Source: Rhizobium sp. Q54
GTDB lineage: Bacteria > Pseudomonadota > Alphaproteobacteria > UBA828
Assembly: GCA_945892755.1 (NCBI GenBank)
Contig: CAMDDO010000025.1
Span: forward strand, 1-38,504
DNA length: 38,504 nucleotides
Reading direction: 5' to 3'
Part shown: positions 1 through 38,504 of the stretch, piece by piece
Position numbering within the stretch: position 1 is the stretch's first letter
Layout of the letters: the number at the start of each line of letters is the position of its first letter
Translations under genes and position numbers: made by a program
Notes under the pieces: model-generated
The model's input: the letters and a program-made list of their open reading frames with translations, nothing else
Databases searched by the model: none
Told to the model about the DNA's origin: nothing

Positions 1-438
1 CTTGGGCAGGAGAGCCGCCGCGAGGTCGGCGAGCTGCTCGGGCTTCTCGATGTCGAAGTGCTTGGTCGCATCGGGGAAGTGCTTGATTGCGTAGCTCGCC
101 GCATCGGCGATGATTTTGCTTTTTATCTCGGGCGCAATGCTCGAGCCGACCAGTGCTGCCTTGTGCTTCTCGTAGCCGGCGCGGAGCCCGTTGGCCAAGC
201 CGGTGCGGATCCGCTCGGCCATCGCGTCGTCGACGCGCACGCCGGCCCATTTGCTGACGAGCCTCACGAGCCAGGCCACGCCCAGCGTCGCCGCCGACAG
301 CGCGGCGTAGACGAAGTAGTCGACGATCGGCGTGAAATCGACGACGGTCGGCGGCGACGCCTCCGCGGCGAACGTGAGCGCGGGCAAGAGCACGACAACG
401 CTGAGAGTGAGGCAAGGAACGAGCAGCTGTCGAAGCAT
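1..438 (-). CDS. Phage holin-like membrane protein (3' end outside window)
   Basis: The reading frame is open from an ATG at 438 to the left edge, giving the first 146 residues; the stop lies outside the window. A strong AAAGGAG ribosome-binding site sits just upstream of the ATG. The N-terminus is hydrophobic (signal peptide or first membrane helix, about residues 1-23). A second hydrophobic segment follows at about 38-58 (YFVYAALSAATLGVAWLV), and then a charged, helical C-terminal part containing RAGYEKHKAAL and KSKIIADAASYAIKHF. This layout resembles LLH-type phage holins, which form inner-membrane holes during lysis. That assignment rests on architecture and on the phage-type genes upstream (510-2202), not on a diagnostic motif. 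A terminator lies between this gene and the upstream genes, so it may depend on readthrough. It could equally be another small prophage membrane protein. Confidence 0.55.
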   Translation of the reverse strand, partial: MLRQLLVPCLTLSVVVLLPALTFAAEASPPTVVDFTPIVDYFVYAALSAATLGVAWLVRLVSKWAGVRVDDAMAERIRTGLANGLRAGYEKHKAALVGSSIAPEIKSKIIADAASYAIKHFPDATKHFDIEKPEQLADLAAALLPK

Positions 439-454
439 CGGTGTCTCCTTTCTG

Positions 455-485
455 AAAACAAAAAAAAGCCGGCGCAGAGGCCGGC
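455..485 (-). terminator. Rho-independent terminator on the minus strand
   Basis: Read on the minus strand, a 6-bp GC stem (GCCGGC at 480-485 pairing with 468-473) with a 6-nt loop is followed by a T-rich tract of eight Ts, then GTTTT. It lies 25 bases after the stop of the 103-residue gene and 17 bases before the start of the holin-like gene. It should therefore end or attenuate the upstream phage-type transcript. Confidence 0.75.
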
Positions 486-509
486 CTGGGTGAATCGGGA
501 TTGGACGCC

Positions 510-821
510 TTATGGCGGCACGACGTTCTTCTTACGCACGAAGAAGCGGCCTTGCTCGGCGCCCTTGGGGCTGTCGGTCTCCCAGCGGAATTCGTAGGCG
601 CCTTCGACGGTCAAGAGATCGACCAGGCAGTAGAAGCTCCCGAGCGAAACCCTGACGATCGGGGTGTAGGCCGGCGCCGAGCCGGCGAACTCGACGGAGG
701 TGGCGCCGGGCGGATCGACGATCAGCTTGATCGAGCCCGGGTCGACGAGGTTGCCGTCGTAGTCCTTCACCTTGACCGGCAGGCGCGGCACGTCGCCGAT
801 GTCGAAGGTCTGCGTCGGCAT
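510..821 (-). CDS. Small phage-type structural protein (103 aa)
   Basis: The protein has 103 residues and begins with an ATG that overlaps the stop of the upstream repeat gene by one base (TGATG), so translation is probably coupled. The composition is beta-rich: PRLPVKVKDYDGN, SIKLIVDPPG, VRVSLGSFYCLVDL and YEFRWETDS alternate as short strands, suggesting an immunoglobulin-like or carboxypeptidase-regulatory-like sandwich. Such small domains are common among phage head-tail and tail-decoration proteins. I do not recognise a specific family. The phage assignment comes from its place in a tightly packed minus-strand run between the Ala-repeat protein and the holin-like gene. There is no signal peptide or membrane segment. 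A terminator follows at 455-485. Confidence 0.6.
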   Translation of the reverse strand: MPTQTFDIGDVPRLPVKVKDYDGNLVDPGSIKLIVDPPGATSVEFAGSAPAYTPIVRVSLGSFYCLVDLLTVEGAYEFRWETDSPKGAEQGRFFVRKKNVVPP

Positions 822-2032
822 CAGGTCTTCTCCACCGAGATCTCGATCGTGATGACGCGCGCCGGCTCTATCGCGAGGCGCGCGGTCTCGCCCGGCGTCC
901 CAAGCTCGATCACCGGCGCCGAGGGCAGCGCTGCGAAGATCCGCGCGAGCGCCTCCGGGCTGATCTCGAAGCCGAGCGCGATCGCATCGAGCAGCACGAG
1001 CTGAGCCGGCCGCGCCGCCGCCGCGGCAATTTCGACGAGGACGCCCGCGAGCTCGCTGCCGCCATCGGCCCGCGCCGCGATGACGAGCGCAGGCAGAACA
1101 ATGAGATCGGCGCCGGAGTCGAGCTTGGCGGCGGTAAAGGCGAGCGCGAGGGGTACGGCGCCGAGCGCCGCCGTGGCATCGAGAGCGGCGAAGCCGACCA
1201 GCGTGTGGCCGGCCAAGATATCGGCCAGGGCGCCGAGCTGCGCCGCCCCAACCAGCGTGTGGCCGGCCGCGAGCTCGGCCGAAGCCTCCAGCGCGGCGAA
1301 ACCGACCAGCGCGTGGCTCGCAGCCGCCTCACCGGCGCCGTCTAACACCATGGCGGCAACCAGGGCGTGGCTCACCTGCATCTCGGCCGCGGCATCGAGA
1401 GCCGCCGCCGCGACCAGCGTGATCGAAGCCCCGACCACGCCGGCGGCATCGAGCGTCGCCGTACCAAACGCGGTGGTGAACGTCGGCCCGGCGAGCTCGG
1501 CCGCGCCATCGAGCGCAGCGGACGCGACCAGCAGGCTGTTGGCGGAGAGCTCGCCGGCGGCGTCGAGCGCCATCGAGACCGACGCCACGACCACCATGGC
1601 TCCCGCCGTCTCCGCCGCCGCATCGAGCTGCGCCGTGGTAACCAGTGTGCCGCTCGCGCCGAGCTCGGCCTGGGCTTCGAGGGTCGCATTGCCGAACGCT
1701 GTGGTCAGCGTCAGGCTGGCGAGATCGGCTGCGCCGTCGAGCGCCACCGAGGCGACCAGCGCCGACGCCGCCCCGAGCGCGGTCTCGGCGTCCAGCATAC
1801 CGGCGACCACGAGCGCCGGGGTGGCGTCGCCGCCCTCGGCCTCGGCCTCGAGCGCGCCGGCGACGATGAGCGCCGGGGCAACGCCCATCTCGCCGGCGGC
1901 GTCGAGCGCGGCGGAGGTGAACGCGGTTGACAGCGCGGCGACCGAAAACCCGGCGTGGGCGTCGAGCGCAGCGGCGACAAGAACGGGAACAATGCCGGGC
2001 GGCACATAGCGTGCGAGGTAGTAACGGCTCAC
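821..2032 (-). CDS. Alanine-rich tandem-repeat protein, probable phage tail/structural protein
   Basis: I chose the GTG at 2032 because it overlaps the upstream 57-residue gene's TGA (GTGA), giving 403 residues; the frame stays open further upstream but without phage-like sequence. After a short N-terminus (SRYYLARYVPPG), about 17 imperfect repeats of 18-20 residues run from about residue 21 to 335. The consensus is close to ALDAAAELGASHALVGFA, alternating with a TLTTAFGNA-type variant. A non-repetitive C-terminal domain follows (AQLVLLDAIALGF, then ALARIFAALPSAPVIELG). The regular repeat suggests a fibre or solenoid. Similar low-complexity Ala repeats occur in phage tail-fibre and neck-type proteins, but function is not shown. 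Because codons are strongly GC-biased, every other frame here is also open for long stretches; those are shadows. Confidence 0.6.
   Translation of the reverse strand: MSRYYLARYVPPGIVPVLVAAALDAHAGFSVAALSTAFTSAALDAAGEMGVAPALIVAGALEAEAEGGDATPALVVAGMLDAETALGAASALVASVALDGAADLASLTLTTAFGNATLEAQAELGASGTLVTTAQLDAAAETAGAMVVVASVSMALDAAGELSANSLLVASAALDGAAELAGPTFTTAFGTATLDAAGVVGASITLVAAAALDAAAEMQVSHALVAAMVLDGAGEAAASHALVGFAALEASAELAAGHTLVGAAQLGALADILAGHTLVGFAALDATAALGAVPLALAFTAAKLDSGADLIVLPALVIAARADGGSELAGVLVEIAAAAARPAQLVLLDAIALGFEISPEALARIFAALPSAPVIELGTPGETARLAIEPARVITIEISVEKT
1030..1972 (-). repeat. About 17 tandem 54-60 bp repeats inside the Ala-rich gene
   Basis: The DNA repeats underlying the 18-20 residue protein repeat are imperfect. 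Recurring blocks read on the plus strand are GCGTGGCTC or GTGTGGCCGGCC followed by gcc-rich runs ending in GGCATCGAG. Some copies are near-identical neighbours (around 1195-1300), which suggests expansion by unequal recombination or slippage. Copy boundaries are approximate. Confidence 0.65.
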
Positions 2033-2202
2033 GGCACCACGCCGTAGAGCACGGCGTCTTTTATGCGGTCCGTCGCGTTGGTGATGTTCGACTGGCCTCG
2101 CATTGCGAGGCGTGCCCCCTTCGGGATTGATACGGGGAGCGGGTAGGACGCCGGGCTTATGTTGTTGTCCAGCGCGGTCGATACCCCAGGCAGATCGGTC
2201 AC
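2029..2202 (-). CDS. Small phage-type protein, possibly 5'-truncated (57 aa)
   Basis: A GTG-started frame of 57 residues ends with a TGA that overlaps the next gene's GTG. It reads as ordinary protein (DNNISPASYPLPVSI, then RLAMRGQSNITNATDRIKD), unlike the surrounding shadow frames. The frame is open a further 15 codons upstream (KPAFLGAAAAERAI) to a TAG at about 2248, and the true start may have been lost. I do not recognise the family. Its coupling to the Ala-repeat gene supports membership of the same phage operon. It probably marks the left side of a deletion, because no further phage gene is seen until the capsid fragment beyond 3143. Confidence 0.45.
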   Translation of the reverse strand: MTDLPGVSTALDNNISPASYPLPVSIPKGARLAMRGQSNITNATDRIKDAVLYGVVP

Positions 2203-2351
2203 GATCGCGCGCTCGGCAGCAGCCGCGCCTAGAAAAGCCGGTTTCTAGGGTTTCTTCATGTCGCCACGGAGCTGAGGACATCAGGCGCGCAAATCAAGCT
2301 GTTCACCATTGTCCCTTGCCCCCAAAGAAGTGGGATCAAGTTACCGCCCAC

Positions 2352-2882
2352 TCACGCCTCGCCGCGGGCCGGATAGTCCTTCTCGATGATGAAGTCGAGC
2401 GCCTTGAGGAGCTCGCCGAAGTTGGGCCGGGCGAATGGCATGGTGTTGACCGAGGAGGCGTAGAGCGTGCCGTCCGGCTTGACCAGGAATACACCGGGCT
2501 CGGCGAACAGGGGCGGCTCCTCGACCCCAGCCGAGGTCTTGCCCCGGCTCGTCGAGATGAAAAGCCCCCACTCGCGCGCCTTGTCGATCGTCAGGCCGTA
2601 GCCGATTGGCACCTTCTCAAGGCCCCATTTCTCCTTGCTTTCGCGCGCACGTGCCTCGCTGTCGGTGCTGACGGCGATGACGTCCACGCCTTTGCCCTGG
2701 AATTCGTCGAGCTTGCGGTCCAGGTCGCGCAGGTAGGTCGAGCAGATGGGGCAATGAAGCCCGCGATAGACAACGATCATCGAGAACGTTTCGGGCTTTC
2801 GGTCGCTGAGCTTCCAGGTGCTCCCGGCGAGGGTCTTGACCTCGAGGTCGGGTACGGGCTTGCGGGGCTTGATCGCGGTCAC
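2352..2882 (-). CDS. Peroxiredoxin-like (AhpC/TSA-type) protein
   Basis: The protein has 176 residues and a thioredoxin-fold peroxiredoxin layout. An N-terminal strand and loop (PVPDLEVKTLAGSTWKLSD) lead to the catalytic segment YRGLHCPIC, with Cys44 as the likely peroxidatic Cys and Cys47 three residues on. VDVIAVSTDSEARA, a cis-Pro-like region and FLVKPDGTLY follow near residue 135. The family reduces peroxides using thioredoxin-like donors; here the CxxC could also act as a disulfide pair. The start is GTG at 2882 with GAGGAGA five bases upstream; the ATG two bases further upstream runs straight into a stop. It is cytoplasmic, with no signal peptide. It lies between remnants of phage genes and looks like an intact host or cargo gene. 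A specific subfamily cannot be named. Confidence 0.85.
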   Translation of the reverse strand: MTAIKPRKPVPDLEVKTLAGSTWKLSDRKPETFSMIVVYRGLHCPICSTYLRDLDRKLDEFQGKGVDVIAVSTDSEARARESKEKWGLEKVPIGYGLTIDKAREWGLFISTSRGKTSAGVEEPPLFAEPGVFLVKPDGTLYASSVNTMPFARPNFGELLKALDFIIEKDYPARGEA

Positions 2883-3142
2883 ATCACTCTCCTCTTTATG
2901 TCCTCAGGGCGATCGAATGGCGACGGTCCATCGCGTTCGGCTCGGACTCGTAACAAGTAGCTGAGAGCGGGAGCGGGGTGAAGGCTGGTGAGGAGGTTGG
3001 CGGCGGGCTTGTCTTAACGTGACGCAGCGGCAGGTTGGGCGAATCCTCTTCCTGACATTCGGCGTGCAGCGATCTTCGAATCCCGAGGGACCGGCTCGTG
3101 TTCGATCCGGCGAACTTCGCCGGCGACGCACACGCCCCGACC

Positions 3143-3955
3143 TTAGTTGCTCGAGAAGATCCTGACCGCGAGCCGCGGCCGCTTGTTGATCGGCAGGATC
3201 GAGGCCTCGGTCTTGACCTCGATGGCGCTGCCGTCGGGCCGGGCGAGTTGCCGGGCGTAGATCGGCAGGCCGACCGTGTTAACGGTCTCGATCAGGTTGG
3301 CCGGCGCGCCATGGGTCACGAACGTGTCGATCGTGCCGAGCGGAAAGGCGACGCCGTCGCCGGCCGGCACCAGCGTCTCGGTCGCCCCGGTCGAGAGCGT
3401 GACCGTGGCGTTGTACTCCTCGAACACGATGCCGGCGAAGGGGAAGCGCCGGCGGGTGTCCTCGCGCAGCGGCTGCGCGCCGGTCGAGGTGAAGTACTTG
3501 TAGGCGTCCTCGACCTTGGCGTGGCCGATCAGCTTGTCGAAGAACTCCGGGCTCACCATGGCGAGAACGCCCGACATGGATTCGCCCTTGAGCTCGGTCT
3601 CCACTTTCCGCAGCACCTCGCGCACCTTGGCTTGAACATTCGTACCGGCGGTGCCGAGCACGAAGTCGGTCGCCTGCTGGGCCAGGCCGAACTCGGTGAA
3701 GTAGTTGTAGAGCGTGGTTCCGGCGCCGTCCTTGACGATGCCGCGGAGCGCGTTGACCTCCATGTATTCGCGCGTCTGGGCGTGCTTCACCCGCATGCGG
3801 GTGAGCTTGCGCTCCATGGTGGTGGCGAGCGGGTCGGCGGCGTCCGCGACCCCGAAGGCGCGCACGCCCTGGATGTCCTGGGGCGTGATGACATCGTCGT
3901 GCGGGATCCAGGGCAAGGTGAACGAGCGCATCGAGCGCGTGTCGCGGTTGGCGAA
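3143..3955 (-). pseudogene. Phage major capsid protein E, 5'-truncated
   Basis: From about 3955 to the stop at 3143 the frame encodes some 270 residues typical of the major capsid protein E family (lambda gpE-like). They include RSFTLPWIPHDDVITPQDIQ, QGVRAFG, a conserved centre (GTTLYNYFTEFG), SPEFFDKLIGH, EDTRRRFPFAGIVFEEYN, and the C-terminal PLYARQ-type segment (here GLPIYARQLARPDG). Full-length members carry about 70-80 further N-terminal residues; these are missing. The open frame continues upstream to 4084 with unrelated, basic sequence, so any protein made would start abnormally. No scaffold, protease, portal or terminase gene is present. I read it as a prophage remnant broken at the junction near 3955-3980. 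Confidence 0.8.
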
Positions 3956-4321
3956 GCGACGCGAGAACAACCCGGATCCACTACTGCGCCGTTCCGATGC
4001 TCGTGCATCGCAACGGCGTACCGAGTGGTCCAAAATCCCTCGTGATTTCAGCGTCACGGTTCGACGCCAGAGCCTCTCGCCCATCCGAGCAAGTTTCCAA
4101 AAGTACGGATATTTCGGGCCGAATAGTTACGTAAAGTCAGCGGCTTAAGAATCCGTACTGATTTGGCGCAGTCCAGAGCTTTGGAGAAAACGGCCCGGAG
4201 AGAGGCAAATCCGGGCTCCGGCGCGAGTGGCTCGGTCATGAGCATTGCGGCGTGAACCGCGCGGACACTGGGGTTTCCCGAGGCGACGAACGGCGTCGGA
4301 GAAATTGCGACGCAGGGAAAC
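3956..4321. other. Junction region between capsid fragment and tRNA-Ser
   Basis: About 365 bases without a supportable gene. Open frames exist on both strands but none gives recognisable protein. The sequence is less GC-biased than its neighbours around 4100-4150 (several AT-rich stretches), consistent with foreign or junction DNA. I see no integrase and no clear duplicate of the tRNA 3' end. Confidence 0.5.
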
Positions 4322-4411
4322 TGGCGGAGGGGGTGGGATTCGAACCCACGGTACGCTTACACGTACAACGGTTTTCGAGACCGCCCCGATCGACCACTCT
4401 GGCACCCCTCC
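4322..4411 (-). tRNA. tRNA-Ser (anticodon CGA)
   Basis: Read on the minus strand it folds as a class II tRNA. The acceptor stem GGAGGGG (from 4411) pairs with CCCCTCC. The anticodon loop is CTCGAAA with anticodon CGA (codon UCG). The long variable arm is typical of serine tRNAs, the T arm is GTGGG-TTCGAAT-CCCAC, and the 3' CCA is encoded. It borders the prophage remnant; serine tRNAs are common integration sites. Confidence 0.95.
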
Positions 4412-4530
4412 GCACCGACGGGCCCCCGGTCTTGGGGAACGCCTCTTTACCTCACCGACCGAACCTGCCGCAAGCGCGGCGGTCGGCCATCGAGCATGAC
4501 ACGTGGCAGAACTTGGGGCGCGGCCGATCA

Positions 4531-4761
4531 GCAAGCCGCCGCGGCGACCGGCTTGCCGGGCTTCTCGGCGTCTCGCGGCGCACTGTCTACCGAGACATCG
4601 AGGACCTCTCGCGGGCCGGCGTGCCGATCGAAGGGGAGGCTGGGGTCGGTTTTCGCTTGAGCACGGGTTATCGAGTTCCCCCGCTGATGTTCTCGCCCGA
4701 CGAAATCCAAGCCCTCGTTCTCGGCGCTCGGCCGATTCAACTTGGTCGGAACATGCTCTAG
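4531..4761 (+). pseudogene. Fragment of a WYL/YafY-type HTH regulator
   Basis: About 75 codons match the N-terminal winged-helix part of the YafY-like WYL family. The helix-turn-helix reads DRLAGLLGVSRRTVYRDIEDL, and then the linker has VPIEGEAGVGF, VPPLMFSPDEIQALVLGAR. Full proteins are about 230 residues. Here the frame ends at a TAG at 4761, right after the linker, and the WYL domain is absent. The 5' end is also disturbed: the ATG at about 4497 is in another frame. It overlaps the end of the permease gene on the other strand by a few bases. I interpret it as a dead remnant rather than a functional short regulator. Confidence 0.65.
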
Positions 4762-6842
4762 CTCCCGCGCCGCTCTCGGAGTGTGAGCACCGCGCCGAGT
4801 ATCACGACACCGAACACGATGTCGCGCACAGCGATCGGCACTTGCGAGCCCGTCACCAGCGTGCCGAGCGCGGTCAAGAGCAGCGCACCGCCGAGCATGC
4901 CCATATAGTGGCCGCGTCCGCCGGTCGCCAGCGTGCCGCCGACCAAGACCACCGCGATGGTCGGCAGCAGCAGGGGCAAACCCATCGAGAGAAAGGAGAT
5001 GCCGCTGAACCCGGTCATCAGCACACCGGCAAGCGCCGAGCAGAAGCCGCTTAGCATATAAACCGCCAAGAGCGTCATATCGACCCGCGTGCCGGAAAGC
5101 TTGGCGACGCGCTGCGAGTTACCGACCGCGAAAATCCGCCGGCCGAAGCTCGTGCGATGCAGGACGACCACCGAGACGATCGCGATCAAGATGATCGACC
5201 AGGTGACCGGCGCGAAGCCGAGCCAACGCTCGTTGAACAACCATTGCAGAGCGGGCGGCGATTTGCCGGTCGGGATGCCGCCGGTATAGAGCAGAGCCAA
5301 GCCCTGCATGATGCCGTTGGTTGCGAGCGTCACCACGATCGAGGGCATGCCGAACAAGACGATGCCGAGCCCGTTGACGAGCCCAACCACCAAGCCGAAG
5401 CCGAGCACCATGGGGATCGCCCAATAGGCCGGCCCATCGGCGCCATTCGCGACCGCCGCGAGCACGACGCCCGAAAAGGCGAGCGTATGCGGCACGGAGA
5501 GATCGAGCCCGCCGGTCAGCACGACGGCGCCTTGGCCGAGCGCAAGCACCGTGTAGAACAGCGCCAGCGTCAAGAGCGCGTTGAAATAGTGCGGGCTCCA
5601 CGATTCACCGCCGATCACCGCCAACACCAGAATGTAGACCACGACGAACAAGACCCAGGCCGGCAGCATGAGCCGAAGCGTCTCCCAATTGATCGTCGTC
5701 CATTGACGCAGCGCCGACCCTTTCAACTCATCGTTGGGGCGCAGGGCCCAATCCGGCTGCAGTTTGGCGCGGTGTTCCCTGGCTCCCGGCATGAAGACCG
5801 GCAGGCTGCGATTGCTGAGGCCGGTCAGTTTGAGGCGGGCGACACGAATATATTCGGCGAACGCCGAATCGCGCCCGACGGTCGCACCGATCACGGCCAG
5901 GATCAGCACGATGCTCTCGACAATCGGTGAATAGCTCGAATTGACATCGAGCACCAAAAGCACGTTGACGATCAGGGTCAATGTGAAAGCGGCGAACGCG
6001 GTGCCAAGGCAGCCGCCGCTGCCGCCGCCAATGCGCGTGCCGCCGAGAATGGTCGCGGCAAAGATCAGCAGCAACATGTCCTTGCCGACGAGGGCATCGC
6101 CCGAGCCGGTTTGCGCGGTCAGGAACACGCCGCCCGCGCCATAGAAGACGCCCGACAGCGTATAGCCATAGAATTTGGTCCAGTCGGCCGGAATGCCGTT
6201 CGAGAAGGCGGCGTCTTCGTTTGAGCCGACCGCGTAGAGCGCGGTGCCGAAGCGCGTGCGCTTGATCAGCAGCCAAACGCCCAACGCCAACAAAATGAAG
6301 AGGAGGGCGGCCGGAAAGCCGCCCGGAATCACGTCGCCAATGAAGAAGGAAGAAAAGCCCGCCGGCACATAGCCGCCCGGGTCGGGCATGATCAAAAGGT
6401 TGAGCCCCAGGATGATGAACATCGAGGCGAGCGTCACCACCACCGGCTGGAGGCGCATGAAGGCGATGAAGAAGCCGTTGAACGCCCCGACGCAGGCGCC
6501 GATGCCGAGACCGGCGAACACCATGCCGATCTGACTGCCCGGCGAATCGCCCGTGTAGGAGGCCATCACGACATTGACCAGCGAGAGCGCGGCGCCGGCC
6601 GACAGATCGAAGCCGCCAAGCAGGAAAACGATGGTCTGTCCCATGGCCGCCAGAATGAGGGGGCCGGTGTTCGCGGTCAGGAAGCTGATCTCGAAATAGC
6701 TGACAGGGCCTTCGTTCAACGTATCGAGAAAGACAAACATCGCGACAAAGCTGAGCACCGCGACCACGAGTCCGCGCCGACGTCCGATTTGGCGAACCCA
6801 ATCGGATCTGGGCAGATGGAGTGTCTCGCTCAGGCTAATCAT
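4758..6842 (-). CDS. ABC importer permease, tandem fusion of two ribose-type permeases
   Basis: The protein has 694 residues and contains two complete BPD_transp_2 (RbsC/branched-chain-type) permease units, roughly residues 25-335 and 380-690, joined by a cytoplasmic linker rich in charged residues (GAREHRAKLQPDW). Each half carries the family's loop: LLGGFDLSAGAALSLVN in the first and LTGGLDLSVPHTLAFSG in the second, plus about 8-10 membrane helices. Most relatives are single units of about 320 residues that dimerise; here the dimer is covalently linked. The start (ATG at 6842, or GTG at 6845) overlaps the stop of the ATPase gene, so the two are translationally coupled. It should form an inner-membrane channel for the solute brought by the 8472-9611 binding protein. 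The substrate cannot be read from the sequence. Confidence 0.9.
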   Translation of the reverse strand: MISLSETLHLPRSDWVRQIGRRRGLVVAVLSFVAMFVFLDTLNEGPVSYFEISFLTANTGPLILAAMGQTIVFLLGGFDLSAGAALSLVNVVMASYTGDSPGSQIGMVFAGLGIGACVGAFNGFFIAFMRLQPVVVTLASMFIILGLNLLIMPDPGGYVPAGFSSFFIGDVIPGGFPAALLFILLALGVWLLIKRTRFGTALYAVGSNEDAAFSNGIPADWTKFYGYTLSGVFYGAGGVFLTAQTGSGDALVGKDMLLLIFAATILGGTRIGGGSGGCLGTAFAAFTLTLIVNVLLVLDVNSSYSPIVESIVLILAVIGATVGRDSAFAEYIRVARLKLTGLSNRSLPVFMPGAREHRAKLQPDWALRPNDELKGSALRQWTTINWETLRLMLPAWVLFVVVYILVLAVIGGESWSPHYFNALLTLALFYTVLALGQGAVVLTGGLDLSVPHTLAFSGVVLAAVANGADGPAYWAIPMVLGFGLVVGLVNGLGIVLFGMPSIVVTLATNGIMQGLALLYTGGIPTGKSPPALQWLFNERWLGFAPVTWSIILIAIVSVVVLHRTSFGRRIFAVGNSQRVAKLSGTRVDMTLLAVYMLSGFCSALAGVLMTGFSGISFLSMGLPLLLPTIAVVLVGGTLATGGRGHYMGMLGGALLLTALGTLVTGSQVPIAVRDIVFGVVILGAVLTLRERRGS

Positions 6843-8377
6843 CACGCCGCCCCGGCTGTTGCCGCACTGCCGCCAAGCGCGGGCGTCATGATCGTTTCTT
6901 CGCTGATCGCATCGCCCTTCAATTCGGCGACGATGCGACCGCGATACATAACGAGCACACGGTCACACAGGTTGACCAGCTCGGGCACCTCGGTCGAATA
7001 GAACAGGACGGCATGACCTTGTGCCGCGAGCTCGCGGATCAGCACGTATATTTCATGTTTGGTGCCGATATCGACGCCGCGCGTGGGATCGAACATCAAG
7101 AGCACCTTGCTATCGGCGAGCAGCCATTTGGCGATCGCGATTTTCTGCTGATTGCCGCCGCTGAACGAGGAGGCCGGCTTGTAAAGCGCGCGCGGGTGCA
7201 CTTGAAGGCGTGCGAACACTCTATCGACCGCTTTCCGCTCCGCGCCTCGATCGACCCAAAGAAAACGCGAGAACCGGTCGATCACCGGCAGTGAGGCGTT
7301 GTCCTTGCCCGAGAGCTTGAGGAACAGGCCCTCGCTTTTGCGATCTTCCGGCACCAAGGAAATACCGACGCCCGCATTCACCGCATCGCTCGGGTTTGCG
7401 AGCGTCACCGCCCGGCCACCGAGCATGATCTTGCCTGCCTTGAGGCCGATCACGCCGAATAGCGCCTCGAACAACTCAAGTTGCCCCATGCCCTGCAAGC
7501 CGGCAATGCCGAGCACTTCGCCCGGCCAGAGCACGAAAGACGTATCGCGCAGCATGGCGCCGGCGCTGAGGCCATCACCGGCAAGCGCTGGCGCTGCGGC
7601 ATCGGCTTTCCGGTTATCCACGCGCGGCGGATAGATCGCGCCGAGCGAACGGCCGATGATCAGCCGCACCACGTCGGTATCGCTCACTTCATCGATCTTG
7701 TAGGAGCCGACATGTTTGCCATTGCGCAAGACCGTGACGCTCTCGCAGAACCGGCGCACTTCGGCCATGCGATGCGAGATGAAGACTACGGTGATGCCCT
7801 CGGCCTTGAGTTGCGTGATCAACCGGCCGAGCCAGTCGACATCCGAAGCCGAGAGCGTTGAGGTTGGCTCATCAAGCAACAGCACGCGCGGCTTGCGGCC
7901 GATCGCCTTGGCGATCTCGACTTTCTGGCGTGTCGGCAGGTCGAGGTCGCTGATCAGGCGATCGGGACTGATGGCCTCGAGGCCGAGCTTGGCCAAGTGC
8001 GCCTCGACCAGTCGACGCGCGTGGCGTTTGCGAATTTGGCTGAAGGCGACCGGCTCGTAGGGAAGCAGAAGGTTTTGCGTGACCGTCAAATCGCGGATCA
8101 AGGTGAGTTCCTGGAAGGCGGTTTGAATGCCATGACGATAGGCCGCCTTGGGCCGGCCGAACGGCACCGTGTCGCCAAACACCTTTACGGTACCTTGATC
8201 CGGTCTGATCAAACCGCTCAACACCTTGACGAGGGTTGATTTGCCGGCGCCGTTCTCGCCGATCAAGGCGCGCACTTCGGCGCGGCCGATCGAGAGGCTG
8301 ACGTCGTCGAGCGCGACCGTGGCCTCGAAGCGCTTCGAGAGCCCTTGGACGTCGATCGCGGGCGCGCTGGCATCCAT
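6842..8377 (-). CDS. Ribose-type ABC importer ATPase with two nucleotide-binding domains
   Basis: The protein has 511 residues, the usual size for RbsA/MglA/XylG-type ATPases with two NBDs in one chain. The first NBD has Walker A GENGAGKS (about 40-47), signature-like LDLPTRQKVEIAKA and Walker B VLLLDEPTS. The second has the degenerate Walker A typical of this family (GIAGLQGMGQLEL), the signature FSGGNQQKIAIAK and FDPTRGVDIGTK. It drives import through the fused permease encoded immediately downstream. It lies 94 bases after the binding-protein gene, separated from it by a strong hairpin, so its expression is probably lower than that of the binding protein. The ATG at 8377 gives a normal N-terminus. 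The transported substrate is not deducible; the family takes up pentoses, hexoses, autoinducer-2 and other small polar molecules. Confidence 0.93.
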   Translation of the reverse strand: MDASAPAIDVQGLSKRFEATVALDDVSLSIGRAEVRALIGENGAGKSTLVKVLSGLIRPDQGTVKVFGDTVPFGRPKAAYRHGIQTAFQELTLIRDLTVTQNLLLPYEPVAFSQIRKRHARRLVEAHLAKLGLEAISPDRLISDLDLPTRQKVEIAKAIGRKPRVLLLDEPTSTLSASDVDWLGRLITQLKAEGITVVFISHRMAEVRRFCESVTVLRNGKHVGSYKIDEVSDTDVVRLIIGRSLGAIYPPRVDNRKADAAAPALAGDGLSAGAMLRDTSFVLWPGEVLGIAGLQGMGQLELFEALFGVIGLKAGKIMLGGRAVTLANPSDAVNAGVGISLVPEDRKSEGLFLKLSGKDNASLPVIDRFSRFLWVDRGAERKAVDRVFARLQVHPRALYKPASSFSGGNQQKIAIAKWLLADSKVLLMFDPTRGVDIGTKHEIYVLIRELAAQGHAVLFYSTEVPELVNLCDRVLVMYRGRIVAELKGDAISEETIMTPALGGSAATAGAA

Positions 8378-8408
8378 GGCGGACGGTTCCTGACGCCGGA
8401 GAAGAAAG

Positions 8409-8435
8409 GGGCCGCGATGCGGTCGCGGCCCCTCC
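8409..8435 (-). terminator. Intercistronic hairpin between binding-protein and ATPase genes
   Basis: A perfect 11-bp inverted repeat (AGGGGCCGCGA / TCGCGGCCCCT) with a 5-base loop lies between the stop of the binding-protein gene and the ATPase start. On the minus strand it is followed by a pyrimidine run with few consecutive Ts. It may act as a partial terminator or as an mRNA 3'-end stabiliser that raises binding-protein levels. Confidence 0.65.
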
Positions 8436-8471
8436 GTCTTCTAGAGCACGATGCTTACACGACGCCCCGTC

Positions 8472-9611
8472 TCAATAGTCGGGCTCGCCAAGCAGTGCCG
8501 AGCTGAAGCCGAGTTCCGGCGTGTTCGGCGACCAGAAATCGATCGCATAGTCCGGCGGCACGATGCCGGGCGGGATCGTGTTGCAGCCGCCGGCGAAATC
8601 GGCCGCGCTGCCCGAATCGCACAGCTTCACGTTGTCTTTGTTCACGTGAACGATCGCGTCATTGTAGAAGATCGGGTTGCTCGCCGGCTTCTTGCCATCG
8701 AGCACGTCGACCGCGACCTTGAGCAAGTAAGCGACACCCCAGAGGCCCGAGCCCGACGACAGGCCCTCGCGACCGAGCGCGCCTTCGATCTTCGAATCAG
8801 GCGGAAGCATTTGCAGCCGGCCGCCATTGGATGATTCGCCCGAGCACGGGATGATCGGGTTCTTCGGGTAATAGCCGTCTTCGACCTGCATCAACGAAAC
8901 CGTGTAGCAGCCGGTCTGCGTCACAATACCGTCGATGTCCTCCCACTTGTGGGTGGCGAGGAACTCTTTCAGCTTGATGCGAGCCTGTGACTGGTCCCAC
9001 ATGCCGACCAATTCGCCGATCACCTTGATATCGGGATGTTTGGCGACCGTCTCCTTGAAGCCCTGGTGATGTTCTTCGTTGTACGACACGCCGGGCACGC
9101 CGGTGATGGCGACGATATTTCCCTTGCCGCCGATCTTGTCGATCACCCACTCGGTGCGCTGCGCACCAAGCTTCACGCCATCGACCTTGACGACATAGGC
9201 GCATGGCTCGGTCACGCCGTTGATGACCACCACGACCACGCCTTTTTCGCAGGCGTTCTTGATCACGCCATTGAGCGCGGTCGGCGAGATCGGGAAGGCG
9301 AGGATGGCATCCGCGCCGGCCTGGATCATCGCGTTCATCTGCTGGATCTGTTTCTGCGCGTTGGCGCCGGCCGCCTGGGTGCGCAGCTCGACGCGATCCT
9401 TATAGGCGGCGGTCTTCGACATGGCGGTGACGGCGTTCTTGGCTTCGGTCTGCCACGCATTGCCGACATAGCTCATGCTGTAATAGATGAGGTACTTGCC
9501 GTCCTTGGTCTTGGCGGCGGCGTCATCGGCGCCGAAGCCGAGAGTAGCGGCCGCTGTCAGGCCGACGCCAAGCGCCAAGCCCTTCAGCCAACCCAGTTTC
9601 CGTGCGCGCAT
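8472..9611 (-). CDS. Periplasmic substrate-binding protein of a ribose-type ABC importer
   Basis: The protein has 379 residues. The N-terminus is a Sec signal peptide (basic MRARKLGWLKG, a hydrophobic core, and cleavage probably near AAA-KT at about 33). The mature part has the type I periplasmic-binding fold of the Peripla_BP_4 (RbsB-like) family: YLIYYSMSYVGNAWQTEAKNA, IQQMNAMIQAGADAILAFP, GVVVVVINGV, GNIVAITGVPG and a C-terminal lobe with WEDIDGIVTQTG. It is longer than RbsB (about 270 mature residues), with an extended C-terminus holding two Cys (KLCDSG, GGCNTIPPG) that may form a disulfide. An AGGGGGA motif precedes the ATG. It is the first gene of the transporter operon and should capture the solute in the periplasm. 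The ligand is unknown; its proximity to an amidase-like cluster suggests a non-sugar compound, by inference only. Confidence 0.9.
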   Translation of the reverse strand: MRARKLGWLKGLALGVGLTAAATLGFGADDAAAKTKDGKYLIYYSMSYVGNAWQTEAKNAVTAMSKTAAYKDRVELRTQAAGANAQKQIQQMNAMIQAGADAILAFPISPTALNGVIKNACEKGVVVVVINGVTEPCAYVVKVDGVKLGAQRTEWVIDKIGGKGNIVAITGVPGVSYNEEHHQGFKETVAKHPDIKVIGELVGMWDQSQARIKLKEFLATHKWEDIDGIVTQTGCYTVSLMQVEDGYYPKNPIIPCSGESSNGGRLQMLPPDSKIEGALGREGLSSGSGLWGVAYLLKVAVDVLDGKKPASNPIFYNDAIVHVNKDNVKLCDSGSAADFAGGCNTIPPGIVPPDYAIDFWSPNTPELGFSSALLGEPDY

Positions 9612-9672
9612 TGTGTTCCATCCCCCTGATCCGAGTGCCCTGAGGGCACCGCCGCAGCCCAGCGCGGTCGCA

Positions 9673-9685
9673 CCCCCTTAGGGGG
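9673..9685. promoter_or_regulatory. Short inverted repeat upstream of the transporter operon
   Basis: CCCCC-TTA-GGGGG lies about 62-74 bases upstream of the binding-protein start, inside the 294-base gap (9612-9905) that separates it from the divergent cupin gene. It could be an operator half-site pair or a small hairpin in the leader. I see no convincing -35/-10 pair and nothing else in the gap. Confidence 0.25.
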
Positions 9686-9905
9686 AAATACTCACCTTCG
9701 GAAACCGCGCGAGTCAATGTGGAATGCGGGTGGGCGGAACCGCAAGGGCGGCCGCCGCGGTCGCTGCCGAGGCGGTGCTTCGACGCGTGTTTCTTCAATC
9801 AATTGGTGGGAGCAGTGGCCGATTGGCCCACGCCACCCCTCGTGGTAGTGTCTTGCCGCATTCGAAGGAATCGATCGGCCATCCGGATTGTTGGGGGATC
9901 GGACC

Positions 9906-10490
9906 ATGGCGGCAAGCACGATTGAGCGCTATTTGCTCCCGGAAGTTGGCGGAAATCCGAACAACGCCGTGCTTCCCTTGCTTCTCTACAGAGCGGCCGT
10001 TCGCATCGACGAGCGCGATCCCGAAGGCTCGGTCGAGAAGACCTTTTGGTCCAACAATTGGGGCGATGGGTTTCGCGGCGATACTTTTCCCTTTCACCAC
10101 TATCATTCATTCGCCCATGAGGTCGTCGGCTGCGCGCGGGGCCAGGCAACGCTTCAGTTCGGCGGTCCGACCGGCCCGGTGGTCGACGTCGAGGCAGGCG
10201 ACGCGGTACTGATTCCAGCGGGCGTCGTTCATTGCCGACTCGACGATCGGCCGGGTTATGTGTCGATCGGCGCCTACCCGCCGGGACAGAAGGCCGACAT
10301 TTGCGTCCTATCGGAACGCGAAGCGGCCATCGCGCGCGCTCGCCCTGACGCGGAGGGCCTGGAGCTCAAGGTCGTCGGGACGGCGGAGCTGCCCGCGATC
10401 AAAGCCTCGATCGCGCGTACCGTGCTGCCCGCGACCGATCCGATTGCCGGAAAGAACGGCGCGGTTCAAACGCACTGGCTGAAGAGCTAA
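9906..10490 (+). CDS. YjlB-like cupin protein
   Basis: I took the ATG at 9906 (GGGGGA about seven bases upstream) rather than an in-frame start at 9888; this gives 194 residues. The layout matches the YjlB family of single-domain cupins. An N-terminal NPNNAVLPLLLYR leads to the first cupin motif FHHYHSFAHEVVG (His ligands and Glu), then GQATLQFGG, DAVLIPAGVVH (second motif His), the GAYPPGQ segment, and a C-terminal tail with ATDPIAGKNGAV. The spacing of the three His and one Glu predicts a mononuclear metal site. No activity is established for the family that I can name. It is transcribed divergently from the transporter operon and converges with the DMFase-like genes, so it may belong to the same catabolic cluster. 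Confidence 0.85.
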   Translation: MAASTIERYLLPEVGGNPNNAVLPLLLYRAAVRIDERDPEGSVEKTFWSNNWGDGFRGDTFPFHHYHSFAHEVVGCARGQATLQFGGPTGPVVDVEAGDAVLIPAGVVHCRLDDRPGYVSIGAYPPGQKADICVLSEREAAIARARPDAEGLELKVVGTAELPAIKASIARTVLPATDPIAGKNGAVQTHWLKS

Positions 10491-10518
10491 GTGTCGCGCG
10501 CTCGAATCGTTCGGTCGC

Positions 10519-12753
10519 TCAGAATTTTCGATCCGAAGCGAATGCTCTCAAAACGTTCTCCGTAATGCGCGAGACGTTATTGCGATAGCGGTCGTGCGAG
10601 AGCGAGCCGCACCACGCGATCGAGCCCACCGAAAACACCGCGCCGCCATTCGGCGTTTCGTAGAACACGAGATCGGCATGGTTGCGCGGGTTGTCGCGAC
10701 CATTGAGCGTCGGCAGCGTGACCACCAGCTCTTCGAGCACAAGCAAATAGTTCTCCGTGTGGTTTTCCGAGGTCGCGAGCACGAGCGCGTGCGGCGGCGT
10801 GCCGAGCGCAACATCGGCGCAATCGATCTCGATGCCGGCCGCGCCGCCGCCCTGACAACCGAAATCGCCGATCAGCTCGTCCTTGACGCCCTCGAAAATG
10901 AAACGTGCGCGGGCACCGCGGCTCGCCCTAGTGCGGCGATAGTATGAAGAGGCATCGAAGCCCTGCGAAACAAAACCGACGCCCGTGATCGATTGAGGCG
11001 CCATGCCATATTGACGGAACAGACCGCCCTCGAGTCCATCAAAGCTTTGCCAATGTTCGCCGGGCTTGGCATCCCAGGCGCGAATAGCGGGGCCGGGGCG
11101 ACGCACCTCGATCACGCCCGGCAGGGTCGGGTGATAGGCGATGCGCCAATAAAAGCCATTGCCGCCCAGATACATCAGGCGGCCGCCCTGGTGGGTATAG
11201 TCCTTCACGGCCTGCCACATCGGGATTGAATAATATTCCGGGTGCGAGCCGGTCAGCACCGCACGATAGGGCTTTAACAAAGCGATGCCCTCGGCGTGCA
11301 AATCATCATCGGTGATGACGTCGTAGCGGAAGCCCTTGGCTTCGAGCCAATCGGTCAAATGCAAATCGGCGTTGAAGGCCCAGAGCGAGGAACCCGGCGA
11401 GCCATTGTAGAGCGTGACCTTGGGGCGGAAATTGAGCACCGGGCGGCGCCAGGACGAATAGCAAATGCCGCTGCCGTCGCTGTGATTGTCATAAAGCGAT
11501 GAGCCATATTCGCGGTGCTTGTTGAGGAAGATGTCCTGCGGCGTCCACGAGGTCAGCCGACCCATCATCAGCTCGGCCCATCGCGCGTCGGTGGTCATGC
11601 GCTGATTCGCATAGGCCGCGTAGGAGGCGGTCGGTGCCAGGAACGCTATTTTCGCTGTCGCCGTGCCTTTGGGTGGCCGGACATAAAACGGCACATAATC
11701 CTCTTCCGCCCCGGCGCGCAGCCGCGCGGCATAGATGCCGCTCTTCAGGCCCGATGGAATCGTCAGGGTGAAATCGCATTCCCAGCCGGCGTCATAAAGA
11801 TCGTCATCGTGGAAATGGATGGCGCCATAGTGTTCGGGATGTTGGCTCGGCGTGACACCTTGGCCGCCCGGCCAGGAATGCCCGGTCATGGCGCGCGCCG
11901 GCAGATTGATCAGCGTGCCGTTGAGGCCATGGCGGCCGCGATCGACGAAGTGTGTGCTCGCCATATCGTGGCTGAAGTCCCACGCCGCCACGATGCTGGG
12001 CACCATGCCACCGTCGCGTATGCGTGCGGCTGCGGCTTGCAGGGCCGCGGGTGTGAACCCCTTATCGGCGATGACCGGGGCTTCGAGCTTGCCATTGTAA
12101 TGACGGTTGGTCAGGGTTTTGCCGCGGCTATTGCTTAGCCCTGCCGCGATCGTAAGGGGCACGGCCGGCAGCGCGATGGCGCCATGCTTGATTTTCGTCG
12201 CGGCCCGACCGCGATCATGGAGCTTCGGCAGCGCTTCAAGCGGTTCCTGATAAACCGTCATTTCGCCGGTCTGACCGTCGATCGTAGCGCCGACGCGATA
12301 CCAGCGTCGCGCCAGGAGGCGTGTACCGGTCGAGATGGTTTTGCCGCGCACGCCGTCGCCGAAGCGCAACGTCGCCGCGCCGCTCTGATCAATGATTAGC
12401 TCGAAGCCGCGCCGATCGTGCCATTTGGCGAGTAGCACTTGTTCGCCCTTGTCGGGCGTCGTCGGCCAGATCAGCGCTTGAACCGATAATGTCGTCAGGC
12501 CTTCCAGCACCGCGTGAGACGGCACGCAGCCATAGGAGCCGACGGCAATGGTTTGTTTCCGGCCCTTGTAGGTCTTATTCGCGGGCGTCTTGATGACGCG
12601 CTCTTTGTAGCCGGGTCCCTTGGGATTCAGATCGCCGCAGATCAGCCTCACAATGTCGGCGCGATAGCGCGACACACCATCGCAACTCACGAAGAAATTG
12701 ATGATTTCACCCGGCGCCGCACTGAGCCGATCCGCATAGGCCGTGATCTTCAT
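10519..12753 (-). CDS. N,N-dimethylformamidase-like large (beta) subunit
   Basis: The protein has 744 residues, close to the roughly 760 of the characterised Paracoccus enzyme. The N-terminal part (1-90) and a LamG-like jelly roll (about 90-230) precede the catalytic core from about 365 on, which has a glutamine-amidotransferase-like fold. DMFase uses a mononuclear iron bound by two Tyr and one Glu (Tyr399, Tyr440 and Glu521 in Paracoccus). Plausible equivalents here are Tyr381 in YAAYANQ, Tyr421 in SSLYDNHSDG and Glu506 in SHPEYYS, whose His504 also matches the conserved HxE. The family hydrolyses small N-substituted amides. Its start overlaps the small-subunit gene by four bases (ATGA), which fits a stoichiometric complex. 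There is no signal peptide, so it is cytoplasmic. The true substrate is unknown; many homologues outside methylotrophs are untested. Confidence 0.85.
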   Translation of the reverse strand: MKITAYADRLSAAPGEIINFFVSCDGVSRYRADIVRLICGDLNPKGPGYKERVIKTPANKTYKGRKQTIAVGSYGCVPSHAVLEGLTTLSVQALIWPTTPDKGEQVLLAKWHDRRGFELIIDQSGAATLRFGDGVRGKTISTGTRLLARRWYRVGATIDGQTGEMTVYQEPLEALPKLHDRGRAATKIKHGAIALPAVPLTIAAGLSNSRGKTLTNRHYNGKLEAPVIADKGFTPAALQAAAARIRDGGMVPSIVAAWDFSHDMASTHFVDRGRHGLNGTLINLPARAMTGHSWPGGQGVTPSQHPEHYGAIHFHDDDLYDAGWECDFTLTIPSGLKSGIYAARLRAGAEEDYVPFYVRPPKGTATAKIAFLAPTASYAAYANQRMTTDARWAELMMGRLTSWTPQDIFLNKHREYGSSLYDNHSDGSGICYSSWRRPVLNFRPKVTLYNGSPGSSLWAFNADLHLTDWLEAKGFRYDVITDDDLHAEGIALLKPYRAVLTGSHPEYYSIPMWQAVKDYTHQGGRLMYLGGNGFYWRIAYHPTLPGVIEVRRPGPAIRAWDAKPGEHWQSFDGLEGGLFRQYGMAPQSITGVGFVSQGFDASSYYRRTRASRGARARFIFEGVKDELIGDFGCQGGGAAGIEIDCADVALGTPPHALVLATSENHTENYLLVLEELVVTLPTLNGRDNPRNHADLVFYETPNGGAVFSVGSIAWCGSLSHDRYRNNVSRITENVLRAFASDRKF

Positions 12754-13061
12754 GGCAATTTCTCCGGCAGGCTGCGACCGGTGTAATGCTTCCAGCGCAT
12801 TCGGAAGACCGCGCGTTCGGCCTCTTCAAGCGAGCGAAACACCTGATTCTTGTGCAGCTTGAGCGGCTTGCCGGGCCGGCCGTCCATTTGCGCCAACATC
12901 CATTTGCGGTGCGGCTCGAGACAGACCAACACGTGTTTGCCCTCGGGCGGAGCGCCACGGAACAAGCCGAGAATTTGCTGAAGCTCGGCGCTATGCGCGC
13001 CGATCGGTTTGGCCATGAATTCGGCGGCGAGATCGAGCCGCTTCGGATCGACGCAAATCAT
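12750..13061 (-). CDS. DMFase-like small subunit
   Basis: The start is ATG at 13061, with GGGAGG eight bases upstream; a longer in-frame start exists (13157) but adds unconvincing sequence. This gives 103 residues. Conserved-looking elements are AKPIGAHSAELQQIL, EGKHVLVCLEPHRKW and the C-terminal AVFRMRWKHYTGRSL. The gene overlaps the large-subunit start by four bases, the expected order and coupling for an alpha/beta dimethylformamidase-type complex, and the sequence pattern is consistent with the family's small subunit. It is somewhat shorter than the roughly 130 residues of the Paracoccus subunit. A clear paralogue lies at 29947-30261 without any large subunit beside it. The role is presumably structural, completing the active heterotetramer; this is inferred. 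Confidence 0.75.
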   Translation of the reverse strand: MICVDPKRLDLAAEFMAKPIGAHSAELQQILGLFRGAPPEGKHVLVCLEPHRKWMLAQMDGRPGKPLKLHKNQVFRSLEEAERAVFRMRWKHYTGRSLPEKLP

Positions 13062-13183
13062 GCGCGGCCTCCCAAAGCGGCGTTGCTCGCCGCGCGTTTT
13101 ATTGATCAAGTAGGTTCCATTAGAACGAACGCGAGCGCGCCGGTCAATCGGCCCCAACGCGCGCGAGGTTAGGGAGGCGGCTC
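13062..13183. promoter_or_regulatory. Divergent promoter region between the DMFase-like operon and the CocE hydrolase
   Basis: A 122-base gap separates two divergently transcribed gene starts, so promoters for both must lie here or within the upstream genes. The centre (13095-13125) is noticeably AT-richer than the flanks (TTTTATTGATCAAGTAGG), including the palindrome TTGATCAA. No individual box can be assigned confidently. Confidence 0.35.
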
Positions 13184-14905
13184 ATGGCGGTCGAACTTGG
13201 CGAGAATTCGGGCGTCGTCTATGAGGAAGACGTTCCCGTGCGCATGCGCGATGGCGTCACGCTGCGCTGCAATGTGTTCCGCCCGGCCGATGGACGACCG
13301 GCGCCGGCATTGATCCAGCGCCAGCCCTATAACAAGAATGCCGCGCAATGTTACGTCTATGCGCACCCCGCGTGGTATGCGCGCCACGGCTATGTGACGG
13401 TCGTCGAGGATTCGCGCGGCCGCTACGCCTCGGAGGGCAAGTTCTATCCACTGCGCCACGACGCAACCGATGGCTATGACACGATCGAATGGGCCGCAGC
13501 CCAACCCTGGTGCAATGGCAAGGTCGCGAGTTTCGGCTTCTCGATTCCCGGCATCAATCAGCTTTTGGCCGCGAGCGAAAAGCCGCCTCATCTCGTCACT
13601 GCGATGCCGGGCTTCTACCCGCAAGGCATGTATGAAGGCTTCACCCATGTCGGCGGCACGTTTGGCCTGGCCGCGGTGATGGACTGGGCCATGCTGCTCT
13701 CGACCGAAGAGGCGCGCCGCGCCGGCGACCCCTCGCTGCTGGCTAAAATTCGCGCCGCCGCGTCATGCGTCGGGCGCTGGAACCCGACGCTCTCTTTGCG
13801 TGAGATTCCGTTTCTGCTCGATCCGCCGCTGATGCCGTTCCTCACCGATTATTTCAACCACCCGCTGCACGATGCCTATTGGCAGGATATCGAACTCAGC
13901 CCCCGTGCCGATCGCATCGACATTCCGTGCCTCCATATCTCGGGCTGGTATGACAGCTTCATCACCCAGACGATCGAGGCCTATGAACGCTTCGTCGCGC
14001 TCGGCCGTGCCGATCATCGGTTGTTCGTCGGGCCCTGGTATCACATTCCCTGGACCCAGCAGGTCGGCTGTATTGACTATGGTGAAGACGCCAAGAATGT
14101 GGTCGATGAGTTGCAGCTCGCTTGGCTCGATGCGCAATTGAAGGGCAAGCGCGAGGCGCTTGAGCGCATTCCCAAAGTGCGCGTTTTCATCACCGGCGCC
14201 AATCGCTGGCGCGATGCCGATCGTTGGCCGCTGCCGGGCATGCAACATACGAGCCTCTATCTGCATAGCCAAGGCCGCGCCAATTCGCTCTCGGGCAATG
14301 GCGGTCTGTCATGGCAAGCGCCCGGGCAAGAGCCACCGGACTTCTATGTCTATGGTCCCGAGGCGCCGGTGCAAAGCGCAGGCGGTCATTCCTGCTGCAT
14401 GCCGATGAACACGCCGATGGGACCCGCCGATCAGGCCGGCGTCGAGCTTCGCAACGACGTGCTGGTCTATACCTCCGCGCCACTCGAGCAGCCCTTGTTG
14501 GTCGCCGGCAAAGTGAACGCGATCATTCATGCCGCGACCACCGCGCGCGATACCGATTGGGTGGTGAAGTTATGCGACGTTTCACCCGATGGGCGTTCGA
14601 TCAACCTTCAGGAGGGCGTGGTGCGTGCGCGCTATCGCGATGGCGCGACCGCCGATCGGCCGATCGAACCGAACCGCGTTTACGAATATCGCATCGCGGT
14701 CGGCGTGGTGTGCCACCAATTCAAAGCGGGCCATCGCCTGCGCGTACAGATCGCCAGCAGCAATTTCCCGGCCTGGGACCGCAACCCGAACACCGGCGAT
14801 CCGCTGGGCGGCGAGGCGCCGTTCAATTGGGTGGTCGCCAACCAGACGATCTTCCACGATGCGACGCGGCCGTCACGCCTCGACATGCCTGTGGTGCGCG
14901 GATAG
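13184..14905 (+). CDS. CocE/NonD family serine hydrolase
   Basis: The protein has 573 residues, the usual size for the CocE/NonD (X-Pro dipeptidyl-peptidase S15-like) family. An alpha/beta-hydrolase domain carries the nucleophile elbow GFSIPG (Ser120), the acid Asp257 in GWYDSF and the base His287 in GPWYH. EDSRGRYASEG (75-85) is the family signature. The C-terminal third (from about 340) is the jelly-roll domain with QIASSNFPAWDRNPNTG. GGGAGG precedes the ATG. Family members hydrolyse esters or amides such as cocaine, glutaryl-7-ACA and alpha-amino acid esters. There is no signal peptide. It is divergent from the DMFase-like pair, so the two hydrolases may act successively on one imported compound; this is inference. 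Confidence 0.92.
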   Translation: MAVELGENSGVVYEEDVPVRMRDGVTLRCNVFRPADGRPAPALIQRQPYNKNAAQCYVYAHPAWYARHGYVTVVEDSRGRYASEGKFYPLRHDATDGYDTIEWAAAQPWCNGKVASFGFSIPGINQLLAASEKPPHLVTAMPGFYPQGMYEGFTHVGGTFGLAAVMDWAMLLSTEEARRAGDPSLLAKIRAAASCVGRWNPTLSLREIPFLLDPPLMPFLTDYFNHPLHDAYWQDIELSPRADRIDIPCLHISGWYDSFITQTIEAYERFVALGRADHRLFVGPWYHIPWTQQVGCIDYGEDAKNVVDELQLAWLDAQLKGKREALERIPKVRVFITGANRWRDADRWPLPGMQHTSLYLHSQGRANSLSGNGGLSWQAPGQEPPDFYVYGPEAPVQSAGGHSCCMPMNTPMGPADQAGVELRNDVLVYTSAPLEQPLLVAGKVNAIIHAATTARDTDWVVKLCDVSPDGRSINLQEGVVRARYRDGATADRPIEPNRVYEYRIAVGVVCHQFKAGHRLRVQIASSNFPAWDRNPNTGDPLGGEAPFNWVVANQTIFHDATRPSRLDMPVVRG

Positions 14906-14982
14906 GCCGAAAAAGCCACAGCGCCGGACTCGAGGCCGCGCTAGACTGCGGTGCGTCGAACGGCTCAGCGGAGGACGTCTGC

Positions 14983-15369
14983 GTGACAGCCGAGGAAGCA
15001 CGGTTTGCCGACGTGGTGATCCTGAGGGTCGCCGGTCGGGTCGATCAGGAGACCAGTCTGGGGCTCCAGGAAGCTCTGCAGCGCGTGATCGAAGGCATCG
15101 GCGCGCCGAGCCTCGTCGGTCTCGTGATCGATTTCTCCCGCGTTCCCTATATCAGCAGCGCCGGCTTGCGGGCCCTCATGGTCGGCGCCAAGCAGTGCAA
15201 GGCGAGGGGCGGCAAGATCGCCCTCGCCGCGCTTCAGCCGGTCGTGCGCGAGGTCTTTCAGATCAGCCGATTCGACAAGGTGATCGCGACGTTCGAGTCA
15301 TTGCCCGATGCGCTCGGCTCGATGTCGCAAGCCGCCGTTGTCGCGTTCCGGGCCGGCCCCGCGAGATAG
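14983..15369 (+). CDS. STAS-domain anti-sigma factor antagonist (first copy)
   Basis: GTG start at 14983 with GGAGGA eight bases before it; 128 residues. It is a single STAS domain: VVILRVAGRVDQET, LVGLVIDFSRVPYISSAGLR and VVREVFQISRFDKVI. The Ser pair in YISSAGLR is the position phosphorylated by RsbW/SpoIIAB-type kinases in this family. In the unphosphorylated state such proteins bind the kinase and release its other partner. It is closely similar to the STAS protein at 15560 (shared VREVFQISRFDKVI run), so the two arose by duplication. It is the first gene of the plus-strand set that leads to the PP2C phosphatase at 16997; the RsbW-like kinase is at 20406. Cytoplasmic. Confidence 0.9.
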   Translation: MTAEEARFADVVILRVAGRVDQETSLGLQEALQRVIEGIGAPSLVGLVIDFSRVPYISSAGLRALMVGAKQCKARGGKIALAALQPVVREVFQISRFDKVIATFESLPDALGSMSQAAVVAFRAGPAR

Positions 15370-15483
15370 GGTTCGGGCACGGCCGGCGCCCGCGGCACGC
15401 CGCGAATTGGCATCGCTTACATCAGGACTGGTCCTGCCCTTGATCGGGCCGACGCCAAGCCTTAAACCCTTCGCTCGTCATTA

Positions 15484-15503
15484 GGCGCGGCGCGGCGCGG
15501 CGC
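15484..15503. repeat. Four tandem GGCGC units
   Basis: A short perfect pentanucleotide array followed by GGGGC lies about 56 bases upstream of the second STAS gene. It could vary in copy number by slippage, or simply reflect the local GC bias. Confidence 0.5.
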
Positions 15504-15559
15504 GGGGCTTTGCGTTAGAGTTCGAGTCTGAATGGGGGTGGTGGTCGAGGGGATTGGCG

Positions 15560-15943
15560 GTGAAGACCCGTGAGCAACGCTATGCGGATGTCCTGGTCTT
15601 GGAGCTCAGCGGCGCTATCGATCAGGCGGCAAGCGCCGAATTGCAGGCACTTCTGCTGAAATTGATGCGCAATCTGGCGACCGACTCCGTCGGCGTGACG
15701 ATCGACATGGCGGAGGTACCCTATGTCAGCAGCGCAGGGCTCCGCATCTTGATGATCGCCGCCAAGGAATACGGCAAGAGCGGGAGAGGCTTGGCGCTCG
15801 CGTGCCTCAAGCCGTGCGTGCGCGAGGTCTTTCAGATCAGCCGGTTCGACAAGGTGATTCCAACATTCACCGAAATGGGTGAAGCGCTTGCCTCGATGTC
15901 GCCTGCGGCGTGCGCGGCGTTCAACGCGCGGGCGTCGCGCTGA
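15560..15943 (+). CDS. STAS-domain anti-sigma factor antagonist (second copy)
   Basis: I chose the GTG at 15560 because GAGGGG lies at a sensible distance (about seven bases); a TTG two codons earlier would sit almost on top of that site. The protein has 127 residues. It is a single STAS domain with LVLELSGAIDQAASAEL, VTIDMAEVPYVSSAGLR (phosphorylatable Ser), and VREVFQISRFDKVIPTF. It is very like the preceding STAS gene, including the shared C-terminal helix. It lies 62 bases upstream of the MBL-fold gene on the same strand. Two antagonists facing one kinase would let two inputs, or two phosphorylation thresholds, act on the same switch. Which one the PP2C enzyme dephosphorylates is not evident. 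Confidence 0.9.
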   Translation: MKTREQRYADVLVLELSGAIDQAASAELQALLLKLMRNLATDSVGVTIDMAEVPYVSSAGLRILMIAAKEYGKSGRGLALACLKPCVREVFQISRFDKVIPTFTEMGEALASMSPAACAAFNARASR

Positions 15944-16005
15944 AAGGCGGCCAACGGCATGGGCGATCCAATGTCCATCGTCTGTCGGCTGCGCGGACGC
16001 GTTAG

Positions 16006-16977
16006 GTGATCCGCGTCAAATTTTGGGGAACGCGGGGGTCACTCGCGGCACCGCTCGACGCACGTTCCGTGCGAGCGAAAGTGAGAACCGCGCTCGAGCG
16101 TGCGATCGGGCGCGACCTGTCCAGCAAGGATAAACTCGAGCGCTTTCTCGACGACGAACTGGGCTTTGCCGTTGCCGGCACCTATGGCGGCAATACGAGT
16201 TGCGTTGAGATCGATGCCGGGGGCGAAGAATATGTCCTCTGCGATCTCGGCACCGGGGTGAGGGAGTTCGGTGGTCGGTACCTCGGGCAGGGCAATCCCG
16301 CCAAGCGGACGGTTTTCAACGTCTTCATGTCCCACCCGCACTGGGACCACATCATGGGTTTTCCCTTTTTCGCGCCGGCCTATCGCCCTGGCCATCGCAT
16401 TCGCATCCATGGCTGCCATGAAAATTTGGAAGCCGTGTTTCGCGGGCAAAACGCGGCGCCGTCATTTCCGGTGGATTTCTCGGAGCTCGCTGGGACCATC
16501 GAATTCGTCACGCTCGAGCCCGGGCGAAGCTACGACATCGCCGGCTTGTGCGTGCGCGCCATGCGCCAATACCATGCGGGCGATTCATACGGCTATCGCT
16601 TCGAGCGGGATGGCAAGGCCGTCGTCTATTCGACCGACTCGGAGCACCGGCTTGACCATCCAGAGGAAGCCGAGCCGTTTGTCGCGTTCTTCAAGGACGC
16701 GGATCTGGTCATCTTCGATGCCATGTACTCGCTCGGCGACGTCGCCTCGGTCAAGGCTGATTGGGGGCATTCGAGCAACGTCATCGGCGTCGAGTTATGT
16801 CACCGCGCCGGCGTCAAGCATTACTGCATGTTCCATCATGAACCGATGCACGATGACGCGCGGCTCCACGCCATTCTTCAGGAGACCATCCGCTACGAAG
16901 AGATCAACGAAGAACGCGCCCGACCGGAGCGCATGCGAGTGTCGACCGCCTATGACGGCATGGAGATCGAGATCTGA
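16006..16977 (+). CDS. MBL-fold metallo-hydrolase, PhnP/RNase Z-like superfamily
   Basis: GTG start; 323 residues. It begins with IRVKFWGTRGSLAAP, the typical first strand of the subgroup that includes phosphodiesterase-like MBL proteins. The metal motif is HPHWDH (His110, His112, Asp114, His115), with further ligand positions likely in AMRQYHAGDSYGY, YSTDSEH and FHHEPMHDD. An insertion at about 25-60 is helical and charged. It probably hydrolyses a phosphodiester or similar bond using two metals; the substrate is unknown, and a cyclic nucleotide is only a guess. It lies between the STAS pair and the CHASE2-PP2C phosphatase (19 bases downstream), so a signalling role in the same pathway is likely but inferred. 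Cytoplasmic, no signal peptide. Confidence 0.85.
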   Translation: MIRVKFWGTRGSLAAPLDARSVRAKVRTALERAIGRDLSSKDKLERFLDDELGFAVAGTYGGNTSCVEIDAGGEEYVLCDLGTGVREFGGRYLGQGNPAKRTVFNVFMSHPHWDHIMGFPFFAPAYRPGHRIRIHGCHENLEAVFRGQNAAPSFPVDFSELAGTIEFVTLEPGRSYDIAGLCVRAMRQYHAGDSYGYRFERDGKAVVYSTDSEHRLDHPEEAEPFVAFFKDADLVIFDAMYSLGDVASVKADWGHSSNVIGVELCHRAGVKHYCMFHHEPMHDDARLHAILQETIRYEEINEERARPERMRVSTAYDGMEIEI

Positions 16978-16996
16978 GCCCGGCTAGACTCGGCAC

Positions 16997-19150
16997 ATGG
17001 CTTCACCGGCGTTTGCCATGGCGACGTTGATGGTGAGTCGGACACTTGACCGGCTGCGCTCCCTTGGCCGCTGGCAGGGAACGCCGCTCGCCCTTGCATT
17101 GATCATCGTGCTTGCCGTCATTCGTGCGCTCAATCCGGCGCCGGTCGATGGCCTCAAGCTCCGCCTGTTCGATCTTTTGCAGGAATTCCAGCCGCGGCCC
17201 TACCAAGCCGCGCCAGTGGTCATCGTCGATATCGACGAGGAGAGCCTGGAGCGACTTGGCCAGTGGCCGTGGCCGCGCAATTTGATGGCGCGACTGATCA
17301 ATGGCATTGCGGCGGCTGGGGCACCGGTGATCGGCTTTGACGTGTTGTTCCCAGAGGTCGACCGCCTGTCACCGGAGCAAGTCGCGGAAACCCTGCCGAC
17401 GCTCGATGCCGAGACCCGCGAACGACTTCGCGCGCTGCCGCGCAATGACGAATTGCTTGGCATGGCGTTTCATCAGACCAAGGTCGTGCTCGGCGTCGGC
17501 GCGCTGCGCGCCGGCGAGGGCGGTGGACCTTTGCCGCCGTTCGCGCGTGCCCCGATCCGCGAGGTCGGCGGCGATCCGCGCGAATTCCTGCCGGCCTTCG
17601 ACGGTACCTTGCATTCGATCGCAACCCTCGCCTCGAAGGCCACGAGTCAAGCAAGCCTGACGGTGATGCCCGAGCGCGACGGCGTGGTGCGCCGCGTGCC
17701 GCTCGTTGTCACGGTCGGCGGCGAGCTTTTGCCGGCCCTGTCGATTGAATTGATCCGGCAGGCGCTCAACGCTCCCTGGATGACGATCATACGCGATGGG
17801 CGGGGCGTCAGCGGGGTTGGTGTCGGACCCAGCGTGATTCCGACCGCCAAGGATGGTCGTCTCTGGATCCATTACACGCGGCATCAGCCCGAACGCTTCG
17901 TCTCCGCCGCCGATGTGCTTGAAGGCAAAGTACCGGCCGGGCGCCTGAACCGCCATGTCGTGCTGATCGGTTCGAGCAGCCTAGGCCTCGGCGATTTCCA
18001 GGCGACGCCGGTGGAAGCCCGCATGCCGGGCGTCGAGATCCATGCCCAGGTGATCGAATCGATCCTGACCGGCGCGACGCTTTCTCGGCCGAGCTGGCTC
18101 GACTATGTCGAGATCGCGTTGATCGTGGTCTTCGGCGCCTTCGCCACCGCGCTGGTGCCGACCGTGAGACCGGCGATAAGCCCGCTATTCTATGGCGCGC
18201 TGGTCATCCTCATGCTGGCCGGCGCCTGGATCGCCTATGATCGGTTCCAGGTTCTGTTCGATCCGACCGCGCCGGCGCTCGCTTCCGGCATTGTCTTCAC
18301 CGTCATGCTGATGACGGCGCGTGTCGCGGCCGAGCGCGAGCGCCGCCGCCTTGCCGCCGCGCTCGAAGCGCAGCGCCGCGCCGCGGCTCGCATCGAGGGC
18401 GAGCTCTCGGCCGCCCGATCGATCCAGCTAGGCATCTTGCCACGCACCTTTCCCGCCTTCCCCGATCGCCGCGACTTCGATATCCACGCTCTGCTCGAGC
18501 CCGCGAGTGCGGTCGGCGGCGATCTCTATGATTTCGCGTTGATCGATGACGATCACTTGTTTTTCATGGTCGGCGACGTCTCGGGCAAAGGCGTGCAAGC
18601 TGCGCTGTTCATGGCGATCTCGAAGGCGCTCTACAAGAGCAACATGCTGCGCGGTCAGGTTGCGATCGATCAGGTGATGCGCGAGGCCAATCGCGAAATC
18701 ACGCGCGAAAATGCGGCAAACTTTTTCGTCACGGTGGTTGCCGGCGTGCTCGACTTGAGAACCGGTTTGCTCGCCCTATCGAACGCCGGGCATGATGCGC
18801 CAATGCTGGTTCGAGCCGGCCAACCGGTCCGTCGCCTCGATGGCGTCGGCGGGCCGCCACTTTGCGTCGTCGACGACTATCCCTATCCGGCGGACGCCTT
18901 TCAGCTCGAATCGGGCGATGCGTTGGTGCTGGTCACCGACGGCGTCACCGAAGCCCATAACGGTGCCCGGGCGCTTTATGGCATGGCGCGCGCCGAAGCC
19001 TTGATCTCGCACCAGCCAGAAGCGGCGGCGCCGCAGGCCCTGATCGAAACGCTCTATGCCGATATCATTGCCTTTGCGGACGGCACACCACAGTCCGATG
19101 ACATCGCCATTTTGGCGCTGCGCTATTATGGGACGCGCGAGACGCGCTAA
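16997..19150 (+). CDS. CHASE2-domain membrane-bound PP2C (SpoIIE/RsbU-like) phosphatase
   Basis: The protein has 717 residues. An N-terminal helix (about 28-47) leads to a long extracytoplasmic CHASE2 sensor (about 50-365; VVIVDIDEESLERLGQWPWPR and VIGFDVLFPE are hallmark strings). Three closely spaced membrane helices follow (about 372-440), then a coiled linker (ARVAAERERRRLAAALEAQR). The C-terminal SpoIIE-type PP2C domain has VGGDLYDF (about 504), GDVSGKGVQAALFM (about 525) and VTDGVTEAHN (about 646), giving the Asp residues that bind Mn/Mg. It should dephosphorylate a STAS antagonist in response to an envelope signal; the two STAS genes upstream are the obvious targets. Its stop overlaps the convergent OmpA-like gene by four bases. 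CHASE2 ligands are unknown. Confidence 0.93.
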   Translation: MASPAFAMATLMVSRTLDRLRSLGRWQGTPLALALIIVLAVIRALNPAPVDGLKLRLFDLLQEFQPRPYQAAPVVIVDIDEESLERLGQWPWPRNLMARLINGIAAAGAPVIGFDVLFPEVDRLSPEQVAETLPTLDAETRERLRALPRNDELLGMAFHQTKVVLGVGALRAGEGGGPLPPFARAPIREVGGDPREFLPAFDGTLHSIATLASKATSQASLTVMPERDGVVRRVPLVVTVGGELLPALSIELIRQALNAPWMTIIRDGRGVSGVGVGPSVIPTAKDGRLWIHYTRHQPERFVSAADVLEGKVPAGRLNRHVVLIGSSSLGLGDFQATPVEARMPGVEIHAQVIESILTGATLSRPSWLDYVEIALIVVFGAFATALVPTVRPAISPLFYGALVILMLAGAWIAYDRFQVLFDPTAPALASGIVFTVMLMTARVAAERERRRLAAALEAQRRAAARIEGELSAARSIQLGILPRTFPAFPDRRDFDIHALLEPASAVGGDLYDFALIDDDHLFFMVGDVSGKGVQAALFMAISKALYKSNMLRGQVAIDQVMREANREITRENAANFFVTVVAGVLDLRTGLLALSNAGHDAPMLVRAGQPVRRLDGVGGPPLCVVDDYPYPADAFQLESGDALVLVTDGVTEAHNGARALYGMARAEALISHQPEAAAPQALIETLYADIIAFADGTPQSDDIAILALRYYGTRETR

Positions 19151-19770
19151 CGCACGGTGATTTCGACACGCCGATTCTTGGCTTCAGCCGTCTCATCCGC
19201 GGTCTTGACCAGTAGGTCAAGCTCGCCGCGCCCGGCGGTAATAATCGCCTCGGCCTTGATGCCACGGCCGACCAAAAGGTCGCGCAGCGCATCAGCGCGC
19301 TCCTGTGACAATCGGGCATTGAAGTCCTGCGCGCCGACCGTGTCGGTATGGCCAATCACTTCAACCGTCGGAGCGGCGCGCCTGGCCACGTCGGTGAAGA
19401 CGGTCTCGAACGCCTGCTGCGAGTCGGGCGTGAGCTGGTTGCTGCCGCTTTCGAAATAGAGCACGAAGCGGCGCGGCAGAATCGGCTGGGCGTCGAGCGC
19501 GGGTTGGAAGATCGTCTTGACGTCGTTATCGGTCACCATGGCCGGCTTGAGCGCGCCTTCGCGATCGACCTGAGCGGCGGCCAGGGCCGTGTTCAAGACC
19601 GTCGTGGTCTTGCCGTCGCTCACCGTGATCTCGCCGACGCTGCCGTCTTCATTGGAGAGCACGACGAAGAGATTGTCGCTGAGCCTTGGCTCGGCGCAAG
19701 CCGCGAGGCCGAGCAGCACCGCACCGGCGAGGGCAACGGATTTGATCCGCATCATCGGAATTGCCCTCAC
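19147..19770 (-). CDS. OmpA-family peptidoglycan-binding lipoprotein
   Basis: The protein has 207 residues. The GTG start overlaps the upstream FecR gene's stop (GTGA). The N-terminus is a lipoprotein signal (SVALAGAVLLGLAAC; lipidated Cys25). The C-terminal half (about 95-207) is an OmpA-C domain: FVLYFESGSNQLTPDSQ, VEVIGHTDTVGAQDFN, LSQERADALRDLLV and NRRVEITV, with the Asp and Arg that bind diaminopimelate. The middle region (about 30-90) is unassigned (VGEITVSDGKTTTVLN). It probably sits in the outer membrane and tethers to peptidoglycan. It is coupled to an exported FecR-domain protein and convergent with the CHASE2 phosphatase, so the three may form an envelope-sensing unit; this is inference. 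Confidence 0.9.
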   Translation of the reverse strand: MRAIPMMRIKSVALAGAVLLGLAACAEPRLSDNLFVVLSNEDGSVGEITVSDGKTTTVLNTALAAAQVDREGALKPAMVTDNDVKTIFQPALDAQPILPRRFVLYFESGSNQLTPDSQQAFETVFTDVARRAAPTVEVIGHTDTVGAQDFNARLSQERADALRDLLVGRGIKAEAIITAGRGELDLLVKTADETAEAKNRRVEITVR

Positions 19771-20228
19771 TTGCTTTCCGCCGCGGCGGCCTTGACCAGG
19801 AAGCGTGTGCCGCGCACGCCGAGGATCGCCGCCGGGGTACGGACGCGCATCGCGTCGGGCGAGGTGCGCGGCAGATCGCCGGTGGTCACCGCAAGTGTAC
19901 CCTGAAGCAGGTCGGTGAGCATGCCGCCCTTGAAGTTCGCGGCGTCATATTCGTAGCTTTCGAGGACGATGCTTGAATTCGGCCCGGCCGAGATCACGGA
20001 ATTATCGGTAAAGGTGATCCCAAGCGATCCATCCGCGCCGGTCTCGAGCCGATCCTTTTGATGGACAGGCAGGCCGAGCGCAGCGGGCGTTCGCGTCGCG
20101 CCGCGCACAATATGGGCCTCGCCGCCAACCGTCTTGATCCAACCGATCGCGTCGCTATCGGCCGAAGCGGACGTGCCCAAAGCTAGAACCACAAGGAAGG
20201 CGCAGGCGGCGATGAGCTTGACCCACAT
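19767..20228 (-). CDS. Exported FecR-domain protein
   Basis: The protein has 153 residues with a cleavable signal peptide (MWVKLIAACAFLVVLALG, cleavage near ASA-DS at about 23). The rest is one FecR-type domain: IGWIKTVGGEAHIVRG, LPVHQKDRLETGADGSLGI, FTDNSVISAGPNSSI, LLQGTLAVTTG, RVRTPAAILGVRGTRFLV. In FecR itself this periplasmic domain relays a signal through an inner-membrane helix to a sigma factor; here there is no membrane anchor or anti-sigma part, so it is a free periplasmic protein. It overlaps the OmpA-like lipoprotein gene by four bases. FecR, OmpA and CHASE2 proteins are often neighbours, which supports a shared envelope-sensing role; no mechanism is known to me. Confidence 0.9.
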   Translation of the reverse strand: MWVKLIAACAFLVVLALGTSASADSDAIGWIKTVGGEAHIVRGATRTPAALGLPVHQKDRLETGADGSLGITFTDNSVISAGPNSSIVLESYEYDAANFKGGMLTDLLQGTLAVTTGDLPRTSPDAMRVRTPAAILGVRGTRFLVKAAAAESK

Positions 20229-20405
20229 GAACTACGGTTCCCTCTCTCGATTGATCCACTCTACGCGATGCGGACTCGGTTGTTAATAGGACGTGGCGCA
20301 TCCATGATCACAAAACCGTCGTAAGACGGACCGCGCCACCAAGCCTTGATGAGATAGTATTGGCTGAAGCAATCGAGCCGACCGCCCAATAATCGACCGC
20401 GTGCC

Positions 20406-20819
20406 ATGGTTGCCCGAATCACGCTGCCCAACGATCGCTCGAGCTTTTTCGACCTCAGGGCGTTTGCCGAGGGCTTCGCCGCGCGTGAAGGACTGAGCGA
20501 CGTCATGGGCAACCGGCTCGTCTTGATTCTCGAAGAGCTATTCACGAACGTCCACAAATTCGGCCGGGGTGACCATTCCGCCAAAGTGATCGATGTAGGT
20601 CTTGAGCGCGTCGGCGACGATCTCCTCGTCGCTTTCGCCGATGACGGCGGTGCCTTCAACCCGCTCGGCCTGCCGATCCCCAGGATGGATCGCAATGTGG
20701 ACGAGCGACCGGTCGGTGGCCTCGGCTTCCACATTGTACGCTCGATGACGCGGAAACTGCGCTACGAGCGAACCGGCAGCTGGAATCGACTCCACCTCGT
20801 CTGCGCGGTCCGGCCGTGA
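20406..20819 (+). CDS. RsbW-like serine kinase/anti-sigma factor (HATPase)
   Basis: The protein has 137 residues and is a single GHKL ATPase domain of the RsbW/SpoIIAB type. The N box is LVLILEELFTNVHKFG, the G1 box is FADDGGAFNPLGLP and the G2 box is GGLGFHIVRSMTRKL. These kinases phosphorylate a Ser on a STAS antagonist and, when free, hold a sigma factor or another effector. It should be the kinase counterpart of the two STAS proteins (14983, 15560) and of the PP2C phosphatase (16997). It lies beyond two minus-strand genes, so it has its own promoter. No clear ribosome-binding site precedes the ATG. No sigma factor gene is nearby, so its output partner is unknown. Confidence 0.9.
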   Translation: MVARITLPNDRSSFFDLRAFAEGFAAREGLSDVMGNRLVLILEELFTNVHKFGRGDHSAKVIDVGLERVGDDLLVAFADDGGAFNPLGLPIPRMDRNVDERPVGGLGFHIVRSMTRKLRYERTGSWNRLHLVCAVRP

Positions 20820-20850
20820 CGTCATCGCGACGCTTTTGCTCGTGAAAAAA

Positions 20851-20872
20851 GCCCCGGCACGAATGCCGGGGC
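20851..20872. terminator. Bidirectional hairpin terminator
   Basis: A 9-bp GC-rich stem (GCCCCGGCA / TGCCGGGGC) with a CGAA loop is flanked by AAAAAA on the left and CTTGTTT on the right. It lies between the convergent kinase and aminotransferase genes and can serve both. Confidence 0.85.
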
Positions 20873-20908
20873 CTTGTTTCGATCAACGCTGATGGCGCCC
20901 TTGGGCGT

Positions 20909-22312
20909 TTAACGCGATGTTGGTCCGAGCACGCTTTCAACCGCTTTGGCGAAGCGATCGACCGTCTCGTCGGCATCGGCCCGCGTGAAGGTCAGCGGCG
21001 GTGAAAACGCGCAGGCATCCAGGAATGGCACCGCGCGTACCATGACGCCATGGTCGAGTGCGGCAGCCGCGATCTTGCGGTGGATGCGCGGGTTCATGTC
21101 GAACGGCTTCTTGGTGCCGCGATCCTCGACAAACTCGAGTGCGTACATCAAGCCTTCGCCACGGATGTCGCCGACATGGGGGTGCTTGCCGAGCCGGTCG
21201 ATCATGGCCTTCTTGAAATAGGGGCCGACCCGCGCGGCATTGCCGACCAGGTCTTCCTCTTCAAAGATTTCGAGATTGGCGAGCCCAACCGCACCGCCAA
21301 CCGGGTGGCCGGAATAAGTGAAGCCGTGCGCGAACGCGCCGATCTCGGGCGAGGCCGCGGCGAGCACGTTCCATACGCGCTCGCCGACCGTGACCGCGGA
21401 GAGCGGGAAATAGGCGCTGGTGATGCCCTTGGCGAACGACATCAGATCGGGCTTCAGCTTGAAGAAGCCGGTGCCGAACCATGAGCCGAGGCGGCCGAAC
21501 CCGGTAATAACCTCGTCTACGATGAACAACATGTCGTGCTTATCGAGGATCTTCTGTACGCGCTCGAAATAACCCTTGGGCGGCACGATGACGCCGCCCG
21601 TGCCCATGACCGGCTCGGCGATGAAGGCCGCGCAAGTCTCGGGTCCCTCGCGCTGGATCAACGCCTCGAGCTCATTCGCCATGCGTTCCGAGAAGGCGTC
21701 TTCGCTCTCGCCGGGTTTGCCCTCGCGATAGTAATGCGGGCAGGACGTATGGATCACGCCATCGAGCGGCAGATCGAACGCCTTGTGATACATCGGAATG
21801 CCGGTGAGGCTGCCCGCCGCCGCGCTCACGCCATGATAGGCGCCGATGCGCGAAATGATTTTCTTCTTCAGCGGCTTGCCGCGCAGATTGTTGTAATAGC
21901 GCACAAGCTTGAACTGGGTGTCGTTGGCATCCGAGCCCGAGCAGCCGAAGAACACTTTGCTCATCTGCGTGGCGCCGGCCTCCTCATGCAGGAGGCGAAG
22001 GAGCTTTTCTGCCAGCTTGATTTGCGGCGCGTTCGAGTTCGAACCAAAGGTGTGATGGAAACCGAGCTTCTCCATCTCCTCGGCCGCGGCCTGAGCGAGC
22101 TTCTTGCGGCCATAGCCGACATTGACACACCACAACGCAGCCGCACCGTCGATATATTGCCGGCCCTTGGTATCGGTGACCCTGACGCCCTGGCCTCCAT
22201 TGACGATCAGCGGCCCCTTGACCAAATGATCGGCGATCGAGGTGACGGGGTGTAGGACGCACTCCTTGTCGAGCTCCTCCAAGGAAAGATTGCGAGTCTG
22301 GTCAAGCGTCAT
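20909..22312 (-). CDS. Class III PLP-dependent aminotransferase (omega-transaminase type)
   Basis: I chose the ATG at 22312 ([14 protein letters not shown] upstream), giving 467 residues; a longer start at 22342 exists. The fold-type I motifs are complete: [13 protein letters not shown] near the N-terminus, [14 protein letters not shown] (PLP phosphate), [26 protein letters not shown] (Asp266 pairs with the PLP ring N) and [15 protein letters not shown] (Lys295 forms the Schiff base). It is most like the omega-amino-acid/putrescine:pyruvate aminotransferase group, which moves a terminal amine to pyruvate. The substrate is not certain; a polyamine or beta-alanine role would fit with the RidA and agmatine deiminase genes at the far end of the window, but they are 16 kb away. 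It stands alone, with a terminator after it. Confidence 0.92.
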
Positions 22313-22507
22313 GCCGTATCTCCATGGGGCCACAGCGGCCAATGCTTCCCGACCTCATACCGGGATCGCCGAGCGGCCGGATGGCGGCGGCGACGGCCAC
22401 AGGGTAAGCTAGGCCGGAGACAAGAACAACCATGGCGCGGCCGGCGTCAAAGGGCGATATCGCGACCGAGGCAGGATAGAGGTACGCTTGAGTCTCTGGG
22501 CTGCGGT

Positions 22508-22759
22508 TCAGCCGCGGCCGCGTTCGGCCTCGTCGTCCGGTTCCGGCATCAAGATTTCATAGAGTTCGGCTACGATGCGCGATGTCTTGTGGCCTTCCTG
22601 ACCGACCACGTCATTCTCGCCGGCACCGAGCGCAGCCGCTTCTTCGAGCTCTTCGAGCGAAGCGCCCGTTCTCAAGATCGCGGTCATACGCGCGTCGCTC
22701 AGCTCGCCGACGATGGCGCGCACCGCTTCGGGCGTCAGTTCCTTACGTTCCTTGGCCAT
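22508..22759 (-). CDS. Uncharacterised small protein (83 aa)
   Basis: The ATG at 22759 has a near-perfect AAGGAGG four bases upstream, which decides it over the GTG seven codons earlier. The protein has 83 residues, is acidic and mostly helical: LTPEAVRAIVGELSDARMTAIL, then GASLEELEEAAALGAGEND, and a C-terminal helix SRIVAELYEILMPEP. There is no Cys, signal peptide or membrane segment. I recognise this pattern as a conserved small alphaproteobacterial type but not a named family. It lies alone, 195 bases from the aminotransferase start and 203 bases from the divergent ribosome-hibernation gene. Confidence 0.75.
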   Translation of the reverse strand: MAKERKELTPEAVRAIVGELSDARMTAILRTGASLEELEEAAALGAGENDVVGQEGHKTSRIVAELYEILMPEPDDEAERGRG

Positions 22760-22962
22760 CGGCCCTCCTTGTGGCACCACGAAGCGCCTTTTTGCGATGG
22801 GAAACAGACACCATGTCTAGGCCGAGGAGGCCATGATTTGGGTCAAAGCTCCCGCGCCATGGCGTATCATTGTATGACTGTATGAAAGTTTCTCGCCGGA
22901 CGGGCGTTTCGGATGATCTTGCGACCGTGCGGACTGATTGGAGCGAGGCGAAAGGGAACCTG

Positions 22963-23523
22963 ATGCAGACGCCACTGGAAATCGTGTTTCAAGGAATGAA
23001 TTCATCGTTCGCGATCGAGGAGCGCATCCGAAAGGAGGCGGAAAAACTCGAGCGTTACCATTCGCGCATCACCGCATGTCGGGTCGTGGTCGAGGCGCCG
23101 CATCGCCGACACGAGAAGGGCAATCTGTTCAACGTCCGCGTCGAGATCACGGTGCCGGGGCGCCCGCCTATCGTGGTGCGCCGCAATCCGGCCGAGAACC
23201 ATGCCCATGAGGAGCCCTATGTCGCGTTGCGCGATGCTTTCGATTCGGCGCGACGCCAGCTGCAAGACATCACGCGCAAACAGCGCGGCGATGTAAAGCT
23301 CCACGAGGAGGCGCCACGCGGCACGGTCATCCGACTCCTGCCCGACGAAGGCTATGGTTTCATCGAGCGCGGCGATGGCCTTGAGGTCTATTTTCATCGC
23401 AACAGCGTGATCGAAGCGGGCTTTGACAGCCTCGCGGTTGGCGATGAGGTACGCTTCGCGGAAGAGGAGGGTGAAAAGGGCTTGCAGGCGTCTACAGTCC
23501 ACCCCACTGGCGGTCGCCGTTGA
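22963..23523 (+). CDS. HPF/RaiA-type ribosome-associated protein fused to a cold-shock domain
   Basis: The start is ATG at 22963 (MQTPLEIVFQGMN) with AAAGGGA upstream; the frame is open earlier without typical sequence. The protein has 186 residues. Residues about 1-105 are the HPF/RaiA (sigma-54 modulation) domain: IRKEAEKLERYHSRITACRV, VRVEITVPGRPPIVV, and the DAFDSARRQLQDITRK helix. Residues about 125-186 are a cold-shock domain with GTVIRLLPDEGYGFIER (RNP1-like) and VYFHRNSVI (RNP2-like). HPF domains lodge at the 30S A/P sites and silence ribosomes; cold-shock domains bind single-stranded RNA. Long HPF proteins usually carry a dimerisation tail instead, so this version probably does not form 100S dimers in the same way. 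It is soluble and probably induced in stationary or stress phase. Confidence 0.92.
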   Translation: MQTPLEIVFQGMNSSFAIEERIRKEAEKLERYHSRITACRVVVEAPHRRHEKGNLFNVRVEITVPGRPPIVVRRNPAENHAHEEPYVALRDAFDSARRQLQDITRKQRGDVKLHEEAPRGTVIRLLPDEGYGFIERGDGLEVYFHRNSVIEAGFDSLAVGDEVRFAEEEGEKGLQASTVHPTGGRR

Positions 23524-23563
23524 ACGCCCAGCCCGCCGATCGGGTAGGCCGGACGCTGGCGGC

Positions 23564-23577
23564 TCGACGCGCGTCGA
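23564..23577. repeat. 14-bp perfect palindrome
   Basis: TCGACGCGCGTCGA lies 99 bases upstream of the Crp-DUF1003 start. It has no loop, so it is more likely a protein-binding palindrome than a hairpin, or chance in GC-rich DNA. Confidence 0.3.
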
Positions 23578-23676
23578 TCCTGTGGTACGCCTTGCTCCAC
23601 ACACGGCGTCGGACATAGGCTACCAGGTATCTTGAGGCGGCCCGATGAGCCGGGTCCGGTGGTGGGGGAGCCAGCA

Positions 23677-24561
23677 ATGGCCGAAGATGCCGAGCTTCTG
23701 GCGAGCATCCCGTTGTTTCAAGGGCTGGAGCCGGCCGAGCGCGCGGCGCTTGCCGCCAGCATGACGCGCGTCAGCTATCCCAAAGGGAAGTTGTTGTTTC
23801 GGACCGGCGATCCTGGCGACGCGCTCTATGTCGTGCGGTCGGGCAAGATCGAATTGTCGGTCCGCGACCATGCCGGCGGGCACATCGTGCTCGATCATTG
23901 CGAACCAGGCGGGCTGTTCGGCGAGCTCTCGATGTTCGATGGCGGCGCGCGAACGGCGAATGCCGAGGCGGTCGAAACCTCCGAGCTCTTGCTGCTCGAA
24001 CGGCAGGATTTCCTGACCTTCGTGCGGGCTAATCCAGACGCCTCGCTAGGGCTGCTGGCGATGGTCGCCGGCCGATTGCGCAAGACCGATCAATTGTTGC
24101 GCGGCCGCGTTGCGCGAAACGTGAATGTCGAGGCCGAACAAAAGCGCGAGATGCTGGACCGGGTCGCCGAGGCGATCGCGGGGTTCGCCGGCAGCGTACC
24201 ATTCGTCCTCATTCACGCGGCCTTCTTCGCGGTCTGGATCGTCCTCAATCTCGACATCATTCCCGGCCTGTCAGCGTTCGATGCTTTTCCCTTCGGCTTG
24301 TTGACGATGGCGGTCTCGCTCGAGGCGATTTTCCTGTCGGTCTTCGTGCTGCTCTCTCAGAACCTGCAATCCGCCAAGGAGCGGGTGCGAGCGGACATCG
24401 AGTACGAAATCAACCTCAAGGCGGAGCTCGAAGTGTCGCAGCTGCATGAGAAGGTCGATCATCTGCACGAGGAGCTGATCGCGCGTCTCAACCGGGTCGA
24501 GATTCAGCTCGGTACAGCCGGGTCGGCGGCTCAAGCGCGGCAGACGCGACCTCAGGCATAG
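23677..24561 (+). CDS. Cyclic-nucleotide-binding DUF1003 membrane protein
   Basis: The ATG at 23677 with GGGGAG seven bases upstream gives 294 residues. Residues about 8-125 are a Crp-type cNMP-binding barrel (IPLFQGLEPAERAALA, GDALYVVRSGKIELSV, and the phosphate-binding cassette FGELSMFDGGARTANAEA). DUF1003 follows, with two membrane helices (about 180-200, FVLIHAAFFAVWIVLN; and 210-238, LLTMAVSLEAIFLSVFVLLSQN). A charged coiled coil (AELEVSQLHEKVDHLHEELI) ends in a Gln/Ala-rich tail. Binding of a cyclic nucleotide presumably alters the membrane part; no function is established. Its end overlaps the convergent PLP-decarboxylase gene by 10 bases. It has no obvious operon partner; the MBL-fold gene at 16006 is too far away to link with confidence. 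Confidence 0.88.
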   Translation: MAEDAELLASIPLFQGLEPAERAALAASMTRVSYPKGKLLFRTGDPGDALYVVRSGKIELSVRDHAGGHIVLDHCEPGGLFGELSMFDGGARTANAEAVETSELLLLERQDFLTFVRANPDASLGLLAMVAGRLRKTDQLLRGRVARNVNVEAEQKREMLDRVAEAIAGFAGSVPFVLIHAAFFAVWIVLNLDIIPGLSAFDAFPFGLLTMAVSLEAIFLSVFVLLSQNLQSAKERVRADIEYEINLKAELEVSQLHEKVDHLHEELIARLNRVEIQLGTAGSAAQARQTRPQA

Positions 24562-25799
24562 ACCGCTGAGGTTGAACGGCGCTTGATCGCGCCCTTCTTC
24601 ACGGCGTCAACGACCACGCCAAGCGCGCCAAGATACTCGGCCACGGTGTCAAGATCGCCGTTCGGGCTGATCATGAGGTGGATGGCGTGGGGCCGGACCA
24701 GCCAGCGCGAGGGAAACCCGCGCTCCGTCATGCCATCGGCGACGGCCACAATGTCAAGCGCATCGGCGGTGTATACGATGATCCCGGCTTCCGGCTCGGT
24801 GAGCAACCTGAGGCCGGCGATCCGCGCGATGCCTTGGGTCAGCGCGTCGGTCTGGCGTACGACCGCCTCCGCCTTCGCGATATAGCCGGCCTCGCCGAGA
24901 TTGCGCATCACCGCCCAGCCTGCCGCCACCATCGCGGCGTTGCGCGAACCGGCGAGGCTGGTCGTGGCGTATTCGCCGGACGGCCAATCAGTGAACACGA
25001 AGCGGTGGTAGCGCAGGTCGTCCGCGGTGCGTAGGGCGAGCGTCGAAAGACCGGTCGGCGTGAGGCCGTACTTGTGAAGATCGGCGGCGATCGAACGCAC
25101 GCCCGGTACGCTGAAATCGATCGCCTGGCCCTGATAACCGGCCTTGCGCAAGAACGGAATCAGGAATCCGCCGATGCACGCATCGACATGGAACCAAAGC
25201 CCATGTCGGCCGGCTAGCGCGGCAAGCTCGGCGATCGGATCAATGCGGCCAAACGGGAAGGAGGGCGCCGCACCGACCATCATGATCGTCCGCTCATTGA
25301 CGGCAGCAGCCATAGCCTTGAGGTCGGCGCGGAAATCGGCGCCCTCCGCGACACGAACCACTTCGACGTCAAGCGCGTGCCCGGCCTTGTCGAACGACGG
25401 ATGCGTGGCGCGTGGCACCACGATCTGCGGCCGCGTGATCTCGGGGCGGGTTTCGCGCGCCCAATCGCGGGCCGCGAGCACGGCGAGGAAATTGCTTTCA
25501 GTGCCGCCGGCGGTGAGCGTCGTCGCAGCGCCTTCGGGCGCACTCAATATATCGAGCACCATGCCGTGGACGTCGCGCTCGAGCCTGAGCGCGGACGGAT
25601 TGCCCCTGCGGCTGATCACCCGCTGATGGCCGATCAGCGCCATGGCCTCCTTGGCGACGAGCGCGGTGTTGTCGCCTGGGTCCGGCCAGTAGGTGTAGAA
25701 GGTGCCGCGCCGCCATGGCAGATCGTCCCCCCGCGCGGCCATCAACTCGCGCTCGAGCTCCTTGAAATGTATACCTTTTTTCGGCAGTTGTGTTGACAT
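24552..25799 (-). CDS. PLP-dependent decarboxylase/S1P-lyase-like protein (first of two)
   Basis: The protein has 415 residues and is a group II PLP decarboxylase of the type related to sphingosine-1-phosphate lyase and aspartate/tyrosine decarboxylases. Motifs: TLTAGGTESNFLAV (phosphate binding), FHVDACIGGFLIPF (Asp206 to PLP N) and IAADLHKYGLTPTG (Lys243 Schiff base). The N-terminal segment WRRGTFYTYWPDPGDN is typical of this bacterial subgroup. The reaction may be a decarboxylation or an aldol-type C-C cleavage; the sequence does not tell which. There is no membrane anchor, unlike eukaryotic S1P lyase. A paralogue of the same length and motif set is at 31015-32277. It is divergent from the five-PAS histidine kinase. 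Confidence 0.88.
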   Translation of the reverse strand: MSTQLPKKGIHFKELERELMAARGDDLPWRRGTFYTYWPDPGDNTALVAKEAMALIGHQRVISRRGNPSALRLERDVHGMVLDILSAPEGAATTLTAGGTESNFLAVLAARDWARETRPEITRPQIVVPRATHPSFDKAGHALDVEVVRVAEGADFRADLKAMAAAVNERTIMMVGAAPSFPFGRIDPIAELAALAGRHGLWFHVDACIGGFLIPFLRKAGYQGQAIDFSVPGVRSIAADLHKYGLTPTGLSTLALRTADDLRYHRFVFTDWPSGEYATTSLAGSRNAAMVAAGWAVMRNLGEAGYIAKAEAVVRQTDALTQGIARIAGLRLLTEPEAGIIVYTADALDIVAVADGMTERGFPSRWLVRPHAIHLMISPNGDLDTVAEYLGALGVVVDAVKKGAIKRRSTSAVYA

Positions 25800-26081
25800 G
25801 ATGCGCGTGCCCTTCGTGGTAGATTTCGGTTTCGGGGCAAGGCTAGCACGCGCTGGCCAGGATCGCCCAAGACCGCAAGTAATGTTTTGTTAACGAGTTC
25901 CCACTAGACGTGTTCGGGGACGGACGAGAAGGCGCCTTGCGTCAATGAAGCGCGCGGTTGATTTTCCGCAGCGTCCGGTACGCTGGCGAGTGCCTTGGGC
26001 CGCTTTCATCGCGGTCAAATCCACCCTGTTTTTTTTTGGCAGCAGATTGTCGTGTCGTGGCGGCCCGGAAGCGTGGCGCTG
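25800..26081. promoter_or_regulatory. Divergent gap between PLP decarboxylase and histidine kinase
   Basis: A 282-base gap between divergent starts must hold promoters for both genes. Its left part (25870-25900) is AT-rich (TAATGTTTTGTTAACGAG). It includes a run of nine Ts at 26029-26037 inside a possible leader ORF. I cannot assign boxes. Confidence 0.35.
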
Positions 26082-26082
26082 A
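25945..26082 (+). CDS. Possible 45-residue leader ORF coupled to the histidine kinase
   Basis: An ATG frame runs 45 codons and its TGA overlaps the kinase ATG at 26082 (TGATG), an arrangement that allows translational coupling. It encodes a basic N-terminus and a short hydrophobic stretch (WAAFIAVKSTLFFFG) over a nine-T run. The ribosome-binding site is weak. It could instead be the lost N-terminus of the kinase, separated by a frameshift at the T run, or chance. Confidence 0.25.
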   Translation: MKRAVDFPQRPVRWRVPWAAFIAVKSTLFFFGSRLSCRGGPEAWR

Positions 26083-28862
26083 TGGGGCGCCTCGGTCAGC
26101 GGCTGAGATCGGTATGGCTCGCAGCCTCGGGAGGACACGCGGCAGATCCGGCACGTCCAGAAACGGCTGCAACGCGCGAGGCGCTCGAGCTCAATAACGC
26201 CCGGCTGCGCGGCATCCTCGAGCATGCGACCAGCGGCGTGGTTGCGCTCGATTCGCACGGCAAAATCGAATCCTTCAGCCGGAAGGCCGAAATGATATTC
26301 GGTTGGCATGCGGGGGAACTCATCGGCAAGCCGATCGAGCATCTGTTCGATCATCGTGTCGCCGGCGCGGCGGGCGGCGCCGAGATTTGGCGGCGTCTCA
26401 AGGCCGCCGGTGGATTGATCGAACTCGATCTGCCACGGTACGACGGCAGCACCTTTCCCGCCGAAGCAGGCGTTATCACTGTTTCTCTCGGCGCCGGACT
26501 CAGTACCTTCGACACGTTGATCGCGCGCGACCTGTCGGCACGGCGGGCCATGGAACGGCAACTGAGCGAGGCCGAGGCCGAGCTCCGGCTGCAAGCCGAG
26601 CGCGCCGCCGAACTGGCGACGATGCGGCTGCGTGAGGTGCTGACATCGAGCCAGCAGGGCATCGTCATGACCGACGTCGACGATCGCATCGTCACGGTGA
26701 ATGCGGTCTTTCTCGACACTTATTTCGCTGGCGAGAGCCGGCGACCGTTGCGCGAACAGGGCTGGCCCGGCCGGCCGTTCAAGGAGATCTGCCGCGCCAT
26801 TGTCGAATGCGGCACCGTAGCTCAGATTCCGGGAATCGACGTTGAGACCATGGTCGATGGCTGGTGCGAGCTTCGGAGCAGAGGCGATGGCATTGGCACT
26901 GTACAAGAGCTCTCCGAAGGTCGACATGTCATCGCCGCCACGTCGGGCATGCACGATGGCGGCCTGCTCACCATCGTCACCGACATCACTGAGACGGTTC
27001 GGAGTGCAAAGCAGCTTTCTCTCATTGCCGACAATCTGCCCATCATCATCGCCTATTTCGATGTCGAGCAACGTTACAAGTTCGTCAACAAGACGGGCGA
27101 ACAATGGCATTGTCGCCCGGCCAGTGAACTCATCGGGCGCCGGTTCAAAGATATCGCGCCTCCGGACTATTATGCCTTCGTCGAACCGCTGATCGAGGGC
27201 GTGTTGGCGGGAAAACATCAGCGTGCCGATTACCGCTCTACCTTTGCGGATGGTCAGACCCGCTTTGTTCAACTCCAATATGTGCCGGACGTCGATAGAG
27301 ACAATTCGGTCGTCGGATATTTTGCCACGGCGGTAGATATCAGCGAGGTTGTTCGCAAGACGAATCAGCTCGAATTGATCACCGACGGCATTCCCGCTCT
27401 CATCGCCTATGCCGATCGGGAGGAGACTCTCAAATTCATCAATCGCACCGGCGAGCAGTGGTACGGTCGGCCGCGCAGTGCCTTGATCGGCAGGAAGCTT
27501 CGCGACATCGTGCCGCGTGAGTATTACGAGGCGGCGAAGCCGGTGATGGATGCCGTGCATACGGGCACACCGCAGCGTGGCGAGTTTCAGCGCACTGACG
27601 CCGCCGGCGTCACGCGCTGGGTCGAGACCTCATGGCTCCCGGACTTTGGCCCCGATGGGCGCGTGGTTGGCCACTATGTGATCGACCTGGACATCAGCGA
27701 AAGGGTCCGCAAGACAAACGCACTGGCTGTCATTACCAACAGCCTGCCTGGCTTCGTCGGCTATGTCGACGCCGCCGAGCGCTATCGTTGGATCAATCGA
27801 ACCGCCGAGGAATGGCTCGGCCGCCCGGCGCACGAGGTGATCGGCAAGACACTCAAGGAGGTGCTGCTGCCCGAGCATTATGAGCGTCTGCGGCCCTTTG
27901 TCTCGGCCGTGCTCGCCGGCCAACCGCAGACTTGGGAATATGAGGTGCCCTATCCGGACGGCTCCCGGCGCTGGCTCGAAGCCAGGCTCATTCCGGATAT
28001 CGACGTCAAGCAGAAGGTGCTCGGCTATTTCGTTCTCGTCCTCGATATCACGCAGCGTCACGCTGCCGAGGAGGCACTTGCGCAATCGCAAAAAATGGAA
28101 GCGGTCGGCCAGCTCACCGCCGGCGTCGCGCATGACTTCAACAATCTGCTCGGCGTCGTGATCGGCAATCTCGATCTGGCTAGACTAAGGCTCGCCGACA
28201 GGCCGGTGGAGGCCGAGCTGCTCGGCCGCGCGATGGACGCGGCAGAACGCGGCGCGAGCCTGACGCAACGCTTGCTCAGCTTCTCGCGCCGCCAAACCCT
28301 TCTGACGCAGGACAGCAACGTGAACGACCTCGTGCGCGGCATGAGCGAGCTTCTTGTCCATACCATCGGCGCAACGGTCACTGTGAAGACGCGTCTCACC
28401 GAAGGCTTGTGGATGGCGTCGGTTGACCCGACTCAGCTGGAGAACGCGATCCTCAATCTGGCGATCAACGCGAAGGACGCCATGCCGGATGGCGGCGAAC
28501 TCATGATCGAAACCGCCAACGTCGAACTCGATGCTCGGACGGCGGCCCGCCATGACGAAGCCCGACCGGGGGCCTATGTCATGATCAAGGTCAGGGACAT
28601 GGGCGCCGGCATGACGCCTGACGTGATGCAGCGCGCCTTCGAGCCGTTTTTCACGACCAAGGATGTCGGCAAAGGCACCGGCCTTGGCCTCTCCATGGTC
28701 TATGGCTTCGTCAAGCAATCGGGCGGCTACGTAACGCTCGAGAGCGAGCCTGGCCGAGGCACCACCATAGGGCTACATTTGCCACGCCAAGCCGCCGACA
28801 CAATGAACGAGACAGACGTGCCGGCAGACCATGGCGCCTCCATCAGGGCGGTCGCATCGTGA
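26082..28862 (+). CDS. Multi-PAS sensor histidine kinase
   Basis: The ATG at 26082 gives 926 residues; the frame is open to 25995 with a TTG start, so the true start is uncertain. Five PAS domains precede the kinase: PAS1 at about 45-155 (ILEHATSGVVALDS), a PAS_7-like domain at about 180-300 (LTSSQQGIVMTDVDDRIV), then three closely related PAS_4 units of about 118 residues each (from about 312, 430 and 548). Each unit carries a FVNKTGEQW or INRTAEEW-type core and ends in VxDISE or LDITQR. The transmitter has the phosphoacceptor VAHDFNNLLG (His684) and an HATPase domain (NLAINAKDAMPDGG; GAGMTPDVMQ; GKGTGLGLSMVYGF). No membrane helix is evident, so it is probably cytoplasmic. The receiver protein at 28936 is its likely partner. 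Confidence 0.93.
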   Translation: MGRLGQRLRSVWLAASGGHAADPARPETAATREALELNNARLRGILEHATSGVVALDSHGKIESFSRKAEMIFGWHAGELIGKPIEHLFDHRVAGAAGGAEIWRRLKAAGGLIELDLPRYDGSTFPAEAGVITVSLGAGLSTFDTLIARDLSARRAMERQLSEAEAELRLQAERAAELATMRLREVLTSSQQGIVMTDVDDRIVTVNAVFLDTYFAGESRRPLREQGWPGRPFKEICRAIVECGTVAQIPGIDVETMVDGWCELRSRGDGIGTVQELSEGRHVIAATSGMHDGGLLTIVTDITETVRSAKQLSLIADNLPIIIAYFDVEQRYKFVNKTGEQWHCRPASELIGRRFKDIAPPDYYAFVEPLIEGVLAGKHQRADYRSTFADGQTRFVQLQYVPDVDRDNSVVGYFATAVDISEVVRKTNQLELITDGIPALIAYADREETLKFINRTGEQWYGRPRSALIGRKLRDIVPREYYEAAKPVMDAVHTGTPQRGEFQRTDAAGVTRWVETSWLPDFGPDGRVVGHYVIDLDISERVRKTNALAVITNSLPGFVGYVDAAERYRWINRTAEEWLGRPAHEVIGKTLKEVLLPEHYERLRPFVSAVLAGQPQTWEYEVPYPDGSRRWLEARLIPDIDVKQKVLGYFVLVLDITQRHAAEEALAQSQKMEAVGQLTAGVAHDFNNLLGVVIGNLDLARLRLADRPVEAELLGRAMDAAERGASLTQRLLSFSRRQTLLTQDSNVNDLVRGMSELLVHTIGATVTVKTRLTEGLWMASVDPTQLENAILNLAINAKDAMPDGGELMIETANVELDARTAARHDEARPGAYVMIKVRDMGAGMTPDVMQRAFEPFFTTKDVGKGTGLGLSMVYGFVKQSGGYVTLESEPGRGTTIGLHLPRQAADTMNETDVPADHGASIRAVAS

Positions 28863-28935
28863 GCGCAACGCGATTTACCGGCGGTGGCTTGCATGCGATC
28901 ATGTTTGCTATCACCCATGAAGAAGAAGGCATGCC

Positions 28936-29325
28936 ATGACACCGCAGGACGATAGTGACAATAGGAGACGGTTGCTCGTGGTCGATGACGAGCCGGGATT
29001 TCGGGAGTTCATCCAGGAAGCGGCGACCAGCCTCGGATTCAAGGTCGAGACGGCGGCGAATGGCGCCAAGGCGCGCGACGTCTATGCCAGCTTCAAGCCC
29101 GACGTCATCTTGCTCGACATCGTCATGCCGGAGGTCGACGGCTTCGAATTCACGCGTTGGCTGGCTTCGGAGAAAACGACGTCACGCGTGATTCTGGTCA
29201 CGGGCTATAATCCGCATTACGCGGAATCGGCCGGCAGGATGGCGACGGCGCTTGGATTGCCATCGGTTTCCTTTCTGACCAAGCCGTTGCGTCTCGCCAC
29301 GCTGGCCGACATATTGCAGACCTAA
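28936..29325 (+). CDS. Single-domain response regulator
   Basis: The protein has 129 residues and is a stand-alone CheY-like receiver domain. The acidic pair is Asp17/Asp18 (VVDDEPGF), the phosphoacceptor is Asp61 (VILLDIVMPEVDGFEF), the switch Thr is in LVTGYN and the Lys in LTKPLR. There is no output domain. The gene starts 73 bases after the multi-PAS kinase on the same strand, so it is the probable phosphotransfer partner. HDFNN-type kinases are often paired with a lone receiver in this way. It may act by protein contact or as a phosphate sink. Confidence 0.93.
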   Translation: MTPQDDSDNRRRLLVVDDEPGFREFIQEAATSLGFKVETAANGAKARDVYASFKPDVILLDIVMPEVDGFEFTRWLASEKTTSRVILVTGYNPHYAESAGRMATALGLPSVSFLTKPLRLATLADILQT

Positions 29326-29354
29326 GCCGTCGCGCTACTCGCCCACCCAGGTGG

Positions 29355-29798
29355 TTATTTTAAGAAGATCACGCCCCACTGGTTGTCCACCACCTCGCCT
29401 CGCTTGCTGAAAGTGAAGTTCGAGGTGATCAGTCCGCTGGCGCCCTTGAACAACCCGGTGCCTCTTTCGATCTGCCACATGATCGCACCGTGCTTCAGCT
29501 CTGGGTCGTGGCTTGGTTCCATGAAGCCGGCGCCGCGTGTCGAGAAGCTGATCGAGCCAGCGCCGGCAAAGCGAATCGTGCCGTCCTCGATAAATGTTCC
29601 GTCGGGGTTGAATCTGACCTCCGATGTAAAGGTCGCCTTGCCGCGGCCGGCGCTGAATTTGGCATCGACGGTCTTGGCGCCGATCGTGGTCTTGATCGTC
29701 CCCGCGGTCGCATAGGAGGTCGTGGCAAGGATGCCCTTGGCACCTCGTTTCGGCCCGCCCGACCCCTTGAATCGAAGGACGTATTGGACTTGTCTCAT
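29355..29798 (-). CDS. Uncharacterised beta-rich protein, possible allene-oxide-cyclase-like barrel
   Basis: The ATG at 29798 follows GGGGGAAG and gives 147 residues. The sequence alternates beta strands and glycines through its length (TIKTTIGAKTVDAKFSAG, ATFTSEVRFNPDGTFIE, GSISFSTRGAGFM, GTGLFKGASGLITSNFTF). It ends in WGVIFLK. This pattern and length resemble calycin-like or dirigent/allene-oxide-cyclase barrels, in which GTGxFxGAxG is a common string. I cannot name a family. It has no signal peptide, Cys or membrane segment, and is convergent with the receiver gene. The role is unknown. Confidence 0.65.
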   Translation of the reverse strand: MRQVQYVLRFKGSGGPKRGAKGILATTSYATAGTIKTTIGAKTVDAKFSAGRGKATFTSEVRFNPDGTFIEDGTIRFAGAGSISFSTRGAGFMEPSHDPELKHGAIMWQIERGTGLFKGASGLITSNFTFSKRGEVVDNQWGVIFLK

Positions 29799-29946
29799 GA
29801 CTTCCCCCTTTGGCAATAATTGTGCGGCCAACACGGCGCAATGGTAGGGCCGTGCCGAGCCGTCGGCAATCGAAGGGGTGTCCGAACCGCCGGCGATCCT
29901 GCTAGGCTGGCGCCTGGCGGCATGGATGAAGGGAAGGCGGCGGCCA

Positions 29947-30261
29947 ATGGCGACGACCTTGACGCGCTACCGCATCGGACCCGAAGACAAAGCGCTGATC
30001 GCGGCGTTCCGTGCGAAGCCGATCGGCCCGCACGCGCCGGCGCTGCAACGCCTGCTCAACCGGATGCGGGGCGAAGATATCGAAGGCAAGCACGTGCTCA
30101 TCAGCTTGAAGCCGCACCGCGAATGGGAGGTGGCGGCGTTGCAGGGTCGCGGCCGGCCGCCGAAGGGGCTCGGCATCCGGGTGACGAGCGTCAAGGATGG
30201 CGAATGGGAGATCTTCAAGCTGCGCTGGTTCCGACAGACCGGCGAGCGGCTGGAGAACTAG
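29947..30261 (+). CDS. Orphan DMFase-small-subunit-like protein
   Basis: The ATG at 29947 gives 104 residues. It aligns over most of its length with the small subunit at 12750-13061: AKPIGPHAPALQRLL, EGKHVLISLKPHREW and IFKLRWFRQTGERL match AKPIGAHSAELQQIL, EGKHVLVCLEPHRKW and VFRMRWKHYTGRSL. No large subunit lies beside it. It is followed after 8 bases by a LivF-type ATPase and then by a PLP decarboxylase, so the three probably share a transcript. It may pair with a large subunit encoded elsewhere, including the one at 10519, or act alone. I did not see this gene order in any system I know. Confidence 0.7.
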   Translation: MATTLTRYRIGPEDKALIAAFRAKPIGPHAPALQRLLNRMRGEDIEGKHVLISLKPHREWEVAALQGRGRPPKGLGIRVTSVKDGEWEIFKLRWFRQTGERLEN

Positions 30262-30269
30262 GGACGCGC

Positions 30270-30980
30270 ATGAGCCTGCTAGCGGTCGATCGCGTCACAG
30301 CCGGCTATCACGGCCAACCCGTCCTCAGGAATGTCAGCCTCGAGGTGCCTGACGGCGCGACAATCGGCATCATCGGCCCGAATGGACACGGCAAGACCAC
30401 CTTGCTCAATTGCATCTCCGGCTTGGTGCCGCTGATGGCGGGCGACATCAGCTTCGACGGTCGTTCGATTACCGGTCTCGCCGCCGATCGCGTGGTGGAG
30501 CGTGGCGTCGTGCACGTTCCGCAGGGCGACCGCATCTTTCCCGAAATGTCGGTGCGCGACAATTTGGTCATGGGCGCGTACTTGCCCAAGGCCTATGCCA
30601 AACTCACCGAGCGTCTGCCAAGGGTGTTCGAGATCTTTCCGCAGTTGAAGGAACGCCAGAGCCAGATCGCAAGCACACTATCGGGCGGCGAGCGCCGCAT
30701 GCTCGGCATTGGGCGCGGCCTGATGTCGGAGAGCCGCATTCTTTTGATCGACGAACCGTCGCTCGGTCTCGCGCCGATCGCTGTCGATCTGATTTACGAC
30801 GTGCTTCGCCGGCTCAAGGCGGAGGGCCGCACCATCCTGATCGTCGAGGAGAACATGAGCCGCATCATGGATTTCGCCAATCATATCTACCTGATCGACC
30901 ATGGCGAGATCGTTTGGAGTGGCAAGCCAGACGAGCTGCAGAAGCGTACCGAGGTGCTCGAGACCTATCTCGGCGCCTGA
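30270..30980 (+). CDS. livF: LivF-type branched-chain/amide ABC transporter ATPase
   Basis: The protein has 236 residues, the normal length for LivF. It has Walker A GPNGHGKT (36-43), the Q-loop region, signature LSGGERRMLGIGRGL (138-152) and Walker B ILLIDEPSLGLAP. The insert VPQGDRIFPEMSVRDNLVMGAYLP is typical of LivF/UrtE rather than LivG. LivF energises import of branched-chain amino acids, urea or short amides with LivG, LivH, LivM and a binding protein, none of which lies in this window. It starts 8 bases after the DMFase-small-subunit-like gene and is followed by a PLP decarboxylase (34 bases). An amide or amine substrate would fit the neighbours; this is inference. The remaining transporter parts must be elsewhere. 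Confidence 0.92.
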   Translation: MSLLAVDRVTAGYHGQPVLRNVSLEVPDGATIGIIGPNGHGKTTLLNCISGLVPLMAGDISFDGRSITGLAADRVVERGVVHVPQGDRIFPEMSVRDNLVMGAYLPKAYAKLTERLPRVFEIFPQLKERQSQIASTLSGGERRMLGIGRGLMSESRILLIDEPSLGLAPIAVDLIYDVLRRLKAEGRTILIVEENMSRIMDFANHIYLIDHGEIVWSGKPDELQKRTEVLETYLGA

Positions 30981-31014
30981 TTTGATCCGTTGCTTGCGCG
31001 GGGAACACCGACCG

Positions 31015-32277
31015 ATGACCGACCGCTCCAATCGCAAATTCGCCGAGGCCGGGCTGAACCAGACCGAGCTTGCCGCCGAGATGACGGCTCTCAAGCGCGC
31101 CGACCGGCCATGGAACGAGCCGAAAAACCTGCGGGCGAGCTATGACGCGGGCGATGATGTGGTCGCGGTCGCCAATGCGGCCTATGTCGCCCATATCGGC
31201 GACAATGCGATCTACAGCGCATCGTCCTATCCCTCGCTCCGGCGCTATGAAGACGGCGTGGTCGCGATGGTCTGTGAAATGTTGAACGCACCCGAGGGCG
31301 CGGTTGGCAGCGTCACCACCGGCGGCACTGAAAGCATCACCATGGCGGTCAAGACCGCGCGCGATTGGGCACGCGCGCTGAAGCCCGCCGTCCACGAGCC
31401 CGAAATCGTCCTGCCACGGACGGCACACCCGGCCTTCAACAAGGCGGCCGAGCTTTTGGGTCTCAAGGCGGTGCGCATGGCCAAGAGCGTCGACTATCGC
31501 GCCGATCTCGAGGCGATGACGCGCGCGATCGGGCCGAACACGATCATGATCGTCGGTTCCGCGCCACCTTTTCCCTATGGCTTGGTCGATCCGATCGAGC
31601 GCCTGAGCGCGCTCGCCGAACGGCACGGCCTTTGGCTCCACGTCGATGCCTGCGTCGGAGGCTTCGTGCTGCCGTTCGCGCGCGAGCTCGGGCATGACGT
31701 GCCGGGTTTCGATTTCGAGGTGCCGGGCGTTTCCTCGATGTCGGTCGATCTCCACAAATACGGCTTCTCGGGGCGCGGCGCGTCGGTGCTGGTGATACGC
31801 GACGATGCCCGCGCCAAGCATCAGGGCTTCAATTTCGAGGTTTGGCCAGCGGGTATTTATCGCACCGCCAATATCGCCGGTTCTCGCAATGGCGGCGCCG
31901 TCGCCTCGGCCTACGCGGTGATGCGCTATTTGGGACGCGCCGGTTATCGCAATGGCGTCGCGCGCATGATCGAGAGCAAACAGCGCATCGCGGAAGGATT
32001 GGCTGAAATCGGTGGGCTTGGCGTGTTGGGTCGGCCAGAGGGCACGCATTTCTCGATTGTCGCCGACGAGCTCGACATTTTTGCCATCGCCGATGGGCTG
32101 CATGAGCGCGGCTGGCTGTTCTCGCGCGGTGTCGATCCCAAGGCGCTGCAGCTGCTCCTCAACCCGCGCCATGGCACCGTAGTCGATCAATTTCTCGCCG
32201 ATATCGCCGAGGTTGCCGGTCTCGTGCAAGCGGGTAAGATCGAAAGTCGTGGAGTCGGACCGGTCTACATTGTCTGA
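31015..32277 (+). CDS. PLP-dependent decarboxylase/S1P-lyase-like protein (second of two)
   Basis: The protein has 420 residues and is of the same group as the protein at 24552. Motifs: VTTGGTESITMAV, LHVDACVGGFVLPF (Asp211 to PLP N), MSVDLHKYGFSGRG (Lys248 Schiff base), and the SAPPFPYGLVDPI segment shared almost unchanged between the two. The N-terminus differs (DRPWNEPKNLRASYDAG), so substrate specificity may differ. It is the last gene of the likely operon with the DMFase-small-subunit-like gene and LivF. The family includes amino-acid decarboxylases and lyases acting on phosphorylated amines; the reaction cannot be told here. It is soluble and converges with the HAMP kinase gene. Confidence 0.88.
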   Translation: MTDRSNRKFAEAGLNQTELAAEMTALKRADRPWNEPKNLRASYDAGDDVVAVANAAYVAHIGDNAIYSASSYPSLRRYEDGVVAMVCEMLNAPEGAVGSVTTGGTESITMAVKTARDWARALKPAVHEPEIVLPRTAHPAFNKAAELLGLKAVRMAKSVDYRADLEAMTRAIGPNTIMIVGSAPPFPYGLVDPIERLSALAERHGLWLHVDACVGGFVLPFARELGHDVPGFDFEVPGVSSMSVDLHKYGFSGRGASVLVIRDDARAKHQGFNFEVWPAGIYRTANIAGSRNGGAVASAYAVMRYLGRAGYRNGVARMIESKQRIAEGLAEIGGLGVLGRPEGTHFSIVADELDIFAIADGLHERGWLFSRGVDPKALQLLLNPRHGTVVDQFLADIAEVAGLVQAGKIESRGVGPVYIV

Positions 32278-32381
32278 AACCGCAGCCCCAAGCGCGTTCC
32301 TCTCGATCGAGGGCAAGCCGCTCGGCGCCTTGCCCGCCTTCGCGCGCGAATCGCCGAAGCGGCCGCGACGCGCCGACGCTT

Positions 32382-34436
32382 TTAGGCCGAGGCTCGGGCG
32401 GCGGGGGTGGGCGCGCTGACGCGTTCCGCCGGAAGCGTCACGGTGATGGTGGTGCCGGCGCCCTCAGCGCTTTCGATCGTTAAGGTTCCGCCATGAAGCT
32501 CCGCGAAGCGTTTCGCGATCGGCAGTCCGAGGCCGACGCCCTCGGCCCGGCGGTTGAGGCCCGAATCAACCTGCCCAAAGGGCGTCAGAGCGGTCTCGAC
32601 CTGATCCGGCCTCATGCCGATTCCCTTGTCGCGTACGGAAAACTCGTACGCACCGCTGGGGGTGATGCGACCCGACAGACGCACCTCGCTCCCCGCGTCA
32701 CTGAATTTCATGGCGTTGTCGACGAGATTGATCAAAACCTGCTTCAGACGCAGCGGGTCGGCCTGAAGTCGGACCAAGGGGTGGTCAAACTCGAGTGTTA
32801 GGCGTGTATCGCGCTGTGCAGCGCGTGCCCAGACGATGGATTGCGTCTCCGCCGCCAGTTCGCGCGGATTGACTGGCCGTTCGTCGAGCGAAATCGCGCC
32901 GAGCTCGATCCGGCTGATGTCGAGCACGTCATTGATGACCCGCAAGAAGTGCTGGCCCGACGAATGGATATCCGCGACATAGGCGGCGTAGCGGCTGTCG
33001 CCGAGCGGGCCGAACAGCTTGCGCTCCATGATCTCGGAGAAGCCTAGAATGGCGTTGAGCGGCGTTCTCAGCTCATGGCTCATATTGGCCAGGAAGGCGG
33101 TCTTGGACACGCTGGCGGCAAGCGCCTTCTCGGAAACGATCCTGAGCTCGGCTTCGATTCGCCGACGATCCGCGAGCTCCTGTTCGAGCGCGGCGTTGGC
33201 GGACAATAACTGCGCCGTGCGATTCACGATCTGATCCTCAAGCTCGCCGCGAGACGCCTTGAGCGCCCGCGCCATCGCTTGCATCGTGCCGGAGAGGAGC
33301 GCGAATTCGGGAACGCGCGGTGACGGCGCCTTGGTGTCATACTGATGGCCGCCCAAGGCCTCGGCGTAGCGTGCAAGCGCTTCGGTCGGGCGAACCACCG
33401 CGCGGGCGAAATAGATCGTCCCCGCAGACCCTCCGACGACCAGAAAGGCACCGAGCCCGATCATGAGAATGAAAATTCTGTGGCTGTCTTCACGGGCCCT
33501 GGTAACGCTCGAAGCCATGTAGGCCGCGCGGGCGATCTGGATCCCGTCGTCAAGAACGTCGTCCAGCGCGCTTCGATGCTGGATCAATAGCGCGAAATCG
33601 GCGGCGATGTGGCGTTCGGCCTCGGCGATCGCGCGGGCATGCTCGATCAACAAATCGGCCAACGCGACAATTTGCGAGGTCGATGGAGTCTCGCGCTCGA
33701 TTTTCGTGGCGGCAGCCGCGAGAGCGGTGGCATGGGCTTCGAGCTCGGCCACGACACCGTCGATCTGGGCGAAGCGCTGGCCCGCGTCCGCATATGCCAT
33801 CGAGCTGGGCACGGCGATAAGGCGCGCGATATCGTTTTGGATGGCGAGCCAGGCGCCCAAGAATGCCAATTTCCCATCGAGTAGTCGATCGGAGGCGGCA
33901 AAGGCACGGGGCTCGCTTGCGGTGCCGGCACCGGCTTTGTCCTGGTCCGCAGCGAAAAAATTGTCGACGATTGGATCGGCCCGTTGAAGGAGGCTGGCAA
34001 GCTCGGTCGCGGCTTTCAGTCCCTCGTCCTTGGCTGCCATCATATCGCGTCCGATTGAAGCGTAGCTCGTATTGAGGTCCCTGACGCGATCAGCCAGGGC
34101 GCGCTCGCGGTCGGTTTCGGCGAGGCGGAGGAACTGGTTGAGATAAATTAGGAGCTTCTGCTGATCCTCCTCGAAGCGCGCGCGGTCCGACGGGTTGGCA
34201 CGGTGCAAATATTTCGCTACCGCGAGGCCTGAGCCGACTGCGTTGATCGCCATCTCGAACGACGCGTCGCGCAGCGGGAGCACGGAGGTTGCGGCATGCT
34301 CGATGCCCTCGCGCAATCGGGTCATCGAGACGCCCACGATCGTGCCGGCGACGGCCAGAACCGCGAGGAAAACGCCGAACGTGAGACGCAGCTTCCAGGC
34401 CAGGCTGAGCCGGTGTAGCGCCGCGAAGATGGCCAT
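32382..34436 (-). CDS. HAMP-domain sensor histidine kinase
   Basis: I took the ATG at 34436 (684 residues) because it places the first membrane helix normally (FGVFLAVLAVAGTIVGV, about 20-38). A long, helical extracytoplasmic sensor follows (about 40-315, no Cys), resembling four-helix-bundle chemoreceptor-type sensors. Then come a second helix (FILMIGLGAFLVVGGSAGTIYF), a HAMP region, a coiled coil, a HisKA domain with the phosphoacceptor MSHELRTPLNAILGF (His454) and an HATPase domain (VLINLVDNAMKFSD; DKGIGMRPDQVE; GVGLGLPIAKRF). No response regulator lies beside it, so it is an orphan kinase. A longer in-frame start at 34514 is possible. The signal is unknown. Confidence 0.92.
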   Translation of the reverse strand: MAIFAALHRLSLAWKLRLTFGVFLAVLAVAGTIVGVSMTRLREGIEHAATSVLPLRDASFEMAINAVGSGLAVAKYLHRANPSDRARFEEDQQKLLIYLNQFLRLAETDRERALADRVRDLNTSYASIGRDMMAAKDEGLKAATELASLLQRADPIVDNFFAADQDKAGAGTASEPRAFAASDRLLDGKLAFLGAWLAIQNDIARLIAVPSSMAYADAGQRFAQIDGVVAELEAHATALAAAATKIERETPSTSQIVALADLLIEHARAIAEAERHIAADFALLIQHRSALDDVLDDGIQIARAAYMASSVTRAREDSHRIFILMIGLGAFLVVGGSAGTIYFARAVVRPTEALARYAEALGGHQYDTKAPSPRVPEFALLSGTMQAMARALKASRGELEDQIVNRTAQLLSANAALEQELADRRRIEAELRIVSEKALAASVSKTAFLANMSHELRTPLNAILGFSEIMERKLFGPLGDSRYAAYVADIHSSGQHFLRVINDVLDISRIELGAISLDERPVNPRELAAETQSIVWARAAQRDTRLTLEFDHPLVRLQADPLRLKQVLINLVDNAMKFSDAGSEVRLSGRITPSGAYEFSVRDKGIGMRPDQVETALTPFGQVDSGLNRRAEGVGLGLPIAKRFAELHGGTLTIESAEGAGTTITVTLPAERVSAPTPAARASA

Positions 34437-34716
34437 CGCTGAAGGGACTCCCGAGCAGGCTATGCAGATGCAAAAAACCGACACCTTATGGTCGCGTCGA
34501 TTATCGGATGCCAAATGCTAACCGCCTCCTAATACATCCAATATCGCTTGCGGCTTCACTGTGTCGGCGGTCACAGATTGTCCATAAGGCGCGGCGCCCG
34601 CCCCGCGCCAGAGTCGAGACGCCCGGCGCCGTGGCAAACTGGCTGTTGCGGGGCCGGTCAGGCCGTGGTGAGATTTCGCCGCCGCGTTGGGCGCACCTGT
34701 CAGGGGATCGACATCG
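34437..34716. promoter_or_regulatory. Divergent gap between HAMP kinase and VOC gene
   Basis: This 280-base gap must carry promoters for both genes. Its left half (34455-34570) is AT-richer than the surroundings; the right half is GC-rich (CGCGGCGCCCGCC). No clear boxes, riboswitch or RNA gene is visible. Confidence 0.3.
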
Positions 34717-35226
34717 ATGCCGTTGAACCGTTTCGAGCATGTTCTTGTTTTGTCTGACCGACCCAAGGAGACCCGAGATTTCTATGTCAAGGTGCTCGGG
34801 TTGAAGGAGGGCTATCGGCCGCCTTTCCCGTTCCCCGGCTATTGGCTCTATCTTGGCGCGACGCCGTGTATTCATTTGGCCGGCAAGATGGCCAATGCCG
34901 GGCAGCAATATTATCTCGAGCAACGCGACCTTTCGAACGCCGATGGCGGCACCGGTCCGATCGACCATATCGCGTTCGTGGCGGAGGATTTGAAAGGCAC
35001 GCTGCGGAAGCTGAAACGCCACAAGCTCGCGTTGCGCGAGCGCCTCGTTCCGGAACAGAAGATGGTCCAGGTCTTCTTCAAGGACCCGAACGACATCACC
35101 ATCGAATTGAATTTTCCCGTGGCCGCGAAAGGGACCATGCCGTCGCCCGCCCCGCGTCGGCGTGCCGTGCCGCGCCGCCCGGCGGCACCCGCTCCCAAGC
35201 GCCGCGCCGCCAAGGCCCCCAAATAG
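34717..35226 (+). CDS. VOC (glyoxalase-like) protein with a basic C-terminal tail
   Basis: The ATG at 34717 with AGGGGA about nine bases upstream gives 169 residues. Residues about 1-138 form one VOC domain with two beta-alpha-beta-beta-beta modules. Likely metal ligands are His8 (FEHVLVLSD), His in PCIHLAG, His in IDHIAFVAED and the terminal Glu in ITIELNFP. It resembles glyoxalase/dioxygenase-like proteins of unknown substrate. The last 30 residues are a Pro/Ala/Arg/Lys tail (PAPRRRAVPRRPAAPAP, then KRRAAKAPK), which is not part of the fold and resembles histone-H1-like or nucleic-acid-binding tails. It converges with the aldo/keto reductase gene. Confidence 0.85.
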   Translation: MPLNRFEHVLVLSDRPKETRDFYVKVLGLKEGYRPPFPFPGYWLYLGATPCIHLAGKMANAGQQYYLEQRDLSNADGGTGPIDHIAFVAEDLKGTLRKLKRHKLALRERLVPEQKMVQVFFKDPNDITIELNFPVAAKGTMPSPAPRRRAVPRRPAAPAPKRRAAKAPK

Positions 35227-35237
35227 CCCGCGCCTTA

Positions 35238-36107
35238 CTATTCGATGTCGAGCGGCACGTCGCCTTCGGGCGGCGGGTAGTCGGCGTCGAGGACCGCAAG
35301 ATCGTCCGGCGTCAAGCTGATGCGCGCGGCTGCGAGATCGGCGTGGACATGCGTCGGCGAGGTCGCCTTCGGAATGGTCACGAGGTGGGGCAGCCTCATG
35401 GTCCAGGCGATCGCGATCGCTTCGGGTGTCACGCCGTGGCGTGAAGCGACCGCGCGCAGGCCTTTGCTCGCCGCGAGTTGGCCGCGATCGAGCGGCGAAT
35501 AGGCCATCACCACGACGTCGTGCTTGGCGCACCAGGGCAGAAGACGCGTCTCGATTCCGCGCCGGGCCAAATTGTACATCACCTGGTTCGAGGCGACCGC
35601 CGCGCCGTGTCGCCCAAGCAACGCGCCGGCCATCGCCTCGGTATCGAAATTGCTGACGCCAAAATGGCGGATCTTGCCTTCGTGCTTCAGTCGCACGAAG
35701 GCCTCCAGGGTTTCTTCCAGCGGGTGAGAACCCCGCCAGTGCAGCAGGTAGAGATCGATCCGGTCGGTCATCAGGCGGGCGAGGCTCGCCTCGGCCGCGC
35801 GGATTGCGCCGGCGCGCGAGGCGTTGTGAGGCATCACCTTGGAGACGATGAAGACCTCGTCGCGCCGGCCTTGAGCGGCTTCGGCGACGATCGTTTCCGC
35901 GGCCCCGTCGCCATACATTTCGGCGGTATCGATCAGGCGCACGCCTTGGTCGAGTCCAAGCTTGAGCGCGGCGACCTCGGCGGCACGCCGGCTCTTGCTT
36001 TCGCCCATTCGCCACGTGCCAAGGCCGAAGGCTGGCATGACCAGCCCGTCACGGCCACGAACCGTGCGTGCAAGGGCGGGCTGCAACATCTTCGAGGCTT
36101 CTGCCAT
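35238..36107 (-). CDS. Aldo/keto reductase
   Basis: The ATG at 36107 gives 289 residues; the frame stays open upstream into a palindromic repeat, which is not coding. The (beta/alpha)8 barrel has the complete catalytic tetrad: Asp60 and Tyr65 (LIDTAEMYGDG), Lys90 (VSKVMPHN) and His123 (LYLLHWRG). FGVSNFD and the C-terminal SPLDRGQLA, with IPKATSPTHVHADL, fit the NADPH phosphate-binding loop. It probably reduces aldehydes or ketones in the cytoplasm with NADPH; the substrate is unknown. It sits after a hairpin-rich gap from the GntR regulator, so it may or may not be co-transcribed with it. Confidence 0.92.
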   Translation of the reverse strand: MAEASKMLQPALARTVRGRDGLVMPAFGLGTWRMGESKSRRAAEVAALKLGLDQGVRLIDTAEMYGDGAAETIVAEAAQGRRDEVFIVSKVMPHNASRAGAIRAAEASLARLMTDRIDLYLLHWRGSHPLEETLEAFVRLKHEGKIRHFGVSNFDTEAMAGALLGRHGAAVASNQVMYNLARRGIETRLLPWCAKHDVVVMAYSPLDRGQLAASKGLRAVASRHGVTPEAIAIAWTMRLPHLVTIPKATSPTHVHADLAAARISLTPDDLAVLDADYPPPEGDVPLDIE

Positions 36108-36149
36108 CGCTCCGATCGAAGCACGATCAAGCCGTCGCGGCAAACAAAA

Positions 36150-36218
36150 GGCGGGCTCAGCCCGCCGCGAAATTTGCCCCGTCGGAGCCTTCCCTTCCCC
36201 CCCAAATGGGAGGAAGGG
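36150..36218. repeat. Palindromic intergenic repeat with two hairpins
   Basis: Two hairpins lie in the 133-base gap between the aldo/keto reductase and GntR genes. One is perfect, GGCGGGC-TCA-GCCCGCC (36150-36166). The other is CCCTTCC...CCC pairing with GGG..GGAAGGG (stems 36192-36202 and 36208-36218, one mismatch). The CCTTCCCCCC...GGAAGGGGG core resembles dispersed palindromic repeats found in many alphaproteobacterial genomes. They can end transcription or stabilise mRNA ends. Confidence 0.6.
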
Positions 36219-36240
36219 GGCCCCGATCGAAGAATCAGTC

Positions 36241-36990
36241 CTAACCCATCGCGCGGCGCTGCAGGCGCTCCGGCGCGTGATCGCGCAGGAATTCGCTCTC
36301 TTCCAACACGCGGAGATGCTCGTCGGTGATCCGCTCAAGCGCCTTTTTGTCACCCTTGATCAGGGCGTCGAGAGTGCGCTGGTGGAAATGCGCGGTGACG
36401 CTAACGTCGACCGTCCGCGTAAAGAAATCGCGCAGAAGCAACGCCAGCTGTTCGAGGATTTGATGCTGATAAAAGGCGAGCAGTTCGCTGCGCGCCGCGC
36501 GGCCGAGATTGTAGTGGAACAGGTTCTCGTAATACATGCGACGCATGCCGGCCGGCACGCCTTGCTCCTTGAGCTTCTCGATGGCATAACGTAACGCCGC
36601 ATGGTCTTCAGCGGTCGCCCGTTCCGCCGCCAGCATGATGATCTGCATTTCGATCGGCCGGCGCGCTTCGACCAGTTCCTTCAGCGAGGCCTCGCGCCAG
36701 CCAGAGGCCCGGCGCATGATCAACGATTCCGGAATGTTGTCGCTGACCACCGTGAGCCCGCCGCTTGCGCCGCGCTGCGCGACCAAGACGCCGGCGCGGC
36801 TCAATACTTTGATGGCTTCGCCGATGGTCGGCTTACTGACTTGCATGGTCTGGGCAAGCGCTTCGACCAGCGGCAAACGATCGCCCGGCTTGAACGCGCC
36901 GGTGCGAATCGCGAAAGTTATTTGATCGACGACCTCCTCATATGCGCGGGGCCCCGAGATTGGATAGAAATTCCACATTTTGGGCGGCAC
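36241..36990 (-). CDS. GntR-family (FadR subgroup) transcriptional regulator
   Basis: GTG at 36990, or ATG at 36978, gives 249 or 245 residues. Residues about 15-85 are the winged helix: IRTGAFKPGDRLPLVEALAQ, QVSKPTIGEAIKVLSRAGVLVAQRGASGG. Residues about 100-240 are an all-helical FCD ligand domain, with His residues in LFHYNLGR and TAHFHQRTLDAL that probably bind a metal. These regulators respond to small organic acids or amines and usually repress adjacent genes. It is divergent from the RidA gene across a 343-base gap, so RidA is a likely target. No operator is clear. Confidence 0.9.
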   Translation of the reverse strand: MPPKMWNFYPISGPRAYEEVVDQITFAIRTGAFKPGDRLPLVEALAQTMQVSKPTIGEAIKVLSRAGVLVAQRGASGGLTVVSDNIPESLIMRRASGWREASLKELVEARRPIEMQIIMLAAERATAEDHAALRYAIEKLKEQGVPAGMRRMYYENLFHYNLGRAARSELLAFYQHQILEQLALLLRDFFTRTVDVSVTAHFHQRTLDALIKGDKKALERITDEHLRVLEESEFLRDHAPERLQRRAMG

Positions 36991-37333
36991 CTCTTGTTCC
37001 TTTCCGCGTCACGGCTCGGGGGGCGGGCCGAGATTCGTGCCGAGTTCAATCATGATTAGGGTTGATTTACCTGAACGACAGCCGGCTTGTTCCGCAGGCC
37101 ACACCGTCGCTTGGCTTCGAAGCGGGCGCGACGATTGACCATTTAATTTAGCGAGGTTTTCGAGGAGTGCAACCTTCCGGCATCATGTTGACAGAGCTAA
37201 AATGCGGCCACGGCCAGAGTCGGGCGCATTGCCGCAGATTGCGGGAAGCTGCTCCCGCGCCGGCGAGCCTGCTTGGCTGTTGGTCATCGGCCGCCGCGGG
37301 CGGTCTATCATCCGAATCGCAAGGAGAATCCCA
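36991..37333. promoter_or_regulatory. Divergent regulatory gap between GntR regulator and RidA gene
   Basis: A 343-base non-coding gap. It contains TTGACC (37136) and TTGACA (37188), followed by AT-rich stretches (ATTTAATTTAG, CTAAAATG), so promoter elements are plausible, but spacing to a -10 is poor. AAGGAG at 37321 is the RidA ribosome-binding site. No palindrome of the FadR type (TGGT...ACCA) is obvious. Confidence 0.4.
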
Positions 37334-37756
37334 TTGAAGATCTCGCCGATCCACCCGATGGAGCCCAAGCCGGAGCACAACATGCCGTTTGTGCCGGCGT
37401 TCGCGGTCGAGGGAGGCAAGACGCTTTATCTCGCCGGCTGCGGACCGATTCCGCTCTATCACAAGCACCCGCATGATCCGGCCGAAGAAGCGGCGTGGAT
37501 GGCCGGCGGCTTCCCGCGCCAGATCGAACGCACCATGGCGAATCTCAAACTGGTGCTCGAGGCTGCCGGCGCGAGCTGGAACAATGTGGTCAAGATGACG
37601 GTCTATCTGACCGACATGTCCCGTCAGAACGAACTCAACAAAGTGATCCACCAGTATTTCGGCAAGGAGAACCCGCCACCGCGCACGCTGATCGGCGTCG
37701 CTTGTTTATCGCACGAAGACATGCTGATCGAGATCGATGTGACGGCGGTCGTGTAG
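37334..37756 (+). CDS. RidA/YjgF-family deaminase-like protein, TTG start
   Basis: The TTG at 37334 with a full AAGGAG seven bases upstream gives 140 residues; no in-frame ATG serves as well. RidA fold: AFAVEGGKTLYLAGCGP, QIERTMANLKLVLEAAGASWNNVVKMTVYLTDM, and PPPRTLIGVACLSHEDMLIEID with the conserved Arg that binds the substrate carboxylate. RidA hydrolyses reactive enamine/imine intermediates; subgroup members act in specific catabolic pathways. It is longer than the classic 128-residue form because of an insert (PLYHKHPHDPAEEAAW). It is convergent with the agmatine deiminase gene (9 bases between stops) and divergent from the FadR-type regulator, suggesting a small amine-catabolism locus. 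Confidence 0.88.
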   Translation: MKISPIHPMEPKPEHNMPFVPAFAVEGGKTLYLAGCGPIPLYHKHPHDPAEEAAWMAGGFPRQIERTMANLKLVLEAAGASWNNVVKMTVYLTDMSRQNELNKVIHQYFGKENPPPRTLIGVACLSHEDMLIEIDVTAVV

Positions 37757-37765
37757 AGGGTTGGG

Positions 37766-38504
37766 TTATTCCTTGGTCGAGTCTCGCGGTAGCGGCTGTT
37801 CGTGCGTGACGCAATGGATTCCGCCGCCGCCGAGCACGATCTCGCGCGCCGGCATCTGAATAACTTTTCGCTCGGGATGGAGCGTGGCATAAACGCCGCC
37901 CGCCTGCATGTCCATCGGGTCGTCGAAGGACGGCACGATGACTACCCCATTGCCGACATAGGCATTGATGTAGGACGCGCAGATCACATCACCCGCACGC
38001 CGTGCCTTGGTGCCGGCGGTCGGCACGATGCCAGATGCCTCCTCAACACGGATCGTCATGGGCCGCGGCTGGTTGATCCTGTGGATCTCGAAGCGCCGTC
38101 CGCGTGCGTCGCGGGCAGTTGCGAGCCGCTCCAGGGTCTCGCGCGCAATATCGTAGAGCGGGTTCGCGCGATCATCGGTCCATGCCAGGACGAGCACGCC
38201 CGGGCGCACAAAGGCGACGAGATTGTCGATGTGGCCGCCGGTTTCATCGCCCGGCAAGCCATGGTCGAGCCAGATGAATGTGTCGGCCGCCAGATAATCG
38301 TGCAGGATGCCTTCGATCCGCGCGCGGCCGAGCCCCGGATTGCGATTGTCGTTGATCAGGCAATCGACCGTGGTGATAAGCGTGCCCTGGCCATCAGTGG
38401 CAAGCGCGCCGCCTTCCGCCACCAGGGGCGCGTCATAGCGCTCGACCTGCTCGATCTCGAGCAGTTTGGCGGCGACCAGGGCATCCCGGTCCCACGGGAA
38501 ATAG
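37766..38504 (-). CDS. Agmatine deiminase family protein (5' end outside window)
   Basis: The C-terminal 245 or so residues are visible; the frame runs open off the right edge. Motifs of the agmatine deiminase/porphyromonas-type peptidylarginine deiminase family are present: YFPWDRD, VAEGGALATDGQGT (near the first visible part), LDHGLPGDETGGHIDN (catalytic His/Asp) and the C-terminal GGGGIHCVTHEQP with the nucleophilic Cys. The enzyme hydrolyses agmatine to N-carbamoylputrescine and ammonia in the cytoplasm. Its last base pairs lie next to the RidA stop. The upstream start and any operon partners are outside the window. Full-length relatives are about 340-370 residues. Confidence 0.9.
   Translation of the reverse strand, partial: YFPWDRDALVAAKLLEIEQVERYDAPLVAEGGALATDGQGTLITTVDCLINDNRNPGLGRARIEGILHDYLAADTFIWLDHGLPGDETGGHIDNLVAFVRPGVLVLAWTDDRANPLYDIARETLERLATARDARGRRFEIHRINQPRPMTIRVEEASGIVPTAGTKARRAGDVICASYINAYVGNGVVIVPSFDDPMDMQAGGVYATLHPERKVIQMPAREIVLGGGGIHCVTHEQPLPRDSTKE

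Follow-up and report, generated by a model that had tools for sequence, protein, structure and literature searches.

The window, a stretch of 38,504 nucleotides, carries at positions 4758-14905 an ABC importer of the ribose (CUT2) type, a CocE/NonD serine hydrolase, and a two-subunit amidase of the N,N-dimethylformamidase (DMFase) type. Importer and CocE constitute a well-supported conserved module in the window's order, and the amidase is a plausible third member of the same pathway. We put at roughly 60% the probability that all three act on one compound in a catabolic, cytoplasmic pathway of import followed by hydrolysis. Every gene named in a preliminary description of this DNA was found in the region at the coordinates given there, with two gene starts revised (small subunit to 13061 and cupin to 9906). 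The features are:

4758..6845, minus strand: fused (tandem) CUT2-type ABC permease, 695 aa, two BPD_transp_2 domains
6842..8377, minus strand: CUT2-type double ABC ATPase, 511 aa, ABC_tran twice
8472..9611, minus strand: periplasmic binding protein, Peripla_BP_4 (E = 4.9e-44), signal-peptide-like N-terminus, six invariant cysteines
9906..10490, plus strand: cupin (Cupin_2), a neighbour outside the module
10519..12753, minus strand: DMFase-type iron amidase large subunit, 744 aa (PF20254, 6lvb_A)
12750..13061, minus strand: DMFase-type small subunit, about 103 aa, profile A3 match to 6lvb_B (E = 2.3e-14)
13184..14905, plus strand: CocE/NonD hydrolase, 573 aa (TIGR00976, 449 bits)

CocE and the amidase pair are divergently transcribed and hence do not share an operon, and a promoter and terminator scan returned nothing exceeding shuffled sequence. 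The source bacterium is recorded from environmental DNA only. The cupin, which starts at the ATG at 9906, had been described as YjlB-like and counted as part of the cluster. Cupin_2 was its sole match, no NCBIfam model matched it, and its membership of the module was rejected because the syntenic cluster in a sister species (genome G013) lacks it and its orthologs sit elsewhere in 11 other genomes.

Conservation was surveyed across 22 genomes of the window's order, with orthologs at 69% identity or more for the binding protein and 59% or more for CocE. Orthologs of the binding protein occurred in 14/22 genomes and of CocE in 16/22, and 12 of the 13 genomes possessing both kept them in one cluster, in three genera and in several gene orders. 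In seven g6 genomes the two genes are divergent, with about 200 bp between them; two g5 genomes (G007 and G006) have CocE directly next to the permease and a third (G009) has it 4 kb away; and in g1, the genus of the window and G013, the amidase stands between CocE and the binding protein. Permease relatives that are 68-82% identical occupy the same position in g1, g5, and g6. In genome G008, binding protein and CocE are on separate contigs, both close to contig ends. Linkage of importer and CocE in 12 genomes of three genera is co-location beyond chance, and retention of the pair through rearranged gene orders indicates selection for it. The preliminary description had proposed a search of other genomes for co-occurrence of the fused permease, the DMFase-like large subunit, and CocE; importer and CocE do co-occur in three genera, but the trio that includes the amidase was found in two g1 species only.

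The importer has the full CUT2 complement, namely a binding protein, a double ATPase, and a BPD_transp_2 permease (E = 2.7e-63). The permease was correctly described as fused: it is of double length, and since its two BPD_transp_2 halves are 33% identical to each other (E = 1.7e-20), we regard it as a true tandem fusion. Compared with transporters of the RbsABC, AraFGH, and LsrABCD types, the window importer has the same Peripla_BP_4, double-ATPase, and BPD_transp_2 components, but differs in its tandem-fused permease, in the loss of ribose contacts, and in six cysteines of the binding protein that are invariant across all homologues compared. It also falls short of every equivalog cut-off. 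The best NCBIfam models for the ATPase were AraG, XylG, and RbsA, each under cut-off, and ATPase and binding protein scored far under every named cut-off among the sugar equivalog models. Modelled with AlphaFold2 (pTM 0.72), the binding protein shows a CUT2 fold, but the model gives no ligand. In an alignment to the ribose-binding protein 2ioy, the Asp-Arg pair, the conserved Arg, and the Asn, which from established knowledge of that protein we take to contact ribose, are replaced both in the family profile and in the window protein. The loss of these anchor residues makes it likely that the ligand is not a sugar.

The gene company of the importer fits nitrogen-containing substrates better than a plain sugar, while singling out no ligand. 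For example, a paralogous importer in the same genome adjoins genes for a cupin, an SDR, and a 5-oxoprolinase subunit; RidA-family proteins accompany the importer-CocE pair in g5 and g6, as do a luciferase-like monooxygenase and an amidase in g5. More distant homologues, with binding proteins 44-50% identical to the window's, occur in Rhizobium, Agrobacterium, Phyllobacterium, and Caballeronia. Their operon shares the importer architecture of the window but lacks both CocE and a DMFase-type amidase and has other downstream enzymes; the neighbours are genes for GntR, SDR, hydroxyacyl-CoA dehydrogenase, BKACE, and SMP-30. Two genomes of the window's class carry importer clusters of this rhizobial type.

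The CocE/NonD hydrolase was confirmed as a full-length gene, scoring 449 bits against TIGR00976 (cut-off 66.3). Its homology to cocaine esterase CocE (PDB 3i2g; E = 5e-102) extends along the whole protein, and the two share the catalytic triad (S120, D257, and H287) and the oxyanion tyrosine (Y49), but unlike that enzyme the window hydrolase is tied to an importer. Inspection of the N-termini of CocE and of the amidase showed no export signal in either. Hydrolases without a signal peptide beside a binding protein that has one fit uptake followed by hydrolysis in the cytoplasm.

The DMFase-like subunit pair is also present as claimed, as separate genes for a large and a small subunit. The large subunit matches PF20254 (E = 2.4e-96) and the Paracoccus enzyme chain 6lvb_A (E = 1.5e-160, covering 6lvb_A residues 6-757), a homology of full length. 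The small subunit, which is required for activity in the Paracoccus enzyme, parDMFase, was missed in a single-sequence search and recovered by the profile search, which linked it to 6lvb_B. Its most likely start, set by a conserved ATG and alignment with G013, is the ATG at 13061, replacing a TTG at 13157. The small-subunit stop and the large-subunit start share four bases (ATGA). The iron ligands Y399, Y440, and E521 and the catalytic H519 of parDMFase (PMC7686228) align with Y381, Y421, E506, and H504 of the window protein, and all four columns are invariant across 13 family members. The 2-Tyr-1-Glu iron site and the catalytic histidine are hence complete in the window enzyme. It departs from the Paracoccus enzyme in its setting beside an importer and CocE and at the position of Phe693, a pocket-closing residue described as limiting parDMFase to small amides (PMC7686228), where the window protein has a valine. 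It is only about 40-45% identical to DMFase relatives of the characterised type and falls in its own clade. The large subunit is also a full-length homologue (E = 1e-153) of N-acetyl-(R)-beta-phenylalanine acylase (PDB 8huy, 8i59, and 8i5a), which shows that the family also cleaves larger N-acyl amino acids. In the literature collection searched, nothing useful turned up on clusters of importer and DMFase genes, on importer operons with BKACE, or on the beta-phenylalanine acylase.

In the sister species G013, CocE, both amidase subunits, binding protein, ATPase, and permease are clustered as well, and the amidase, 77% identical to the window's, again lies between CocE and the importer. The tight trio is known from just these two species of g1; in species of the neighbouring genus g6, importer and CocE are present but the amidase is absent. 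In a tree of 41 large subunits, the window and G013 orthologs share a long branch of their own. In g4 and g5, the DMFase-type genes found near CocE are of different clades from this one. One set (L080, L084, L085, L094, and L095) accompanies a second CocE paralog (42-45%) and an importer of the spermidine/putrescine type, and a further set (L087, L096, and L105) is 7-11 kb away from the importer-linked CocE, the distance seen in g5. Such a combination has therefore come together more than once. The window's own genome has further DMFase-type genes at unrelated places, one of which (G000:C32) groups with a Paracoccus pAMI5 enzyme, apart from the window enzyme.

In the pathway that we favour, the CUT2-type importer would take up a small polar, probably nitrogen-containing compound, and CocE, the importer's constant partner, would cleave an ester or amide bond in the cytoplasm. 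The iron amidase, added in g1, would then act on an N-substituted amide bond, either in the imported compound or in the CocE product. The co-occurrence of importer and CocE across three genera makes it very likely that they digest one imported nitrogen-containing compound; for the whole set of genes, we infer that a single substrate is shared, in which order the steps run, and to what chemical class the compound belongs. A stepwise pathway for an imported amide-bearing compound had been put forward in the preliminary description. That proposal gains from the importer-CocE module, the intact catalytic residues, the lost ribose contacts, and the recurrent adjacency of DMFase-type genes and importers (see below), but the restriction of the trio to two g1 species and the rhizobial importer homologues lacking either enzyme count against it.

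The strongest alternative is that importer and CocE are the sole functional unit and that the amidase pair came to lie between the two in a single genus and has a substrate of its own. In its favour, about 200 bp separate importer from CocE in g6, with no amidase there; the clade near CocE in g5 is not that of the window enzyme; and the genome has other DMFase-type genes at unrelated sites. However, G013 has kept its amidase in the same place at 77% identity, and several DMFase-type clades are found near CocE in g4 and g5, and we regard this reading as distinctly less probable than the shared pathway.

The remaining alternatives concern the substrate. Degradation of dimethylformamide or a similar small formamide would accord with membership of the DMFase family and with the conserved iron site, but the window enzyme has its own clade, apart from G000:C32 and the pAMI5 enzyme, the pAMI5 locus itself has not been tied to DMF use (PMC4543880), the pocket-closing Phe693 is replaced by valine, and DMF would need neither CocE nor a binding protein. 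We therefore consider such a role very improbable. An ordinary sugar or polyol as cargo, with the hydrolases freeing or modifying acylated forms, deserves somewhat more weight, given the CUT2 fold and family, the annotated carbohydrate transporters among the nearest solved relatives by sequence, and the SMP-30/gluconolactonase genes adjoining the rhizobial homologues. Nonetheless, the altered ribose-contact positions, the scores far under cut-off for all sugar equivalog models, and the lack of sugar kinase or isomerase genes in the cluster make this reading unlikely.

Enzymes of the DMFase type have so far been known chiefly for breaking down solvents and for their unusual iron site; to our knowledge, most of their natural substrates have yet to be identified. 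A dedicated importer beside such an enzyme offers a direct handle on the natural substrate, via the ligand of the binding protein. The wider value lies in the repeated association of DMFase-type amidases with importers, as the kind of cluster itself (catabolic import and hydrolysis) is familiar. We counted importer permeases within 5 kb of DMFase-type genes, using only the permease part of one query whose fused small-subunit domain matches ordinary small subunits and inflates the counts. A permease was near 16/27 DMFase-type genes in the order (Fisher P = 6e-6), 7/13 on named plasmids (P = 9e-4), 10/60 elsewhere in the class (P = 0.15), and 0/14 on named proteobacterial contigs, mostly gammaproteobacterial (P = 1), each compared with 3/40 control regions; these P values are only a guide, since the loci are related to one another and the control regions were drawn from genomes that do not belong to the order. 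Outside the order the association is weak (10/60 versus 3/40 for the rest of the class, and 0/14 on the proteobacterial contigs), which counts against the favoured pathway. The importers found beside DMFase-type genes are of the oligopeptide, polyamine, polar amino acid, and branched-chain types, with CUT2 in the window, and several DMFase-type clades include genes that have CocE within 5 kb.

In one family branch, a branched-chain (LivM) permease beside the large subunit has the small subunit fused to its C-terminus. This fusion, absent from the window, was found on rhizobial plasmids: on Agrobacterium pAt, on a Ti-type plasmid of Rhizobium AB2/73, and on Aminobacter pMDW2, with a full-length homologue (57%) on Ensifer adhaerens pB and a relative (50%, one internal stop) in a genome of the class (G022). 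Among other long frames with a small-subunit domain, the longest-scoring one inspected was rejected as a GC-rich shadow frame, and the remainder were not accepted as fusions. The fusion is strong evidence that importer and amidase cooperate in the branch that bears it, and the flanking of 16/27 DMFase-type genes by importers together with the plasmid fusions marks the combination of importer and amidase as a recurring design rather than an oddity. A broader and rather doubtful extension is that DMFase-type amidases might serve as general hydrolytic partners of many kinds of ABC importers, some docked to the permease via the small subunit so that the substrate would be cut on entry, with the window as a CUT2 version extended by CocE. 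The permease-small subunit fusion makes such a physical link between uptake and hydrolysis testable.

The lineage of the window has undergone a strong expansion of DMFase-type large subunits: at least one match was present in all 22 genomes of the order examined, and one of these (G016) held eleven matching stretches. The window's own genome carries two further DMFase-type genes (L089 on contig C75 and L091 on contig C1), both with genes resembling those for N-methylglutamate synthase subunits and a glutamine-synthetase-like ligase within about 7 kb; a CUT2 importer is also present at L091. Judged by these neighbors, it is as if the amine set free fed a methylamine-type route.

Several rhizobial plasmids encode a branched-chain-type importer permease that carries a DMFase small-subunit domain as a C-terminal fusion; the DMFase-type large subunit follows immediately downstream of this fused gene:

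L129:7284-8939 (CP048549.1), permease-DMFase small subunit fusion, rhizobial plasmid
L249:7001-8656, permease-DMFase small subunit fusion, rhizobial plasmid
L251:6995-8653, permease-DMFase small subunit fusion, rhizobial plasmid

A DMFase small-subunit-like gene on Halalkalicoccus jeotgali plasmid 2 (L139:8413-8955) bears the annotation "inner-membrane translocator," a label probably taken over from the fused permease. One clade of large subunits (loci L083, L087, L096, and L105) is accompanied by a DUF1330 protein (at L087, 18558-18848), and no recognizable small subunit was found upstream of the large subunit in this clade. The arrangement suggests that the DUF1330 protein may be a replacement partner for the small subunit.

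A contig labeled as a Klebsiella pneumoniae MAG (L037, CAMCBY010000286.1) encodes a DMFase-type pair resembling those of uncultured proteobacterial MAGs; it matches the window at 52%, as the MAG pairs likewise do. The Klebsiella pneumoniae label is probably wrong.

Two divergent genes lie approximately 22 kb from the cluster (window 36241-37756):

36241-36990, minus strand, GntR/FCD regulator
37202-37756, plus strand, RidA-family gene

A distant link to the cluster is conceivable because RidA genes accompany the importer in genera g5 and g6. In g6 genomes, a protein with three consecutive RidA-type domains adjoins the conserved importer-CocE pair (e.g., L101:11233-12426).

Three features are grouped together at window positions 3143-4761:

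3143-4084, phage major capsid protein E gene
4322-4411, tRNA-Ser
to 4761, HTH_11 regulator, apparently truncated

This region is possibly a prophage remnant at a tRNA gene.
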